Of a stretch of DNA of 64,000 nt, positions 1-64,000 are shown piece after piece. The stretch is from Arachidicoccus terrestris (GTDB lineage: Bacteria > Bacteroidota > Bacteroidia > Chitinophagales > Chitinophagaceae), in the NCBI RefSeq assembly GCF_020042345.1, contig NZ_CP083387.1, forward strand, positions 434,001 through 498,000, given 5' to 3'. Position 1 is the stretch's first letter. Every line of letters begins with the position of its first letter. The notes beneath the pieces were generated by a model, which was given only the letters and a program-made list of their open reading frames with translations, searched no databases and was not told the DNA's origin. The position numbers and the translations under genes are program-made.

Positions 1-1
1 C

Positions 2-160
2 GAAAGGATAGACGCCATTCATAAAATCTATCAAGGAATGCAGGATAAATATGATTTTGCGTGTCAGTTTTATAATGAGGCCAGTATGCTGATTATTCAG
101 CGAATGAGAGAAAAGGCAGATGTAGGGACGCTCAGGAATCTATATGATATCGAACCTTAG
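2..160 (+). CDS. C-terminal fragment of a conjugation-module protein (partial)
   Basis: The reading frame is open from the left window edge to TAG at 158-160 and gives 52 residues, charged and apparently helical, ending NLYDIEP. It lies 65 bp upstream of the TerB/TraI-like gene in the same orientation, so it is probably the last part of a small tra-module gene sitting between the TraG ATPase and TraJ. The family cannot be named from this fragment. The start lies outside the window. Confidence 0.5.
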   Translation, partial: ERIDAIHKIYQGMQDKYDFACQFYNEASMLIIQRMREKADVGTLRNLYDIEP

Positions 161-225
161 GGCTAAACCATGTCAAGGTAGCGCTCTAACCTAAATATTA
201 AAAAGTATTCAAAAGGGGGGTAATA

Positions 226-873
226 ATGAATCGAAAATACTGGCTAATAATCTTGATGACAATTTACACAGCTTTTTTAGGAATGAACAAGCTCAAGGCT
301 CAGGATCAGGAGGTAAAGCAGTTGCTGCTGGATGTGGAGAAGTTAGCGCAGTTTAAAAAGATCCTATCGGATATGAAGTCCGCCTATACGGTGGTGATGA
401 GGGGGTATACGACGGTTCGGGATATTTCAAAAGGGGATTTTAACCTCCATAAGGTATTTCTGGACGGGCTGATGGCGGTGAGTCCGGTTGTCAGAAATTA
501 TAAGAAGACAGCGGATATTGTTTCCATGCAGCTCAATACCCTCCGGGAATATAAAGCCGCTTTTAACCGCTTTAAAGCAAGCAACATGTTTCAGCCGGAT
601 GAAGTCCTTTATATAGGTCGGGTCTATAATAATCTGCTGGATGCCAGCCTTAAAAACCTGAGTGACCTGACGACGGTCGTAACGGCCGGGCGACTCCGGA
701 TGTCAGACGCGGAAAGGCTTTCAGTCATCGACCGGCTCTATGATGACAGTTTGGATAAGCTCAGTTTTCTGAGATCCTTTAATAACAATACATCGGTGCT
801 GGCGCTGCAAAGGCGAAGGCAGTTAAGGGAAGTGAGGACGGTGGAAGGACTGTATGGGCGTTCTAATCCATAG
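226..873 (+). CDS. TerB/TraI-like conjugative transfer protein, exported
   Basis: This 215-residue protein has an N-terminal signal peptide (hydrophobic residues 6-20, cleavage near Ala25-Gln26) followed by an almost wholly helical body. Proteins of this size and type sit directly before traJ in Bacteroidota conjugative elements and are annotated either as TraI or as TerB-family tellurite resistance proteins; the latter name reflects remote similarity, not shown function. It is probably a periplasmic component of the mating apparatus. It is followed by the repeat-bearing leader of traJ. The assignment rests on position, length and overall pattern rather than on a catalytic motif. Confidence 0.7.
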   Translation: MNRKYWLIILMTIYTAFLGMNKLKAQDQEVKQLLLDVEKLAQFKKILSDMKSAYTVVMRGYTTVRDISKGDFNLHKVFLDGLMAVSPVVRNYKKTADIVSMQLNTLREYKAAFNRFKASNMFQPDEVLYIGRVYNNLLDASLKNLSDLTTVVTAGRLRMSDAERLSVIDRLYDDSLDKLSFLRSFNNNTSVLALQRRRQLREVRTVEGLYGRSNP

Positions 874-888
874 CATTCGATGAATGCG

Positions 889-918
889 TAAATACTTATA
901 AGCACTTAAAAATACTTC
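889..918 (+). repeat. 10-bp periodic TAAG leader repeat before traJ
   Basis: Three consecutive 10-bp units (TAAATACTTA, TAAGCACTTA, AAAATACTTC) run directly up to the traJ ATG at 920. The same type of periodic AT-rich block precedes traK, traM, the gene at 5603 and the integrase operon. Confidence 0.6.
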
Positions 919-919
919 T

Positions 920-2173
920 ATGAATATAAGCCGTATTCGGGCCATTGCCATAATGGTTCTGGGGATCGCTGTCCCCAATTTACTGCTGGCGCAGGACGGA
1001 AGCAGTTCCCTGGCTGGGGATATCCAGGGGCTGCACGCCGTCCTGGACCAGCTCTATAACAAGATGATGCCGATGTGCAGTCAGCTGATCGGGGTTGGCC
1101 GGGCCATCGCCGCTTTCGCGGCGCTCTGGTATATCGCGCAGCGGGTCTGGCGCCATATTGCCAGCGCGGAGTCGGTGGACTTCTATCCCCTTTTGCGCCC
1201 TTTCGTGATCGGCTTCGCGATCCTGGTATTCCCGGCGGTGATCGCCATGATCAACGGCGTACTGAAACCCACGGTCACCGGAACGGCAGGTATGGTAACG
1301 GGCAGTGACGCCGCGGTAGCGGCGCTTTTAAAACAAAAAGAAGAAGCAGTGAAACAAACCGATGCCTGGCAGATGTACGTCGGCCAGGCGGGTGATGGCG
1401 ATAGGGACCGTTGGTATCAGTATACGCATCCGGGCGAAGAACCCGCCAGCGAGGGCATGTTTGAAGGGATCGGCAACGATATCCGCTTCGCGATGGCGAA
1501 GGCTTCTTATAATTTCAGGAACTCCGTCAAGGAATGGATGAGCGAAGTCCTGCAGGTGCTGTTCGCCGCAGCCTCCTTATGCATCAATACCATACGGACC
1601 TTTAATCTGATCATTCTGGCCATCCTGGGCCCCTTGGTATTCGGGCTCGGCGTTTTTGACGGCTTCCAGCATACGATCCGTCACTGGCTGGCCCGGTATA
1701 TCAACGTGTTTTTATGGCTGCCGGTAGCCAATATTTTCGGGGCCGTGATCGGCAAGATCCAGGAAAACATGCTCAGGATCGACCTTGCGCAGGTGCAGTC
1801 ATCAGGCGACACCTTTTTCAGCTCGACGGATATGGGCTATCTGATCTTTATGATCATCGGCATCATCGGCTATTTCACGGTGCCTTCCATCGCAGGTCAT
1901 ATCATGCATGTGGGCGGCGGAGACGCCATCGGCAGCAAGGCCACCGCGCTGGCAGGCGGTATCGCGGGTGGCGCCGTAGCGGGCGCCATGACCGGAGGAG
2001 CGGCGGGCATATCCGTCGCGGGTACAGCCGCCAGAAACATCGCCGGCGCTACCGGGCATTTTGACTCGGGTTATCACCAGGGATCTTCCGGCGGCGGTGT
2101 GGCGGCAAAAGCGGGCCGGGCTTACGGCCGGGCTACTCATTATATGAAAAACAAGCTAAACGGTAATCCATAA
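920..2173 (+). CDS. traJ: Conjugative transposon protein TraJ (TrbL/VirB6-like)
   Basis: This 417-residue polytopic inner-membrane protein belongs to the mating-pair channel. It has a signal-like N-terminus (cleavage near Ala24-Gln25) and hydrophobic segments around residues 58-73, 91-111, 208-222, 228-243, 255-275 and 303-325. A Gly/Ala-rich C-terminal tail follows (about residues 333-405), as is common in TrbL/VirB6 and CTnDOT TraJ proteins. The order TraI-like, TraJ, TraK, small TM protein, TraM, TraN matches the CTnDOT-type tra operon. GC content is visibly higher here than in the DUF262 cargo downstream. Confidence 0.9.
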   Translation: MNISRIRAIAIMVLGIAVPNLLLAQDGSSSLAGDIQGLHAVLDQLYNKMMPMCSQLIGVGRAIAAFAALWYIAQRVWRHIASAESVDFYPLLRPFVIGFAILVFPAVIAMINGVLKPTVTGTAGMVTGSDAAVAALLKQKEEAVKQTDAWQMYVGQAGDGDRDRWYQYTHPGEEPASEGMFEGIGNDIRFAMAKASYNFRNSVKEWMSEVLQVLFAAASLCINTIRTFNLIILAILGPLVFGLGVFDGFQHTIRHWLARYINVFLWLPVANIFGAVIGKIQENMLRIDLAQVQSSGDTFFSSTDMGYLIFMIIGIIGYFTVPSIAGHIMHVGGGDAIGSKATALAGGIAGGAVAGAMTGGAAGISVAGTAARNIAGATGHFDSGYHQGSSGGGVAAKAGRAYGRATHYMKNKLNGNP

Positions 2174-2220
2174 GTGAGTGTAAGTATATGGAAATGTTTA
2201 TAAGCATTTATAAGTCATTA
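2171..2220 (+). repeat. 10-bp periodic TAAG leader repeat before traK
   Basis: TAAG occurs at 2171, 2181, 2201 and 2211, exactly 10 or 20 bp apart, and the block ends just before the traK start. Units include TAAGTGAGTG, TAAGTATATG, TAAGCATTTA and TAAGTCATTA. This is the clearest of the tra leader copies. Confidence 0.65.
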
Positions 2221-2237
2221 AAACATTGACCCAGTCT

Positions 2238-2855
2238 ATGTTCCAGAAAATGAAAAATATTGATAGCGCATTCAGGTATGTTCGGCTGTTTACAATCATC
2301 ATCGTTATCGGCAGTTTGTTGCTGGACGGCGTTGTCTTTTTTAAAAGTTATCAGCTGTCGGCTTCCTCACAAAGTAAAATCTATGTACTGGCCAGCGGCA
2401 AGGCGATCGAAGCCTTCGGATCGGTCAGAAAAGACAATCTCGGCGTAGAAGCCAGAGATCATATCAAAAGGTTCCACGAATACTTCTTTACCCTCGCCCC
2501 GGATGACGATCAGATCAGGATGGGCATTCAAAAGGCGTTATACATGGCGGACGGCTCCGCCAGAAACATCTATAGTAGCCTTCAGGAGAACAATTATTAC
2601 GCGCAGCTGATTTCCGGAAATGTCAGCCAGGAAGTGATGATCGACAGCGTGCAGCTGAATTTAAACGCCTATCCCTATTACTTCCGGCTATATGGGAGCG
2701 AGAAGATCGTGCGGCCAGTGAGTACTACTTACAGAAGTCTTGTAACGGAAGGGTATCTCAGAGAAGTACCCCGCAGTGACAATAATCCGCACGGGCTATT
2801 GATCGAAAAATGGAGCATTTTAGAAAACAAAGATTTAAAAACGGTCGCCAGATGA
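2238..2855 (+). CDS. traK: Conjugative transposon protein TraK
   Basis: This protein of about 205 residues has a single N-terminal membrane anchor (about residues 16-34 from the ATG) and a periplasmic domain, the TraK/VirB8-like arrangement of CTnDOT-type systems. A TTG at 2226 would add four residues; the ATG at 2238 is preferred. The stop overlaps the ATG of the next gene as ATGA (2852-2855), suggesting translational coupling. Family assignment rests on length, topology, the FxxMKNIDSAF-type N-terminus and position between TraJ and TraM. Confidence 0.88.
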   Translation: MFQKMKNIDSAFRYVRLFTIIIVIGSLLLDGVVFFKSYQLSASSQSKIYVLASGKAIEAFGSVRKDNLGVEARDHIKRFHEYFFTLAPDDDQIRMGIQKALYMADGSARNIYSSLQENNYYAQLISGNVSQEVMIDSVQLNLNAYPYYFRLYGSEKIVRPVSTTYRSLVTEGYLREVPRSDNNPHGLLIEKWSILENKDLKTVAR

Positions 2856-3232
2856 TAAGAAACAAAAAAAGGAGGCGCCAGAAAATAATCAGTCAGATTT
2901 TTCAGAGGCTTGATTCAGCCACCCGCCGCAGACAGCACCAGATGGCAGAATATCTCAACCGGAAAACGGCAGGCTTCAGCCAGCGCAGATGGATTTGGCT
3001 CCTACTGCTGTTCTCAGGGCTCTTTGGCGCGGCGGCCTTGAAAGTTGGGCTCAACAGCATGAACAGGCCGTTTCAAGGCGGGAATTTTCAGCCGGGAGGC
3101 ATATCAATCCCAAAGCTCATTAGTGAGCGGCGGTTCATGGATAGTCTGGCAGGTTTTGAGCAGTGGCGTAGGAATCATTATAAGCATTTAGAAACAATTA
3201 AAAACGGGAGTCATGATAGACAAATCAAATAG
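2852..3232 (+). CDS. Small single-pass membrane protein, TraL-like
   Basis: From the ATG at 2852 this gives 126 residues: a strongly basic N-terminus, one transmembrane segment (WIWLLLLFSGLFGAAAL, about residues 44-60) and a hydrophilic tail. It occupies the traL position between traK and traM. An upstream in-frame ATG at 2810 lies inside traK and is unlikely to be used, because the ATGA overlap offers a coupled start. Its 3' end overlaps traM by 20 bp. The sequence is too divergent to claim TraL homology outright, so it is named by position and topology. Confidence 0.7.
   Translation: MIRNKKRRRQKIISQIFQRLDSATRRRQHQMAEYLNRKTAGFSQRRWIWLLLLFSGLFGAAALKVGLNSMNRPFQGGNFQPGGISIPKLISERRFMDSLAGFEQWRRNHYKHLETIKNGSHDRQIK
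3181..3205 (+). repeat. 10-bp periodic leader motif before traM
   Basis: TAAGCATTTA at 3181-3190 is followed by two more AT-rich 10-bp blocks (GAAACAATTA, AAAACGGGAG), and the traM ATG comes at 3213. The 10-mer TAAGCATTTA is identical to copies at 2201 and 5561. Here it lies inside the 3' end of the TraL-like gene. Confidence 0.5.
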
Positions 3233-4538
3233 TTCAAACAAATCAGGTGATATAAAAGATCTGAAGTCGATAAAAAAAGAGCGGCAAAGGAAATTTTTAA
3301 TCGTGCTTCCGTTGGTCGTCATTCCTTTTATGACGCTACTATTCTGGTCAACCGGTATTGTAGGCAGCGTGGACGCGCAGAGCGTGAAGGGCGCTGCTAA
3401 TAGAAAAAGCGGATTTAATTTTCAGCTACCTGTGGCGAGGCAGGCCAGTGACAGCAACTGGAATAAGATGCAGTATTACGAGAAGGCGGATAAGGATTCG
3501 GAGCGGATGCGGTCACTTATCAGAGCAGCTGAGGCTTCTGAGGTGGGTGAAACACAGGATATTTCGGGGATGGCCATGCCACTGGATCCAAAGGAAAAGG
3601 CAATCGAAGAGAAGATCGCAGCCATTCATAAACGCTTACAGGCACCTCCAACGGCTATGGATGACGTCAATCCTGAAAACTCTTCGTACGCCAATGAACT
3701 TCCAGATCCGCCGCCAGCGGAAAAGGCTGCGGCGCTCCGAAGAATCCGGGAGACGGCGCGATGGGCGGCGGGCGGCAGTTTGCCGGAAGAAATGGCTGGC
3801 GCAGAGGCTCTTGAAACGGCAAGTGTCGATCCCGAACTGGAAAAACTGGACGGGATGCTCACTAAAGTACTGGACATCCAACACCCGGAAAGGGTGAAGA
3901 AAGAAATACGGCAAAGGTCGGAGCAAAACAAAAAACTCGTGTACCCTGTCCGCAAAAAAGAACGTACCGTTACGGTGTCCTTATTGAACGGTCATCCGGA
4001 GCAAAAAAGAAGCGGCGGATTTTACGGGCTGAATGGCAGCGACCCGACGGACAGCACGTCTATTAGGATCAACACGATTCCGGCCGAAATCCCCGAGGAG
4101 CAGGTACTTGTCAACGGGGCTACAGTGAAGCTTCAGCTCCTGTCCGATGTCCATATCCATGGCGTCCCAGTAGCTAAAAATCAACCGCTCTATGGAGTTG
4201 CGGCGCTGAAAGGCGAAAGACTGGAGATTCTTGTCCATTCCATTGGATATCAGGGGCGGATCTTACCGGTGGCGCTCTCAGCCTATGATCTGGACGGACA
4301 ACAAGGGCTGTTTATTCCAGGTGCGATTTCCAGAGATATCGCCAAGCGCTCAGCTGGTCAGGCGGTGGAGACGCTGAATTTCGGGGCTTACGGGGCCACG
4401 CTGGGTGCTCAGGCGGCGAGCGCGGGCATACAGGCGGCTGGACGGCTGATCGGAAAGAAGGTACAACTGGTGAAAGTACGGGTTCGAAGCGGCTACCGGC
4501 TATGGCTGAAAGACCTGAATATCAAGGAGAACGAATAG
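3213..4538 (+). CDS. traM: Conjugative transposon protein TraM
   Basis: This 441-residue protein has a lysine-rich cytoplasmic N-terminus, one transmembrane segment (about residues 29-47, FLIVLPLVVIPFMTLLFW), a long low-complexity charged middle region, and a conserved C-terminal domain (about 290-441) rich in Gly and Val, ending in QLVKVRVRSGYRLWL. This is the layout of the Bacteroidota TraM family (VirB10-like). Its start overlaps the preceding gene by 20 bp. The palindrome array 4543-4673 begins five bases after its stop. Confidence 0.92.
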   Translation: MIDKSNSSNKSGDIKDLKSIKKERQRKFLIVLPLVVIPFMTLLFWSTGIVGSVDAQSVKGAANRKSGFNFQLPVARQASDSNWNKMQYYEKADKDSERMRSLIRAAEASEVGETQDISGMAMPLDPKEKAIEEKIAAIHKRLQAPPTAMDDVNPENSSYANELPDPPPAEKAAALRRIRETARWAAGGSLPEEMAGAEALETASVDPELEKLDGMLTKVLDIQHPERVKKEIRQRSEQNKKLVYPVRKKERTVTVSLLNGHPEQKRSGGFYGLNGSDPTDSTSIRINTIPAEIPEEQVLVNGATVKLQLLSDVHIHGVPVAKNQPLYGVAALKGERLEILVHSIGYQGRILPVALSAYDLDGQQGLFIPGAISRDIAKRSAGQAVETLNFGAYGATLGAQAASAGIQAAGRLIGKKVQLVKVRVRSGYRLWLKDLNIKENE

Positions 4539-4542
4539 AGCG

Positions 4543-4673
4543 TGTCTTATTGGATAACTACCCTGTCGTTTTGGACACATGTATTGTATTGTCCTGTCCT
4601 ATCGGATAAGCGGGATGTCTTACCGGACAACTTTTCCGTCTTATTGGACACATTGAATGTCTTCCCAGACACC
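4543..4673. repeat. Array of six TGTC-N6-GACA palindromes, 21-bp phased
   Basis: Imperfect to perfect copies of TGTC-N6-GA(C/T)A begin at 4543, 4564, 4595, 4616, 4637 and 4658. Spacings are 21, 31, 21, 21 and 21 bp, so every site falls on nearly the same helix face. The copies at 4564, 4616 and 4658 have both arms intact. The array fills the traM-traN gap. It resembles a multi-site operator or iteron set; the binding protein is unknown. Confidence 0.75.
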
Positions 4674-4713
4674 TGGGTTTGTAAAATTTCACTTAAACGA
4701 AAAATATAGAGCG

Positions 4714-5541
4714 ATGAGAAAATGGATTTTGATGACGGTGATCAGCATATTCGTAAGTGGCGGTTTATTCGCTCAGCGGGTAATAGCGCCTACGGCAGTG
4801 TCGCCGAGATGCCGGGTGGCGGTCGCGGTCAATAAGACCAGTAACATTATCTTCCCTTATGCCATACGAAGCGTGGACAGGGGAAGTGAGGGCGTGATCG
4901 CGCAAGTGGTTAAGGGATTCTCCAATATCCTGCAATTGAAGGCCGGGGATACGGCGTTTTCCGAGACCAATCTGACGGTGATTACTTCGGACGGTAAATT
5001 CTATTCTTTTCTGGTGGCCTACGCGGCAGACCCGAAGGTTCTGAACCTCTCTTTCAGAGGGCAAGGGGAAGCGTACGCGGACGGGCTGGCTCTCACGGAC
5101 GGCCATAACGAGCAGGCGCTTGAAAGGGACGCGGCGGGGATACTCCAGGCCGGCAATTTTTTACATAAGAGCATCGTCAGTCAAGGCATGCGGCTCCGGC
5201 TCGCCGGCATTTACCTGAAAGATGACCTGATGTGGTTCAGGCTGCGGCTCACGAATTATTCCGAGGTGGCTTTTGACCTGGACAACACGACGTTTTCAGC
5301 GGTGGATAAGAAACAGGCGAAAAGAACCGCCAGGCAAGAAATACGACTTTCACCGGTGTATTCGGAAGTGGTCGAGTCGGTAGAAGGAGGCCGTTATACG
5401 GATCTGATCCTGGCATTTAAGCCATTTACGCTATCCGGGGCTAAGCGATTAAAAGTACGTATAAACGACAAAACGGGCGGCAGACATCTGATTTTAACCC
5501 TTCCGTCCAGAAAGCTGCTCAGGGCGAGGACGCTTGAGTAG
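4714..5541 (+). CDS. traN: Conjugative transposon protein TraN (DUF4138-type)
   Basis: The protein is 275 residues from the ATG at 4714. This start is chosen because it puts a clean signal peptide first (MRKWILMTVISIFVSGGLFAQ, cleavage before Gln21); an upstream ATG at 4657 would begin inside the palindrome array. The mature part is beta-rich and matches the TraN/VirB9-like family that follows TraM in CTnDOT-type operons. TraO, TraP and TraQ do not follow; two unrelated paralogous genes come next instead. Confidence 0.85.
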   Translation: MRKWILMTVISIFVSGGLFAQRVIAPTAVSPRCRVAVAVNKTSNIIFPYAIRSVDRGSEGVIAQVVKGFSNILQLKAGDTAFSETNLTVITSDGKFYSFLVAYAADPKVLNLSFRGQGEAYADGLALTDGHNEQALERDAAGILQAGNFLHKSIVSQGMRLRLAGIYLKDDLMWFRLRLTNYSEVAFDLDNTTFSAVDKKQAKRTARQEIRLSPVYSEVVESVEGGRYTDLILAFKPFTLSGAKRLKVRINDKTGGRHLILTLPSRKLLRARTLE

Positions 5542-5560
5542 AAAACATACGACCAGCGGA

Positions 5561-5595
5561 TAAGCATTTACAACTATTTATAAGTAATTAAAAAC
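5561..5595 (+). repeat. 10-bp periodic TAAG leader repeat before the 5603 gene
   Basis: TAAGCATTTA (5561), CAACTATTTA (5571) and TAAGTAATTA (5581) form three contiguous 10-bp units followed by an A-rich stretch and ATG at 5603. The block matches the traK and traM leaders. Confidence 0.55.
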
Positions 5596-5602
5596 AGTAA
5601 AA

Positions 5603-6442
5603 ATGGAAAATGAAGTAGAGCAGTATCACGAAAGGCAATTTCAGCGTATCGGCATGCCGGAAGCCTATAACGACGCGCTAAGAGAACAGATGCGGCAGGG
5701 GAAGGAAGAACTTCATGTCAGGCTGGAAAAAGAGATCGACGGTGATAAGGTTGAAGCACTGATTTATCTTAAGAAATTACCGGCGCTGAATTCCTATGAG
5801 CTCAAACGTTTTGACCTTAGCTTACAACGCCCAGGTCAGAATGAAAACATTTCGCAGCGATTCTACCTAGGAGAACACCGGAAGATCTATAACGATGACG
5901 GCAAGCTGACGTACCGTCAGAACCGCTATACCCTAAAAGAGGCCTATAACCTACTCTCCGGTCGCCCCGTCTATAAACGCCTGGTCAGTCGTGACGGCGT
6001 TTCCTTTGAGGCCTGGGTAAAGATGAACCGGCAAAAGAAACTGGCGAACGGCAACCATGAGCTCAATTATTTTACCAAAAACTACGGCTATAAACTGGAA
6101 AATGTCCTGAAAGAGTATTCCATCAAGGAACTCAACTTACCGAAATACCTGGGTTATATGATGGAGTCCCTGAACCGGGGCAACCTGCAGCTGGCGACCT
6201 TTGTGCACAAAAACGGGGTGGAAGAGCAACTCTACATCTCCCCCGGCATTAGGACCGGATCGCTGCATGTCTACGATCAGGAGAAAAGGCTGATTCCGGT
6301 GAAAGCCTTAATAGAGCGTGGACTGATCTCAAGGGAGCTTGGGCAGAAGCTTGGACAAATTGAAAAAACGCGTCAAGAACAAAAGCAGGCACCTCAAACA
6401 GCGCAGAAACCAGATCAGAAAACCCGGCCCAAAATGGAGTAA
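5603..6442 (+). CDS. Mobile-element protein, DUF3945/DUF4099-like, first of a tandem pair
   Basis: This 279-residue soluble protein has no signal peptide or membrane segment. It contains YNLLSGRPV (about 117-125) and a later block RGNLQLATFVHKNGVEEQ with LYISPG. Both blocks recur in the next gene, so the two are paralogues. The C-terminal half, with its (L/M)xxRGxL...F and YISP pattern, recalls DUF3945/DUF4099-type proteins carried on Bacteroidota mobile elements. That link is from memory of the pattern and is only moderately sure. The Gln/Lys-rich tail (about 255-279) is low complexity. No enzymatic motif is visible. Confidence 0.6.
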   Translation: MENEVEQYHERQFQRIGMPEAYNDALREQMRQGKEELHVRLEKEIDGDKVEALIYLKKLPALNSYELKRFDLSLQRPGQNENISQRFYLGEHRKIYNDDGKLTYRQNRYTLKEAYNLLSGRPVYKRLVSRDGVSFEAWVKMNRQKKLANGNHELNYFTKNYGYKLENVLKEYSIKELNLPKYLGYMMESLNRGNLQLATFVHKNGVEEQLYISPGIRTGSLHVYDQEKRLIPVKALIERGLISRELGQKLGQIEKTRQEQKQAPQTAQKPDQKTRPKME

Positions 6443-6493
6443 CATTCAGGATATGTGCGTTCAAAAATCTTCTATCATCTTAAAAAGAGAAGT

Positions 6494-7315
6494 ATGACCA
6501 GTGAAGTGAATGTGGATGATTATCATAAAAACGAGTTTCGGCGCATCGGTATTGAAGAAGGGTTTGGAGAGCATGTACAAAAGCTGTTTTCTACCGGCAA
6601 CGATACAGTAGACTATAATTTTCAAAGAAAATTTGGCAGGGATCAATTGGAAGGAACGATCCGGTTTAAAAGAGACGAGCTGTTAAAGCGGTACGACATC
6701 AGCCATCTTGAGCTTCATTTACAAAAGGCCGACACCGTGGAAAAAATCGGTCAGCGCTTTTATTTTCAAAAACTAAGGGAAGTAGCGCAAAGGGACGGAT
6801 CGACAATAAAACATTCATTTAAAGTTACCGTGCAGGAAGGTTATAATCTTCTTTCGGGCCGGCCCGTGCGTAAACTTATGCTCGATAAAAATAACATGCA
6901 GATCGACAGTTGGATCCGGCTCAATTTCAAGGAGCTCTCTCCAATTTCACGTAACCACAAGCTTATAATAGAGCCCGTTGCAAGTTTTGACTTAAAAGAA
7001 GTCTTAAGAGAATATACCATATCAGAAAACCAGCATCATGCACTCATCAAAAGTCTGGAAAGAGGGGATCTTGCAATGACTACCTTTCTCAATAATAAAT
7101 CAGAAACAGAACGCCTATATATCTCTCCCGACACAAATATGTATTGCCTTAACCTATATACCCATGAACTTAGGCCGGTTTCCTTAAATGAACAAAAAGA
7201 GCTGGGGATAATACATCCCTCTCTTATCAAAAGGCTGGAGCAAATACCTTCCACAAGAGAACTTTTAAAGAAAATCACATCCCATACATTAAAGAGAACA
7301 CAAAAGATCGGGTGA
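6494..7315 (+). CDS. Paralogue of the 5603 gene
   Basis: From ATG at 6494 the product has 273 residues and aligns end to end with the preceding gene: YHKNEFRRIG versus YHERQFQRIG near the start, an identical YNLLSGRPV, RGDLAMTTF versus RGNLQLATF, and LYISPD versus LYISPG. A GTG 39 bp upstream is possible, but the ATG fits the paralogue alignment. There is only a 51-bp gap between the two genes. The stop is one base before the ATG of the next gene, so all are probably one transcript. Function unknown. Confidence 0.65.
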   Translation: MTSEVNVDDYHKNEFRRIGIEEGFGEHVQKLFSTGNDTVDYNFQRKFGRDQLEGTIRFKRDELLKRYDISHLELHLQKADTVEKIGQRFYFQKLREVAQRDGSTIKHSFKVTVQEGYNLLSGRPVRKLMLDKNNMQIDSWIRLNFKELSPISRNHKLIIEPVASFDLKEVLREYTISENQHHALIKSLERGDLAMTTFLNNKSETERLYISPDTNMYCLNLYTHELRPVSLNEQKELGIIHPSLIKRLEQIPSTRELLKKITSHTLKRTQKIG

Positions 7316-7316
7316 T

Positions 7317-7610
7317 ATGGAATCAGAAAACGTCAACCTATTCGCACTTATAGATAAAATGCAAAACGATTTTAGGGTCGGTCCTCTGCATATCAGTCTT
7401 ATGATGGCCATTCTACGGTTCATGAGAGAACAGCAAAAAGGAGATGTCATTACCGTTAAGGGGCAGGTATTGCGGGAGGCCTCGAAAATTGCCAGCAAGA
7501 GCGCTTATCATAAGTATATCTCGGAGCTGCATCATTACGGATATATCCGGTACGAGTCTCAAAGCGGCAGCAGGAAGGGAAGTCGTATATGTATAACGGA
7601 AGCATTTTAA
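7317..7610 (+). CDS. Small winged-helix-like protein of the element
   Basis: This 97-residue protein starts one base after the preceding stop. The segment from about residue 22 to 80 (HISLMMAILRFMREQ, then ASKIASKSAYHKYISELHHYGYIRYE) reads as a winged-helix DNA-binding fold, with the SAYHKYISEL helix as the likely recognition helix. It is probably a small regulator of the element. The function is inferred only from predicted fold and context. Confidence 0.6.
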   Translation: MESENVNLFALIDKMQNDFRVGPLHISLMMAILRFMREQQKGDVITVKGQVLREASKIASKSAYHKYISELHHYGYIRYESQSGSRKGSRICITEAF

Positions 7611-7642
7611 ATACCACATTTATCATTTAAAGGGGGCAAGGG

Positions 7643-7972
7643 ATGTATGAATACAAGTTCGAAGAGTTACCTCGTGCGATCGGCCTGTTGCACGAGAAGG
7701 TGGATCATATAGAGGTGCTGTTGGGAAAACTTAAACCCCAACAAGAGAAAGTCCCTGATCTGCTGACCATAGCGGAGGCGGCCGCTCTATTGGGTCTGGC
7801 AGTTCCTACGATATACGCCAAGGTCTGCCATAGAGAGATCCCCTTTTTCAAACAGGGCAAGCGGCTGTATTTTTCCAGGCGGGAGCTCCTGGAATGGATC
7901 CAGTCCGGTAAAAAGAAAACTTTCAAGGAGCTGAAAGAGGAGGCGGAAGGGTATTTTAAAAAGAGAAGGTGA
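7643..7972 (+). CDS. Excisionase-family helix-turn-helix protein
   Basis: This 109-residue protein has a short N-terminal helical region (about 1-30) and then an Xis/MerR-like DNA-binding domain (about 39-90: LLTIAEAAALLGLAVPTIYAKV, then FFKQGKRLYFSRRELLEWI). The layout is typical of helix-turn-helix domain (excisionase family) proteins in Bacteroidota integrative elements. It may act in excision or in regulating transfer. It is not next to the integrase, which lies 3.6 kb away on the other strand beside a second HTH protein. Confidence 0.75.
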   Translation: MYEYKFEELPRAIGLLHEKVDHIEVLLGKLKPQQEKVPDLLTIAEAAALLGLAVPTIYAKVCHREIPFFKQGKRLYFSRRELLEWIQSGKKKTFKELKEEAEGYFKKRR

Positions 7973-8078
7973 GCTACAATAACAACTATACAAAAATATT
8001 GAAGTAAAATCTAGTTTGAACAAAAAAATTGCTATATTACTACTTATAGCATTACCTTTATCTCACAAACACATACAT

Positions 8079-9149
8079 ATGGTAATTGATAATAGCCAGA
8101 AAATAAAGATTGAACAAAAGTTCGAGACAGCTCAAAATTCTTTGGTATTACAACAATCTGACCTTTCACTTCAATCCGTTTCTGATATGGTAGCAAATGA
8201 ATCAATAGACATAAGTCCAAAATATCAAAGAAGGGAACGATGGAATGATGATAAAGAATCAGAATTAATTGAGTCATTTTTACTCAATATTCCAGTACCT
8301 CCTATTTATTTGGCAGAAGATGAATATGGAATCTATTCTGTAATAGATGGGAAACAGCGAATTACTGCGATACATAAATTTCTTTCCGGGAACCTGAAAT
8401 TGAAGAATTTAAATAAATTTCAAGAACTGGACGGTTTATATTTCTCAGACCTTCCGTTAAAATTGAGTAATGCTTTAAAGATTAGACCCTATTTACGCGT
8501 TGTTACACTTTTACGGCAATCAGACCCCGATTTAAAACATGAAGTATTTTTACGGTTAAATAAAGCGGGCGTACCTTTAAATTCTCAAGAAATTAGAAAT
8601 GTCGCCTATAGAGGAAATTTCAATGATCTACTGTTTGAATTGTCCGAAGAAACATATCTAAAACAACAATTAAAGTCAACGCGTGAAAGCAAAAATTACA
8701 AAGAAATGATTGACGTACAATATGTCCTCAGATTCTTTACAATAAGGGAGTATTGGAAAAGCTTTCATGGAAATATGGATAAAGCAATGGATGAGTTCAT
8801 GGCAAAAAATTATAAAAATGATCCATCGACCGTGGCAGCTCAAAAGAGAATTTTTAAGAATGCGTTGAAATTCTGCGAAACGATATGGGGAAATGAAGGA
8901 TTTATGAAGCCTGATTCAAATAGACGAATCATGCAAGGTTTTTTCGACATACAAATGGTTTGCTGCACATTTTTAAACGAAGCCCAGTACAAAAAAGCCA
9001 TGAAAAGCAGTGCAAAAGTTAAATCTGGATTAAAAAATCTTTTAAAAAATGACAAAGATTTCGAAGAATCAGTGTCACAGTTTACGTCAAATGCGAAAAA
9101 TGTCCAAAAGAGAATTAGCACATTTATAAATGTTTTAAAGCAAATTTAA
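8079..9149 (+). CDS. DUF262 domain protein (ParB-like/GmrS-type)
   Basis: This is a 356-residue protein from the ATG at 8079. A TTG at 8016 would add a hydrophobic 21-residue stretch that DUF262 proteins do not need. The DUF262 domain is marked by YQRRERW (about 49-55) and the nucleotide/nuclease motif DGKQR (about 90-94) followed by ITAIHKFLSG. The C-terminal half is helical and charged. DUF262 proteins belong to the ParB/Srx superfamily and occur in GmrSD-type restriction and in many uncharacterised defence loci. Base composition is much more AT-rich than in the tra genes, which suggests separately acquired cargo. The HEPN gene follows after 5 bp. Confidence 0.88.
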   Translation: MVIDNSQKIKIEQKFETAQNSLVLQQSDLSLQSVSDMVANESIDISPKYQRRERWNDDKESELIESFLLNIPVPPIYLAEDEYGIYSVIDGKQRITAIHKFLSGNLKLKNLNKFQELDGLYFSDLPLKLSNALKIRPYLRVVTLLRQSDPDLKHEVFLRLNKAGVPLNSQEIRNVAYRGNFNDLLFELSEETYLKQQLKSTRESKNYKEMIDVQYVLRFFTIREYWKSFHGNMDKAMDEFMAKNYKNDPSTVAAQKRIFKNALKFCETIWGNEGFMKPDSNRRIMQGFFDIQMVCCTFLNEAQYKKAMKSSAKVKSGLKNLLKNDKDFEESVSQFTSNAKNVQKRISTFINVLKQI

Positions 9150-9154
9150 TTTTA

Positions 9155-10072
9155 ATGACTGCAAAAGATGAATTGTTGGAAAGATTGAAGTATATCGACA
9201 AAGCATCCTACCTTCCAGAACTAATTGATAATTCAATCCAAGACACTGAACACAATAAAATTGCGAACCTTCTAAGGAAAGGACTAAGCATCGTAGCATT
9301 TAATATTTTAGAAGATTTTATCAGAAATCGAACATATGAAGCACTTGATGAACTCTGTAATACGAGTATCCCATTTACCAATTTACCCGACACTCTTCAA
9401 GATTCGTCGATAACTAAAGCGTTGTCATCCCTTCAGTTTCAGCAAAAGATCTTAAAAAAAGAAGGTGAAGATTATAAATCAATCATACAAACCGAAACTC
9501 TTAAAATTGCATCGACATTAAGCCACCCATTTCAAATTTCAAAATACTCTTTTGTGAATGCCAATTCAAATATTTCAGCTGAAGAAATAAAGGATCTATT
9601 AAAAGCATTTGGTGTGTCTGGAGGATGGTCAACACTGCAAAAAATTGGCAACAGTATAGGTGCAGGCATTCCAAATCTAAACTCTGCTTTTTCACTTGCA
9701 AGTGAAAGAAGGCATAGCTCTGCACATTCTGCTTCCTTCGGATACAATCTAAATTGGTTGCAAAATTTAAAATACGAGATTATTGGAATTTCATCATCCA
9801 TAGACATCGTATTAAATGCAAAGTGTCGCCAAGCAAAGAAATTCCCATACAAAAAAATGGACACCTTAAATTTTGAAAAAGAAATCAATATAAGGTTTCT
9901 TCAAAAAGAAAGTACACAATATCTATGCAAAACAAACCTAACAAAAAAAACATTTAAGACTTGGACTTCTCTAGAAAAAGCTCTTCAGTTTTACACAAAA
10001 AACTATAGATTGAAGAACAAATTATTTTTAATGATTTTAGATGAAAACAAAAGAATAATTGATTGGAAATAG
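9155..10072 (+). CDS. HEPN-domain protein, MAE_28990/MAE_18760-like
   Basis: This 305-residue protein shows the HEPN ribonuclease signature RxxxxH as RHSSAH at residues 186-191, after helices beginning around residue 35 (NLLRKGLSIVAFNILEDFIRNRTYEAL). Size, the position of the motif and pairing with DUF262 fit the MAE_28990/MAE_18760 family of HEPN-like nucleases. HEPN proteins of this type are usually toxins or RNases of defence systems. It starts 5 bp after the DUF262 stop, so the two are probably co-translated and work together. The gene has the same AT-rich composition as its partner. Family name from pattern recognition; activity inferred. Confidence 0.82.
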   Translation: MTAKDELLERLKYIDKASYLPELIDNSIQDTEHNKIANLLRKGLSIVAFNILEDFIRNRTYEALDELCNTSIPFTNLPDTLQDSSITKALSSLQFQQKILKKEGEDYKSIIQTETLKIASTLSHPFQISKYSFVNANSNISAEEIKDLLKAFGVSGGWSTLQKIGNSIGAGIPNLNSAFSLASERRHSSAHSASFGYNLNWLQNLKYEIIGISSSIDIVLNAKCRQAKKFPYKKMDTLNFEKEINIRFLQKESTQYLCKTNLTKKTFKTWTSLEKALQFYTKNYRLKNKLFLMILDENKRIIDWK

Positions 10073-10387
10073 ATTAATGCTTCAATTAAAGTATCTGGAA
10101 GGTTATATAGTGTATATAGCCAAATAAACTATAGGAAAGATCTATTTATTTATTTAGATATTTAGTGTAAATCGAACAGTTCCAACAAATCATTTCCAAC
10201 TTAACTACCCGCCTACCAGTAATCGCCATCAGTGGTAATCCGAAGATGCAATCCGTGATTCAAAAATAAGGGTAACGCGATTTTTTCTCATGACTTTTAC
10301 TTTGGAAGAGCTACATCATATTGTGGGCAGTCTATTGCTAGCTGGAAACCAAGGTACAATCGAGTAAGGCCTGAAAAATAACATTAA
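10073..10387. other. Intergenic region between HEPN gene and serine hydrolase
   Basis: This AT-rich stretch lies between two convergent genes. It contains a 25-codon open frame at 10290-10367 (MTFTLEELHH start) that could be the remnant of a larger gene, but nothing supports expression. No strong terminator hairpin is visible. Confidence 0.4.
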
Positions 10388-11434
10388 CTACTCTAGTTTT
10401 TGAAACGGCATGCCATCCAAAATATTACAGATCGCCTCAGCGATCTTATAGACATTTCCCTGTCTTTGATTGGATAGAATAATGATGACTCTGTCTATCC
10501 CATTTTTATTATCCACATATTCCAGCGCCTGATAATGCACCGCCACGCCGTCATGAACATGCTTTTTGACGGTATCTCCATCTATAACACCACTCCCTAA
10601 ACCACACTGGTTGCCTTCCTTAAAGGGTGTCAGGATCGTTTTTGTAGACGCCGGGCTGATAAGTCTGAAATGGTTAATGCATTCCGCCCATTTGTAGAAA
10701 TCCGTCGCATCAAGACAGGTCCAGCCTGAGATAGGCACTTCGAGACCGTCTTGCTTAAAATTATTATCAAAGGATCTTGCTATCAGCGCATCGGTTTGAG
10801 TCGGATCAACGATACCGTTTTTAATGCCGGCTTGTTTAAGAATATCCTGCTGAACAAAATCATTAAAGGACTTTCCCGCAACTTTTGCAATGATCATCCT
10901 GCGCAAAAAAGTATTGTTGTTATTATAAGCGTATCTGGTGCCCGGTTCAAAATCCAGCGCCTTTACTTTTTTCAGATCTTTCCAGTTATCAGCATCCCCG
11001 TGTACCGACCCGTATTGAACTTCCGGCAGGCCGCTGGTATATTGCAGTAAATTCCAGATACTTATTTTTTTTGCCCAGGCCGGCAAATCAGGAAAAAACC
11101 TGGACACTTTGTCACTGAGTTGCAGTTTACCCTGTTCCGCAAGCATCATGATACCTACCGCATCAAATTCTTTGGAGATGGATCCGTTATGAAACCGATA
11201 CGCCATGGTCAAAGTGTCCTTCTGGAGCGCATCGGCATACCCTACAGCCGCCTCAGTTACAATCTTCCCTTTTTCAGCGACCAGAACATTGCCATTGAAA
11301 AGACCCGCCTTATGCCCTTCAGACAAATACTCATTAATCAGATCAGCCTTGGATTGGCCAAAAGTAAAAGAGGCGGCAAAAAAAACAAACATCATCGCGA
11401 CATAAATTCTTCTACAATACATACCATTATTCAT
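10388..11434 (-). CDS. Secreted serine hydrolase, beta-lactamase/DD-peptidase fold
   Basis: This 348-residue protein has a signal peptide (hydrophobic residues 11-25, cleavage near Gly26-Gln27). Active-site motifs of the class C beta-lactamase / penicillin-binding family are present: SxxK as S85-I-S-K88 and YxN as Y170-N-N172. The third motif, normally KTG or HxG, appears to be HDG (in VKKHVHDGV). Family members include D-aminopeptidases, esterases and lactonases, and true beta-lactamase activity should not be assumed. It lies inside the mobile element between the HEPN gene and the integrase, on the integrase strand, so it is likely cargo. Confidence 0.85.
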   Translation of the reverse strand: MNNGMYCRRIYVAMMFVFFAASFTFGQSKADLINEYLSEGHKAGLFNGNVLVAEKGKIVTEAAVGYADALQKDTLTMAYRFHNGSISKEFDAVGIMMLAEQGKLQLSDKVSRFFPDLPAWAKKISIWNLLQYTSGLPEVQYGSVHGDADNWKDLKKVKALDFEPGTRYAYNNNNTFLRRMIIAKVAGKSFNDFVQQDILKQAGIKNGIVDPTQTDALIARSFDNNFKQDGLEVPISGWTCLDATDFYKWAECINHFRLISPASTKTILTPFKEGNQCGLGSGVIDGDTVKKHVHDGVAVHYQALEYVDNKNGIDRVIIILSNQRQGNVYKIAEAICNILDGMPFQKLE

Positions 11435-11556
11435 TTAAATTGTTATCATAAAGCTCAATCCATTCAGTCAGAAAAACAGAGGCAAATCTCAGATAGTTAC
11501 CACAAATTACCTACAATTTGGCGTAAGCCGAATACCGTTCATCAAAATTTTGGATC

Positions 11557-12702
11557 TTAACTTTTTGCCGGCTCGGGAAGTCCGATCTGGATCACATTAT
11601 TTAACTCCAGCTGGATACGGGCTGCGGCAGCGATTTTCAGCTTATCGACTATCTTAACATAGATCTCCGTGGTTTTCACGGTTTTATGACCCAACATTTT
11701 AGAAACGGTATAGATATCCGTCCCTGCGGCCAACTGCAAGGTCGCGTAGGTGTGCCTGAAGCCATGAAAGGTAAAATGTTTTTCAATACCGGCCTGTTTC
11801 AACCACTCAGGCAGATGCCTGGTCACATCCTTATATTCAAGATTTGCAAAAACATACGGACTCCGCCCCCTTTCTCCCAAAAGACTATAAGCCTGATCAG
11901 AAATGGGCAAAACAACGGCCCCGCTGGTCTTTTCCTGAATAAATTGAATATGATAGAAGCCGGCGGAGCCGATAATTTCTGACCATCGCAAATCCTGAAT
12001 ATCAGAAAACCTGAGTCCTGTCAGGGCAGAAAACAAGGCCGCCCTCTTTACGACCAAAGAATCACAATAGGCATGGGCCATCCGCTGCAATTCTTCCAGA
12101 AACAGAAACGGCCGGTGCGTTTCCTTAGATGCAATAGGCTCTACCCTTTCATACAGGTTCACCAATAATAATCCCTTTTTATAGGCTTCTTTTAAGGTCA
12201 GTCTGAACCTTGAAAAATAGCTGACAGCGGTATTTACGCCGATATTCCTTTTACTCCTGCCCACAGCGGGACCGGACAGAAGATACTCAGAGAACGCCTC
12301 ACATAGACCTTCGGTCATCTGTTTAAAGGTCACCTTTTCTCCTGCAAAAGTCTTGAAATACTGTACTGTCATCTTCCAATTGTAATCCCCTTTGCGCTTA
12401 TCCGCCTGCAGTTGCAGGAAGTCGATAAAATTGGCATTGAACCTCTCTTCAGAAAGAAAATCGAATCGCAGATTCTGAATATCCAGCTGCCGTCTCGCCC
12501 GGATATTCTCGGCCAGATTCATAGTTTCCGTATTATGCTCCCTTTCCAGCCGGTTTTTAGCTTTTTTATAGGTAAAGAGTTTCAGGTAATGCTTTCTTTG
12601 AATTTTACCGGTTCCTGGATTAATTACTGGGGGCCATATATCCAGAAACAGCGTATATCTTTCGTTACTGATCTCCTTTTTGCGTAGTGTCACCTTGCCC
12701 AT
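11557..12702 (-). CDS. Tyrosine site-specific integrase of the element
   Basis: This 381-residue phage-type integrase has an N-terminal arm-binding region (about 1-80), a SAM-like core-binding domain (about 90-185) and a C-terminal catalytic domain. Catalytic residues are visible: R231 (TGLRFSDI), H313-xx-R316 (HGFRHTYA), H339 (LGHK) and the nucleophile Y348 (TTEIYVK). It catalyses integration and excision of the element. The upstream HTH gene overlaps its start by 38 bp, so the pair is translationally linked. It lies about 0.8 kb from the mnmE stop, at the end of the element. Confidence 0.95.
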   Translation of the reverse strand: MGKVTLRKKEISNERYTLFLDIWPPVINPGTGKIQRKHYLKLFTYKKAKNRLEREHNTETMNLAENIRARRQLDIQNLRFDFLSEERFNANFIDFLQLQADKRKGDYNWKMTVQYFKTFAGEKVTFKQMTEGLCEAFSEYLLSGPAVGRSKRNIGVNTAVSYFSRFRLTLKEAYKKGLLLVNLYERVEPIASKETHRPFLFLEELQRMAHAYCDSLVVKRAALFSALTGLRFSDIQDLRWSEIIGSAGFYHIQFIQEKTSGAVVLPISDQAYSLLGERGRSPYVFANLEYKDVTRHLPEWLKQAGIEKHFTFHGFRHTYATLQLAAGTDIYTVSKMLGHKTVKTTEIYVKIVDKLKIAAAARIQLELNNVIQIGLPEPAKS

Positions 12703-13285
12703 CGTGTCTGTTCTTTAAATAGTTTTTTATAATCCTGTCCACTGACCTCTTTGGAACATAAACTAATCTCCCATCCTTCAGCTTAGGCACCTTCTTCCTT
12801 TTTAGCAGCGTGTACAGGGTTTTCTGACCAATATTAAATTTTGTCTCTACTTCTTTTATGTGATAACAATCTTCCTTTGTGAGCGGCTTTATCTCTTTGG
12901 GTCCAGTGGATGGAATAATCACTAATTCCGGCCTCTTAAAGATGTTTTCCATTTCACGTCGATGAATGCGAATCTTCCGTTCAGAAAGATTAATCGCCAT
13001 TATTTTCCCATTATCGATCATCCGGTAAACCAGTCTTATATGACATCCTATTATTTTCGCCACGTCTTTTACGGTTAAAATGTCGCTGAAATTTAACTGT
13101 TCCACCGGCGCCTTCATAACCTTAACCGTTTCATTATTTGACTTGTCAATTTTTTTCTGACGCTGACGTAGTTTATAATTCTTACGGGCACATTGTATCG
13201 AACAAAACCTGGTGACAGTCGTCTGTGCGCAAAACGTTTTCTGGCAATGCTGACAAACTCTTTTAATACGAATATTTGTACTCAT
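12665..13285 (-). CDS. Zinc-finger and HTH protein co-transcribed with the integrase
   Basis: From the ATG at 13285 the product has 206 residues. An upstream ATG at 13306 would lie inside the 10-bp repeat leader, so the later start is preferred. The N-terminus has a Cys-rich zinc-ribbon-like segment (CQHCQKTFCAQ then RFCSIQCARKN). Two Xis-like helix-turn-helix units follow (about 66-115 and 138-190), each of the type VKDVAKIIGCHIRLVYRMID or KEVETKFNIGQKTLYTLL. The gene overlaps the integrase start, so it is a plausible directionality or regulatory factor. Two tandem excisionase-type folds in one protein is noteworthy. Confidence 0.75.
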   Translation of the reverse strand: MSTNIRIKRVCQHCQKTFCAQTTVTRFCSIQCARKNYKLRQRQKKIDKSNNETVKVMKAPVEQLNFSDILTVKDVAKIIGCHIRLVYRMIDNGKIMAINLSERKIRIHRREMENIFKRPELVIIPSTGPKEIKPLTKEDCYHIKEVETKFNIGQKTLYTLLKRKKVPKLKDGRLVYVPKRSVDRIIKNYLKNRHDGQGDTTQKGDQ

Positions 13286-13287
13286 CG

Positions 13288-13347
13288 TAAGTGTATTTAA
13301 AGGCATTTAAGTATACATAAGTGCATTTAAGGGTATTTATGTGACAT
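13288..13347. repeat. Six tandem 10-bp TAAG units upstream of the integrase operon
   Basis: On the plus strand TAAGTGTATT (13288), TAAAGGCATT (13298), TAAGTATACA (13308), TAAGTGCATT (13318), TAAGGGTATT (13328) and TATGTGACAT (13338) follow each other without gaps. The block forms the leader of the HTH/integrase operon. It is related to the tra leaders but runs in the opposite orientation relative to its gene. Confidence 0.7.
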
Positions 13348-13421
13348 GATTTCCCCCCTGCTTTTCTATTCGGCACAAATATAAAATGTGGGGGACAAAT
13401 AGGGGACAAACATGTCACATA
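13338..13421. repeat. Inverted repeat and GGGGACAAA repeats near the element end
   Basis: TATGTGACATG (13338-13348) and CATGTCACATA (13411-13421) form a perfect 11-bp inverted repeat 62 bp apart. Between them GGGGGACAAAT and AGGGGACAAA occur back to back (about 13390-13410). Position between the integrase operon and the mnmE terminator suggests integrase arm sites or the attachment-site region. The matching left end is outside the window. Confidence 0.5.
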
Positions 13422-13456
13422 TAAGAATAAAAATTAATACAATTCACAAAACGAAG

Positions 13457-13487
13457 AAAGCCTGTAAAACTTAATTTACAGGCTTTT
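13457..13487 (-). terminator. mnmE terminator
   Basis: A perfect 12-bp stem AAAGCCTGTAAA / TTTACAGGCTTT with a 6-base loop lies 43 bp past the mnmE stop. It marks intact chromosomal sequence, so the element boundary is to its left. Confidence 0.75.
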
Positions 13488-13529
13488 ACTTATTAATATT
13501 AATAGTTATTTCTTAATTTTTTGTGTGCA

Positions 13530-14906
13530 TTATTTGCCAATACAAAACTTTCCAAAAATAGTTCCTAAAATGTCACGATCAACTTCAATTTTACCTGTGA
13601 TCTCTCCCAAGAAATGGAGACACCTTCTAATATCAATTGCAAGTAAATCTCCGGTTACCTGATTTTCCATTCCCATCTGAATATCTTCAAGGCTTTCGGC
13701 AATTTTCAAAAGAATTGCATGATGTCTTGCGTTAGTCACAATCGTGTTTTCAGTCTGAAGTTCTTCGCCAACAGCTTTCAAATACATTAACTGTTTTAGA
13801 TCTTCGATACCTGTTTTCTTTTTAGCAGAAATACAAACAGACTGACCATCAGGATTTTTAACGGACGCTACACTAGCAGCAGTTACTGCATCCATTTTAT
13901 TAAATACCTTAATCGTTTTCGTTTGGTAAGGCTGCATCCAATCTACATCAACAGGCTCAGAAGTTGTACTATCCACCAAATATAAAATTATATGGGCGTT
14001 TTCCGCATTGGATTTACTTCTTTCGATACCCAGGTTCTCAATATGGTCACTGGAATGTTCCCTGATACCCGCTGTATCAATCAGCCTGAACAAAATGCCA
14101 TTAATATTCAGGGTTTCTTCAATCGTATCTCTGGTCGTGCCTGCAATATCGCTGACAATAGCCCGCTCTTCATTTAAAAGTGCATTTAACAATGTAGATT
14201 TCCCAGCATTGGGTCTGCCAATTATAGCCACCCGTACGCCATTTTTAATTACATTGCCCAGCTGAAAAGAATCAATCAGCTTTTGAGTGGCTGACTTTAT
14301 CTGACTGATCAAATTCATAAATTGGCTCCTATCCGCAAACTCCACATCCTCCTCGGAAAAATCCAATTCGAGCTCTATCAAGGCTGCAAAATGAATTAAC
14401 TCTTCCCTCAATTTTTGCAAATCTTCGGAAAACCCGCCTCTTAACTGTTTTAAGGCCGTTTGTTGTGCTGCCTTACTATTAGAGGCAATCAAATCGGCTA
14501 CTGCCTCAGCCTGGGTTAAATCCATTTTTCCGTTAAAAAAAGCACGCTCTGTAAATTCGCCTGGTCTGGCCATTCTGGCCCCTGATGCGACCAATACCTG
14601 CAATAACCGTTGTTGGATATAAGCTGAGCCATGGCAGGAAATCTCAATAACATCCTCACCGGTATAAGATCTGGGATTCCTGAATAGAGATATTACCACC
14701 TCGTCGATAACCTCATCCTGATATCTGATGACTCCAAAGTGCAGTGTATGCGTTTTCTGGCGGCTTAAATCCTTACCGGCAAATAAAGCGTTCACGATAG
14801 CGAAAGTCTCTGGGCCACTGATTCTTATAATACCTAAAGCACCCGCACCTTGTGGCGTAGCAATAGCAACAATCGTATCTAGGAAACTCTCCGGTAAATG
14901 ACTCAT
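13530..14906 (-). CDS. mnmE: tRNA modification GTPase MnmE
   Basis: This full-length 458-residue protein has an N-terminal tetrahydrofolate-binding domain (1-120), a helical domain, an inserted G domain with the P-loop GRPNAGKS (230-237), DIAGTTRD (253-260) and DTAG (277-280), and the conserved C-terminal CIGK (455-458). With MnmG it forms the (carboxymethyl)aminomethyl modification at U34 of certain tRNAs. A -7-like TATTTTTG lies at 14921-14928 on the minus strand. The gene is intact next to the integrated element, and its 3' end and terminator are undisturbed. Confidence 0.98.
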   Translation of the reverse strand: MSHLPESFLDTIVAIATPQGAGALGIIRISGPETFAIVNALFAGKDLSRQKTHTLHFGVIRYQDEVIDEVVISLFRNPRSYTGEDVIEISCHGSAYIQQRLLQVLVASGARMARPGEFTERAFFNGKMDLTQAEAVADLIASNSKAAQQTALKQLRGGFSEDLQKLREELIHFAALIELELDFSEEDVEFADRSQFMNLISQIKSATQKLIDSFQLGNVIKNGVRVAIIGRPNAGKSTLLNALLNEERAIVSDIAGTTRDTIEETLNINGILFRLIDTAGIREHSSDHIENLGIERSKSNAENAHIILYLVDSTTSEPVDVDWMQPYQTKTIKVFNKMDAVTAASVASVKNPDGQSVCISAKKKTGIEDLKQLMYLKAVGEELQTENTIVTNARHHAILLKIAESLEDIQMGMENQVTGDLLAIDIRRCLHFLGEITGKIEVDRDILGTIFGKFCIGK

Positions 14907-15079
14907 ATATAAAATTTATGCAAAAATACAATATATCCCCGGAGAACCTTGTTTTCCATGTAATTACAGCCAATCAGACCGTCAACTACACTAAATCTAA
15001 AAAATTCATATTTTTTTGGGATTTAGATACAAGTGAATAGGTATATTGCATACTTATAATCTAGGAAAAATAGGACAAC

Positions 15080-16720
15080 ATGATAAAAAAATTAACCAGT
15101 CTGGCCGCAATTGCGCTTATCTGCATGGCTGGAGCTAAAGCACAGACCTTCAAAGTCCCCTTAAGCTGGCATATGCTGGATCCCATAAAAGACAGCGGTG
15201 TGTATGGTGTGTCAGCAACAAGAAGCTATGATGAGTTACTCAAAGGAAAGACTTCACAAAAGGTCATCGTCGGTGTCGTCGACTCTGGCGCTGATACCTT
15301 ACAAGAAGACTTGAATGATGTCCTTTGGCATAACCCCAAAGAAATCCCTCATGATAATAAAGACAATGATAAAGACGGATATGTAGATGATTATTATGGC
15401 TGGAATTTTCTGGGAGGCAAAAGTGACACCTCTAACGTTACCGATGACACCAGAGAATCTTCCAGATACTATTTTGCTTATAAAACTCAATTCGAAAAAT
15501 ACAAGGATTCCACACAAGTTCCGGCTAAAGACCGGGAGCATTACCGGATCTGGCTTCAGGCCAAAGACATTGAACTGTCGGCAACCGATGCGGCCAAAGA
15601 AGCTGCAGCTATTGAAAGAATCTCCAGCCTATTGCCCCAGATCAGCGATTTTAGCAAAGTGCTGCTAAAAGACACTTTTAATCTGGAAGATGTGAAAGCC
15701 TATTCCCCAATCGACCGTAAGACCAGTGCAGAAAAGCAGATCTATACGATCCTGCTTGAAAAAGTAGCACCGGGAACAACAAATATCACTTTGCCCGGCA
15801 AGCTGAGCCAATTGATGGATAGCCTGAAAACAGCTAATCAGTTACCTCAAACGGCTCCTCCGGCCTATCGCGCGAATGTCGTTAAAGACAACTATAATGA
15901 CTTCAATGATAAATACTATGGAAACAGCAACATTTCTGCCGGCGATGTGATGCATGGCACCCATGTATCGGGCATCATAGGAGCCGTCAGAAATAACAAT
16001 CTTGGCATGGACGGTATCGCAGATAATGTAGCCTTGTTAGAAGTCAGAACCGTCCCGGGCGGTGGCGACGAGCATGATAAAGACGTCGCACTGGCCATTA
16101 TGTATGCCGTTGATCATGGCGCGAAAGTTATCAATATGAGTTTCGGCAAACCGATCTCTCCAAATCGCAACTGGGTGGAAAGTGCCATCCGGTATGCGCA
16201 GAAGCATGACGTTTTACTCGTACACGCAGCCGGCAATGACGGAAAAGACATTACAGGAATGCCCAATTACCCTACGCAATATTATGGCCCGAATGACAGT
16301 AAAAACTTCGACAACGTCATTACGGTGGGTGCCAGTGGCGCAATGGAAGATGACCTGGTCGCGGAGTTCTCCAATTTCAGTAAAACAGCGGTGGACGTCT
16401 TCGCCCCCGGTGTGGAGATCTATTCCACGCTGCCTGGAAAAGACAATTACGGTTCACTAAGCGGGACCAGTATGGCCTCCCCTGTAGTCGCCGGTGTGGC
16501 TGCTGTCATTCGCTCCTACTACCCTAAATTAACGGCACCACAGGTCAAACAACTCATCATGGCCTCTGTCACTAAAATTGATTTTCCGGTAATGAATCCG
16601 GCAACGGGAGAAGCAACAAAACTAAGTGAACTATGCATTTCCGGAGGCATCGTCAACCTGTACAATGCCCTGAAAATGCTGGAAGACCATCAGTTCCCGC
16701 TTAAAGGGACGACAAAATAA
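15080..16720 (+). CDS. Secreted S8 family serine peptidase (subtilisin-like)
   Basis: This 546-residue protein has a signal peptide (cleavage near Ala21-Gln22). The catalytic triad is complete: D68 (VVDSGAD), H292 (HGTHVSG) and S464 (GTSMASP), with the oxyanion Asn N386 (AAGND). The spacing of about 220 residues between Asp and His is much longer than in classical subtilisins. The inserted segment (about 110-285) is helical and charged and seems to be a lineage-specific insertion. No type IX sorting tail is evident. A terminator follows at 16752. Confidence 0.93.
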   Translation: MIKKLTSLAAIALICMAGAKAQTFKVPLSWHMLDPIKDSGVYGVSATRSYDELLKGKTSQKVIVGVVDSGADTLQEDLNDVLWHNPKEIPHDNKDNDKDGYVDDYYGWNFLGGKSDTSNVTDDTRESSRYYFAYKTQFEKYKDSTQVPAKDREHYRIWLQAKDIELSATDAAKEAAAIERISSLLPQISDFSKVLLKDTFNLEDVKAYSPIDRKTSAEKQIYTILLEKVAPGTTNITLPGKLSQLMDSLKTANQLPQTAPPAYRANVVKDNYNDFNDKYYGNSNISAGDVMHGTHVSGIIGAVRNNNLGMDGIADNVALLEVRTVPGGGDEHDKDVALAIMYAVDHGAKVINMSFGKPISPNRNWVESAIRYAQKHDVLLVHAAGNDGKDITGMPNYPTQYYGPNDSKNFDNVITVGASGAMEDDLVAEFSNFSKTAVDVFAPGVEIYSTLPGKDNYGSLSGTSMASPVVAGVAAVIRSYYPKLTAPQVKQLIMASVTKIDFPVMNPATGEATKLSELCISGGIVNLYNALKMLEDHQFPLKGTTK

Positions 16721-16751
16721 TTCTTCACCTTTACTACAACAGTAAATGGTA

Positions 16752-16794
16752 AAAAGGGCCGGTATAGTCTTGATGACTGTAGCCGGCCCTTTTT
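16752..16794 (+). terminator. Rho-independent terminator after the S8 peptidase
   Basis: AAAAGGGCCGG pairs with CCGGCCCTTTT, extended by a few more pairs (TATAGTC / GACTGTA), and a T-run follows. Confidence 0.85.
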
Positions 16795-16940
16795 GTAATG
16801 CGGAATTAATAGTAAAATATATGGTGGTTCACTTGTATGTATCTGTCCTACGCTGCACCGGTCCTAGGAGGCCGCAAAGAACACAGGTCGAATAGAAAAT
16901 ATAACAACCCCTGTTGCCATAACCCGATCAATCAGGCCAC

Positions 16941-18161
16941 CTATTCCGCCAGTAAGCCGTCAATCAGTTCATTAAATTCTTTTACGTAATTCGTATAATA
17001 AGATCCCGTACCAGGCCCCTGGAAGCCGGTATCGATCTTACGCACCTTACCGGTCTTGTCCAATATAATCGTTGTTGGGAACATTTTGATCGGCGTAAAC
17101 TGGGGCAATGTTTTTTCGGTCCTTTGCTTATCAGTTACCGTAACCCCTGTTATCAGTACGGGATACTGTATATCATAAGCTTTCTGAAACTTCAGCAGAC
17201 TCTTTCTGGAACGGTCAAAATCAGTCGTCAATTCATAAGCCAGGCTGATCACCTCTATCCCTTTATCTTTATTAGCATTATAGTATTTACTTAGAAAGGC
17301 GGTTTCATCCATACAATTGGGGCACCAGGATCCCATCAGGTCAATTATGACGACTTTATTCTTAAACCGCTTGTCTTTAATGGATACTGGTTTTCCGTCT
17401 AAATCCTTAAATGTAAAATCCAGATAGCCAGGTTCGCCTTTTTTAAGATACATAGCTGCCTCGTTAGGTAAGCTGGGCGTATCGGTTTTATAAGCGCTAA
17501 ATGACTGTTTGCTGGAAGCACCACTATATTGCATACCGGTTAGAGAATCTCCCTTCACCTTCGCTTTAAACAACAGGCTGTGAATTCCGTCAAATCCTGA
17601 AAAATACAAAGAGTCACCCGTGACAATGCCCTCCAGATATCTGTCATCTCCATAAGGCGTCAGTACGGAACCTGTAACCCTGGCTCCCTTCTGGTGTAAA
17701 GTAGCAATTGCAGGAGAAGTCTCTCCCGACCGGCTCTTAAAGGTTACCTGCCATTTGCCGTCCACACTTTGTTTTGGGATGCCCAGGCTGGGGTCAAAAC
17801 GAACTGCGTGTTGCGCTGAGGCTGTCAGTGGCAAAACGATTTCCTGACTGGTGGAGGCTCTTTGCCATATCCCGCTCAGGCTATCCTTATTGATAATTCT
17901 AAATCTGAAGCCTGATTCAAAAACCGGCATTCCTACGATGAGCGAATCTCCTTTAGCTACCACATCTGGCACGCGCATCTGCTCATCTCCATTCACCACA
18001 TAGAAAACGAGTTTGCCATCTTCTACCGCGCTACGCAGGTTAAATACGATTCCTTCTCCATCCGGTCTGTGAATTACAGCCCGCCACATAGACTGGTTAA
18101 TCTGGGCCCCTCCCCAAAAGGAGAGCAACAATAGCATTAATAAGACACTACATTTTTTCAT
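16941..18161 (-). CDS. Secreted TlpA-like thioredoxin-fold protein
   Basis: This protein of about 406 residues from the ATG at 18161 has a signal peptide ending near GGAQ. The N-terminal two thirds (to about 240) are beta-rich and of unknown family. The C-terminal third is a TlpA/ResA-like thioredoxin domain with the redox motif WCPNC (Cys280 and Cys283). It is probably a periplasmic thiol-disulfide reductase. It is divergent from the SusC/SusD operon, and the 18283-18313 inverted repeat lies between the two promoters, so they may be co-regulated. A -7-like box TACCTTTG is at 18252-18259 (minus strand). Confidence 0.88.
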   Translation of the reverse strand: MKKCSVLLMLLLLSFWGGAQINQSMWRAVIHRPDGEGIVFNLRSAVEDGKLVFYVVNGDEQMRVPDVVAKGDSLIVGMPVFESGFRFRIINKDSLSGIWQRASTSQEIVLPLTASAQHAVRFDPSLGIPKQSVDGKWQVTFKSRSGETSPAIATLHQKGARVTGSVLTPYGDDRYLEGIVTGDSLYFSGFDGIHSLLFKAKVKGDSLTGMQYSGASSKQSFSAYKTDTPSLPNEAAMYLKKGEPGYLDFTFKDLDGKPVSIKDKRFKNKVVIIDLMGSWCPNCMDETAFLSKYYNANKDKGIEVISLAYELTTDFDRSRKSLLKFQKAYDIQYPVLITGVTVTDKQRTEKTLPQFTPIKMFPTTIILDKTGKVRKIDTGFQGPGTGSYYTNYVKEFNELIDGLLAE

Positions 18162-18282
18162 GGATAAATCATTAATTCTCAATCTTCATTCAAATAAGAA
18201 AGGCAAAGGCCTGTTCAAATTTTCAGACGAGGTGTTTTTGTTATTACAAGGCAAAGGTAACGTAGATCCATTAAAATTTTAA

Positions 18283-18313
18283 ATTTTAGTCTATAATATT
18301 TGTAGACTAAAAT
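18283..18313. promoter_or_regulatory. Perfect 11-bp inverted repeat, putative operator
   Basis: ATTTTAGTCTA (18283-18293) and TAGACTAAAAT (18303-18313) are separated by 9 bases. The right part of the palindrome overlaps the -33 box TTTG (18299-18302) of the leftward edge of the SusC promoter. It also sits immediately upstream of the divergent thioredoxin-gene promoter. This is the geometry of a repressor site for a dimeric regulator; the regulator is not in this window as far as can be told. Confidence 0.7.
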
Positions 18314-18329
18314 TCTCACCCTATCTTTG
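18299..18329 (+). promoter_or_regulatory. Bacteroidota-type promoter for the small peptide/SusC transcript
   Basis: TTTG (18299-18302), 19 bp spacer, TATCTTTG (18322-18329): a full match to the TTTG-N19-TAnnTTTG consensus of the primary sigma factor. Transcription should start near 18336, giving a leader of about 340 bases before susC. Confidence 0.8.
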
Positions 18330-18360
18330 CCTCCGGTTAAAACCGATACAAGTATACAAA

Positions 18361-18429
18361 ATGGCAAACGACAAAGAAAAAGGCGCACCGGCATTTATGA
18401 AGATCACTACATCCTATTATTGTAGCTGA
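18361..18429 (+). CDS. 22-residue leader peptide upstream of SusC
   Basis: The frame ATG...TGA encodes 22 residues beginning MANDKEKGAPAF and ending MKITTSYYCS. It starts about 25 bases after the predicted transcription start, and a second in-frame ATG at 18397 would give a 10-residue peptide. The run Thr-Thr-Ser-Tyr-Tyr-Cys-Ser at the C-terminus, ahead of a structured leader, is reminiscent of attenuator peptides whose translation senses an aminoacyl-tRNA; Cys is the rarest residue there. No homologue can be named. The peptide could equally have a function of its own. Expression is inferred from the strong promoter only. Confidence 0.5.
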   Translation: MANDKEKGAPAFMKITTSYYCS

Positions 18430-18678
18430 GCTGCGCCTGATATTACGATAGAATTTCTACGTTTCTTTCCCTCATTTCTATTCGGAGCAAGGAACAAATC
18501 TTCTAAAATACAATGTAAACTACAGATCGTTGTATGACGCGCCAATGACAATTCCAACACTGAGAATTGTTATTGGAGTCCGCTATATCATACATAGCGG
18601 CCATTAACCGTATCTGTCGTTTACAGGCATCTCTTTATATCAAATACATCAATTCAAATTATCCAAATCTCAAACAAA
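18430..18678 (+). promoter_or_regulatory. Structured leader before susC
   Basis: The 249-base leader has two adjacent stem-loops. CCAATGACAATTC (18542-18554) pairs with GAATTGTTATTGG (18564-18576) over 13 positions with one G-U pair. CCGCTAT (18580-18586) pairs with ATAGCGG (18594-18600). A weaker 6-bp stem (ATACAA with TTGTAT) lies just upstream. Neither stem is followed by a T-run, so they look like regulatory structures rather than simple terminators. No known riboswitch class was recognised. Confidence 0.5.
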
Positions 18679-21600
18679 ATGAAACATCGTTACCTATTAT
18701 CGTTGTTACTCTGGGTAAGCTTCTCAGCACTGCATGCACAGACGCCGGCAGTAAAGGGAACTGTCCACTCAGATACCGGCACCCCCCTGTCCGGGGTAAG
18801 CATCCGCATCGTGGGCGGCAAAGCAACTTTAAGCTCCAACCTGGGCAATTTCACGCTTACAGCCAACGCCGGTGATACACTAAACTTTTCCTACATCGGC
18901 TACGAGCCTGCACAAATAGTTGTTGGTGACCCTAGCACTCCGATTGACATAGCCTTACATCAATCTTCCAGTGAACTCAGTGAAGTCGTTGTCACAGCCC
19001 TGGGTATCTCAAAAGAGAAAAAATCACTTGGTTATTCAGTGCAAGAGCTAAAAACAGAACAGCTCAATACAACGCAGACCCCGAACTTAGTCAATAACCT
19101 TTCGGGGAAGATAGCGGGTGTCAGAGTCACTAATTCTCAGGGAGACATGGGCTCTTCCAGGATTGTGATTCGTGGAGAAACATCTATTGCGGGAAACAAT
19201 CAGCCCTTATTTGTCATAGATGGCGTTCCTGTTGACAACTCCCAACTGGGTGCCGGCGGTTCAAGAGACTATGCCAATGCAATCGCTGATCTGAATTCTG
19301 AAGACATTGAATCAATGAGTGTTCTAAAAGGGCCCAATGCAGCAGCCCTTTATGGCAGCCGTGCAGCACATGGTGTCATCATCATTAAAACCAAATCAGG
19401 CAAAAAGAAAAAAGGACTCGGCATTAGCTTTAATTCTAACAATACTTTCAGCAGTTTGCTTGTGCTTCCTGAATATCAGAATGTATTTGGGCAAGGAGGT
19501 AACGGACAGTTCAGTTACGTCGATGGCAACGGCGGCGGCCTAAATGATAACGTGGATGAAAGCTGGGGCCCCAGAATGGAAGGCCAGTTAATTCCCCAGT
19601 TCGGCTCAAATGGAGAAGCGGTCCCTTTTGTTGCACATCCAGACAATGTCAAAAGCTTCTTTAAAACTGGGTTTTCTACATCCAACAGTATTTCCATCGC
19701 CGATGCGGGCGACAAATACAGTTATAGAGTCGGGTTCAATGACGGGCATCAGACAGGTGTTATTCCCAATTCAAAACTCAATAAAAGAAATATCTCTTTA
19801 AACAGCAGATTCAAGATTACCGATAAACTCAGCCTTTCGGCCATGGCCAACTACCTGATTTCAGATGCACCCAACCTGCCGGGCATTGGTGGCAAGAGGG
19901 CCAGCAGCACAATGTTACAGTTTACCTGGTTCGGCAGACAAGTGGATATGCAATCACTGAAAGACAGCTATTTTTCTACCGGCAGCCCCGACAACTGGAA
20001 CAACGCCTATTATCCGAATCCTTACTTCGGTGCCTATGAAAATACCGTTCAGCAAAGAAGAGACCGTCTGATTGGCGACGTCGGACTGACCTACGATATT
20101 GCTCCAGGTTTAACCGCTCATTTTCACAGCGGTACAGATTATTACAATGACCGGAGAAAGCTAAAAATTGCCTATGGCACCAGTGGCACCCCATTTGGAT
20201 CTTATGAAGAAATTGGTTACACCGTTAATGAAAACAATACAGAAGGTACACTTAATTTTGATACAAAACTCAATAGTGACTTCTCACTGAATATTCTGGC
20301 CGGCGGTAATATCCGTAACAAAACCTATGAAGAGAATGATCAAAAGGCACCAAGACTGGCCGTTGGCGGCGTGTATACCCTGGATAATTCCAGAGATCCG
20401 TTAATATCCAATAACTACTACAGTCATTTAAAAGTCTATAGCCTTTACGGGTCCGCCCAGTTGGGTTATAAGAACTATGCTTTTATCAATGTAACGGCCA
20501 GAAATGACTGGTCTTCTACCCTGCCTGAAAATAATCTTTCCTATTTCTATCCGTCTGTAAACGGTACGGTCGTATTCACAGATTTATTCAATATTAAAAG
20601 TGATGTACTGAGCTATGGCAAGGTGCGCGGTGGCTGGGCAGAAGTGGGCGCTGATACAGATCCCTATCAACTCTACAACACCTATGGGTTCTCCCTGTTT
20701 GGTTCCAGTCCGCTGTTGACAACTTCAGGCATCCAGATGAATGAAAAGTTCCAGAGTGAATCCACCACTTCAACTGAACTGGGTCTGGATCTGGGCTTCT
20801 TCCACAGCAGAGCTACATTGGATATCAGTTTATATAATACCAACAGCTTTAACCAGATCCTAAAAGTAGATATCACGCCTACTTCAGGCTATACGCAACA
20901 GTTATTAAATGCAGGCAAGATCAATAACAAAGGCCTGGAAGTGGCCCTGGGTGTTACGCCTATAAAAAACGAGGACCTAAGCTGGAACTTCTCTGTAAAT
21001 TTCGCGCGGAACAAAAGCGAAGTAAAGTACCTGGATGATGCCGGGCAACTGGAGAACTATACATTAGGCAGTGATGGAACGGTACAGGTAGTCGCAGCTG
21101 TAGGCAAAACCTATGGCACCCTTATTGGAACGGCCTATCAGCGCGATAACAAAGGTAATATACTGGTTGGCTCCAATGGCCTGCCCCAAACCGACCCCAC
21201 ACTGCAAGACCTGGGGCACTTTACACCCGACTGGAACGGAGGATTCTACAATAATTTAAAATATAAAAACTGGGGGCTAAGTTTTTTAATTGACGCCAGT
21301 ATCGGCGGCTCCATATATTCTGGCAGTAACTCTACGGGACAATACACGGGGGTACTTGCTTCCACACTCCCTGGAAGAGGCGCGGAATTCGGCGGGCTCA
21401 ATTATTACTATCCGAACAACGATAAAAACAAATTGCCGGTGGCTGCCTCAGGGAGCGCACCCAATGGTGAGAAAATATACGATGATGGCATAATTGCGCC
21501 GGGCGTAACCGGTGACGGAAAGGCCAATGAGCAGATCATACCGGCTTCCTTATACTACAAGACCATTTCCTCAGTGGATGAGCAGTATGTATATGATGCC

Positions 21601-21840
21601 AGTTATGTCAAATTCAGAGAACTGCGTATCAGCTACCAATTACCGGGCGCCTGGTTGTCCCGTATAGGTGTTCAGGGTGCCAGCGTTGCACTGGTAGGCC
21701 GCAATCTTTTCTTTATTTATAAAAAAGCCCCCAATATTGATCCGGAAACTGCCTTTTCTACGGGCAACGGACAAGGTCTGGAAGATCTTACACTGCCCAC
21801 TTCCAGAAATTATGGCATCAACTTAAGTGTTCAATTCTAA
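18679..21840 (+). CDS. SusC/RagA family TonB-linked outer membrane protein
   Basis: This 1053-residue protein has a signal peptide (cleavage near Ala20-Gln21), a carboxypeptidase D-like regulatory domain (about 24-95), a TonB plug (about 105-220) and a 22-strand-type beta-barrel ending in Phe (NLSVQF). There is no N-terminal STN domain, so it should not signal to a FecR/ECF pair; none is adjacent. It imports a ligand delivered by the SusD-like lipoprotein encoded 11 bp downstream. The substrate is unknown. No glycoside hydrolase is nearby, and the neighbours are an S8 peptidase, a thioredoxin protein and an aminotransferase. Confidence 0.95.
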   Translation: MKHRYLLSLLLWVSFSALHAQTPAVKGTVHSDTGTPLSGVSIRIVGGKATLSSNLGNFTLTANAGDTLNFSYIGYEPAQIVVGDPSTPIDIALHQSSSELSEVVVTALGISKEKKSLGYSVQELKTEQLNTTQTPNLVNNLSGKIAGVRVTNSQGDMGSSRIVIRGETSIAGNNQPLFVIDGVPVDNSQLGAGGSRDYANAIADLNSEDIESMSVLKGPNAAALYGSRAAHGVIIIKTKSGKKKKGLGISFNSNNTFSSLLVLPEYQNVFGQGGNGQFSYVDGNGGGLNDNVDESWGPRMEGQLIPQFGSNGEAVPFVAHPDNVKSFFKTGFSTSNSISIADAGDKYSYRVGFNDGHQTGVIPNSKLNKRNISLNSRFKITDKLSLSAMANYLISDAPNLPGIGGKRASSTMLQFTWFGRQVDMQSLKDSYFSTGSPDNWNNAYYPNPYFGAYENTVQQRRDRLIGDVGLTYDIAPGLTAHFHSGTDYYNDRRKLKIAYGTSGTPFGSYEEIGYTVNENNTEGTLNFDTKLNSDFSLNILAGGNIRNKTYEENDQKAPRLAVGGVYTLDNSRDPLISNNYYSHLKVYSLYGSAQLGYKNYAFINVTARNDWSSTLPENNLSYFYPSVNGTVVFTDLFNIKSDVLSYGKVRGGWAEVGADTDPYQLYNTYGFSLFGSSPLLTTSGIQMNEKFQSESTTSTELGLDLGFFHSRATLDISLYNTNSFNQILKVDITPTSGYTQQLLNAGKINNKGLEVALGVTPIKNEDLSWNFSVNFARNKSEVKYLDDAGQLENYTLGSDGTVQVVAAVGKTYGTLIGTAYQRDNKGNILVGSNGLPQTDPTLQDLGHFTPDWNGGFYNNLKYKNWGLSFLIDASIGGSIYSGSNSTGQYTGVLASTLPGRGAEFGGLNYYYPNNDKNKLPVAASGSAPNGEKIYDDGIIAPGVTGDGKANEQIIPASLYYKTISSVDEQYVYDASYVKFRELRISYQLPGAWLSRIGVQGASVALVGRNLFFIYKKAPNIDPETAFSTGNGQGLEDLTLPTSRNYGINLSVQF

Positions 21841-21851
21841 AAGTTCCAATC

Positions 21852-23312
21852 ATGAAATATTCACTCAATAAATTTCTATTTCGCTCAGGTGCATTACTTA
21901 TAAGCGGTGTGCTGATCCTGGGCATCAGCTCCTGCAAAAAAGAACTTGTTCGTATCAATAAAAACCCCAATGCAGTAGAAAATCCGACACCCGACTATCT
22001 TTTAGGCGGCGCAGAAAAAAGCGCTGCAGACGCCTATTGGGGAGCGACCGCCAACTTCGGATCCAGCCAGCTGATTATTCAGCAATGGGCGGCGATTCAA
22101 TATACGGATGCGGACCGGTATATTTATGACGCCAGCAGTTTCTCTTCTTTTTGGACAGCGTTATACTCCGTTTCACTGACCAACATTAAAGTGATGATGA
22201 AACTGGCCGAAGAGGCTGGAAATAATAACTATATCGGTGTCGGCCATATACTCAGAGCCTGGAATTTTCAACTGCTGACAGATGCATATGGCAATGTCCC
22301 CTACAAAGAATCCGGAAAAATTGAATCGTCTTCCCTGGCAGCCTATGACAGCCAGCAAGAGGTTTATACCGGTATACTTAGTGAATTGGATACAGCTTTA
22401 GTACAACTCGATCCTAATGGCACACCTATTGAGGGTGATTTGATCTACGATGGCAATATTGCTAACTGGAGAAGATTTGCCCGGAGCCTGCAGTTGCGCA
22501 TCGCACTCAGAATCGCAGACGCAGACCCGTCGCTGGCAAAAGCTACAGTTCAAAAAGTACTGAACAGTAAAGAATTGATCAGTTCCAACGCTCAGACAGC
22601 GCAGTTCGTCTACGATGAATCTCCGAACTGGAACCCCGTCGCCAGCAATTTTTCTACACGTAATGATTACAGAATTTCCAAGACAGTTGTAGACCGGTTA
22701 TATGCACTCAAGGATCCGAGGCTGCCCGTGTATGCCAGACTTCCCGAAAATGATAAGATTACCAAATATGTAGGTGTTCCCAACGGCTTAACGACCTCAG
22801 ACGCCAACAGCCTGGGACTGGCCAACACCTCTAAACCCGGCACATATTTTTCAGCAGATAATGCACCGGCAGTTATCCAGGCATACAGTGAAGTACTCTT
22901 CTTAAGAGCAGAAGCCGCAGCAAGGGGCTTCAGTTCCGAAAACCCGGCTACGCTATACAATGAAGCCATCACCGCCTCCCTGAAGCAATACGGCATCACT
23001 GACGCAGCAGTGATTGGAGCCTACCTTGCTCAGGCCTCCGTTAAATATGACGCCTCCAATTACAAGAAATCCATTGGAGACCAAAAATGGATCGCACTAT
23101 TCGGAGAAGGGCTGGAAGCCTTTGCCGAATGGCGCAGACTGGATTATCCAACGCTCCAGGCAGCTGTTGCAGGCAAATACGGAGATAAAATTCCGGTACG
23201 CTTTATTTATCCCTCAACAGAGCAGACATTAAATGGCAAGGCCTATAAGGCGGCAGTGGCAGCCCAGGGTACTGATGACTTGTTTACCAAACTCTGGTTT
23301 GATAAACATTAG
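21852..23312 (+). CDS. SusD-like outer membrane lipoprotein (SusD-like_2 type)
   Basis: This 486-residue lipoprotein has a lipobox around ISSC (Cys27 region) followed by the NKNPNAVENPTPDYLL pattern and helical repeats typical of the SusD-like_2 (SusD/RagB nutrient-binding) family. It starts 11 bp after susC and forms its partner lid. The operon ends at a strong hairpin 25 bp downstream. Confidence 0.92.
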   Translation: MKYSLNKFLFRSGALLISGVLILGISSCKKELVRINKNPNAVENPTPDYLLGGAEKSAADAYWGATANFGSSQLIIQQWAAIQYTDADRYIYDASSFSSFWTALYSVSLTNIKVMMKLAEEAGNNNYIGVGHILRAWNFQLLTDAYGNVPYKESGKIESSSLAAYDSQQEVYTGILSELDTALVQLDPNGTPIEGDLIYDGNIANWRRFARSLQLRIALRIADADPSLAKATVQKVLNSKELISSNAQTAQFVYDESPNWNPVASNFSTRNDYRISKTVVDRLYALKDPRLPVYARLPENDKITKYVGVPNGLTTSDANSLGLANTSKPGTYFSADNAPAVIQAYSEVLFLRAEAAARGFSSENPATLYNEAITASLKQYGITDAAVIGAYLAQASVKYDASNYKKSIGDQKWIALFGEGLEAFAEWRRLDYPTLQAAVAGKYGDKIPVRFIYPSTEQTLNGKAYKAAVAAQGTDDLFTKLWFDKH

Positions 23313-23337
23313 TTTTTAACCTGCTATTCCCTCATGA

Positions 23338-23378
23338 CAAAAAGGTCGCTGTAATTTACCTGTTATGGCGACCTTTTT
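23338..23378 (+). terminator. Terminator of the SusC/SusD operon
   Basis: AAAAAGGTCGC pairs with GCGACCTTTTT around an 18-base loop and ends in a T-run. Confidence 0.85.
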
Positions 23379-23454
23379 GTAATTTGCAAAAAGGACAGAC
23401 AAACAGCTCTGCCCGGGGGCTATCATTCTCATCCATGAAATATTTTTCCTTATC

Positions 23455-24624
23455 ATGATCACTATACATTCAAAATTTCCCCATACGACCACCAGCATTT
23501 TTACAGAAATGTCCAAACTGGCCATAGATAATAATGCCATAAACCTGGGACAGGGATTTCCGGATTACCCCATGGACCCGCTCCTGATTAAAGCAGTCAC
23601 AAAAGCAATGGAAAACGGCTATAATCAGTACGCGCCATCCAGCGGCTACGAAGCCTTCAGAAACCTGTTAGCAGCAAAGGCCCAGGCCGAACTAGGGCAG
23701 TCATTTGACCCTGTGACGGAAATCACTATTACGCCCGGGGCCACCAACGCACTTTTTACCGTAATTTCCACCTTTGTCAGACAAAAAGACGAGGTGTTGT
23801 ACTTTGACCCGGCCTATGACAGCTATCACCCGTCGATACTCGCCGTCGGCGGCATTCCCATTGCGGTGCCCATGCAATACCCCGACTTCCAGCTGGACAT
23901 TGATCTACTAAAAGGGTATATAACGAAAGCCACCCGGATGATTATACTCAATACACCACATAACCCAACGGGCGCCACGCTTAAGTCAGCGCAATTAAAA
24001 GCGCTCCATGAATTATTAAAAGACACGAATATTATCGTACTCTGCGATGAGGTTTATGAGCATGTTATTTTTGACGACCAGCCTCATCATTCTCCATTAG
24101 GCTTTCCGTTTTTAAGAGAACGTTCTATATCGGTACACTCTTTTGGAAAGATGTTTAATTGCACCGGCTGGAAGACGGGGTATATTATGGCCGACGCCCC
24201 GTTAATGGCAGAAATCAGAAAAGTGCATCAGAACAATGCCTTCAGTACATTTTCTCCGGTCCAGATCGCGCTCACTGAATATATGCATGATCCGGATACC
24301 TACCTAAGACTTGCCGGGTCCCTGCAAAAGAAGAGAGATCTTTTAATGAACGCCTTAAAGGGTAGCCCCCTTAAACCCTTTCCGGTGGAAGGCAGCTATT
24401 TTCAGTTATACAGTTACGAGGGCTTTAGTGAGATGAAAGAAAAGGACTTCGCTGTCTGGCTGACCAAAGCAGCCGGCATCACAGGGATCCCCCTCTCCTC
24501 TTTATGCGAAAAGTTCGGTGATCATAAACTCATACGTTTTTGTTTTGCCAAAAAAGAAGCAACCCTTCAACAGGCGGCTGAGAAACTGAGCCAACTGGGC
24601 AAAACCCTGACCCCTCCCCATTAA
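23455..24624 (+). CDS. PLP-dependent aminotransferase, methionine aminotransferase type
   Basis: This 389-residue class I/II aminotransferase has NLGQGFPDYP (30-39), YNQYAPSSGY (56-65), the cofactor-binding D198/Y201 (LCDEVYEH) and the Schiff-base lysine K232 (SFGKMFNCTGWKTGY). The GQGFP-D and NQYAPSxG pattern matches the YbdL-like methionine (and related) aminotransferases and kynurenine aminotransferase-like enzymes. A role in methionine salvage is therefore the best guess. It has its own terminator and is separated from susD by another, so it is probably monocistronic. Confidence 0.85.
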   Translation: MITIHSKFPHTTTSIFTEMSKLAIDNNAINLGQGFPDYPMDPLLIKAVTKAMENGYNQYAPSSGYEAFRNLLAAKAQAELGQSFDPVTEITITPGATNALFTVISTFVRQKDEVLYFDPAYDSYHPSILAVGGIPIAVPMQYPDFQLDIDLLKGYITKATRMIILNTPHNPTGATLKSAQLKALHELLKDTNIIVLCDEVYEHVIFDDQPHHSPLGFPFLRERSISVHSFGKMFNCTGWKTGYIMADAPLMAEIRKVHQNNAFSTFSPVQIALTEYMHDPDTYLRLAGSLQKKRDLLMNALKGSPLKPFPVEGSYFQLYSYEGFSEMKEKDFAVWLTKAAGITGIPLSSLCEKFGDHKLIRFCFAKKEATLQQAAEKLSQLGKTLTPPH

Positions 24625-24648
24625 TAATTTAGTGAAAGACGGTATCAA

Positions 24649-24698
24649 ATAAAAACGAGCCGGCAGGAAGCGTCCCTCCAATACCGACTCGTTTTTAT
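24649..24698 (+). terminator. Terminator after the aminotransferase
   Basis: ATAAAAACGAG pairs with CTCGTTTTTAT around a long loop. The symmetrical A and T runs would serve both this gene and the convergent HxlR gene. Confidence 0.75.
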
Positions 24699-24723
24699 TT
24701 ACTTTATTTACCGGGGCTGGAAT

Positions 24724-25245
24724 TTATCCGGCGATCTTGGTCGCTTTAGGCGCTTCACAGCCAAACTCAGGGTCTTCACCACAACTGCATTCGGTTTGTT
24801 TTTTCAGGATTCTTTCCCGGTGCTTGAATCCCCAGCTGCATAATTCATTGATAATATTTTGCAGGGTCTTTCCGTAATCTGTAAGTTCGTACTCAACGGT
24901 TACGGGTCTGGTATGCAAAACAGTACGGGTAACCAGTTCATTGATTTCCAGATCTTTTAATTCTTTGGACAGCATTTTGGCACCAATGCCTTCAATATTT
25001 CTCTGCAACTGCATAAAACGGCATTTACCCATTGTGTGTAAATAACCAATAATAGCGACTTTCCATTTACCGCTCAGCAGATCCATCGTGTCATGAATGG
25101 CCCTTAAGCGGGGTTTGCATAGCGCATGTAATTCTTTCTCTTCGTCTTTATTGTCAGCTGTTCCTTTATTTGCCGTAGGTTCTATCAGCTTTTTTCTATG
25201 ATGATCTGTTGGCGTCAGTGTTGCATTTTCTATCATGATTGTCAA
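24724..25245 (-). CDS. HxlR family transcriptional regulator
   Basis: This 173-residue protein contains the HxlR winged-helix domain in residues about 50-150: LLSGKWKVAIIGYL, then FMQLQRNIEGIGAKMLSKELKDLE, then RPVTVEYELTDYGKTL. The N-terminal 45 residues are a charged extension and the C-terminus is Cys-rich (ECSCGEDPEFGCEAP), which may make it redox- or metal-responsive. No clear target gene is adjacent; the convergent aminotransferase shares the terminator. Confidence 0.9.
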   Translation of the reverse strand: MTIMIENATLTPTDHHRKKLIEPTANKGTADNKDEEKELHALCKPRLRAIHDTMDLLSGKWKVAIIGYLHTMGKCRFMQLQRNIEGIGAKMLSKELKDLEINELVTRTVLHTRPVTVEYELTDYGKTLQNIINELCSWGFKHRERILKKQTECSCGEDPEFGCEAPKATKIAG

Positions 25246-25473
25246 TACTTGATTTTAAAGTGGAATAAAATAGTTTCACTCGAGCAATTACTATCGTTTT
25301 AACTGCCAGTTTCAAAAGTAAACTATTAATACTGGCTGGCCCACCCTTTTAACGATTCCATGTGGAAAACTTGACCGTTTTCTGACAATCCAAACGGATT
25401 GCCGTTGCAAATGCCTAACTTTAACCTTTGACAACCAACAGCTTGTTTTTTATACCCTTTAAAACACACGTAG

Positions 25474-25968
25474 CTAACGCTTGCCGAGCTCAATAACCTG
25501 ACATCCCGCGATATCCGTACCATTGATATGGAACTTAATCAGTGTTTGCACCTGATGCCAGCCTTGCTTGCCACAGGCACCCGGATTCATGTGCAGGCAA
25601 TGAAGCTTCTCATCATACATGATCTTCAGAATATGTGAATGACCACTGATAAACAACCCTGGCTTTTCCTTCTTAATGATCTCTCTTACACCAGGCGCAT
25701 ATCTGCCCGGATACCCCCCAATATGGCGCATCAATACTTTTACGTCTTCAAGATAAAATAGATTATCCAGGGGAAAACGGCTGCGAATGGCAGTACCGTC
25801 GATATTCCCATACACTCCCCTTAAGGGTTTAAACGCCTCCAGCCTATCGATCACGGACGAGTCCCCCACATCACCTCCATGCCAGATCTCATCTACATCG
25901 GCAAAATGTTCGAATACGGCTTCGGGCAGATAGCTATGCGTATCAGATAATAAACCAATTTTTGTCAT
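25474..25968 (-). CDS. YfcE-type metallophosphoesterase
   Basis: This 164-residue calcineurin-like phosphoesterase has GLLSDTHSY (4-12), HGGDVGD (metal-binding), YGNIDG and the C-terminal GHSH. It matches the YfcE/MJ0936 family of small metal-dependent phosphodiesterases. It lies 15 bp downstream of methylglyoxal synthase on the same strand, so the two may be co-transcribed. Confidence 0.9.
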   Translation of the reverse strand: MTKIGLLSDTHSYLPEAVFEHFADVDEIWHGGDVGDSSVIDRLEAFKPLRGVYGNIDGTAIRSRFPLDNLFYLEDVKVLMRHIGGYPGRYAPGVREIIKKEKPGLFISGHSHILKIMYDEKLHCLHMNPGACGKQGWHQVQTLIKFHINGTDIAGCQVIELGKR

Positions 25969-25983
25969 GCGTACTAAAGGCTA

Positions 25984-26442
25984 CTAGGGTTCGATGCGTC
26001 TTTTAAGATAAGCCGTATAGTCGGTCTGCTTACATTCATAAGTGCTGTCCATGTAAGCAGAAGATATCAGAAAATCGGCTGTTGCCGGACAACAGGCCAT
26101 GGGAATATTCCAGACAACGCCCAGGCGCAACAGCGCTTTTACATCACTGTCATGCGGCTGCGCCTCCATAGGGTCCCAGAAAAAAATCACGATATCTATT
26201 TGGCCATTGGCGATCATGGAGCCGATCTGCTGATCACCGCCTAAAGGGCCGCTCAGCACTTTATGTACCGGCACGCCTAGATGCTGTTCAATCAACTTAC
26301 CTGTGGTGCCGGTAGCGACCATCTGATGCGGGATCAGCTTTTCTTTGTTTTCACCGATCCAGGCAATCAGATCATCTTTCTTGTGATCATGGGCAACTAA
26401 AGCAATGGTCTTCTTTTTTTGTAAAATCCTTGGAGCAGGCAT
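25984..26442 (-). CDS. mgsA: Methylglyoxal synthase
   Basis: This 152-residue MGS-like protein has IALVAHDHKKDDL, the phosphate-binding TGTTG (about 44-48), GPLGGDQQIG with the catalytic Asp70, and FFWDPMEAQPHD. It converts dihydroxyacetone phosphate to methylglyoxal, bypassing lower glycolysis when phosphate is short. The full usual length is present. Confidence 0.95.
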   Translation of the reverse strand: MPAPRILQKKKTIALVAHDHKKDDLIAWIGENKEKLIPHQMVATGTTGKLIEQHLGVPVHKVLSGPLGGDQQIGSMIANGQIDIVIFFWDPMEAQPHDSDVKALLRLGVVWNIPMACCPATADFLISSAYMDSTYECKQTDYTAYLKRRIEP

Positions 26443-26479
26443 ATTAATGTATTGTTATAATGATGATAATTGGATGACA

Positions 26480-27673
26480 TCAAGCTTTATTGCCCTCATC
26501 CTGAGCCGAATAATCAATGATAGGATGCCTTTCAAAAGGGTGTTTCTCATCAAAAATATACCGGTAGGTGACCAGCTGTCTGCTGAGTTTTCCGCCAAGC
26601 GCCTTGTAGATATTCAGCATCCTGGGATTCCAGTCACCGGTCCAGCCCATTTCGTATTTCTCATAAGAACGTTTCTTCTGAATGCTGATCGAGCCTTCTG
26701 TGATCATAAAAGCGTCCACCCCCAGCGCCTGGTACTTTGGTACCACACCAAAGGCAATACCCGTAAAGCGTTCACAGATACCTTTTTTTTTCATCCATAG
26801 GAACCGCAGTTTCTGCAGCAGGCCAAACTTCCCATTAAAATGTTTAAAATATTCATTGAGATCCGGTATGTTGATCCACATAGCAATAGGTTCATCCCTA
26901 TAATAGGCAAACCAGATAATCTCTTCGTCTATGATCGGTTTCATTTCATTGAAATTACGGATCATATCTTCTTTGGTGATCGTCTTGCCTTCATGATGCT
27001 GCGACCAGGCCGCGTTGTATACCGTTGCAAACTCCTCCGCATGCTTTTCAATATTCTTTAAATCGATATGACGTGCACTGTAATCCTTTTTATTTTTAAA
27101 CCTGGCATGCCGCTCAATATATTTTTCAGGCAGTTCATCGGTTATGAGCATGGCAAAATAATACTGATTGTAGAAATTGCGAAACCCGTAATTTTCAAAC
27201 AGCTGTTGATAATAAGGAGGATTAAAGGCCATACCATAAATGGGTTCCGCATCAAAGCCCTCAATCATCAATCCCCACCAGCGTTCGCGGTCTCCAAAAT
27301 TAATGGGGCCATCCATCGCCTCCATTCCTCTTGTTCTTAACCAGCCGGCCGCCTGGTCAAATAACATATCTGCCGCTTTCTGCGAATCTATACATTCAAA
27401 AAAGCCAATACCACCTGTCGGATAATCTGTTCCAAAATTTTGGTACTGGTCATTGATAAAGGCAGCGATCCTGCCGATCACCTTACCGTTATCTTTAAGG
27501 ATCCACCTGGTGGCTTTCCCGAACCCATAACATTTATTCTTAGCAGGATTAAAGACGTCATCAATATCTTTATCCAAAGGTTGCACGTAATGAGCAAAAG
27601 CACGGCCTATCTTGGGTGATATCTCCAAAAAATCCCTTTTATCCGCCTTCGTATGCACTTCAAAAATCTCCAT
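26480..27673 (-). CDS. GNAT-like protein, Bacteroidota-conserved
   Basis: This protein is about 397 residues from the ATG at 27673; an ATG at 27694 would add seven residues. It has one segment with an acyltransferase look (VIGRIAAFIND, then GGIGFFECIDSQKAADMLFDQAAGWLRTRGMEAMDGP) and a second segment in the C-terminal half (GIAFGVVPKYQALGVDAFMI, then YEKYEMGWTGDWNPRM). Such a layout suggests two GNAT-type folds. No substrate can be named. It probably belongs to the housekeeping set together with mgsA. Confidence 0.65.
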   Translation of the reverse strand: MEIFEVHTKADKRDFLEISPKIGRAFAHYVQPLDKDIDDVFNPAKNKCYGFGKATRWILKDNGKVIGRIAAFINDQYQNFGTDYPTGGIGFFECIDSQKAADMLFDQAAGWLRTRGMEAMDGPINFGDRERWWGLMIEGFDAEPIYGMAFNPPYYQQLFENYGFRNFYNQYYFAMLITDELPEKYIERHARFKNKKDYSARHIDLKNIEKHAEEFATVYNAAWSQHHEGKTITKEDMIRNFNEMKPIIDEEIIWFAYYRDEPIAMWINIPDLNEYFKHFNGKFGLLQKLRFLWMKKKGICERFTGIAFGVVPKYQALGVDAFMITEGSISIQKKRSYEKYEMGWTGDWNPRMLNIYKALGGKLSRQLVTYRYIFDEKHPFERHPIIDYSAQDEGNKA

Positions 27674-27750
27674 TCTTCGCCCGTATTTGCTCAAAAATAA
27701 ATAATGCCTAAAAATAAAAAAAGTATTCCACTGATTAATGTAGAGTGTCC

Positions 27751-28362
27751 TTACTTGATTGTATCTACATTGCGGTTATAGGCTGCAATCAAGCCTCTTA
27801 CAGCATGCGTCGTAAAAGGTATACTATCCAGTGCTCCTGCCAGATCCGGCTGGTCTAATAACAATTTATGCAGATTATCCTTGGCCTGCACTTCACTGGC
27901 CATCACCCCGTTTACATTGAGCAAAGGGCCGTCATTTTTCCTGGCCAGCCAGACCACGTAGCTAGCGGGTAAATTTCTGGGGGAGACCCGGGTGGCGGCG
28001 CCATATGTAACATATTGATAAAGATCTATTGTTCCGCGTTCCAGGCACTGCATCCAAACCGGATCCACCCTGGAAGAAACGCTGACACTCTTAAACCAGA
28101 TGCCGTCATTTTTATAGGCTTTGTATTGTTTAGCATCCAGCGGATGCTTCTTGCCATTAATGGTAAAACTGCTATGTCCGAAGACAGGTTTATTATAGCG
28201 ACCCACCAACACCTCGCCGTTATTGGTAATCAAAGAATCATGTTGACCAAAGGCCGCAACCGAACAAAACAACAGAAAAAAAGAGCCGAGTCCCAACGCC
28301 TTTTTTAACACCTCAGGCGCGAACACTTTATTGGTCAATCGTATAATGTAACCGGTATCCAT
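27751..28362 (-). CDS. Exported protein of unknown function
   Basis: This 203-residue protein has a hydrophobic export segment around residues 23-39 (LGLGSFFLLFCSVAAFG, cleavage before Gln40). The preceding 22 residues are unusually long for a signal peptide, so a later start is possible. The mature part has no motif recognised here. It lies alone between the GNAT-like gene and the beta-helix protein on the same strand. Confidence 0.5.
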   Translation of the reverse strand: MDTGYIIRLTNKVFAPEVLKKALGLGSFFLLFCSVAAFGQHDSLITNNGEVLVGRYNKPVFGHSSFTINGKKHPLDAKQYKAYKNDGIWFKSVSVSSRVDPVWMQCLERGTIDLYQYVTYGAATRVSPRNLPASYVVWLARKNDGPLLNVNGVMASEVQAKDNLHKLLLDQPDLAGALDSIPFTTHAVRGLIAAYNRNVDTIK

Positions 28363-28496
28363 ATATCTATTTTATTATCATCTTAATTTGATTACTACCT
28401 GTAAATATAGCTTTAAATAAACAGTCGGTGCGATTATTGACATTATTACAACAGTTCTGATCCACAAAATATTTCTTTTTAACAAATAGACAGATT

Positions 28497-30335
28497 TTAG
28501 CGGGCTTTTACAAAGGAAAAACGCTGCTCACCTAATACACAAAAATAGAGACCGGCAGCAAGCGACTCGACATTAACTGCAGCCTTTCCAACCTGGACAG
28601 CAACCTGCTGTACCTGCTTTCCACTGGCATCATATATCTTCAGTACGCCTGCTTTCGACACCTGCAGATACATCATTTTTTTTGCCGGATTCGGATAAAC
28701 CGACAGCTTGGATTCGGCGTTTTGCGCGATCCTGATCACCTTGTCGTAATAACTGCTGCTACCATCCTTATCGACTAACTTCAGCCTGTAATAAGCAACA
28801 GGTCCTTCTTGCGGTGTCGTCACCTTATAGAGGCTGTGGCTCCCGGTGGCCGTTTTACGAATGACTTTCGCAAATGCTTTTCCGTTGGGGCCAGATTCTA
28901 ATTCATAGTGGTCAAAATGCGATTCAAGACCGCTCAGCCATTCAATGGTCGCCAGACCGCCGGCGTATGCACCTTTAAATGAAACAACGCTGACCGGTAA
29001 TGTGGCGCCATCAGGATTCTCATATGCACCCATATCCACGTAGCTGCCGACAATCCTGTTCTTACCGGCAAGATCAGTCGGCGTACTGGTCGCCACTGAG
29101 TCATTGATGCCTTTATTAATCGCGGGGCTGGTTAACCGGAGGGAAAAATCTTTCCCGGCCACATCGGTAAAGACCGGCGCCTGGTTCAGATTACCTGCTC
29201 CCGGCCAGGGCTGAGCGCCGGGAAAGATACTGTGACTTACCGAAAAGACCGTATCTATTGCTACGAAAACATTCGTTATACCGGTACTGCCCGGATGCCA
29301 GAAAATGCAGTTGAAAAAGCGGGCAGAATCCGGCTTTGGCAGCATAGGATCATCATATACCTGATTCTCAAAATAGAGTTCATTGCCTTGTCCGGTCGCC
29401 GTATTAGCTGCAACTGTCAGGTTATGATATCTGGCTGCTCCGAAAAAACTGTAAATACCGCCACCTGAGGCCGCATTATTTCCGGTAATCAATGTGTTTA
29501 CTATCACCGAATGGTTACTGCCCGAGCTAATAAGTCCTCCTCCATTTTGAGCAGCTGTATTGTCTTTTATAATGACGTTCTTCAATAAAGCATTTGCCGT
29601 CCGAATAGATACACCTCCGCCGAAATTGGCATGATTCTCTGTCACGGTGGTGTTTAGTACCTGAGAAAATACATCTCCCCCAACCGGCGTTAAAATAAAA
29701 ATACCGCCGGCCTCTGTTCTTACATACTGCATTTGAACGTCTTCAATACGAACTCCCGGAGATTGCTGCGAGTAAGTCGCGGCCCCCCCTGTTACGACAA
29801 AGCCATCGATTTTCTTATCCTGCCTTGCCGGATTAGCCCCCGCTATTATCACCACATGGCATACATTGTCAGCATAGTCTCCGGGGGCGCCGATATCTCC
29901 GCTTAAAACAGTAGGATAGGCCTTCCACTCCCGATCCTGGAGACCAGGATTCCCTGTACCGGGAAATCCTCCATACAAGTATACTTTATTGATGAGAACA
30001 AAGGCATTATCTATAGTTCCGTCCGTATGACGGTTCGCTTCATCGGCATTATAAAGCGGCTTATAAGTTCCTTCCGCTACAAAAACCCGGATAGAATCTC
30101 CACTCAGCCAGTTGGGGTTTGCCAGATCCTGATCTCTGGCCCACAGCAACACATCCGCTAATTCAGGAACGGCATTAGCCCAGCTGTTCCCGGAATGTGT
30201 TCCGCCTGTCACACTTCGATTGACATAGACAATGCCGCCCGGCCCCGGGGTAATCTGGCCACGGAGCTGATTAAACGACAATAAAAAACAGGCAACAAAT
30301 AATTTAAAGCATAAAGAGGGTAAATTTCTATCCAT
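28497..30335 (-). CDS. Secreted beta-helix protein with type IX secretion tail
   Basis: This 612-residue protein has a signal peptide (cleavage near Gly25-Gln26). It is followed by a parallel beta-helix of the choice-of-anchor/pectate-lyase-like kind (about 30-440, with repeated GGG/NxxxxxGGGI turns and VNTLITGNNAASGGGIY). An Ig/FN3-like region (about 445-530) and a C-terminal Por secretion tail (about 537-612, SVYPNPAKKMMYLQV to SFVKAR) complete it. The tail implies export by the type IX secretion system and surface attachment or release. Catalytic residues are not obvious, so it may be an adhesin or polysaccharide-binding protein. Confidence 0.85.
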   Translation of the reverse strand: MDRNLPSLCFKLFVACFLLSFNQLRGQITPGPGGIVYVNRSVTGGTHSGNSWANAVPELADVLLWARDQDLANPNWLSGDSIRVFVAEGTYKPLYNADEANRHTDGTIDNAFVLINKVYLYGGFPGTGNPGLQDREWKAYPTVLSGDIGAPGDYADNVCHVVIIAGANPARQDKKIDGFVVTGGAATYSQQSPGVRIEDVQMQYVRTEAGGIFILTPVGGDVFSQVLNTTVTENHANFGGGVSIRTANALLKNVIIKDNTAAQNGGGLISSGSNHSVIVNTLITGNNAASGGGIYSFFGAARYHNLTVAANTATGQGNELYFENQVYDDPMLPKPDSARFFNCIFWHPGSTGITNVFVAIDTVFSVSHSIFPGAQPWPGAGNLNQAPVFTDVAGKDFSLRLTSPAINKGINDSVATSTPTDLAGKNRIVGSYVDMGAYENPDGATLPVSVVSFKGAYAGGLATIEWLSGLESHFDHYELESGPNGKAFAKVIRKTATGSHSLYKVTTPQEGPVAYYRLKLVDKDGSSSYYDKVIRIAQNAESKLSVYPNPAKKMMYLQVSKAGVLKIYDASGKQVQQVAVQVGKAAVNVESLAAGLYFCVLGEQRFSFVKAR

Positions 30336-30509
30336 ACTACAGGTTTAACTGATATTAAAAAGGTTGGTGAGCACATTTGAAACAGTTGAGTAAAAGCCAA
30401 TCAACGCTAGAAGCTATCACATATTTTCGCCTCAAAAGTACAGATTCTCAGGCTTAAATAAACGATGCGCCCATCCTTTTTTAAAGCGATGGCTACGTCA
30501 CTGAATGCA

Positions 30510-30550
30510 AACAGGCCACCTGTCCTTATCCTGAGGACAAATGGCCTGTT
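30510..30550 (-). terminator. Terminator after the thiolase gene
   Basis: AACAGGCCA (30510-30518) pairs with TGGCCTGTT (30542-30550), with a second inner stem GTCCT/AGGAC. It lies just past the thiolase stop on the minus strand. Confidence 0.75.
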
Positions 30551-30571
30551 GTAAATTTAATTAAAAAGCGC

Positions 30572-31762
30572 TTATACCCGTTCTATCACCATGGCGCTGG
30601 CTCCGCCGCCGCCGTTGCATATACCCGCAGCACCGTACTTCGCACCACCCGCCTGCAGAACGCCGATCAGCGTAACCAGAATCCGGGCGCCGCTGCAGCC
30701 CAGCGGGTGTCCTAAAGAAACAGCACCGCCATGTACATTAACTTTATCCGCCGTAATGGCCAGGCGTTGGGTGTTGACAATACCTACTACGGAAAACGCC
30801 TCATTGAGTTCAAAAAAATCAATATCGCCGATCTGCAGTCCGGCCTTTTCCACCGCCAGAGGAACGGCGACCGCGGGGCTGGTCGTAAACCATTCAGGTT
30901 CCTGCGCTGCATCTGCATAGCTTCGGATAATTGCCAGCGGTGTAAGTCCCCGTTTATCTGCCTCTTGTTTAGACATCAAAACGAGTGCTGCGGCACCGTC
31001 ATTCATGGTAGAAGCATTGGCGGCTGTTACTGTCCCGTCCTTTTTAAAAGCGGGTCTGAGCGAAGGTATTTTTTCAAATTTTACTTTAAAAGGCTCTTCA
31101 TCCTTATTAATGATCAGGGGCTCACCTTTGGGATTAGGAAGGGTAAGAGATGTAATTTCACCATCGAAACGACCGGATTCCCAGGCCAGCTGACTTCTCT
31201 TATAACTCTCAATGGCAAATTGATCCTGCATGTCCCTGGTAATATTACACTGGTCTGCACAAAGCTCTGCCGACATGCCCATGGCTTCCCCGCTGTAAGC
31301 ATCCGTCAGCCCGTCCCCGGCCAACCCGTCCTGAACACTGTCTGTGCCGTATTTGAAGCCAAAGCGATGGTTTTTCAAATAAAAAGGCACCTGGCTCATA
31401 TTCTCCATTCCGCCTGCTACAACGATGTCCCTGTCACCTGCCCGTATTGCCTGAGTGGCCAACATGACTGCCTTCATGCCGCTGGCGCAGACTTTATTGA
31501 CGGTTGTAGCAACCACCGTAGACGGCAGCCCTGCCTTTAATGCCGCCTGCCGGGCAGGCGCCTGACCTGTACCCGCCTGCAATACCTGCCCCATAAAAAC
31601 TTCTTCAATATCTGATACACTGAGACTAGCTTTTTCTATAGCCGACCGAATAACCGTGCCGCCCAGCTCAGTGGCCGGAATGTCTTTCAATACACCACCG
31701 AAACTTCCTATCGGCGTTCTGGTTGCACTGATAATATACACGGTTCTTTCCATATTTTCCAT
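30572..31762 (-). CDS. Acetyl-CoA C-acetyltransferase (thiolase)
   Basis: This 396-residue enzyme from the ATG at 31762 (a start at 31753 is equally good; one at 31804 gives a spurious extension) has the acyl-accepting Cys92 in NKVCASGM, the GHPLGCSG block with the catalytic His, and the C-terminal CNGGGGASA Cys. It condenses or cleaves acetoacetyl-CoA. The degradative or biosynthetic direction cannot be told from sequence. It is monocistronic with a terminator directly after it. Confidence 0.95.
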   Translation of the reverse strand: MENMERTVYIISATRTPIGSFGGVLKDIPATELGGTVIRSAIEKASLSVSDIEEVFMGQVLQAGTGQAPARQAALKAGLPSTVVATTVNKVCASGMKAVMLATQAIRAGDRDIVVAGGMENMSQVPFYLKNHRFGFKYGTDSVQDGLAGDGLTDAYSGEAMGMSAELCADQCNITRDMQDQFAIESYKRSQLAWESGRFDGEITSLTLPNPKGEPLIINKDEEPFKVKFEKIPSLRPAFKKDGTVTAANASTMNDGAAALVLMSKQEADKRGLTPLAIIRSYADAAQEPEWFTTSPAVAVPLAVEKAGLQIGDIDFFELNEAFSVVGIVNTQRLAITADKVNVHGGAVSLGHPLGCSGARILVTLIGVLQAGGAKYGAAGICNGGGGASAMVIERV

Positions 31763-31955
31763 AAAGTGTTTGTTTTTAATCAACCGGATGGCCAATATGA
31801 GCATCCCGCACCCAAAAATAACATTTGTTAGCTAAATAAAAAAGCCGCTGCCGGAATTTAACCTTTGCAAGGATAAAAAACAGCTATCTCGACCAACGGA
31901 GATTATACATGAAAAGCTTCCTTTTAATAAATAATTATTTATTTTGTGCCTATCT

Positions 31956-34067
31956 ATGCAAAACGGTTCTTCAGTACTTCAAAATCCAATTGAATATCTT
32001 AAAGGGGTCGGCCCCCTGAAGGGAGATTTGTTGCGAAAGGAACTAAGCATACATCATTTTGAGGATTTACTTTATCATTTTCCGATACGACATATTGACC
32101 GCACAAAAATCAACTCCGTTAGGGAAATTAACCCGGCGACAGACTATGTGCAGCTTAAAGGAAAAATCGCCTTCCATGAAATGCTGGGACAGGGACGGTC
32201 GAAAAGACTCGTCGCCGAATTCCGGGACGGAACCGGCGCAATAGAGCTCGTCTGGTTTCAGGGGGCTCATTGGGTGGCAAAACTTTTAGAAAAAGGGGGT
32301 ACCTGGCTGATCTATGGTAAGGTCAGTTTTTTTAACGGCAAAGCACAGATGTCGCATCCCGAAATGGAATCTGCAGAAACCCAGGAGATTGCCGCTAAAG
32401 CCTATTTGGAGCCCATCTATCCTTCTACGGAGAAGCTTAAGACAAAAGGCCTGAACGGACGGCAGATTGGCAAACTGACTTTACATCTTTTGCAGCAGCT
32501 CTCGCCCCGGGACCTAGCCGAGAATATTCCGGATGCGATCTGCCAGCATCTGCAGCTCATGCCCCGGTTTCAGGCCTATTGTTATATCCATTTTCCGCCC
32601 GATGATGCAGCCTATAAACAGGCGCTGAGACGGTTGAAGTTTGAAGAATTGTTTATTGCCCAAGTCCGCTTAAACCTCATCAGAGTCCGGCGTGGCAGGC
32701 ACTCCAAGGGATTACTGTTTGACAGGGTCGGTGACCTGTTCAATATTTTTTATGAAAAACACCTCCCCTTTGCGCTGACCGGGGCCCAAAAAAGAGTACT
32801 CCGGGAGATCAGACAAGACACCGCCCACGGACACCAGATGAACCGCCTTCTGCAGGGAGATGTAGGCAGCGGCAAAACGATCGTTGCCTTACTCAGTATG
32901 CTGATGGCTGCCGATAATGGCTTCCAGAGCTGCCTGATGGCCCCTACTGAGATCCTGGCCGCACAGCATTTTAGCGGGCTTTCCGAATTATTGAAGGATC
33001 TGCCCATTGAGCTCAGACTGCTGACAGGGAGTACCAAGGCAAAGGACAGACGAGCGATACTTGCCGGTCTCCTTGATGGGACGATCCATATGGTGATCGG
33101 CACGCATGCTGTTATTGAAGATAAGGTGGTCTTCAAGAACCTGGGGCTGGCCATTGTGGATGAGCAGCATCGTTTCGGCGTCGCACAGCGGGCCAGGCTC
33201 TGGAAAAAATCAGTCATCCCTCCGCATATTCTTGTGATGACGGCTACACCAATCCCAAGAACGCTGGCCATGACTGCCTATGGAGACCTGGACTACAGTG
33301 TCATGGACGAATTACCTCCTGGCAGGCAACCGGTGACAACCCTGCACCGGACGGATATCTACCGGATGAAAGTCATGGAGTTTATCCGTTCAGAGATTGA
33401 CAAAGGACGGCAGGCTTATGTTATCTATCCACTGATCGAGGAGAGTGAAAAATTAAGTTACGAAGACCTGATGCAGGGTTATGAACAGGTAAAGACCTAT
33501 TTTCCGGATCATCGTTATAAGATCAGTATGGTCCACGGCCGGCAATCACCGGAAGAAAAAGCCACCAATATGGACCGGTTCGTCCGGGGTGATACACAGA
33601 TCATGGTCAGTACCACCGTCATAGAAGTCGGCGTCAATGTTCCGAACGCTTCAGTAATGGTGATTGAAAGCGCTGAAAAATTCGGGCTCTCGCAGCTTCA
33701 TCAGCTGCGCGGCCGCGTGGGCCGGGGTGCAGAAAAGAGTTATTGTATTTTACTTACCGGAAATAAACTGAGTCAGGACGCCCGTGAAAGGATCGGCATT
33801 ATGTGCGCCACCAATGACGGATTCAAGATCGCGGAAAAAGATCTGGAGCTGCGCGGTCCGGGCGATATTGAAGGAACCCGTCAAAGCGGGGCACTGAACC
33901 TTAAGTTGGCCAGTCTGGTCGAAGACGCAGAGATACTGCAAGTCGCTAAAAAACTGGCAACAGCGCTTGTTGAATCTGATGAGCACCTGGAAGACCCTGC
34001 CCATGCCATGCTCAGAGGATTCTTGATGCAGACCATGGGCAAAACAGCATGGAGTAAAATCTCTTAG
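31956..34067 (+). CDS. recG: ATP-dependent DNA helicase RecG
   Basis: This protein is about 703 residues from the ATG at 31956; a GTG at 31944 would add four residues. It shows the N-terminal wedge/OB domain (about 55-145), Walker A GDVGSGKT (301-308), the DEQH box (VDEQHRFG), TATPIPRT and the C-terminal QLRGRVGRG motif. It remodels stalled replication forks and branched DNA. The full family length is present. Confidence 0.97.
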   Translation: MQNGSSVLQNPIEYLKGVGPLKGDLLRKELSIHHFEDLLYHFPIRHIDRTKINSVREINPATDYVQLKGKIAFHEMLGQGRSKRLVAEFRDGTGAIELVWFQGAHWVAKLLEKGGTWLIYGKVSFFNGKAQMSHPEMESAETQEIAAKAYLEPIYPSTEKLKTKGLNGRQIGKLTLHLLQQLSPRDLAENIPDAICQHLQLMPRFQAYCYIHFPPDDAAYKQALRRLKFEELFIAQVRLNLIRVRRGRHSKGLLFDRVGDLFNIFYEKHLPFALTGAQKRVLREIRQDTAHGHQMNRLLQGDVGSGKTIVALLSMLMAADNGFQSCLMAPTEILAAQHFSGLSELLKDLPIELRLLTGSTKAKDRRAILAGLLDGTIHMVIGTHAVIEDKVVFKNLGLAIVDEQHRFGVAQRARLWKKSVIPPHILVMTATPIPRTLAMTAYGDLDYSVMDELPPGRQPVTTLHRTDIYRMKVMEFIRSEIDKGRQAYVIYPLIEESEKLSYEDLMQGYEQVKTYFPDHRYKISMVHGRQSPEEKATNMDRFVRGDTQIMVSTTVIEVGVNVPNASVMVIESAEKFGLSQLHQLRGRVGRGAEKSYCILLTGNKLSQDARERIGIMCATNDGFKIAEKDLELRGPGDIEGTRQSGALNLKLASLVEDAEILQVAKKLATALVESDEHLEDPAHAMLRGFLMQTMGKTAWSKIS

Positions 34068-34165
34068 TAAAGATGCGATTCGTTGATACAAAACAAAACC
34101 TGTAATTTTACCACAGGGAGCTGACTTCCCGGTTAAATACGCCTTAATGCCTAATTTTTATTACC

Positions 34166-34672
34166 ATGCCTGAAAACTTGCATCATTATCATTTAAATCT
34201 GGAATGGACCGGCAATACCGGCCAGGGAACGCAAAGCTATACTAATTATGAAAGATCCTACCGATGGCACAGCAACCAGAAGCCGCCTATTGAGGGAAGT
34301 TCTGATCCAAAATTCAGAGGCGACCGAACGAAACACAATCCGGAAGAATTGTTACTTGCAGCCCTAAGCTCCTGCCACATGCTTTGGTATCTGCATTTAT
34401 GTGCGGATAACCATATCACCGTACTTGAATACAGGGACAAGGCCACAGGAACTATGGAAGGAGAAAAGCAGCTGACAACGGATAAGGGGCATAAACAGAT
34501 CCGTGGAGGGCACTTTACCCATGTGTTGCTCAAGCCCTTGGTTAAACTGGCACACAAAGAAGATATAAGCAGAGCGACGGCTTTGCACCATGAGGCCCAC
34601 ACGCGCTGTTTTATCGCAAATTCGGTAAACTTTCCTGTCGATACAGAACCCGCATTTGCGTTTCCTGAATAA
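34166..34672 (+). CDS. OsmC family protein
   Basis: This 168-residue OsmC/Ohr-fold protein has the two reactive Cys regions: SSCHMLWYLHLC (about 72-83) and ARCFIANS-type C-terminus (TRCFIANSVNF). The PEELLLAALSSC helix is diagnostic. It probably detoxifies organic hydroperoxides. It differs from the second OsmC protein at 38993 and the two are not close paralogues. Confidence 0.9.
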   Translation: MPENLHHYHLNLEWTGNTGQGTQSYTNYERSYRWHSNQKPPIEGSSDPKFRGDRTKHNPEELLLAALSSCHMLWYLHLCADNHITVLEYRDKATGTMEGEKQLTTDKGHKQIRGGHFTHVLLKPLVKLAHKEDISRATALHHEAHTRCFIANSVNFPVDTEPAFAFPE

Positions 34673-34934
34673 TAGCTATATACGTGCTTTATTGTCTGGG
34701 CAACGTTCAGAAGAAAATAAATCAGTAGCAGGATGTACTAAAAGCAGGTTGGATCAACCATGTCATATCACCCAAAAAAGCTTTGGACATCCTACTTGAA
34801 TGAAGCGATCTTTTTTTGATCTGAAGCGCTTTTTTGTCTGTATCTTTTAGGGCAGCAAAGGAAGGCAAATTTTAGTAATCATCTTGACCATAGCGTTTGC
34901 GGTATACAGGTAACCACTTCAATAAATCAATTTT
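34673..34934 (+). other. Intergenic region downstream of the OsmC gene
   Basis: No gene is visible. The direct repeat GAAGCG around a T-rich GATC-flanked segment (about 34803-34830) and a box TATCTTTTA near 34841 could be remnants of a promoter for the small frame at 34935. Confidence 0.35.
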
Positions 34935-35030
34935 ATGAATCGTAGACAAGCCCTGAAAACACTGGGACTAGATCCGCTCTTAAGTGTACTTTCTGCGCCA
35001 TTCCTGTTTCAAAAGCAGCCGGATTTATAG
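34935..35030 (+). pseudogene. 31-codon remnant with Tat-like signal
   Basis: The frame starts MNRRQALKTLG and stops after 31 residues (QKQPDL). The twin-arginine start and the hydrophobic stretch LLSVLSAPFLF look like the leader of a Tat-exported Bacteroidota protein that has lost the rest of its gene. No continuation is seen in the other frames before the FMN reductase. It may also be a chance frame. Confidence 0.35.
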
Positions 35031-35092
35031 CAGTAAAACTGCGGGTAAGCATAAAGACAGTATAATTTACCCACTATTTTTAAATCGTTCGA

Positions 35093-35100
35093 TATCTTTG
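35093..35100 (+). promoter_or_regulatory. -7 box for the FMN reductase gene
   Basis: TATCTTTG matches the Bacteroidota -7 element; the -33 TTTG is not at the standard distance. It lies 57 bp before the chosen start. Confidence 0.4.
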
Positions 35101-35156
35101 TCCTCTCATGAGTGGCAGCTCTGGTATGTAGCGTAGCTGCCGGTAAAAAAATCAAG

Positions 35157-35774
35157 ATGCGTCAGCTACAACTTCTCGTCTTAATAGGCAGCACAAAAGA
35201 GCATTCTTCCAACCAGAAGCTGGTTGCGTTCATAAAAAAAGAAGCCGCAGGCCTGAAAATGGCGGGCAACAGCGATACTGCGCCCGTTTATTGGGAAATA
35301 TTTCCAATCAGTAAACTTCCTTATTTTGATCCCGATCTGGACAAAGCCGCTGCCGGTCGTTTAGAGAAAGATGCGCAACAACCGGTAGGCACGGTCCCCG
35401 CTGCCGTTGGGGAGCTCCGGCAAAAAGTTGCTGAGGCGGATGGCATACTCATCTGTACGCCGGAGTATGTTTTTAGCCTGCCCGGGATTTTAAAAAACGC
35501 ACTGGAATGGCTGGTTTCTACAACGGTTTTAACAGATAAGCCCATGGCACTGATCACCGCAGCAGCTTCGGGCGAAAAGGCCAAAGAAAGCCTGGAACTG
35601 ATTGTAAAAACACTGGGCGGTCAGTTTGATACAACAACCTCAATCCGTATTCAAGGCGTCGCCGGGAAATTTAATAGTGAAGGTGAGCTGGCAGATGCCG
35701 GCACTGTTCAAACGCTGAAAGACCTTTTGTACAGCTGGTTTGCGCTTATGGAGCTAAAACAACAAGCACAATGA
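35157..35774 (+). CDS. NADPH-dependent FMN reductase family protein
   Basis: This 205-residue flavodoxin-fold protein from the ATG at 35157 has LLVLIGSTKEHSSNQKLV near the N-terminus (FMN phosphate loop), ADGILICTPEYVFSLPGILKNALEWL (the TPEY and P-G-x-L-KNALDW signature) and ITAAASGEKA. It reduces quinones, azo compounds or metal ions at the expense of NAD(P)H. An ATG at 35112 would add 15 uncharacteristic residues. Confidence 0.92.
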   Translation: MRQLQLLVLIGSTKEHSSNQKLVAFIKKEAAGLKMAGNSDTAPVYWEIFPISKLPYFDPDLDKAAAGRLEKDAQQPVGTVPAAVGELRQKVAEADGILICTPEYVFSLPGILKNALEWLVSTTVLTDKPMALITAAASGEKAKESLELIVKTLGGQFDTTTSIRIQGVAGKFNSEGELADAGTVQTLKDLLYSWFALMELKQQAQ

Positions 35775-35835
35775 AGCTGCTTTTTCCGTCATTTGCCAAG
35801 TTCCTGTTGCTGACAGATCAGGCAATATCAATCCA

Positions 35836-37506
35836 TTATACTTCACTGTAAACGACCGGATCCGGTTGTACCGGTTCCGGCAGATGGATTACCCCGAATT
35901 GCTGTTCCAGGGTCAGGCTTCGGGCTTTGATCAGATCAAAGATATCTTTACCATACTGTGCATAGAATCCGGCAATATTTTCAGTTCTCTCCTGCAAACT
36001 TCCGGCAGGAAATAAGCGCTCCTTTAACTTTCTGAGCTGACCGGTTTCAGTTTCCAGCCTTTTGCGCTGCGCTGTTTTCATTTTTGTCACCAGTCTGTGG
36101 GCTTTATTCTTAGCGGCTGTCGCGATGGCCTCCGTATGACCTGCAAGGGTTGAGTCCACAGCGGCAGCTTTCAATCCGATTTTTGCATAGAGCTGGCTTA
36201 ACTGTTCCAGCTCCCCGGAAAGATCAATTTCGACGCCCTTTTTTTTCAAAAGCAGATCCTGGATCTGGTGAAGGGGCAGGAACAAATCTGCGGGCTGCAG
36301 CGCCAGTTTATGCATGAGTACCGTTTCTTTGGGCGTCAGCAGCATGAAAGAATTTCTTAAAAGCAGTACCGGATAAGGAATGCCGGCAGCTTCATAAACG
36401 CCTTTCATCTCCAACCAGTAGGCCAGTTCGCCTCCACCACCAACAAAGGCGATATCCGGCAGGATCGTTTCCTGGAAAGGTCCTCTGAGCACCACATTTC
36501 CACTAAAAAGCTCCGCTCTATCCTTCACCTCTTTTTCGATTTCAGCCCTGGACCTGGTAGCATCGCGCCCGTCGATACGGTAAACATCTCCATCTTTTAT
36601 AATACGCTCTCTGTGATGGCCTTCCTGATAAAACAGGTTAATAGGCCGGCCGTGGGTCTGGACCTTATAACCCGCTTTCTCAATATTTGCGGTAGTCCTC
36701 TCCAGCGCTTTATGGGAAAAACCTTCCTCCAGTTCTTTTAAAACAACAGGCTCAAAGACTTCTTTGAGTTGTCTGTCGTCTGGCATCAGGATCAAAAGGC
36801 CATAACGTCCAAATAACTGATGGATAAAAGCGAAAGTGGCCTCTTGTATTAGCCGCCCTTCCCTATAACAATCCCGCAGAATCCGGATGAACTCCGGCCC
36901 ATAGGCCCCTACACCCACCTGGCCCTCCAGTTCATCAATCAGTGCCAGTAATTTTTTATCTATTTTCATGCGGCCGACCGGACCGGTCTGATCCGTTTGC
37001 CAGACGTACTTTTTTCCATCTACCTGCATCTGTCCAATCTCATCCAGATCAGCATCCTCACTACCCATATAATAAAAAGGAACAAAATATTTCTGCTGCT
37101 CCTTATATGTTGCGTTCAGCATTTCCGCCAACTGTATTACATGGAGTATTTTATAGACCAGATATAACGGACCTCCGAATATATTCGGCTGGTGTGCCGT
37201 GGTAACCGTAAATGTATTGGAAGATCCCAGGGCTTCTATATTCGCCTCTACTTTTTTATAAGCCGCCAATTGACCACTTTTTTCATAATGCGAGCGCATG
37301 TTGTCAACCAGCACCTTTCTGATAGCTGTGGAAAAGCCCTTTTTGGCTGTTATGGCCGCTTCTATGCCGGCCATATCCGGCCTGTGGGCATAAAAAGGCC
37401 GGAGCGCATCGGCACCCCGGATATAATCCAATACTATTTTGGAAAAATAATTTGTTGCTGCGTAATCTATAAATGTCCCGTCGGGACAACATTTTTCTTT
37501 TGCCAT
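35836..37506 (-). CDS. bshC: Putative cysteine ligase BshC (bacillithiol biosynthesis)
   Basis: This protein of about 556 residues has the BshC hallmarks TTAHQPNIFGGPLYLVYKI, FVPFYYMGSEDADLDEIG, GPFQETILPDIAFVGGGGELAYWLEMK and a long C-terminal coiled coil (about 440-520). BshC adds cysteine to glucosaminyl-malate in the last step of bacillithiol synthesis. A start at 37572 is possible but gives a Cys-rich, unlikely extension. bshA and bshB are not in this window. Confidence 0.92.
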   Translation of the reverse strand: MAKEKCCPDGTFIDYAATNYFSKIVLDYIRGADALRPFYAHRPDMAGIEAAITAKKGFSTAIRKVLVDNMRSHYEKSGQLAAYKKVEANIEALGSSNTFTVTTAHQPNIFGGPLYLVYKILHVIQLAEMLNATYKEQQKYFVPFYYMGSEDADLDEIGQMQVDGKKYVWQTDQTGPVGRMKIDKKLLALIDELEGQVGVGAYGPEFIRILRDCYREGRLIQEATFAFIHQLFGRYGLLILMPDDRQLKEVFEPVVLKELEEGFSHKALERTTANIEKAGYKVQTHGRPINLFYQEGHHRERIIKDGDVYRIDGRDATRSRAEIEKEVKDRAELFSGNVVLRGPFQETILPDIAFVGGGGELAYWLEMKGVYEAAGIPYPVLLLRNSFMLLTPKETVLMHKLALQPADLFLPLHQIQDLLLKKKGVEIDLSGELEQLSQLYAKIGLKAAAVDSTLAGHTEAIATAAKNKAHRLVTKMKTAQRKRLETETGQLRKLKERLFPAGSLQERTENIAGFYAQYGKDIFDLIKARSLTLEQQFGVIHLPEPVQPDPVVYSEV

Positions 37507-37608
37507 GCTAAGGACTGCATTTAAAGGGCACTGTCTGTTCTTATTAAATATACAGACAGGCGGGTCCGACAAACATTGTAAATGGGCCGCAGGCCGGAGA
37601 TAAACACT

Positions 37609-38919
37609 TTATTCTACCAGTATGCCTTCCAGGTCATAATCATAGGCCTTGGTGATCTTCACCATTACAAAATCACCGGGGTTAAGTACTTTACCAGATT
37701 GTACGACGACTTCATTGTCTACTTCCACACTATCAAATTCCGTACGGCCCAAATACCGGCCGGCTTCTTTCTTATCGATCAGTACGCGAAGCGTCTGACC
37801 GATTTTTTCCATATTCTTTTCCAGAGAGATTTCCTGTTGCACTTCCATGATCTCCTGCGCCCGGCGCTGCTTCTCCTTAGCAGGAATATTATCCTGCAGG
37901 GCATATGCACTGGTATTTTCTTCATGACTGTACTGAAAAATCCCTACTCTGTCAAAACGGTTTTTAATCAGAAAATCCTTAAGCTCTTCCACGTCCTCCA
38001 GTGTCTCGCCGGGAAAACCGGCGATCAGTGTTGTCCTGAGACAGATACCTGGATTGGTCTCCCTTATTTTATCGATCAGCTCTTGCATCTCCTGCCTGGT
38101 GCTTTGTCTTTTCATAGCAGAGAGCATATGATCAGAGGCATGCTGCAAAGGCATATCCAGATAATTACAGATATTCGGACGGCGCTTCATGACTTCCAAC
38201 ACTTCCATCGGAAATTTATTGGGGTAGGCATAATGTAAGCGGATCCATTCCAGTCCCTGTACATCGGCTAATTTATCTAAAAGTTCTGCCAAGGCTCTTC
38301 TCTTATAGATATCCAGACCGTAATAAGTCAGTTCCTGCGCGATCAGCATAATTTCCTTCACACCTTTTTTGACCAGACTTTCAGCTTCTTTTACCAGATC
38401 TTCAATCGGCCTTGAGATGTGCGTGCCTCTCATCAGCGGAATCGCACAAAAAGCACAGGTTCTGTTACAGCCTTCACTGATCTTTAGATAAGCATAGTGC
38501 TGCGGTGTGCTTAAAAAACGCTCCCCTAATAATTCAGCCTTATAATCGGCCTCAAATTTCTTAAGCATTAAAGGCAGTTCCATGGTTCCGAACCAGGCAT
38601 CTACTTCCGGGATTTCACTTTCCAGATCCTGACGATATCTTTCGCTCAGGCAACCGGTAACGTATACCTTATCCAGATCCCCCTGCTTTTTAAGCTGCAC
38701 CTGTTCTAAGATCGTCTGAATGCTTTCCTCCTTGGCCTTATCAATAAACCCGCAGGTATTGACCACCACGACGTTGTGGTCTAACACTTGATTCTCATGC
38801 GCTACATCAATGTCATTCGCCTTTAACTGACCGCTGAGCACCTCGCTGTCTACCAGGTTCTTGCTGCATCCAAGCGTAATAATATTGACTTTATCCTTTT
38901 TGAGCGTTCTTGCCTTCAT
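37609..38919 (-). CDS. rimO: Ribosomal protein S12 methylthiotransferase RimO
   Basis: This 436-residue radical SAM enzyme has an N-terminal UPF0004 domain with three Cys (TLGCSKNLVD, VNTCGFID, VTGCLSERY), the radical SAM CxxxCxxC motif in CNRTCAFC and a C-terminal TRAM domain (about 368-436). It adds a methylthio group to an Asp of ribosomal protein S12. The full length is present. Confidence 0.97.
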   Translation of the reverse strand: MKARTLKKDKVNIITLGCSKNLVDSEVLSGQLKANDIDVAHENQVLDHNVVVVNTCGFIDKAKEESIQTILEQVQLKKQGDLDKVYVTGCLSERYRQDLESEIPEVDAWFGTMELPLMLKKFEADYKAELLGERFLSTPQHYAYLKISEGCNRTCAFCAIPLMRGTHISRPIEDLVKEAESLVKKGVKEIMLIAQELTYYGLDIYKRRALAELLDKLADVQGLEWIRLHYAYPNKFPMEVLEVMKRRPNICNYLDMPLQHASDHMLSAMKRQSTRQEMQELIDKIRETNPGICLRTTLIAGFPGETLEDVEELKDFLIKNRFDRVGIFQYSHEENTSAYALQDNIPAKEKQRRAQEIMEVQQEISLEKNMEKIGQTLRVLIDKKEAGRYLGRTEFDSVEVDNEVVVQSGKVLNPGDFVMVKITKAYDYDLEGILVE

Positions 38920-38992
38920 AATTAAGTGGCAAAATTACTGATTTTATAGCTGTTCCCCTCTAATTAGACAGAATAGTTCTATCGCTAATGCT

Positions 38993-39409
38993 TTACCAAT
39001 GGAAAGTGACTATTTGCTTCAGTTCCGGATGCAGGCTTTTAGCTACGGGACAGGTATGAGCAATGTTTTCAACGATTTTACGCTGTTTATCATCCAGCTG
39101 AATTCCTTCAGGCGGATAAATATCAACCTGCAATTGTCCTACCCTGCGTGGCTCCTGCGCCATGGTTTTAACCACCTCCAGGTGTGTGCCTTCAAAAGAA
39201 TTTTCCCACTCTTCCGTCTTGATACCGATAGTTGTGATAATGCAGGTACCTAGTGCAACGGCTAATAAGTCTGAGGGAGAAAAGGCTGCCCCTTTGCCCT
39301 TGTTATCAACCGGTGCGTCTGTCGTGATAAGTGTCTTGCTTCTGACATGTGTAGCATCACATCTAAGTTCCCCTTTGTAAACGATCTCTGTTGTCATGGG
39401 TATATCCAT
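38993..39409 (-). CDS. OsmC family protein (YhfA-like)
   Basis: This 138-residue OsmC-fold protein shows FSPSDLLAVALGTCIITTIGI (first Cys) and HTCPVAKSLHPEL (second Cys). The length and the TCPVAKSL motif match the YhfA-like subgroup of OsmC proteins. Confidence 0.9.
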   Translation of the reverse strand: MDIPMTTEIVYKGELRCDATHVRSKTLITTDAPVDNKGKGAAFSPSDLLAVALGTCIITTIGIKTEEWENSFEGTHLEVVKTMAQEPRRVGQLQVDIYPPEGIQLDDKQRKIVENIAHTCPVAKSLHPELKQIVTFHW

Positions 39410-39737
39410 TTTTGTTGTTAAGTACGATTTGCATCAAAAATAATCACTTTTTCAATGCCTCCGTTCATCAGAGGGTACTTGCCTGTAACCTGGCAAGCTC
39501 CAGAGCCGACAGGCCGGCCCTTCCAGTTACAGGAACGCCACTATACTGGGGGATAGCCTCACAAATATTTGGTTACGATCGGTTTACGAAAAGCAGCACT
39601 CAGGATAGCTGCTCGCATTGCCGTGGCCGCATTATTTTCTTCCCTGATTATTATGTACTTTTGCATACCGTGTGTTGTCAGTCAAATGATATCGCGGAAA
39701 AATTAAACATTAGACGATCATTATATAATCATATAGT
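39410..39737. promoter_or_regulatory. Divergent intergenic region OsmC/lipA
   Basis: The region holds a lipA -7 box TACTTTTG (39656-39663) with a T-rich -33 area, and a -7-like TATTTTTG for the OsmC gene on the minus strand near 39438. An imperfect hairpin TGTAACcTGG / CCAGTTACA (39484-39531) with GC-rich interior lies between. No gene is seen. Confidence 0.45.
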
Positions 39738-40658
39738 ATGCAGGAATTGCCCGTTATAAGCGAAAAGCCCAGAGTGAAGAAACCCGACTGGTTGCGCGTA
39801 AAACTGCCTATTGGACAGGAATATAAACACGTACGCGGTCTGGTCGACCAACATAAGCTACATACCATTTGTGAAAGTGGCAATTGCCCGAATATGGGCG
39901 AGTGCTGGGGTGCCGGCACCGCTACATTTATGATTTTGGGTAATATCTGTACCCGCAGCTGTGGATTCTGCGCAGTGGCCACTGGCAGACCGGAGGCCGT
40001 TGACTGGGACGAACCACAACGTGTGGCAGAAGCCATCAATCTGATGAAAGTAAAACATGCGGTCATTACCAGCGTGGACAGAGATGAGTTAAAAGATGGC
40101 GGTTCCATTATCTGGCATAATACGATCAAAGCCGTTAAGGCCCTGAATCCCGACACCACCCTGGAAACCCTGATCCCTGACTTTAAAGCAGACAGAGAAA
40201 ATATCCAGCGCGTGATCGATGCCGCTCCTGAAGTCATCTCCCATAATATTGAGACCGTAGAAAGGCTTACCCGTCAGGTACGCATACAAGCCAAGTATCG
40301 CCGCAGTCTGGATACCCTGCGCATACTCAAGGAAGGAGGAGCCAGAACCAAATCCGGAATTATGCTGGGGCTGGGAGAAAGTAAAGAAGAAATCGTAGAA
40401 ACATTAAAAGATCTGGCCGGCGTGCAGGTAGATGTGGTCACTATCGGACAATATCTGCAGCCAACCGGCAAACACTTACCGGTTGCCCGCTTTGTCCACC
40501 CTGATGAATTTGCCGAGCTTCGCGAGATCGGTTATGAACTGGGTTTTGATTATGTGGAAAGCGGCCCGCTGGTACGCTCCTCTTACCATAGTGAAAGACA
40601 TGTTGATCCCGGTTATGGCCGCGGCAAATGGCTGGAAGAGAAAGCGCTTGCCGGATAA
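39738..40658 (+). CDS. lipA: Lipoyl synthase
   Basis: This 306-residue radical SAM enzyme has the auxiliary cluster motif [12 protein letters not shown] and the radical SAM motif CTRSCGFC, with the C-terminal RSSYH serine ligand. It inserts two sulfur atoms into octanoyl groups on lipoyl domains. Functionally it serves the 2-oxoacid dehydrogenase whose E1 is encoded at 42285. Confidence 0.98.
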
Positions 40659-40686
40659 AAGACTTTCATTTTACCATTTCCTTATA

Positions 40687-40735
40687 TATAAGCCAAATAG
40701 CTAATAAAAAACAAATATTATCTATTTGGCTTATA
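40687..40735. promoter_or_regulatory. 14-bp perfect inverted repeat upstream of satD
   Basis: TATAAGCCAAATAG (40687-40700) and CTATTTGGCTTATA (40722-40735) are separated by 21 bases. A partial third half-site, TATAAGCTATTT, lies at about 40744-40755. Since the SatD-like product carries a C-terminal HTH, this may be its own operator; it could also work as the lipA terminator. Confidence 0.6.
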
Positions 40736-40759
40736 TTTTTTACTATAAGCTATTTCCCT

Positions 40760-40767
40760 TATATTTG
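40760..40767 (+). promoter_or_regulatory. -7 box immediately before satD
   Basis: TATATTTG matches the -7 consensus only 4 bp before the ATG at 40772, so transcription from it would give an almost leaderless mRNA. Confidence 0.4.
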
Positions 40768-40771
40768 TACA

Positions 40772-41404
40772 ATGATAGCCGTATTAACAGGAGATATAGT
40801 AGATTCAACACACCACGATAAGGATAGATGGTTACCTGGCTTAAAGTCCAGGCTGGAAAGTTGGGGCAAAGAAGGCCAGGACTGGGAGGTCTATCGGGGA
40901 GATGAATTTCAGTTAAGACTCGGGGCTCCGGAGAGGGCACTGCTGGCTGCTTTCAGTATTAAGGCACATATAAAGGCAATAGCCGACACGGATATCAGAA
41001 TCGCCATCGGACTTGGCGCACCGGAAGCTTCGGGAAATAAAAACGCGGAAAAAACACCGCTTACACAGTCCAATGGCCCAGCTTTTATTTACTCCGGTCG
41101 TAAACTGGATGAGATCAAAAAGCAACGTATTCACATGGCCATTGCTTCTGACGACCAGATGCGCGACCAGCAGTGGAATCTATTATTGCAATGGGTACTG
41201 CTCAGTGCAGATAACTGGTCAAGTGTATCTGCTGAGATCGTCGACCTGGCACTCACCCACCCGGAACTGTCTCAAACAGATATGGCAACCCGGCTAAATG
41301 TGCAGCAGTCCGCCATCAGCCAACGCCTTAAAAGAGCGGATTTCGATTTACTCTGGCAAACACTCGCCTTTTTTAAAGACAAAATTCAGTCCATATGCAG
41401 GTAA
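40772..41404 (+). CDS. SatD family protein with C-terminal HTH
   Basis: From the ATG at 40772 the product has 210 residues and starts MIAVLTGDIVDS, the SatD family signature, with YRGDEFQL about 45 residues on. The C-terminal 45 residues contain a helix-turn-helix (LSQTDMATRLNVQQSAISQRLKRA). Longer starts run through non-conserved sequence after lipA. It overlaps the DUF3307 gene by 10 bp, an arrangement known for SatD and DUF3307. The molecular function is not established; the HTH points to regulation. Confidence 0.8.
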   Translation: MIAVLTGDIVDSTHHDKDRWLPGLKSRLESWGKEGQDWEVYRGDEFQLRLGAPERALLAAFSIKAHIKAIADTDIRIAIGLGAPEASGNKNAEKTPLTQSNGPAFIYSGRKLDEIKKQRIHMAIASDDQMRDQQWNLLLQWVLLSADNWSSVSAEIVDLALTHPELSQTDMATRLNVQQSAISQRLKRADFDLLWQTLAFFKDKIQSICR

Positions 41405-42204
41405 GCATCCTACCCTCCCTACCTCTGACATTTTTGTTATTGTTACTCGCACATTTACTGGGCGATTTTGTACTACAACCCAGCGGCTGGGTCAGGCAAA
41501 AATCCCGACTGGGTTTAAAGGCACCAGCCTTCTGGTGGCATATCCTGCTTCACGGATTTCTCAGTTGGATTTTTATCGCCCAGCTGAATTTCTGGCCCTG
41601 GGCTATTGCCATTATCCTGCTGCATGGCGCAGTAGATCAACTTAAATGCTCCATGGAAAACAAAACAGGGCGACGACATACGCCAAGATACCAAAGGCGC
41701 TGGTTCTGGTGGGATCAGCTGTTACACATCATCCTACTGGCTATGGTGGCTATTACATGGCAGGCGACCCAATATGCTGCTGTTGATAACGGATGGGGCC
41801 TGGTTTTTCAGCAGATAAAACAAAGCCTGGCTGACTGGTGGACACCGGATCATATTTTACTGATCACAATGATTATTTTTCTAACCCGCCCTTCAGCCAT
41901 TATTATCCGGATGCTGATTACAGGATGGACACCCGCTTACAATAACCAGTTGGAAACAGATTCCCTGAAAAATGCCGGCACTTATATCGGGATGCTGGAA
42001 AGGTTATTTGTATTTACTTTTCTGATCTGTGGTCATTTTGAAGCGGTCGGTTTTTTGCTGGCAGCCAAATCTATTTTCCGGTTCGGTGATTTAAAAGCCG
42101 CCAGAGACCGCAAGCTGACAGAATATGTATTAATCGGCACCTTACTGAGTTTTGGGCTGGCCATCATCGCTGCCCTGATCTATTCACATGGAACCCTGGT
42201 GTAG
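41395..42204 (+). CDS. DUF3307 integral membrane protein
   Basis: This 269-residue polytopic membrane protein begins with LLLLLAHLLGDFVLQPSGW, where the HLLGDF-x-LQ motif is the hallmark of DUF3307. Further membrane segments lie around 50-80, 105-125, 155-175, 205-225 and 245-265. It overlaps satD by 10 bp and is probably co-translated. Function unknown. Confidence 0.88.
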   Translation: MQVSILPSLPLTFLLLLLAHLLGDFVLQPSGWVRQKSRLGLKAPAFWWHILLHGFLSWIFIAQLNFWPWAIAIILLHGAVDQLKCSMENKTGRRHTPRYQRRWFWWDQLLHIILLAMVAITWQATQYAAVDNGWGLVFQQIKQSLADWWTPDHILLITMIIFLTRPSAIIIRMLITGWTPAYNNQLETDSLKNAGTYIGMLERLFVFTFLICGHFEAVGFLLAAKSIFRFGDLKAARDRKLTEYVLIGTLLSFGLAIIAALIYSHGTLV

Positions 42205-42284
42205 AAAAGCTTGATTTTTATAGTTTAACAGGAATCAATTCCGGCCATCTGGACCAGTTTTCAAAAAAACACTATTTTTAGCGC

Positions 42285-44702
42285 ATGGAAAATCTAACGA
42301 TCAATATGGAAAATAACGAAATGCTATCCTTTGAAGATTTTAAAGACGCTGTACTAAATGACTATCGCATTGCCGTGGAAAGCAGGGAAGCCAGTCTGTT
42401 AGGCCGCAGAGAAGTGCTGACGGGAAAAGCGAAGTTCGGCGTATTCGGGGATGGGAAAGAAGTCGTTCAGGTGGCAGTAGCCCGGTTTTTTAAACCGGGA
42501 GATTTCCGCTCCGGTTATTATCGGGATCAGACCTTTGCCTTTGCCACTGGTATGGGGACCATTCAACAGTTTTTTGCACAAATGTATGCAGATGCGGATA
42601 TCAATAATGAGCCGTTAAGCGGTGGCCGTAATATGGTCAGCCATTATACCACCCCCAATGTGGATGAAGCCGGCAACTGGCTGCCGCTGGTAGATATGAA
42701 AAATACCGCTTCTGATATGGCTCCCACTGCGGGGCAGATGCCCAGGGCACTGGGGCTGGCCTTCGCCTCCAAAGCCTTCCGCAATAATCCTGCTTTACAG
42801 ACCGCAGCACAGTTTAAAACACTTTCTGACCATGGCAATGAAGTCTGTTTTGCGACCATCGGTGACGCCGCTACTTCAGAAGGTCATTTTTGGGAGATCA
42901 TGAATGCCGCCGGTGTGTTGCAGGTGCCGCTGGCCGCTTTTGTATGGGACGACGGTTACGGCATTTCAGTGCCAACCGCATTACAGACCACGAAAGGATC
43001 TATTTCTAAGGCCATGGCAGGCTTACAAAAAGAAGAAGGCACCAATGGCATTGATATTTATGAAATCAAGGGCTGGGATTACGTGGCCTTATGCGAAGTT
43101 CTGGAACCGGCAATAGAAAAAATAAGAACCACCCATACGCCGGCACTCTTTCATATACAGGAACTCACGCAGCCACAGGGACATTCAACCTCTGGCAGTC
43201 ATGAACGATATAAACCGCAGGAAAGGCTCCAATGGGAAAGAAATTGGGATTGCCTGAAAAAAATGAAGGAATGGATGCTCTCCAGTGGGCTGACCAATGA
43301 AGAAGAAATAGCCGCCATCCATCAGGAAGCAAAAAAGAAAGTAAAACTTGCCCGGGATCAGGCCTGGCAAAATTATATTGAACCACTCAAACAAGAGGCT
43401 GCAAAGGCGGCCGGCCTGATCCAAAATGTAACGACAACAACAGTCGCCAAACCAAAGATCAAAGATGCCTTGCAAGCCATTGCAACAACCCTTCGCGGCC
43501 ACAAGGATCCGCTACGCAAAGACATATTGGGCGCAGTGGCAGAGGCCCTGGAACTATTGCAGTATCAGCTCATCAACCCGGAGGTCAAAGCGCTGGCAGA
43601 TTATCAGCATCAAACCACGGCAGCGTGGAATCAGCTCTATGATCAGTATCAATACGACAAAGGCCCTAAGTCGCACAAAAACGTCGCCATTGTCCCGGCA
43701 GATATTCCAAGTAATGCGCCCGTTATCAACGGCTTTGAGATCCTGAACAAATATTTTGACCAACTCTTCGCCCATAACCCTGCCGTAATGGCATTTGGAG
43801 AGGATCTGGGCAAGATAGGAGATGTAAATCAGGGCTACGCGGGACTGCAGGCCAAACATGGCGTTGAGAGAATATTTGATACGGGGATCAGGGAACTTGC
43901 CATTATGGGCGAAGGAATCGGCCTGGCATTAAGAGGCCTGCGCCCCATCGCAGAGATCCAGTATCTGGACTATCTGCTTTACGGCCTGCAACCCTTAAGT
44001 GATGATGTGGCCTCTTTGCACTATCGTACGGCAGGCAAGCAAAGCTGCCCTATTATAGTACGCACCAGAGGCCACCGGCTGGAAGGCATCTTCCACAGCG
44101 GGTCCCCCATGGGAATGATCATTAATGCCCTGCGCGGATTCTATGTATGTGTACCACGTAATATGACCCAGGCCGCCGGCATGTATAATACACTTCTGCA
44201 ATGTAATACACCCGCGCTCATGATTGAGTGCCTGAACGGTTATCGATTAAAAGAACAACTACCGGCCAATCTGGAAAGCTTTACGGTGCCGCTCGGCGTC
44301 CCTGAAACTATTCGTGTGGGGACAGATATTACGATCGTCTCTTATGGTTCAGTGCTCAGGGTGATACAAGAAGCCGCAGACCGGTTGGCAGCCCTGGGTA
44401 TCGACTGTGAGATCCTGGATGTACAGACATTGCTGCCCTTTGACACGGAGCACCTGATCAGCAGATCCCTGGAGAAAACCAGCCGGATTCTGTTTATAGA
44501 CGAGGATGTTCCGGGCGGGGCTTCCGCCTTTATGTTCCAGCATGTCATGGAAGTTCAGGGAGGATACAAATTGCTGGACGTTGCTCCCAGAACGCTACCC
44601 GGAAAAAACCACAAACCAGCCTATGCCAGTGACGGAGATTATTTTAGTAAGCCCAATGTTGAGCAGATCATCCATACCGTAAGAGAGATGATGGCCGAAT
44701 AA
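42285..44702 (+). CDS. 2-oxoacid dehydrogenase E1, fused alpha and beta subunits
   Basis: This 805-residue TPP enzyme carries the alpha part (about 15-370, with the TPP motif region GDAATSEGHFWE and WDDGYG) and the transketolase-like beta part (about 470-805, with MAFGEDLGKIGDVNQGYAGL and EDVPGGASAF). The fused form is usual in Bacteroidota and is annotated as branched-chain or unspecified alpha-keto acid dehydrogenase. It works with lipoylated E2 and E3, which are not in this window. Exact substrate (2-oxoisovalerate or pyruvate) is not decidable by sight. Confidence 0.93.
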   Translation: MENLTINMENNEMLSFEDFKDAVLNDYRIAVESREASLLGRREVLTGKAKFGVFGDGKEVVQVAVARFFKPGDFRSGYYRDQTFAFATGMGTIQQFFAQMYADADINNEPLSGGRNMVSHYTTPNVDEAGNWLPLVDMKNTASDMAPTAGQMPRALGLAFASKAFRNNPALQTAAQFKTLSDHGNEVCFATIGDAATSEGHFWEIMNAAGVLQVPLAAFVWDDGYGISVPTALQTTKGSISKAMAGLQKEEGTNGIDIYEIKGWDYVALCEVLEPAIEKIRTTHTPALFHIQELTQPQGHSTSGSHERYKPQERLQWERNWDCLKKMKEWMLSSGLTNEEEIAAIHQEAKKKVKLARDQAWQNYIEPLKQEAAKAAGLIQNVTTTTVAKPKIKDALQAIATTLRGHKDPLRKDILGAVAEALELLQYQLINPEVKALADYQHQTTAAWNQLYDQYQYDKGPKSHKNVAIVPADIPSNAPVINGFEILNKYFDQLFAHNPAVMAFGEDLGKIGDVNQGYAGLQAKHGVERIFDTGIRELAIMGEGIGLALRGLRPIAEIQYLDYLLYGLQPLSDDVASLHYRTAGKQSCPIIVRTRGHRLEGIFHSGSPMGMIINALRGFYVCVPRNMTQAAGMYNTLLQCNTPALMIECLNGYRLKEQLPANLESFTVPLGVPETIRVGTDITIVSYGSVLRVIQEAADRLAALGIDCEILDVQTLLPFDTEHLISRSLEKTSRILFIDEDVPGGASAFMFQHVMEVQGGYKLLDVAPRTLPGKNHKPAYASDGDYFSKPNVEQIIHTVREMMAE

Positions 44703-44720
44703 ACCTCGGACGGATTACAT

Positions 44721-44768
44721 ACACAAAGAAGCCTGCATTCGTAAAGAATCGCAGGCTTCTTTGTGTAT
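44721..44768. terminator. Bidirectional terminator between E1 and the sigma factor
   Basis: TACACAAAGAAGCCTGC and GCAGGCTTCTTTGTGTA form a perfect 17-bp stem with a 14-base loop between two convergent genes. Confidence 0.85.
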
Positions 44769-44783
44769 GCAGGATCAGTCTTG

Positions 44784-45368
44784 CTAAGCTATACTTTGAA
44801 TCAATAAACGATATTCATGCAGTTCATCCTTAAAGATCTTTAATGCCTTGCCAATATGTTTTTCCACCGTACTCAATGAGATGTCCAGTTTCTTTGAGAT
44901 CGCTTTTTGACTTAACCCTTCCTTTCTGCTCAACATAAAAACCTGACGGCATTTTTTGGGCAACCTGTCGTACGCCTTATCCAGCTGATGGGATAATTCC
45001 TTGACTTCCAAGGGAGAAAAATCGGTTTTGCATAAGGGGAATGAAAAAACGGTTTTGCTATATTGCATACGGACGGCTTTGGACCGGTATTCGTTCATAA
45101 TTTTGAAGCGTACGGCTTTATTGAGATAGGCACTTAAAGAACAATTGATCTCTAATGCATCTACTTTCTGATATAGGGCAACAAAAATCTCCTGCACCAA
45201 ATCTTCAGCTAAAGGCTTGACACCTAACTTCTTATGGGCGATATTAAAAAGCAGCGGAAAGTACTTGCAATAGATGGCTTCAAACGCTTTGGGGTCTTTT
45301 TTAGCGCGTTTGAGCAGGGTGGCGTCTGTGGTCATTTCCGAAAAATCAGTCATTGTTTGCATCATCAT
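44784..45368 (-). CDS. ECF-type RNA polymerase sigma-70 factor, orphan
   Basis: This 194-residue protein has sigma region 2 (about 27-95, AIYCKYFPLLFNIAHKKLG, LVQEIFVALYQ) and sigma region 4 (about 130-185, LPKKCRQVFMLSRKEGLSQKAISKKLDISLSTVEKHIGKAL). No FecR anti-sigma gene is adjacent, unlike the pair at 57114-58925. A promoter-like CAAA (45413-45416) and TAAAAGTA (45385-45392), read on the minus strand, lie upstream with a 20-bp spacer. Its targets may be the nearby GH97/SGNH genes or a distant SusCD. Confidence 0.9.
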   Translation of the reverse strand: MMMQTMTDFSEMTTDATLLKRAKKDPKAFEAIYCKYFPLLFNIAHKKLGVKPLAEDLVQEIFVALYQKVDALEINCSLSAYLNKAVRFKIMNEYRSKAVRMQYSKTVFSFPLCKTDFSPLEVKELSHQLDKAYDRLPKKCRQVFMLSRKEGLSQKAISKKLDISLSTVEKHIGKALKIFKDELHEYRLLIQSIA

Positions 45369-45458
45369 TCGGTTTTTATATTGTTAAAAGTAAGCCTGCA
45401 AAACGGAATAAACAAATATTTTTGGCATTTTAATAACAGTTCCGCTACTGACGTTTGA

Positions 45459-45488
45459 AGGGGCCTCCAAAATTACACGGAGGCCCCT
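45459..45488 (+). terminator. GC-rich hairpin with T-run
   Basis: AGGGGCCTCC pairs with GGAGGCCCCT, followed by CTTTTTT on the plus strand. It lies past the GH97 stop; the T-run favours rightward reading, though no rightward gene ends here. Confidence 0.6.
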
Positions 45489-45558
45489 CTTTTTTAAAAG
45501 CCGGGCGGCGGGCTGGCGTTAATACATCTGGGGGTTAACAGCCATGACCGGATCCGTA

Positions 45559-47529
45559 TTATTCCTTGACCAGTCGGGCAACATACCCACCTCCGGCCGG
45601 CATCTGAATATGGATAGCCTCTCCTTTTTTAATTTTTAAGGTCTCCATCTGAAAGTCCTTGGCATTGCGGTCCGCGTTCACTCCATCTTTCCAAACCTGC
45701 ATCGTATAAGTAATGCCTTCAGGCAAGAAATCCAATGCAATATCGAGTGCCTTGGCCTTTTCCCCGGTCATTGCACCGATATACCAGTCTCCGTTTAAGG
45801 CTTCTCTGGCCATTGCCACTTCAGCCCCTACTTCACCTGCCAGGGCTACACTGCTTTTCCAGACAGAAGGCACCTGGCTCAAAAATGCCATGCATTTAGG
45901 GTTTTGAATATAATGGGTCGGAATATCACAAAGCATTTGTAACGGGCTTTCGTAAATCACATACATAGCCATCTGATTGCATCTTGTTCCCATTGTATTT
46001 GGTTCAGACGGGTTAATCGCAAACTGATCCTCATTTGCATTGGCCATACCGCCAGGCGTAAAATCCATAGGCCCTGCCGCCATACGGATAAAGGGAATGG
46101 TCGTCGTGTGTTTGGGCGTGACCAGTTTAGAGAATTTACTCATCTCATTACCCAGAACACCTTCTGAGGTCATGATATTGGGCAGGCTTCGCATCCATCC
46201 TGTTGGTTTATATGCGCCATGGAAATCCACCATAATGTGGCGTTTCGCCGCCTCTCTTGCCAGGCGTTCATAATAACCGACCATCTTCTGATCATCGCGT
46301 TGCATAAAATCAACTTTGATTCCCTTTATACCCCAACTGGCAAAACTGTCCAGTGCCATAGTCATTTGCCGGTCCATCACCAGCCAGCTGGTCCAAAGCA
46401 GTATACCCACGTTTTTGCTGGCGGCATACGTAGCCAGCTTCTGTACATGGATGTCCTTTTTCTGAGCCATAAGGTCCCTGGTATCGCACCATCCTTCATC
46501 TAAAAGAACGTATTCAATATGATGGGCTGCGGCAAAATCAATATAATACATGTAAGTGCTATCATTAATACCGGCTCTGAAAGGCACATCATAAACATTA
46601 TTATAATGCCACCAGTCCCATTGAACCTTGCCGGGTTTCACCCAAGTGTAATCGCCGGTAGCAGGCCTTGCCATCTGATAGACCAGTTGATTGGTCAGCA
46701 GGTCCTTGGCAGCACTTTCTACCATCACCACCCTCCAGGGAAAGCTTCTTTTTCCAGTTACTTTGGCGATATAATTTTCCCTGCTGACAACTTTCTGGTC
46801 CCGGTCGCTGGTTATCTTCAATTCTTTAGGATAGTGTGGAAACACGGCGTGTATATTGCCCTGAGCGCCGTTTCTTATCCACATGCCCGCATAATCAAAA
46901 AGATCAGATTCGGTCACGAGTATCTGTGTTCCATCTATTTGAAATAATGCCGGCAGGCTGGCTAGCTTGTCAGCTGCCATTGTATCCAGCCGGTACTCTT
47001 TGTACTGCCTTTCATTATGAGAGTAAAAACCGTTTTCTTCAGGATACCATGTTTTAGCCGAAGCCGGCAGGTTCCAGTTCGCCTGTTCCGCCATAACATA
47101 ACCGGGCTGGTCACCACGACTCACCCACCGCCAGCCAAAGCCTCTGTCATAAACGCGCCACTCTAAGGACAGGCCGTTTTTGAAGTCAATATTCAGGGCG
47201 TTGTAATGATCTTGGATTGAAGCTGATTTTTGTGGTACGACCGGATACAATACATCGTTAACACGACTGGTTGCCGACTTTTTAATTTTCCAGTCCTTAT
47301 CACTATGTTCCATCTGTAATCCTAAAGCAGAGGGCTTAATCAACACTTTTCCGTCCAAGACACTCGTATAGGTAATCTCATGATCTGAGACATTCACGGC
47401 AATGGTCAGGTGCTTGTCCGGAGACTGGACCTTTAACGTTTTTTGTGCGTGAGCGGTAAATAAGCCTCCGGCAAATGAGACTCCTATTAATAATGCCATC
47501 TGACGGAAACAAATCGAGGTAATTGCCAT
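45559..47529 (-). CDS. Glycoside hydrolase family 97
   Basis: This 656-residue secreted enzyme has a signal peptide (cleavage near Ala28-Gln29), an N-terminal beta-sandwich (about 30-285), a TIM barrel and a C-terminal beta domain. D407 (IKVDFMQRDDQ) and E462 (GVLGNE) are 55 residues apart, the spacing of the nucleophile and acid/base in the retaining GH97 alpha-galactosidase group, so a retaining enzyme is more likely than a SusB-type inverting one. The substrate is an alpha-glycoside, galactoside or related. It forms a minus-strand unit with the SGNH gene 58 bp upstream. Confidence 0.92.
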   Translation of the reverse strand: MAITSICFRQMALLIGVSFAGGLFTAHAQKTLKVQSPDKHLTIAVNVSDHEITYTSVLDGKVLIKPSALGLQMEHSDKDWKIKKSATSRVNDVLYPVVPQKSASIQDHYNALNIDFKNGLSLEWRVYDRGFGWRWVSRGDQPGYVMAEQANWNLPASAKTWYPEENGFYSHNERQYKEYRLDTMAADKLASLPALFQIDGTQILVTESDLFDYAGMWIRNGAQGNIHAVFPHYPKELKITSDRDQKVVSRENYIAKVTGKRSFPWRVVMVESAAKDLLTNQLVYQMARPATGDYTWVKPGKVQWDWWHYNNVYDVPFRAGINDSTYMYYIDFAAAHHIEYVLLDEGWCDTRDLMAQKKDIHVQKLATYAASKNVGILLWTSWLVMDRQMTMALDSFASWGIKGIKVDFMQRDDQKMVGYYERLAREAAKRHIMVDFHGAYKPTGWMRSLPNIMTSEGVLGNEMSKFSKLVTPKHTTTIPFIRMAAGPMDFTPGGMANANEDQFAINPSEPNTMGTRCNQMAMYVIYESPLQMLCDIPTHYIQNPKCMAFLSQVPSVWKSSVALAGEVGAEVAMAREALNGDWYIGAMTGEKAKALDIALDFLPEGITYTMQVWKDGVNADRNAKDFQMETLKIKKGEAIHIQMPAGGGYVARLVKE

Positions 47530-47587
47530 AGTAGTTTTATTTTTTGATCAGTTTAATAGTGCAGGAAGAGCTGGCGGCCAAAGCCGA

Positions 47588-48403
47588 CTATAAAGCATCT
47601 TTCATCGCAGCCTTATAGATGGCTTTGGCCCATTTTTTTCCAAGTACTGCGGAGCCATCTGTATTGGGGTGTAGATAAAATATGCCTTGCCGGCCATTTT
47701 CCAGTGACAGTTTTGTCGTGTAGTACTTTTTAAAATAGCTGTATGCAGACTTGTCTCCCAAAAATACCCTGCCCGGCATTGTTTTTTTATATTGTTTCAC
47801 CAGTGCCTCAATTTTCGGGTTATAGCTTTCCAGACGCGCCCGTCCTTCCTTTAAATATTTGGCGCCATTTTGCGTATTGTCACTATACCACGGGGCTTCC
47901 TGGATAACGATCTTTGAACCAGGATACCTCCTTAGCAGACTGTCTATAATAATGGTTAAGTTTTGCTGATATTGATCCGGTGACACCGGTGCACCATTTG
48001 TTCCCTCAATGGCACTATCATTTGTTCCTAACATAATGGAGAACAGCAACAGCGTCGCTGATTGTTCACTGGCCGTTAAGGTAGTTTGTTCCTTGTAATA
48101 GGCATCTGCTGCATCGGCAACGTTTTTAAAGTTAGCTGTACCGGGCAAAAAATCAAGGGTCGTCGCTCCACTCCTACCGGCGTTATAGAAATCGACTGCC
48201 TTAATGAGTGCCATCTGGCCAAGCTCTGTGGCGGCTACCGCCGGCGGAGCCTGGTGTGCTTTGTCCTGAACCGCTGCACCATACGTAATACTGTCTCCTA
48301 TAAAGACCACACGAAGCGTTTTCTTTTTCACGCCGTTGAATGCGGATAGGATGGCAAATACAGCAATCAGTACCCAGAGGTTTCTTTTATAATAAGTTGG
48401 CAT
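47588..48403 (-). CDS. Exported SGNH/GDSL hydrolase
   Basis: This 271-residue protein with an N-terminal hydrophobic signal/anchor (about 9-23) has block I FIGDSITYG with nucleophile S38, block III LGTND with N128, and HPNTDG with the catalytic His245. The Asp normally three residues before that His (DxxH) is Phe242 here. It may be a carbohydrate esterase removing acetyl groups from the mannan or other glycan. It lies upstream of GH97 and probably shares its transcript. Confidence 0.85.
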   Translation of the reverse strand: MPTYYKRNLWVLIAVFAILSAFNGVKKKTLRVVFIGDSITYGAAVQDKAHQAPPAVAATELGQMALIKAVDFYNAGRSGATTLDFLPGTANFKNVADAADAYYKEQTTLTASEQSATLLLFSIMLGTNDSAIEGTNGAPVSPDQYQQNLTIIIDSLLRRYPGSKIVIQEAPWYSDNTQNGAKYLKEGRARLESYNPKIEALVKQYKKTMPGRVFLGDKSAYSYFKKYYTTKLSLENGRQGIFYLHPNTDGSAVLGKKWAKAIYKAAMKDAL

Positions 48404-48709
48404 TTAATTTTTCTTTTTAATCAACAACAAACGTTTGCATGCAACGTGCCCTTAAAGATAGGCAAAAGAATAGATATGAATACCGGTTCACGGAAATAAA
48501 CACCCAACATTCTTGCTACTTTATGGTGCCGCCAGCTATCTTCATTTCACGCATGACTGCCTGCTATTCAAAACACCTGACATAGCAGCAGTCCCCATGC
48601 TGGCGCTTCAGTACCTAAAGGACGGTACAATAAGCCTATTGCTACACAATCATCCCATATTCAGAAATTCCAGTACTTTTATAGCCAAACCACTATAATA
48701 GGATTTAGC
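48404..48709. promoter_or_regulatory. Divergent intergenic region SGNH/macro-domain gene
   Basis: A 10-bp palindrome TTGCATGCAA lies at 48435-48444, about 32 bp upstream of the SGNH start, in a context that looks like a LacI-family operator. No gene is seen in the rest of the region. Confidence 0.4.
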
Positions 48710-49231
48710 GTGAAGCAACAACACTTAATCGACGTTATCAAAGGAGATATTACAAAAATAGCCGTAGACGCCATCGTTAATGCAGCCAACACATCGCTTC
48801 TCGGCGGTGGCGGCGTAGACGGCGCTATCCACAGAGCAGGAGGTAAAGAAATTCTGGAACAGTGTGTGATGATAAGAAACCGACAGGGTGGCTGTAATGT
48901 CGGACAGGCCGTTATAACCACCGCCGGCCGCCTCCCGGCAAAGCATGTTATCCACACAGTCGGCCCCACCTGGAATGGCGGTCATAATAATGAGCAGGCC
49001 CTGCTTGCCGCCTGCTACCAAAATAGCCTCCGGCTGGCATTGGAAAATGGCGTGCATTCTATTGCTTTTCCTAATATCAGTACCGGCATATACCGGTTCC
49101 CGAAAAAGGAAGCCGCGGAAATCGCCGTGAAAACAGTACGTACTTTTCTGGATGAAAACGACCAGATAACAAAAGTCCTCTTCATCTGTTATGATGAAGA
49201 GAACTTTCAATTATATCAGGATCTGTTATAA
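48710..49231 (+). CDS. Macro domain ADP-ribose-processing protein
   Basis: This 173-residue macro domain protein starts with GTG at 48710. It has [27 protein letters not shown] (catalytic Asn/Asp and the glycine loop), [22 protein letters not shown] and [13 protein letters not shown]. This is the O-acetyl-ADP-ribose deacetylase/ADP-ribosyl hydrolase (MacroD/YmdB) subgroup. It sits in the opposite orientation within a polysaccharide locus, with no obvious functional link. Confidence 0.93.
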
Positions 49232-49307
49232 GACCTCGTTTTATGGTTGGGCATTTTTTAGGCCCGGTGGAGCAAAGCTCTCACCGCATAGGCTCCAGGC
49301 GGACCAA

Positions 49308-50534
49308 CTATTTAATATACCCTTTTTTAACCAGTAAGGCCATTGCTTCTATTGTCGTTGCGCCAGAAATGGCCGATCTTAAATCTCCCCACCTTTCTGC
49401 ATCGCCCGGATTTTTCCACCAGGAATAACTGAACTTGATGTCGGGGCTTTTCGCCGTACCCTTCTGCCACAGATATTGCGCGTTATTTTCCAGAAATGCG
49501 ATATAACGTTCCCTGTCCGGGTCAGGCAGATCCGGATTCTGGATCAGTATTGTAAAATAACGGACAAAGATACCTTTAAAGAGATTGACATCATTGCCGC
49601 CGCCGTTGCCACTTTGCTCTCCATAATCCGTCATCACGCCATATGTCTTGTTAATATTGTGGCTAATATGATAATTTGTAACCCGGATGGCATCATTTAA
49701 ATAAGTAGTGTCCTTAGTAATATCATAGAGTTCGAGGGCCGCTCCCATATAAGTGCCTACATCATAGGAATAATCTCCATGTGTGTCATCGATCTTTTCA
49801 AAAATTCTGCCTGAAGAAAGAATAGTCCGGTTATATTTCATCCAGTTGTAAATCTTCTCCGCCCACTCAAGATCATTTAATCCTTCCACCACCTCATATG
49901 GGTACAACTTATATCTTCTGGCAGCAATAATAGCCGCAGGCCCGTTGGCGGGAATACCTTTTGCTTCTCCCAGGTCATCGGATTCTTTACGCCATTTAAT
50001 GCCGCCACCGTCATAATCTGTCCATCCTTTTGCAATCCACTCCCAGAGTGACTTTGAGGAGGCAGCATAGCGCTGATCACCTGTAGCGGCCAGTGCCCTC
50101 ATATGTGCCAGGCAATGCCAGCCCATATCATCATAAAAATCATTTTCCCAGTTGTCACTATACCAATTTTTCTTGCGGACGCCTTCATACCAGTCATAAA
50201 TAGCCTGCTTATACACATCAGAGTTGGTTCTGAGATAGGCATCCACCAGAACATCCAGCCCATGGGCTTCCGGCCAGTAATCATTCCACACAATCTCCCC
50301 GTCATAGGTATTATTAAATACATGCGAGGTCTTATTCCAATACCTGGCAACAAAGGAACTGGTACTGCTGTCAGCTGCCGTTATCCAATTCACGGGGTAA
50401 AAATCCGGCTTCGTTGTTTCATCACCGTTATACGGATCCAAATATTTTTCACAGGAACAAAAAGCGACCAGCATGCTGCCGAATAGCAGCCAGACGATGG
50501 CTTTAAGGGGCCTGTTTTTATAAAGTGTATTCAT
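49308..50534 (-). CDS. GH76 alpha-1,6-mannanase-like lipoprotein
   Basis: This 408-residue protein from the ATG at 50534 has a lipoprotein signal (LVAFCSC, likely lipidated at Cys28) and the GH76 catalytic pair D135-D136 in NDFYDDMGW. Further Trp-rich repeats of the (alpha/alpha)6 barrel follow. Enzymes of this family cleave the alpha-1,6-mannan backbone. It is the fourth structural gene after SusC, SusD and SusE, so probably a cell-surface endo-enzyme. An upstream ATG at 50588 adds 18 unlikely residues. An intra-operon terminator separates it from SusE. Confidence 0.93.
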   Translation of the reverse strand: MNTLYKNRPLKAIVWLLFGSMLVAFCSCEKYLDPYNGDETTKPDFYPVNWITAADSSTSSFVARYWNKTSHVFNNTYDGEIVWNDYWPEAHGLDVLVDAYLRTNSDVYKQAIYDWYEGVRKKNWYSDNWENDFYDDMGWHCLAHMRALAATGDQRYAASSKSLWEWIAKGWTDYDGGGIKWRKESDDLGEAKGIPANGPAAIIAARRYKLYPYEVVEGLNDLEWAEKIYNWMKYNRTILSSGRIFEKIDDTHGDYSYDVGTYMGAALELYDITKDTTYLNDAIRVTNYHISHNINKTYGVMTDYGEQSGNGGGNDVNLFKGIFVRYFTILIQNPDLPDPDRERYIAFLENNAQYLWQKGTAKSPDIKFSYSWWKNPGDAERWGDLRSAISGATTIEAMALLVKKGYIK

Positions 50535-50600
50535 GTTCAAAAATTTTAGGTTGCATTTGGATGCAGAATTTATAATGATCTGGGGCATATGGCCCTTTCT

Positions 50601-50652
50601 TTTAAAACCTGCTCCTTCAAAGTAACTGTTTGTTAACGCAAAAAGAGCAGGT
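50601..50652 (-). terminator. Intra-operon terminator/attenuator between SusE and GH76
   Basis: ACCTGCTC (50607-50614) pairs with GAGCAGGT (50645-50652); read on the minus strand a TTTTAAAA run follows. Partial read-through would give less GH76 than SusC/D/E. Confidence 0.6.
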
Positions 50653-50745
50653 CATTTATAGAAAAGTCAATGTAAGAAGTTAAGTATCTTGCCGATATTT
50701 AATAAACCATTCGCGGCACCTTACAGCACCATTCGGCTACTTTTT

Positions 50746-51873
50746 TTATTTAACGGTATGCGTATAAGGACCCGTTCCCTGCAAGAACAGTGACACAGTG
50801 ATAACTTGCCCATCCAGACTGTGGTTGAACTTCCATTTATGATCCCACTGTGAGGTCTGATCCAGCAAGGTAACATAATAGTAGTTAGCGGGAGAGCTGG
50901 CATCAGGTGGACTATCCGTATCTATTTTAGTGCCCAGCTGCTCTGTCCCTGCTGAAGTTTCCATCTGGAATTTATAACGCTCATCCAATCCCCAGCTTTC
51001 TTGTTTCAAATGAAGCGTTGTAGAGCCGGACCAGACACCCAGGCCCTGATAGTCCAGATTCAGGATGATAGAATTAGTCGGACTGAAGAACACGCCAACA
51101 CTTTTGATTGTCGTCATCGTTGTCCCTTTATTGGTAAAATCAACGGTAATTCTGTATATGCCGTCGCTGGCAACGCTGGAGCTTTCATCACCGGCTGCCT
51201 CTGCCAGCTTACCGTCATCATTGATATAATATGTGCTTGGCGTACCTGAGATGCGGTCTACAAACTTATAACCGGCACCGGCTTTTAATTTGGTATAAAT
51301 CTCAAACTTACCATCGCTTACTTTAGTCATCTGAATGGCTTTTCCCAGGTCGTCTCCGGTTTCTGAGCCCTCCCCTGTTAGATACACATTATCAGGTATG
51401 ACTTCAAAACCTTCCAGCCTTTTGACGATCAGCTCATTTTTCTGAGAAGAGACCGCCGAGCTGATGCCCCGCCAGGAGGAAACCGACCAATATATCGTCC
51501 CGGTTTCTCCGGTCGGGATGCCGGCGGCAGCAGCAGCTTTGTTGATATCAATATGTTTAATATTCGCATATAGTTCCGCTCCGCTGTTGTCAGAAGCGAT
51601 CCGGTATACGGGGTTAATGGTATCAGAAGCTGAATAAAAATCTACCTCATAGCTGACAAGCTGACCGTCCTGAGCATGACTGGGCGCCCATTGGAAGAGC
51701 AGCGCAGAACCTGCCTGAGTGCTTAAAACAACCTGTTGATTATCTACGGGGGCGTAGAGCTGGTCTACAGCAGTCACCTTAGGATCTTTATATTCCATAT
51801 CGCTTTTCTTGCAACCGATCATTAGGCTGAGAAAAGTAAGCACGACAAAGATTTTTGGCATTATAGTTTTCAT
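50746..51873 (-). CDS. SusE-like outer membrane lipoprotein
   Basis: This 375-residue lipoprotein (LMIGCKK, likely lipidated at Cys21) has an N-terminal SusE domain (about 25-145, SYEVDFYSASDTINPVYRI, IYWSVSSWRG) followed by two C-terminal beta-sandwich, carbohydrate-binding-type domains. It binds glycan at the cell surface alongside SusC/SusD. It is 76 bp downstream of susD. Confidence 0.9.
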   Translation of the reverse strand: MKTIMPKIFVVLTFLSLMIGCKKSDMEYKDPKVTAVDQLYAPVDNQQVVLSTQAGSALLFQWAPSHAQDGQLVSYEVDFYSASDTINPVYRIASDNSGAELYANIKHIDINKAAAAAGIPTGETGTIYWSVSSWRGISSAVSSQKNELIVKRLEGFEVIPDNVYLTGEGSETGDDLGKAIQMTKVSDGKFEIYTKLKAGAGYKFVDRISGTPSTYYINDDGKLAEAAGDESSSVASDGIYRITVDFTNKGTTMTTIKSVGVFFSPTNSIILNLDYQGLGVWSGSTTLHLKQESWGLDERYKFQMETSAGTEQLGTKIDTDSPPDASSPANYYYVTLLDQTSQWDHKWKFNHSLDGQVITVSLFLQGTGPYTHTVK

Positions 51874-51949
51874 CTCTTTACTTTTATTTATTTATGATTA
51901 GTCGGCGATTTATAGGGGCAAAAAATATCCGACTGACTGTTTAATAATT

Positions 51950-53608
51950 TTAATAGCCAGGATTATTGGGTTTTAAATTCTGGTTCAGATCCATTTGATC
52001 CAGTGGTACAGACCAGAGATAGTCTCTTGCATCGGAAAACTGATACTGTGCGACCCGGATATAGCCACCATCCACATTCTGATCGCTGCCGGCAAACTTA
52101 AAGCCGTGCAAATAACCATTTAAGACATCCTGTCCAATTTTCCACCGTTTTATATCAAACCAACGCAGCCCTTCCATAGCCAGCTCTACACGGCGTTCGT
52201 TTCTGATGTCTGCTCTTAATTCACTCTGGTTTTTACCAGCGGGGTAATCCAGGGCTTTGGCGGCGGTAAATCCGGCGCGTTCCCTGATGGGACGGATCGA
52301 CTGATTCCACTCAGATTCATTGATTTTCCCCAGCTCATTACAGGCCTCGGCATACATCAGCAGCACATCTGCATAACGGAACATAATGATATTCAGACCT
52401 GATTCATAGTTATCACTCATGGTCCAGTCGAAATATTTATGGACATAATACCCGGTCTTGGTCTGCCTGTCTACCGGACTGATATAAGAATCGTCCGTTC
52501 CGCTACCTTTCGCGGTACGGATAATATCCACAGAACCGTCTTTGTTCAGCCATTTATAGTTATCATACACAATCGTCGCATATAATCTGGGATCCCTATT
52601 AACATAGGGATCACTTTCCTTGTAGCTGGGGTCTTTATCTGCACCTTTTACCGGCAGACCATTCATCGTCATATAACAGTCCACTAGTTCCTGTGTCGGA
52701 TTATCAGCGGAGATTTCTGCTTTTTTAGAAATAGGCGCCATGGCTTTCATGTTAGACCAGGTTTTAAGGACAGGTACATACGTCATGTCCAGAATTACCT
52801 CGCTATTATACTCCTGTTCCGGTGTAAAAAGCATAAAATAACTCATGTCCTTATCCGCATCGTAGGTAAATAAGCTATAATGACCATAGGTTTGCTGGTC
52901 ACTGATCATTTTTAACGTCAGGTCCTTTACCTTCTGATAATTATTTTCATACAAGTAGGCTCTGGCCTGGAAGGCCACCGCAGCGCCTAAGGTAATGCGG
53001 CCCCTTTCATCCTCACTGAGATCATCTGAAACAGGCAGATGGCCGGCTTTAATTATATCGTCCAGTTCACTATGGATAAAAGTCATTATTTCGGCCTTAG
53101 GTGTCCTTTTTATATTATAGGCATCGTCCAAAGTTATTTCATCAGTAAAGAAAGGCACATCGCCATAGTAGTTGACCAATCTGAAATAAATAAAGGCCCG
53201 GATAAAACGGATCTCATCAATCATTCTATTTTTTGAGGCCTCATCAATATCCTGAATGCGGTCAATATTACTCAAAAAAACCAGGCAGGTTTTAATGCCC
53301 CCGTAGTCATCTCTCCATTCATTTGCGAAAAGCCCCAGTGCGGGCGTTGCTTCACCCCGTCTGATCGTAAAAGGATCACTGGTTCCGTACGTATGCACCA
53401 GGTTATCACTCAGCTGCTCATCCTGCCACATATCTCCCGCGCTGTACATCTGATTATAGGCCATATTTAATACCAGCTTCGCTTTACTGGCCGAGATCCA
53501 ATAGCTCGCATCCGTAAATTTGTCCGTTGGGCTAACCGTTAATTTCTGACACGAAAAAGACAGGGTTGCAGCCAAAACAGTCATTATTATATATATCGCT
53601 TTTTTCAT
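51950..53608 (-). CDS. SusD/RagB family outer membrane lipoprotein
   Basis: This 552-residue lipoprotein (lipobox LSFSC, Cys20) shows the canonical SusD pattern: LTVSPTDKFTDASYW near the N-terminus, IRFIRAFIYFRLVNYYGDVPFFT, and NERRVELAMEGLRWFDIKRW near the C-terminus. It is the glycan-capturing partner of the SusC encoded 11 bp upstream. Confidence 0.96.
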   Translation of the reverse strand: MKKAIYIIMTVLAATLSFSCQKLTVSPTDKFTDASYWISASKAKLVLNMAYNQMYSAGDMWQDEQLSDNLVHTYGTSDPFTIRRGEATPALGLFANEWRDDYGGIKTCLVFLSNIDRIQDIDEASKNRMIDEIRFIRAFIYFRLVNYYGDVPFFTDEITLDDAYNIKRTPKAEIMTFIHSELDDIIKAGHLPVSDDLSEDERGRITLGAAVAFQARAYLYENNYQKVKDLTLKMISDQQTYGHYSLFTYDADKDMSYFMLFTPEQEYNSEVILDMTYVPVLKTWSNMKAMAPISKKAEISADNPTQELVDCYMTMNGLPVKGADKDPSYKESDPYVNRDPRLYATIVYDNYKWLNKDGSVDIIRTAKGSGTDDSYISPVDRQTKTGYYVHKYFDWTMSDNYESGLNIIMFRYADVLLMYAEACNELGKINESEWNQSIRPIRERAGFTAAKALDYPAGKNQSELRADIRNERRVELAMEGLRWFDIKRWKIGQDVLNGYLHGFKFAGSDQNVDGGYIRVAQYQFSDARDYLWSVPLDQMDLNQNLKPNNPGY

Positions 53609-53619
53609 TTTGAATCATT

Positions 53620-56600
53620 TTAAAAATTGATATTAATACCAGCTCCATAGAATTTCAGCGTCGGATAGTTTCTACCGCTGTTACCTCCGCCTGCATTCAA
53701 CAGGTTATCAAACTCCGTTGATTCCGGATCGATAAATGAGTTCGGGGAAAAGGTCAATGGGTTTTGCATGTTGATATAGGCCCGCACGGCTTTCAGGCCC
53801 CATTTCCCGGTTAGCTTTTCAGGCAGTGAATAACCTAACTGGATATTTTTTACACGTATGTATTTGGCATTTAATATCACCAGATCGCTGGGGCGTCCCC
53901 AGTTATTGGAAAAAGAAGAAGAGTTATCGCTGGTTAACCTTGGAAACCGGGCATCTGTATTGGTAACCGTCCAGGTATCCAGCTGATGCTGAAATATAAC
54001 GGGATACCAGGCACCGTTATGAAATGGCATGTAAATATCACCTCTTAAAGACTGCAATCTTTTACCTACTCCCTGAATCAGAACGGCTAAATCAAAGCCT
54101 TTATAATTCACAGAATAGTTCAGACCGAAATTGTAGTGCGGGAACCCATCCCCCAGATATTGACGGTCGTTATCATCAATAATTCCGTCTGCGTTGCGGT
54201 CGACGAATTTAACGTCACCGGGCTGGGGAGAGACACCCACCGGAATGGCAGAATTTCTGATTTCTTCTTTGCTCTGGAACAGGCCATCGGTTTTTAGTCC
54301 GTAGTAAGCGCCCAGGGGCAATCCGTTTCGCTGAATAAAACCTACATTATCAACAACTCTGATCTCCGGATTTCCCAATTCCAAGGCTTTGTTCTGGGTA
54401 TTACCGATGTTAAAAGAAGCTGCGTGACTGACTTCACCGGTTTTAAACTGATAATTGAACGTCACTTCCCAGCCTCTGTTTTCCATGGAACCGATATTCA
54501 CATCTCCCAGGGTGGTTCCGATTACGGTCGGTGTGACGGGACTTAACAGGATATCATTGGTCTTATTATAAAAATAATCCAGATTTACAGTCAGCTTATT
54601 ATTGAAAAAACCGAGATCGGCGCCGATATTTCTCGTATTTACTTTTTCCCATTTCAGATCAGGGCTTCCGATTTCAAACCCGGTACCTGAGTAACTCGTA
54701 TTATCAAAACCTACCACGTTGGAATACACCGTATAAGTAGTAAAATATTGGTAATCTCTAATTTCCTGATTACCCAGAAGTCCCCAGGAACCGCGCAATT
54801 TCAGGCTCCCGATATTATCCTTATAGGATTGCATAAAAGGCTCTTCTGACATTCTCCATCCCAGGGATACGGACGGAAATACACCCCATTGATTTTCCTT
54901 GGAAAACCGGGTGGATCCATCACTTCGAATGGTAAATTCTGCAGAATATTTTCTGTCATACGTGTAATGCAAACGTCCGAACACGGACTGGATCACTCTT
55001 TTCAGTGTACCGTTTACTTCGGTTCTGCTATTGTCAAAAGATGTCTGACTTTCTCCTTCGGAAACAGGTGTTCCCAGATCAGGATCCGTAAATGAGGTAA
55101 TAACGCTGATCGATTTCTGATTAAGGACTTCCTGCGAGACACCGGCCATTGCCGCAATTTCATGTTTCCCAAACTGTTTATTGTAATCCAGCAAAAATTG
55201 CGTATTGATCAAAACTCTTTTGGAAGAATAGTTTTCGGTATTCCGGTTCGTATTATTCAACACAGGTTCTGTACTCTCGATACTGTTATAGGTTGGATAC
55301 TGCAGGTTACGCACAAAATTCCAGTCGGAGTTCAGATCATACCCAAATACGCCTCTGGCCTTCAGGTCTTTGGTAATGGTGAAATCCAGCGAGGTACCGA
55401 CAGTTACCCAGTCATTATTATGTTTATTATACCCGCCCAGTTCTAAGGCGGCAGCCGTATTTGTTCCTACGGAACTGACAATATAGCGGCCATCATCTGA
55501 CAATGGATTATTAAAATAGTACTTAGGTGTGCGGCTGGCATCTGCAATTTTGAATCCGGCATTCGCCTGATCACTTTTGCCATCATTGCGTACATATCCC
55601 AAAATCACATTTAGTTTGAGCCTTTTAAATTCCGTGGTATAATTGGTACGTAACGTATAGCGTTGGATCCCGTACCCGGGCCCTATAAAATTACTTCCCT
55701 GACCAAAATAACTACCTGATACATTATAGGTGCTGGCAGCGGATCCTCCCGATACACTGGCGTCATAGCGTTGCTGGCCTGCATTTTTAAAAATGTAGTC
55801 CATCATCCAGGGAGCGTCCTTATGGTTTTTCAGATCCAGGATCTGCTCAGGGGTATAAGCCGGGCTATTGCCACCATTGGTCAGCGCAACGTTCAGTAAG
55901 GTCGCATTTTGCCAGCCTTCCACCGGGCTATATAAGATATCCGCTGTCTGGACCCCACCCGAAGCCCCTACCCTAATATTAGGCGCCATGTTTTTGGCCC
56001 CATGTTTAGTGGTAATTAAAATTACCCCGCTGGCAGACCGGGAGCCGTAAATTGCCGCAGTACCTGCATCCTTTAAAATGGATATCTTATCGACATCATT
56101 AGGGTTCAGACTATTCATATTACTGAAGTCAGAGATCATCCCATCAATCACAACTAATGGCGATGCATTGGTTTTCGTATTTAACCCTCTGATATTGATG
56201 TTCATCGAATTATTGTTGGGATCCATGCTTTTTTGCTGGATCACCAGACTTGGGGCCAGCCCCTGTAAAGCCTGGGTAAGATTACCCACCGGACGGTTTT
56301 CAACACTTTTTGCGGTGACCTGGTCTACAGCGCCAATCAGTTTTTGCCGGGTGGTCGTTCCATATCCAATGATAACAACATCACCTAAGTCCTCGGATGT
56401 ACTCTTCAAGGTCACATGTATCTGATTATTGTCAGCAACAACTACTTCCTGGGTCTGATAGCCGATGTAGCTGAATTGCAGGACGTCACCTGTTTTCGCT
56501 TTGATCCGGAATGCGCCTTTTTCATCAGTCGTTGTGCCCTCCGAGGATCCTTTGATCAAAACAGAAACACCTTGCAAAGGTTTACCTGTCGAATCGGTCA

Positions 56601-57006
56601 CATTTCCCTGAACAGTATTTTGTTGAGCAGCCGGCAATCCCACAGCGTTCTTTGTTATATCCGGCTTTCGGGCAACAATCAGGATCGTCCTGTCCTCAAT
56701 TTTAAAGGACAATGGCTGCCCCTTAAGACAAAGAGCCAGGGCCTCCTGAATATCCGCATTTTTAATATCCACAGTGACCGGCGCGGCCTTATCCAACGTC
56801 CCTTTTTTGTAAAAAAACACATATCCGCTTTGTTTTTTGATACTGGAAAGAACTGTTTTAAGCGACGCATCTTTAAAAGAACAATTAATATTCTGCGACC
56901 TTACCTTACCACTCACTTGCAGCGCTGCAATGAAAAGTAATGAAAGTATAAACTTCATGGATAAAAGGAATTGCCTTCGTCCCAAAGACGATAAATTTAT
57001 GTGCAT
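53620..57006 (-). CDS. SusC/RagA family TonB-linked transporter with STN domain
   Basis: This 1128-residue protein has a signal peptide (about 17-38), an STN domain (about 45-105), a carboxypeptidase D-like domain (about 130-205), the TonB plug (about 215-330) and the barrel ending in Phe (GININF). The STN domain allows signalling to the FecR/ECF pair directly upstream, unlike the SusC at 18679. It imports the oligosaccharide recognised by the partner SusD. Confidence 0.96.
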   Translation of the reverse strand: MHINLSSLGRRQFLLSMKFILSLLFIAALQVSGKVRSQNINCSFKDASLKTVLSSIKKQSGYVFFYKKGTLDKAAPVTVDIKNADIQEALALCLKGQPLSFKIEDRTILIVARKPDITKNAVGLPAAQQNTVQGNVTDSTGKPLQGVSVLIKGSSEGTTTDEKGAFRIKAKTGDVLQFSYIGYQTQEVVVADNNQIHVTLKSTSEDLGDVVIIGYGTTTRQKLIGAVDQVTAKSVENRPVGNLTQALQGLAPSLVIQQKSMDPNNNSMNINIRGLNTKTNASPLVVIDGMISDFSNMNSLNPNDVDKISILKDAGTAAIYGSRSASGVILITTKHGAKNMAPNIRVGASGGVQTADILYSPVEGWQNATLLNVALTNGGNSPAYTPEQILDLKNHKDAPWMMDYIFKNAGQQRYDASVSGGSAASTYNVSGSYFGQGSNFIGPGYGIQRYTLRTNYTTEFKRLKLNVILGYVRNDGKSDQANAGFKIADASRTPKYYFNNPLSDDGRYIVSSVGTNTAAALELGGYNKHNNDWVTVGTSLDFTITKDLKARGVFGYDLNSDWNFVRNLQYPTYNSIESTEPVLNNTNRNTENYSSKRVLINTQFLLDYNKQFGKHEIAAMAGVSQEVLNQKSISVITSFTDPDLGTPVSEGESQTSFDNSRTEVNGTLKRVIQSVFGRLHYTYDRKYSAEFTIRSDGSTRFSKENQWGVFPSVSLGWRMSEEPFMQSYKDNIGSLKLRGSWGLLGNQEIRDYQYFTTYTVYSNVVGFDNTSYSGTGFEIGSPDLKWEKVNTRNIGADLGFFNNKLTVNLDYFYNKTNDILLSPVTPTVIGTTLGDVNIGSMENRGWEVTFNYQFKTGEVSHAASFNIGNTQNKALELGNPEIRVVDNVGFIQRNGLPLGAYYGLKTDGLFQSKEEIRNSAIPVGVSPQPGDVKFVDRNADGIIDDNDRQYLGDGFPHYNFGLNYSVNYKGFDLAVLIQGVGKRLQSLRGDIYMPFHNGAWYPVIFQHQLDTWTVTNTDARFPRLTSDNSSSFSNNWGRPSDLVILNAKYIRVKNIQLGYSLPEKLTGKWGLKAVRAYINMQNPLTFSPNSFIDPESTEFDNLLNAGGGNSGRNYPTLKFYGAGININF

Positions 57007-57113
57007 ACTCTTGCAATGTTTGGGTTAAACAATAAAATTCATTCAATCATTTTTGGTCTGTCTATCTTAAACAAATATCTCACGCGTTCTGCTTCTAGCG
57101 CCCGCCATGGCTG

Positions 57114-58256
57114 TCAGGGGTGGATCGTCAATATATCGTCATCCAACGTATAATGTATCCCAGTCCCCGCTATAAGATTGAGTGCCTGCGATAAATTCAG
57201 ACTTCGTTGGATCTCTCCTTCAAATTTCTGGTCAGGCACATGCCCTTCATACTTTATCTGTACATTATACCAGCGCCCCAACTGCCGCATGACGGTTTTA
57301 ATATCCGCATCCTCAAAATGAAAAAATCCCGAAAGCCAGGCAATTGCCCCATCTGTGTCCACCTTTTTTATGTGACCGTCCTCATATTGCTCACCGGGAC
57401 GCAACGTATCCCTCCCGACCCGGACACTTCCTTCTAAAAGGGTGGTTTTCACCGAACGGTCATCACAATAAGCTTTAACGTCGAAATGGGTTCCCAGGTC
57501 CCATATCTCATCACTGCCCGCCATAACAATAAAAGGCTGTTGGTCATCATGTTCCACTTCAAAATAAGCTTCTCCGGTAATTTCTACGCGTCGTTCCTTG
57601 CCGATAAATCTGGAAGGAAACCGGATGGATGAGCCGGCGTTCAGCCAGACCCGCGTACCATCGCTCAGGCTGAGTTTTTGGGTTCGGCCGTTTGGTGTTT
57701 CCAAAACGCCGTAATACACTTCATCACTGCTTAGGACGGTGATCCCGTCTGCAGATTTATCAATACCGTGGCCCAGTCTGCCACTTTTCAAGGTATCCAG
57801 CAAATAGGTTTTTCCGTTAGAAAGTGTCAGCACGGCACCCGGATGACCGGGCAAGGCGTCTTTGATAATTTGATTGTGACCATTATAGGCGGCAATCTCG
57901 CGGTCACTATTTTCTTTAAAGAAAAAAAATGCGAAAGCCAACAGAAAACAGACCAGCACGCCGGTTGCTTTTAGCAACTTTCTTCTCCTTTCTTTTCGCA
58001 CGTGCTGACGTACGAAGAGCCCTTCCGGTGAAGGGTGATTTTCCGATGACAAAATTCCGGACAGAATGTTTTTGGCAATTTCATCGGGCAACTCAAAGCT
58101 GCCACTACCTGAAATGTCCAATTCTTTCGCATATTTTCGCAGTAGCCTTATAGATTCAGGCTTGACGACGATTTCGAAGAATTCACTAAGTTCCTCATCC
58201 GAAATCGTATCATTGACGTATTCACGCAAAAGTCGTTTCAGCTTTACATCTTCCAT
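57114..58256 (-). CDS. FecR family anti-sigma factor
   Basis: This 380-residue protein has a cytoplasmic N-terminal sigma-binding part (about 1-90), one membrane segment (ATGVLVCFLLAFAFFFF, about 97-113), the FecR domain (about 180-275, QKLSLSDGTRVWLNAGSSIRFPSRF) and a C-terminal DUF4974-type domain that contacts the STN domain of SusC. It lies 66 bp downstream of the sigma gene. Confidence 0.95.
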   Translation of the reverse strand: MEDVKLKRLLREYVNDTISDEELSEFFEIVVKPESIRLLRKYAKELDISGSGSFELPDEIAKNILSGILSSENHPSPEGLFVRQHVRKERRRKLLKATGVLVCFLLAFAFFFFKENSDREIAAYNGHNQIIKDALPGHPGAVLTLSNGKTYLLDTLKSGRLGHGIDKSADGITVLSSDEVYYGVLETPNGRTQKLSLSDGTRVWLNAGSSIRFPSRFIGKERRVEITGEAYFEVEHDDQQPFIVMAGSDEIWDLGTHFDVKAYCDDRSVKTTLLEGSVRVGRDTLRPGEQYEDGHIKKVDTDGAIAWLSGFFHFEDADIKTVMRQLGRWYNVQIKYEGHVPDQKFEGEIQRSLNLSQALNLIAGTGIHYTLDDDILTIHP

Positions 58257-58322
58257 CTACATTAGTTTGCTATAATATAGACTCACGATAGAACAGATGT
58301 TATTAGCCTTTTTTTGAAAGAA

Positions 58323-58925
58323 TTAAAAAAAAGCGAAAAAAAAGTAAAGAAAGATCAGTTCGTAGTTATACTCATAAAGAAACGTGCGTACCCTTTTAAG
58401 CGCTATCGTTAAATGAACGCTGACCGTAGCGGGCGATAAGCCTAATGAAGCGGCGACCGTTTTTCTGTCTAAACCCTCTAGCCTGGATAGCTCGAATATG
58501 GTTCTTTGTTGTGGCGTTAAGCGCTTTAAGGCCGATTGCAATAAAAAATGGAGCTCTTTTTGCCTGATGCCGAACTCAGTATCTATCAACGAAGTCCTGT
58601 CGGGACGATAGGGCATTATTTGTCGCTGCCGCTGCTCCGTGGCTATTTTCTTTAAAATCGTGAGTGAACGGTTACGGGTGACCGTCATAATCCATGCGGG
58701 GAGATTGTTGACATCAGGCAATTTTGTTCTATATCTCCAGATTCTTGAAAAAACATCCTGCACAATTTCTTCCGCATCAGTTTCATTTTTGGTAAAAAGC
58801 ATAGCAGTGGTATATACCTTATGTTTATAGGTATTAAATAGCTTTTCAAAGGCCTGTTCGTTCCCCTCGGCAATACTGACCAGAAAATCATCCTCAAGTC
58901 TTATCAGATCTTCCATATGCTGCAT
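58323..58925 (-). CDS. ECF sigma factor of the polysaccharide locus
   Basis: This 200-residue sigma-70 family protein has region 2 (about 23-90, FEKLFNTYKHKVYTTAMLFTKNETDAEEIVQDVF) and region 4 (about 130-185, LTPQQRTIFELSRLEGLDRKTVAASLGLSPATVSVHLTIAL). It is the first gene of the sigma/FecR/SusC/SusD/SusE/GH76 unit and should activate it when the transporter binds its glycan. Confidence 0.95.
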   Translation of the reverse strand: MQHMEDLIRLEDDFLVSIAEGNEQAFEKLFNTYKHKVYTTAMLFTKNETDAEEIVQDVFSRIWRYRTKLPDVNNLPAWIMTVTRNRSLTILKKIATEQRQRQIMPYRPDRTSLIDTEFGIRQKELHFLLQSALKRLTPQQRTIFELSRLEGLDRKTVAASLGLSPATVSVHLTIALKRVRTFLYEYNYELIFLYFFFAFF

Positions 58926-59253
58926 TTAGTTATTCAATGACTGATAGCAGAAAGTGCGAATTATTTTAAAGACAAAAGAAATGTATTATAAAAAACAATA
59001 TATAATCATGTCCTTTTTTTAGTTCATCAGGTAAATCTTCAATCCTGACGCGAGCCAGAAATGATTGTATGCCAGTTCAGAAGTCAGGTTTATATTTGTG
59101 TAACCTCTTAATTCAATCACACCAAAAAAGAGAGACAGATTACGCACCGGATCAAAATAACAGTTGTAAGCTCATCAGTCCATGCTATATGTACCTTATC
59201 CTGTCAGTACCCGCCATTGATCTGGCTTTTATTTTTATTTCTATAAAAGACCA
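58926..59253. other. Intergenic region upstream of the ECF sigma factor
   Basis: This AT-rich region must contain the promoter of the sigma/FecR operon. No perfect TTTG-N19-TAnnTTTG match was seen, and no gene with convincing coding character was found. Confidence 0.35.
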
Positions 59254-59287
59254 AGCGCCAACCCTATCAGAGAATAAGGTTGGCGCT
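59254..59287 (-). terminator. Terminator of the second GH76 gene
   Basis: AGCGCCAACC pairs with GGTTGGCGCT, extended by a few inner pairs; on the minus strand the stem is followed by GGTCTTTTAT. Confidence 0.8.
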
Positions 59288-59334
59288 CGTGCAGAACACC
59301 TACGGGTGAAGTCTTACAACTCTAGGGGCCAGGT

Positions 59335-60444
59335 TTATATGGCTCCTTTTTGTTGTAACCAGGCAAGCCTGGCCAGAATCTCCAGCATACCTCCCTGACC
59401 TACGAGATTAACAGCCTTGTCTTTACCCATTAATCCACTCGTATTTTTATCATTGGCAAGTGCCTGGTCCGTACATTTTGCGAAGGCTCTAAGATGCTGG
59501 TTATTACCCGTATGTTTATATAAATGTTCAAGCCCTCTCAGTAAAACAGCATTAAACCAATAATCATCTCTAAATTTGCCATCACCCAAAAAATAGCTGT
59601 CAGCGCTGGCAGCCACTTTTTCAGCTTCTCTTAAATAACTGCTGTCTTTGGTGGCTTCGAACAGGTAAACATTAGCCTGCAACATCGTGCCGGTATTATA
59701 AGAAAACTGATGTTTACCTATTTTTCCTGTCTTGACATTCAGGTTATCATAATAAAGGTGTTCAGGTGATCTTAAATGCCGGTTAGTCCAGTTATAAATA
59801 TCCAGCGCTTGTTTAAGATAAGATTTCTTATGCGTGGCTTGATATAACTGCATAAGTACGATAATACCGGGGCCATTACTGCAAGTATTCTTTGTATTCA
59901 TATCACCTTCTCTCCAGTAGATTCCACCACCCGCGACGCTATCATACCCTGTCATCATAAAAGCATAGATCTTCTTACCCATTTTCAGGTCTCGCTTTTT
60001 TCCATTTCTAAAATAGGCGTCCATTGCAGCGATCCCAATCCATTGATTATCGTCGTAGTAGCGATCTTCTCTTTTAAAACTGCCCGGATAGGAATCATAT
60101 CCCGGGCTGGGTGGTGCGGGGTCATCGTACTTTTCAATTACTTTATATACCTGATCCATATAATTACTGTCCGGCCAGACTCTTTCCATTTCATTTGCAG
60201 CCTGAATGAGCGCGCAGAGCGGCCATAAATAAGATACAGGGTGATCCTCCTTTTCCTTAACAGCATGTTCTCTGTAAAAACCGCTATCAGCGATATAAAA
60301 GTAATGGTTTACCGTAGCATATAAATTGCTGACCTGCTTCTTATAATCGGGTCGCTGACTGAAGCTGGAGGAATGCATGCTTAACCCCACCGCCAAAAAA
60401 AACAAAAGCAAATATTTTTCTTTTAAATGTGCAACAACTGTCAT
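59335..60444 (-). CDS. GH76 family glycoside hydrolase, secreted
   Basis: This 369-residue protein has a signal peptide (cleavage near Ser29-Gln30) and the GH76 catalytic pair D131-D132 in RYYDDNQWIG. It lacks a lipobox, so it is probably periplasmic and acts on imported oligosaccharides, complementing the surface GH76 at 49308. It is divergent from the LacI regulator. Confidence 0.92.
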   Translation of the reverse strand: MTVVAHLKEKYLLLFFLAVGLSMHSSSFSQRPDYKKQVSNLYATVNHYFYIADSGFYREHAVKEKEDHPVSYLWPLCALIQAANEMERVWPDSNYMDQVYKVIEKYDDPAPPSPGYDSYPGSFKREDRYYDDNQWIGIAAMDAYFRNGKKRDLKMGKKIYAFMMTGYDSVAGGGIYWREGDMNTKNTCSNGPGIIVLMQLYQATHKKSYLKQALDIYNWTNRHLRSPEHLYYDNLNVKTGKIGKHQFSYNTGTMLQANVYLFEATKDSSYLREAEKVAASADSYFLGDGKFRDDYWFNAVLLRGLEHLYKHTGNNQHLRAFAKCTDQALANDKNTSGLMGKDKAVNLVGQGGMLEILARLAWLQQKGAI

Positions 60445-60817
60445 AACTCAATTTATTTATAAAAATTACCTGATAAATGGGTGCCTATAAGTCTCCCAAG
60501 ATAGCACAACCCACTATTTATCAAAAAAATAAACCCACAAATAGCGGATTGGTATCTTTTAAGTGACAAATATAAGCAGGCTGGCCCTGCTGCCCTCATT
60601 GGCAATCAAAATATTGTACATTATTAAAAAAAGTATTTATTTTGCAATACCCAGGATTCATAAAAGGTCCGAATAATGAAACGCTGCTCCGCTTACCCAC
60701 AGTGGCAAGATTAAAAGGACATAAACATTATTGATTATCATCACGGCGAACAAATGTCGTAGTCTGTAAGCTGCGCATCCTGTAACGTGCTAAATTCAGG
60801 CAAGAACCGCCCATAAC
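60445..60817. promoter_or_regulatory. Divergent region GH76/LacI
   Basis: A promoter for the GH76 gene is suggested on the minus strand by TTTG near 60515-60520 with TATCTTGG about 18 bases downstream. A short inverted pair GTATT/AATAC lies near 60634-60652. No gene and no convincing LacI operator was seen. Confidence 0.4.
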
Positions 60818-61870
60818 ATGAAGAAAAAAATATCTATTCGAGACATCGCAGCCGAACTGGGTGTAGCTATCAGCACTGTATCCGCTGTACTAAACGGCAA
60901 AACCGAAGAAAGGCGTATCAGTAATGCTATGCGGGACCGGGTTTTGGCACATGCAAAAAAAAGCGGGTATCAACCAAATCTCATTGCACAAAGCCTTAGG
61001 ACCGGCAAAAGTAAAATCATCGCTATGTTGGTGGAAGATATAGCAGATCCTTTTTTTGCCACTATTGCTCGCCTGGTCGAGACCAATCCCGCACTCCATG
61101 ATTACAAACTATTTTATTCCAGTACGGCAAATGACCCGCAGAAAGCCAAATCCCTTATCAGGGCTTTCCGGGACCGATTGGTGGATGGTTTTATTATCGC
61201 ACCGACACCTGGAACGGAAAATGAGATTCAGATGCTATTAGCAGATCAAATGCCAATGGTCCTTTTTGATCGCTATTTGCCGGGTATTACCGGTAACCTG
61301 GTCTGTGTTGATAATTTTGAAGGTACTCATGGCGCCGCGGAGCTGCTCATCAACAGAGGGTATAAAAACATTGCCTTTGTTACGCTGTCCTCTCAGCAAA
61401 GCCAAATGGCCGACCGCCTGGAAGGCTATAAAAGTGCTATTGAAAGCCACGGCTATGCTCCCTGCCTGTTAGAGATCGCTTACACGCTTTCCGAAGAAGT
61501 GCTCGTCAGCCAGATCAAATACTATTTTGAGACTCAGCCACAGATCGATGCCGTCATATTTGCGACCAACTATTTAGCCGTTAATGGCCTACGTGCATTG
61601 CAGGAACTCGATAAAAAGATCCCTGAACAGGTGGCCGTTATCGGATTTGACGACAATTCACATTTTAGCTTATTCTCCCCTTCCATAACCGCCATCGCAC
61701 AGCCGATAGAGGAGATTGCGGGCAACATTGTCAAGTTGCTCAAAAAGGAATTAAGGGGAGCTGGATCCTTACAGAATGGCCACGCTGAAGACAAGGAGCA
61801 GGTCGTATTATCCACGAAGCTTATCATACGTAATTCCTCTCCAGCGGCTAAAACGGCTAAAAAGAAATAG
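60818..61870 (+). CDS. LacI family transcriptional regulator
   Basis: This 350-residue regulator has the LacI HTH and hinge helix (ISIRDIAAELGVAISTVSAVLNGK, about 4-27) and a periplasmic-binding-protein-like sugar sensor domain (about 60-340). It is divergent from the second GH76 gene, so it may control that gene or the GH3/GH97 genes in response to a sugar. Confidence 0.94.
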   Translation: MKKKISIRDIAAELGVAISTVSAVLNGKTEERRISNAMRDRVLAHAKKSGYQPNLIAQSLRTGKSKIIAMLVEDIADPFFATIARLVETNPALHDYKLFYSSTANDPQKAKSLIRAFRDRLVDGFIIAPTPGTENEIQMLLADQMPMVLFDRYLPGITGNLVCVDNFEGTHGAAELLINRGYKNIAFVTLSSQQSQMADRLEGYKSAIESHGYAPCLLEIAYTLSEEVLVSQIKYYFETQPQIDAVIFATNYLAVNGLRALQELDKKIPEQVAVIGFDDNSHFSLFSPSITAIAQPIEEIAGNIVKLLKKELRGAGSLQNGHAEDKEQVVLSTKLIIRNSSPAAKTAKKK

Positions 61871-61980
61871 AAACGACATCCTTTCAAACGGGTCAATGCC
61901 AAAGGTAGATATACGTAAAAATTTATTGTAATTTTCTTCACTTAAGGCCCGGACACCCTGGCACATGAACCCCTTATACG

Positions 61981-62733
61981 ATGCAAACAAATATTTTATT
62001 CGCATTGACTTTGCTACTCAATTCAATACTGGTAAATGCGCAGGCGCCCTTGTCAAATCTATTGAAACAGGCCGCCAATTTCCCATCGCGCTACCAGGGA
62101 ATCGAATATAAAGTGGCCGGGAAGCAAACAAATCCATTTCGGCAAACAGATACCATTTATGTGAATTGGTCGGAATCCGTCCAATACAATAGGAAAGGAA
62201 AAATAATCGCGCAAAATTCTATAGAGAAAGCTGATGCATTCAACCATCAAAGTTATACGCAGCGTTTCAGAAATAAAGACTGTTTTTACATCATTAATCT
62301 TACAAATAATTCCTATACCGTTAAGTATGAACAACAAGAAGAGTTCAGTGCGCTTTACTTTTTTAGAGAGGATATAAACGCAGCGCTATCTTCTGATAAA
62401 AAGAAAATATTCATGCAGGCAGATAGCCTGATAAACAATACACTCTGTTATGCCATTTGTATAGAGTTATATACCCCGAACAAAAAAAAGGCAACGCCAT
62501 TTAAACGCCTTCGTCTCTATTTAGACAAAAAAACATTGCTGCCGGTGTTCACCCAAAAATACCTATCGGGATTCGTCCGAAAAAGTAGAAAGGAAAAAGT
62601 TCAGGTTCATTATTACAATGAGGGGAGGTTTTATGACTATAAAACAGACAATACCCTTGAACTAAATCCTCCGGATATTAGCCAATACAAATTAGATAAG
62701 GCTGAGACCCTTAAATCTGACATTTCACGGTAA
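61981..62733 (+). CDS. Exported protein of unknown function
   Basis: This 250-residue protein has a signal peptide (cleavage near Ala20-Gln21). The mature part is beta-rich with alternating charged and aromatic residues, compatible with a LolA/LppX-like lipoprotein-carrier fold, but no family could be named. It lies 110 bp after the LacI gene and convergent with the GH3 gene. Confidence 0.55.
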   Translation: MQTNILFALTLLLNSILVNAQAPLSNLLKQAANFPSRYQGIEYKVAGKQTNPFRQTDTIYVNWSESVQYNRKGKIIAQNSIEKADAFNHQSYTQRFRNKDCFYIINLTNNSYTVKYEQQEEFSALYFFREDINAALSSDKKKIFMQADSLINNTLCYAICIELYTPNKKKATPFKRLRLYLDKKTLLPVFTQKYLSGFVRKSRKEKVQVHYYNEGRFYDYKTDNTLELNPPDISQYKLDKAETLKSDISR

Positions 62734-62759
62734 AAGCGCCTCAGCCTGACGGGCATGCC

Positions 62760-63998
62760 TTAAGGTTCCACCTCCAGTTTACCTGTCAACACAATATCCT
62801 GTGAGCTGTGGCCGATCATAATTTTAAATTCACCCGGTTCGACTACATGTTCCATCTTTCTGTTCCAGAGCATCAGGTCATCAGGTACAATTTTAAACTG
62901 GACAGTCCTGGTCTCTCCCGGCTTTAGATGTATCCTTTCAAAACCACGGAGGTTCTTCTCAAAGGTCGTTACAGAACTTACCACATCTCGTGTATAAAGC
63001 TGTACCACATCATCTCCTTCCCTGTCGCCCGTATTGGTAACGTCCACATATACCGTCAGGCTCCCATCCGGTTGAATGTGGTCGGGTGTAATCCTTAGAT
63101 TTTTATAGTCAAAAGTAGTATAGCTTAATCCATGGCCAAAGGGATATAACAGCCCCTTTATTTTGGCCCCTTCACCTGCATCACTTTGGGCATTTGGTTT
63201 AGCCGGGAAATGCAGCGGCAATTGTCCCACTGATTTTGGAAAGGTTAGTGTCAGCTTCCCTCCCGGATTATAGTCTCCAAAAAGCACCTCGGCGATTGCC
63301 TTGCCGCCCCAGACACCCGGGTAACCTGCATATATAATTCCCTTTACGTACTTATGAATCCAGTTAATGGTCATGGGTTGAGTGCCGATAAGTATGACTA
63401 CCACCGGCGTTCCCGTCGCATAAATCTCCTGAATCAATTGTCTTTGAAACCCCGGCAAATCCAGGTCAGTCCTGCTCTTATTCTCACCGGCAGTTTTCGT
63501 ATTGCCGCCCAGTGCCACAATTGCAACGTCCGCCTGGCGGGCGGCCGCCACGGCACTGTCTATCATTTTCCTGGCGGCCTCATCCGGCGCCTGAGGCAAT
63601 ATCTCACTTTCCGGCCAGTTTTTATCCACCAGATCACAACCTTTGGCATACAGCACTTTAGAAGCGCCCAGCTTCTTTTTAACGCCCTCCAGGATATTTA
63701 CGCTGGGGGCCATCAGCGGGCCGTAATGCGTATGCGCATAATCATTGTCCAGTACATTTGGTCCGATCAGCGCCACTTTACCAACGCTCTTATTCAGCGG
63801 GAGTATGTGATCCTGATTTTTTAACAGCACAATGCTTTCCCTGGAAGCTTCCAATGCTACTTTCTGGTGAGCCTCACTGCCGACGATCTGTTTACTATGC
63901 TGTGGATCTTTCACGTAGGGCGTATCAAATAGCCCCAGTTTAAATTTCACACGCAGTACATCAGAGACCCGGCTATCCACCACTTTCTCTGATAACCG
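62760..63998 (-). CDS. GH3 beta-glucosidase-type enzyme, C-terminal part (partial)
   Basis: The reading frame is open to the right window edge. The visible 412 residues cover the Glyco_hydro_3 C-terminal domain (ESIVLLKNQDHILPLNKS, VAIVALGGNTKTAGENKSRTDLDLPGFQRQLIQ, GYPGVWGGKAIAEVLFGDYNPGGKL, YPFGHGLSYTTF) and the fibronectin-like terminal domain (VDVTNTGDREGDDVVQLY). The catalytic Asp of the N-terminal barrel lies outside. The enzyme would trim beta-glucosides, xylosides or related units. Confidence 0.95.
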   Translation of the reverse strand, partial: RLSEKVVDSRVSDVLRVKFKLGLFDTPYVKDPQHSKQIVGSEAHQKVALEASRESIVLLKNQDHILPLNKSVGKVALIGPNVLDNDYAHTHYGPLMAPSVNILEGVKKKLGASKVLYAKGCDLVDKNWPESEILPQAPDEAARKMIDSAVAAARQADVAIVALGGNTKTAGENKSRTDLDLPGFQRQLIQEIYATGTPVVVILIGTQPMTINWIHKYVKGIIYAGYPGVWGGKAIAEVLFGDYNPGGKLTLTFPKSVGQLPLHFPAKPNAQSDAGEGAKIKGLLYPFGHGLSYTTFDYKNLRITPDHIQPDGSLTVYVDVTNTGDREGDDVVQLYTRDVVSSVTTFEKNLRGFERIHLKPGETRTVQFKIVPDDLMLWNRKMEHVVEPGEFKIMIGHSSQDIVLTGKLEVEP

Positions 63999-64000
63999 CC

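Follow-up and report, generated by a model that had tools for sequence, protein, structure and literature searches.

The window analyzed here is a 64,000-nucleotide stretch (G000:C1:434001-498000) of the genome of the soil bacterium Arachidicoccus terrestris (G000; 4.9 Mb, one contig). Its region of interest lies between a redoxin gene and, divergent from it, a gene for a SusC/RagA TonB-linked protein followed by one for a SusD-like lipoprotein, the arrangement that defines a SusC/SusD importer. A methionine-type aminotransferase, which the original prediction placed downstream of susCD, is indeed encoded there according to a profile match above cut-off. The features, in window coordinates, are:

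16941-18161, minus strand: divergent thioredoxin-domain (redoxin) gene; PF08534 and PF00578 above cut-off
18250-18257, minus strand: -7 element TACCTTTG of the divergent thioredoxin-domain gene; from sequence, a predicted promoter
18282-18314, no strand assigned: operator palindrome with 12-bp arms and a 9-nt centre; from sequence, pattern search and recurrence across family genomes
18299-18302, plus strand: -33 box TTTG, within the operator; from sequence, its spacing to TANNTTTG recurring at other sites
18322-18329, plus strand: -7 box TATCTTTG; from sequence, conserved in both sister species
18361-18429, plus strand: leader ORF of 22 codons and stop, MANDKEKGAPAFMKITTSYYCS; of equal length and gap-free in three Arachidicoccus species
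18381-18438, plus strand: 7-bp pairing bracketing the leader end (arms 18381-18387 and 18432-18438); predicted from the window sequence
18421-18423, plus strand: sole Cys codon of the leader (TGT); two and three Cys codons here in the sister species
18542-18576, plus strand: 13-bp stem-loop with one G-U pair; present, probably outside any conserved attenuator
18580-18600, plus strand: 7-bp stem-loop; present, probably outside any conserved attenuator
18679-21840, plus strand: susC; TIGR04056 above cut-off
21852-23312, plus strand: susD; PF12771 (SusD-like_2) above cut-off
23455-24624, plus strand: methionine aminotransferase gene; PRK09082, 486 bits against a cut-off of 420

The best solved relative of the window SusC is BT_2264 (E 2.1e-125); for the window SusD, other solved chains outscore BT_2263. 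The BT2263-2264 pair is described as importing oligopeptides (PMC10132118), and a Bt2263/64-peptide complex is mentioned elsewhere (PMC7782687). By sequence relationship the window SusCD thus probably imports peptides, and by analogy we infer that these may be sulfur-bearing peptides.

Elsewhere in the window, a recombinase-like ORF and a DNA-binding-like ORF (11557-13306, read by eye) stand beside an mnmE-like gene (13530-14906) and are possibly an integrated element.

Operator palindrome and promoter

The palindrome ATTTTAGTCTA-N9-TAGACTAAAAT, as read from the sequence, is perfect at 18283-18313, and its arms extend to 12 bp (18282-18293 and 18303-18314). With up to 3 mismatches allowed it matches once in the window, and in none of 100 shuffles. 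The perfect 11-bp inverted repeat that had been described as covering the -33 box is therefore present, with TTTG inside it and 19 nt between TTTG and TATCTTTG. This arrangement is not peculiar to the window: when 68 of the 96 operator sites in the family were inspected (136 site-directions), TANNTTTG was found within 40 nt past the operator in 30, compared with a mean of 4.9 and a maximum of 11 in 200 shuffles, and 21 of these 30 occurrences stand 11-13 nt from the operator. An element matching TACCTTTG is also found beside the operator at a further locus (L072). The model used for the promoter scan is of the sigma-70 type, which does not reach Bacteroidota promoters. As the -33 TTTG sits inside the palindrome, the simplest reading would be repression by occlusion. 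Of the original proposal of repression at the operator, control at the palindrome stands, given the promoter overlap and the recurrence at sulfur genes described below; repression as such is a conjecture from position.

An operator shared with sulfur genes

The search of the genome for further copies that had been suggested yielded three exact copies of TAGTCTA-N9-TAGACTA, counting the window site, and none of the control pattern. The second copy precedes a gene that we take to be DUF2490-like and a PstS-like binding protein, and the third precedes another SusC. Across the family the exact operator occurs at 96 sites in 53 of 294 genomes, as against 8 sites in 8 genomes for the reversed-pattern control (totals summed by hand from the per-genome table). 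Class-wide it was found in 6 of 395 genomes, 3 of them outside the family, with 7 for the reversed control (a hand count), and is thus not enriched; the exact word is therefore particular to Chitinophagaceae.

Genes reading away from the operator include cysD (L080, L083), cysH (L093), an arylsulfatase (L067), TrhO (L069), FGE-domain proteins (L064, L107) and a siroheme-synthase-like protein that falls below its cut-offs (L108). This recurrence at cysD, cysH, arylsulfatase and TrhO marks the palindrome as the sign of a sulfur regulon, with an operator shared among sulfur-assimilation genes as in Rrf2-type sulfur regulons. At MetQ (L090), TauE (L098, L084), a cystathionine-type enzyme (L108, below cut-offs) and further siroheme-like genes, it is the 3' end of the gene that lies at or near the operator. 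The strands accordingly rule out that the operator precedes metQ, tauE and the majority of siroheme-like genes, and because several sulfur genes end at the operator instead of lying downstream of it, the best reading is slightly less certain. Many other sites stand beside TonB-dependent receptors, unrelated genes or genes without an evident function in sulfur metabolism. Ahead of operators there are, repeatedly, genes of the PhyH type and of the fatty-acid-hydroxylase type (one of each profile-checked).

Fatty-acid-hydroxylase-type membrane proteins lie beside operators at L079, L092, L096, L103, L108 and L122 (one checked, the others assigned by resemblance), and their tie to sulfur is not obvious. 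At G000:C1:2111612 (L002, L077) an exact operator is accompanied by a second palindrome, AAGTCTACTAAAATAGTAGACTT, about 110 nt away; the two are flanked on one side by a DUF2490-like gene with a PstS-like binding protein, and on the other by a divergent gene that is presumably HAD-like.

A candidate Rrf2 regulator

The A. terrestris genome has three Rrf2 genes above cut-off. For one of these (3389172-3389573), a search at E 1e-10 finds matches in 213 of the 294 family genomes, or 198 when 15 weak matches are dropped by hand. Rrf2-type regulators had been named as a possible class for the palindrome, and this is plausible: the candidate is present in all 53 genomes that carry the operator (p 5e-11, kinship ignored), in two of them (G078 and G226; L080, L083) the gene order is rrf2-cysH-operator-cysD, and in G163 the candidate gene is as far from an operator as in those two. 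Like CymR and IscR-type regulators, the candidate has an Rrf2 domain above cut-off and a cysteine/sulfur context; it differs from them in falling below both NCBIfam equivalog cut-offs (CymR 67.2 against 195, IscR 74.4 against 207.55), and its binding to the palindrome is a prediction. In A. terrestris itself no operator lies near the candidate gene, and cysH is not found close by in any of its 30 best-matching loci. We favor this protein, with some reserve, as the regulator probably acting at the palindrome. That another Rrf2 paralog, or a regulator of another family, binds there instead is a lesser though serious possibility: the candidate also occurs in about 145 genomes that have no exact operator, a paralog 46% identical to it adjoins two operator sites in G001, and at L109 the operator has another Rrf2 gene, HypR-like and distinct from the candidate, at a distance of about 0.4 kb. 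Against this stand the candidate's presence in every operator genome and its position, upstream of cysH, the operator and cysD in G078 and G226 and at a like distance from an operator in G163.

A leader ORF that ends in cysteine codons

The 22-codon frame described as ending in Tyr-Tyr-Cys-Ser is confirmed at 18361-18429, beginning about 25 nt past the expected transcription start. In an alignment of three Arachidicoccus species the operator, the promoter and the ORF all align, with no gaps inside the ORF, and similarity collapses past the leader stop codon. The leaders end in SYYCS (window) and in NYCCS and NHCCC (the two sister species). An ORF of this kind accompanies the operator more generally: a short Cys-cluster ORF starting within 80 nt is found in 34 of 135 operator site-directions, compared with 13.5 in 200 shuffles (sd 2.9, maximum 22), and under a strict rule of three Cys in five residues the count is 12 of 135, compared with 0.9 (maximum 4).

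The comparison of leaders of orthologous SusCD that had been proposed shows palindrome and leader beyond chance across genomes. The susC ortholog set comprised 16 loci of the named collection and 24 of the family genomes, which, with two species shared and one locus (L138) cut off, leaves 37. A rule demanding an ATG start and, within the last nine residues, a stretch of four with three Cys was passed by 22 of these 37 5' regions, and by 2 of 72 regions upstream of other long ORFs within the fetched loci. When the same rule is applied to other residues, Leu passes in 9 of 37, which we attribute to the same repeats being translated in a different frame; any other residue passes in at most 3. Shuffle controls gave 0.04 against 10 of 16 loci, and 0.21 against 11 of 21. 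By eye, the 24 family loci comprise 17 with a Cys run, the window with one Cys, and 6 with none (L202, L203, L208, L217, L220, L221), of which L203 has PYCCC-stop with no in-frame ATG. In Mucilaginibacter all 10 loci have a Cys run, the leader of L134 standing ahead of the whole operon; a Cys-run leader is also present at the susC ortholog of a Flavobacteriaceae MAG, and is absent from the Dysgonomonas and Hymenobacter orthologs.

Substitution rates in the leader differ between groups. In the Mucilaginibacter group L133/L135/L136/L137 the result is clear (dN 0-0.11, dS 0.17-0.68); among the Arachidicoccus pairs (dN/dS 0.39/0.93, 0.63/1.26 and 0.29/0.44) and for L131-L132 (0.12/0.17) dN is below dS and the values are noisy; for L129-L131, L129-L132 and L007-L066 dN exceeds dS. 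Apart from the terminal Cys run, leader sequences differ widely between genera. The regulatory codons that an attenuator's leader ORF should carry are seen through the orthologs. The suggestion that sulfur amino acids are the signal stands to the extent that cysteine is likely; its case rests on the orthologs, the window leader having a single Cys codon, so that ribosome stalling would probably have less effect here than it has in the sister species.

Three further leaders, at L007 (1557-1613), L066 (minus strand) and L063 (2958), end in CCCRQATY, CCCRQATY and CCRPATYS, respectively, with their Cys codons falling within a strong hairpin; those of L007 and L066 precede PhyH-type genes, and that of L063 lies far ahead of a receptor gene.

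Stem-loops and the stretch past the leader stop

The 13-bp and 7-bp stem-loops reported before susC are present, and the sequence from 18330 to 18700 has a more stable predicted fold than any of 100 shuffled versions (z -3.74). Neither stem is conserved as such in the two sister species, and the view of the tandem stem-loops as an attenuator falls on this point and on the lack of any intrinsic terminator-like site in 18150-18700. A classical attenuator, in which the 13-bp or the 7-bp stem would serve as terminator, is consequently very improbable: the stems exist and the region is well folded, but similarity ends at the leader stop, and among 27 selected leaders a terminator-like hairpin, even by a loose definition, is found in only 5. 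An Rfam scan of the region returned only hits far below gathering scores. The plasmid collection, when searched, gave zero matches.

Since there is no intrinsic terminator, a drop in expression would most likely come about through Rho or a translational switch. After the leader stop C exceeds G in 23 of 27 hand-picked leaders (means of 21.8 C and 13.8 G), as compared with 47 of 77 control upstream windows (18.7 C and 17.4 G; Mann-Whitney 7.5e-5, kinship ignored). The C-rich stretch is absent from both sister species, so that Rho is put forward here as a conjecture. At L201 the spacer from leader to susC is only 24 nt, if the first ATG is the start, and this fits a translational switch better than Rho. 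In three Mucilaginibacter loci (L129, L131, L132), judged by eye, the final Cys codons could base-pair with the sequence immediately past the stop (GCTGY with RCAGC).

SAM riboswitches at related loci

The SAM riboswitch RF00162 has no match in the window, and in some relatives it precedes the orthologous redoxin/susCD genes. Covariance-model matches were obtained in 4 of 8 loci scanned and in 3 of 20 in a second set. With genes named by eye, the riboswitch precedes redoxin-susCD in L129, L133 and L137; in L139 the genes that follow it are a cysteine-desulfurase-like one, redoxin and susCD. At three further loci (L204, L209 and L213) a relaxed operator with 2-3 mismatches comes first, then the SAM riboswitch, then the Cys leader and finally susC; three putative sulfur signals are stacked there, of which the operator is the weakest.

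Two Mucilaginibacter loci have tRNA-like genes between the control region and susC (L134 2376-2445 and L139 3413-3482; Rfam RF00005, 47.7 and 46.1 bits). Inspection by eye gives them the anticodon GCA (Cys) and an acceptor arm in which one base appears to bulge. ARAGORN calls no tRNA at these positions.

Proposed mechanism and alternatives

Together, the palindrome and the Cys-ending leader suggest nutrient import switched by the cysteine supply of the cell. The reading we consider quite likely is that sulfur status controls a SusCD importer, probably of peptides, through an operator and cysteine-dependent ribosome stalling, with no classical terminator. A repressor, most likely the Rrf2 protein 3389172-3389573, would bind the palindrome over the -33 box and, when sulfur is plentiful, would keep susC off and perhaps the divergent redoxin gene too, judging from position and regulon. 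The transcript would open with the leader ORF ending in Cys codons. With Cys-tRNA scarce, the ribosome would halt at the leader end and the downstream gene would be expressed; with Cys-tRNA ample, it would complete the leader and expression would fall, most likely through Rho acting on the untranslated stretch past the stop, or through a translational switch. From the sequences we infer repression, stalling and the manner in which stalling would raise expression.

Two other explanations of the leader have to be weighed against this one. The operator alone might matter in the window genome, the leader being the degenerating remnant of a cysteine attenuator, without any sensing function here; the single Cys codon, where the sister species have two and three, and the existence of susC orthologs without any Cys run are consistent with such decay. 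The leader has nevertheless kept its length, its frame and its ITT-YYCS/YCCS end, and a single codon can still stall a ribosome under strong limitation, which counts against decay and leaves it rather unlikely, though of some weight. It is also conceivable that the Cys-rich leader acts as a peptide, sensing metal or redox state, and not through its codons, as Cys runs could bind metals and redoxin genes adjoin. This we regard as improbable, for outside the terminal Cys run the leaders differ widely between genera, the gene contexts are those of sulfur assimilation, and regulatory codons just before the stop, as in attenuators, suit a codon-based reading. Cysteine-dependent stalling combined with an operator is accordingly preferred.

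The case is stronger across the related genomes than in the window itself. On balance it seems probable from the genome comparisons that Cys-codon leaders are widespread in Bacteroidota, stacked with a probably Rrf2-bound operator and in some cases with a SAM-I riboswitch, so that one SusCD peptide importer, and other sulfur genes as well, would answer to up to three sulfur sensors, with no intrinsic terminators.

Relation to known systems and significance

Cysteine leader peptides ahead of sulfur genes, in which several Cys codons follow one another close to the stop and no terminator is conserved, are described in Actinobacteria (PMC1262725). The present leaders resemble them in the short ORF and the lack of a terminator; most orthologs also end in a Cys run, for which the window leader, with its one Cys, is an uncertain case. 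The present leaders are unlike the actinobacterial ones in occurring in Bacteroidota, ahead of a SusCD importer and downstream of a palindromic operator. Mycobacterial experiments on cysteine leaders were reportedly published by Canestrari in 2020, under a title that calls the ORFs leaderless; here, in contrast, the ORF starts some distance past the expected transcription start. In the uORFC-8-2 motif ahead of cysS in Rhodobacterales, Cys codons likewise stand in tandem within a short ORF; that motif ends in an intrinsic terminator (PMC8632094), none of which was found in 18150-18700 of the window. Leader-peptide attenuation ahead of amino-acid operons is described in Flavobacterium psychrophilum, cysteine not being named in the available excerpt of that source (PMC9723704). 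In the literature searched, the main texts of mostly open-access papers, no report of cysteine leaders or of this operator in Bacteroidota was found.

The findings thus appear to extend cysteine leader peptides to a phylum for which the literature searched holds no report of them. The 23-bp word that marks the sulfur regulon should be useful for annotation in this family. In Bacteroidota, SusCD pairs are among the major importers of nutrients, and most discussion of them concerns glycans. Here one SusCD group seems to be governed by sulfur status, sensed at the level of codons. This suggests a role that can be put to the test, the acquisition of sulfur from peptides, for SusCD pairs that have no known substrate.
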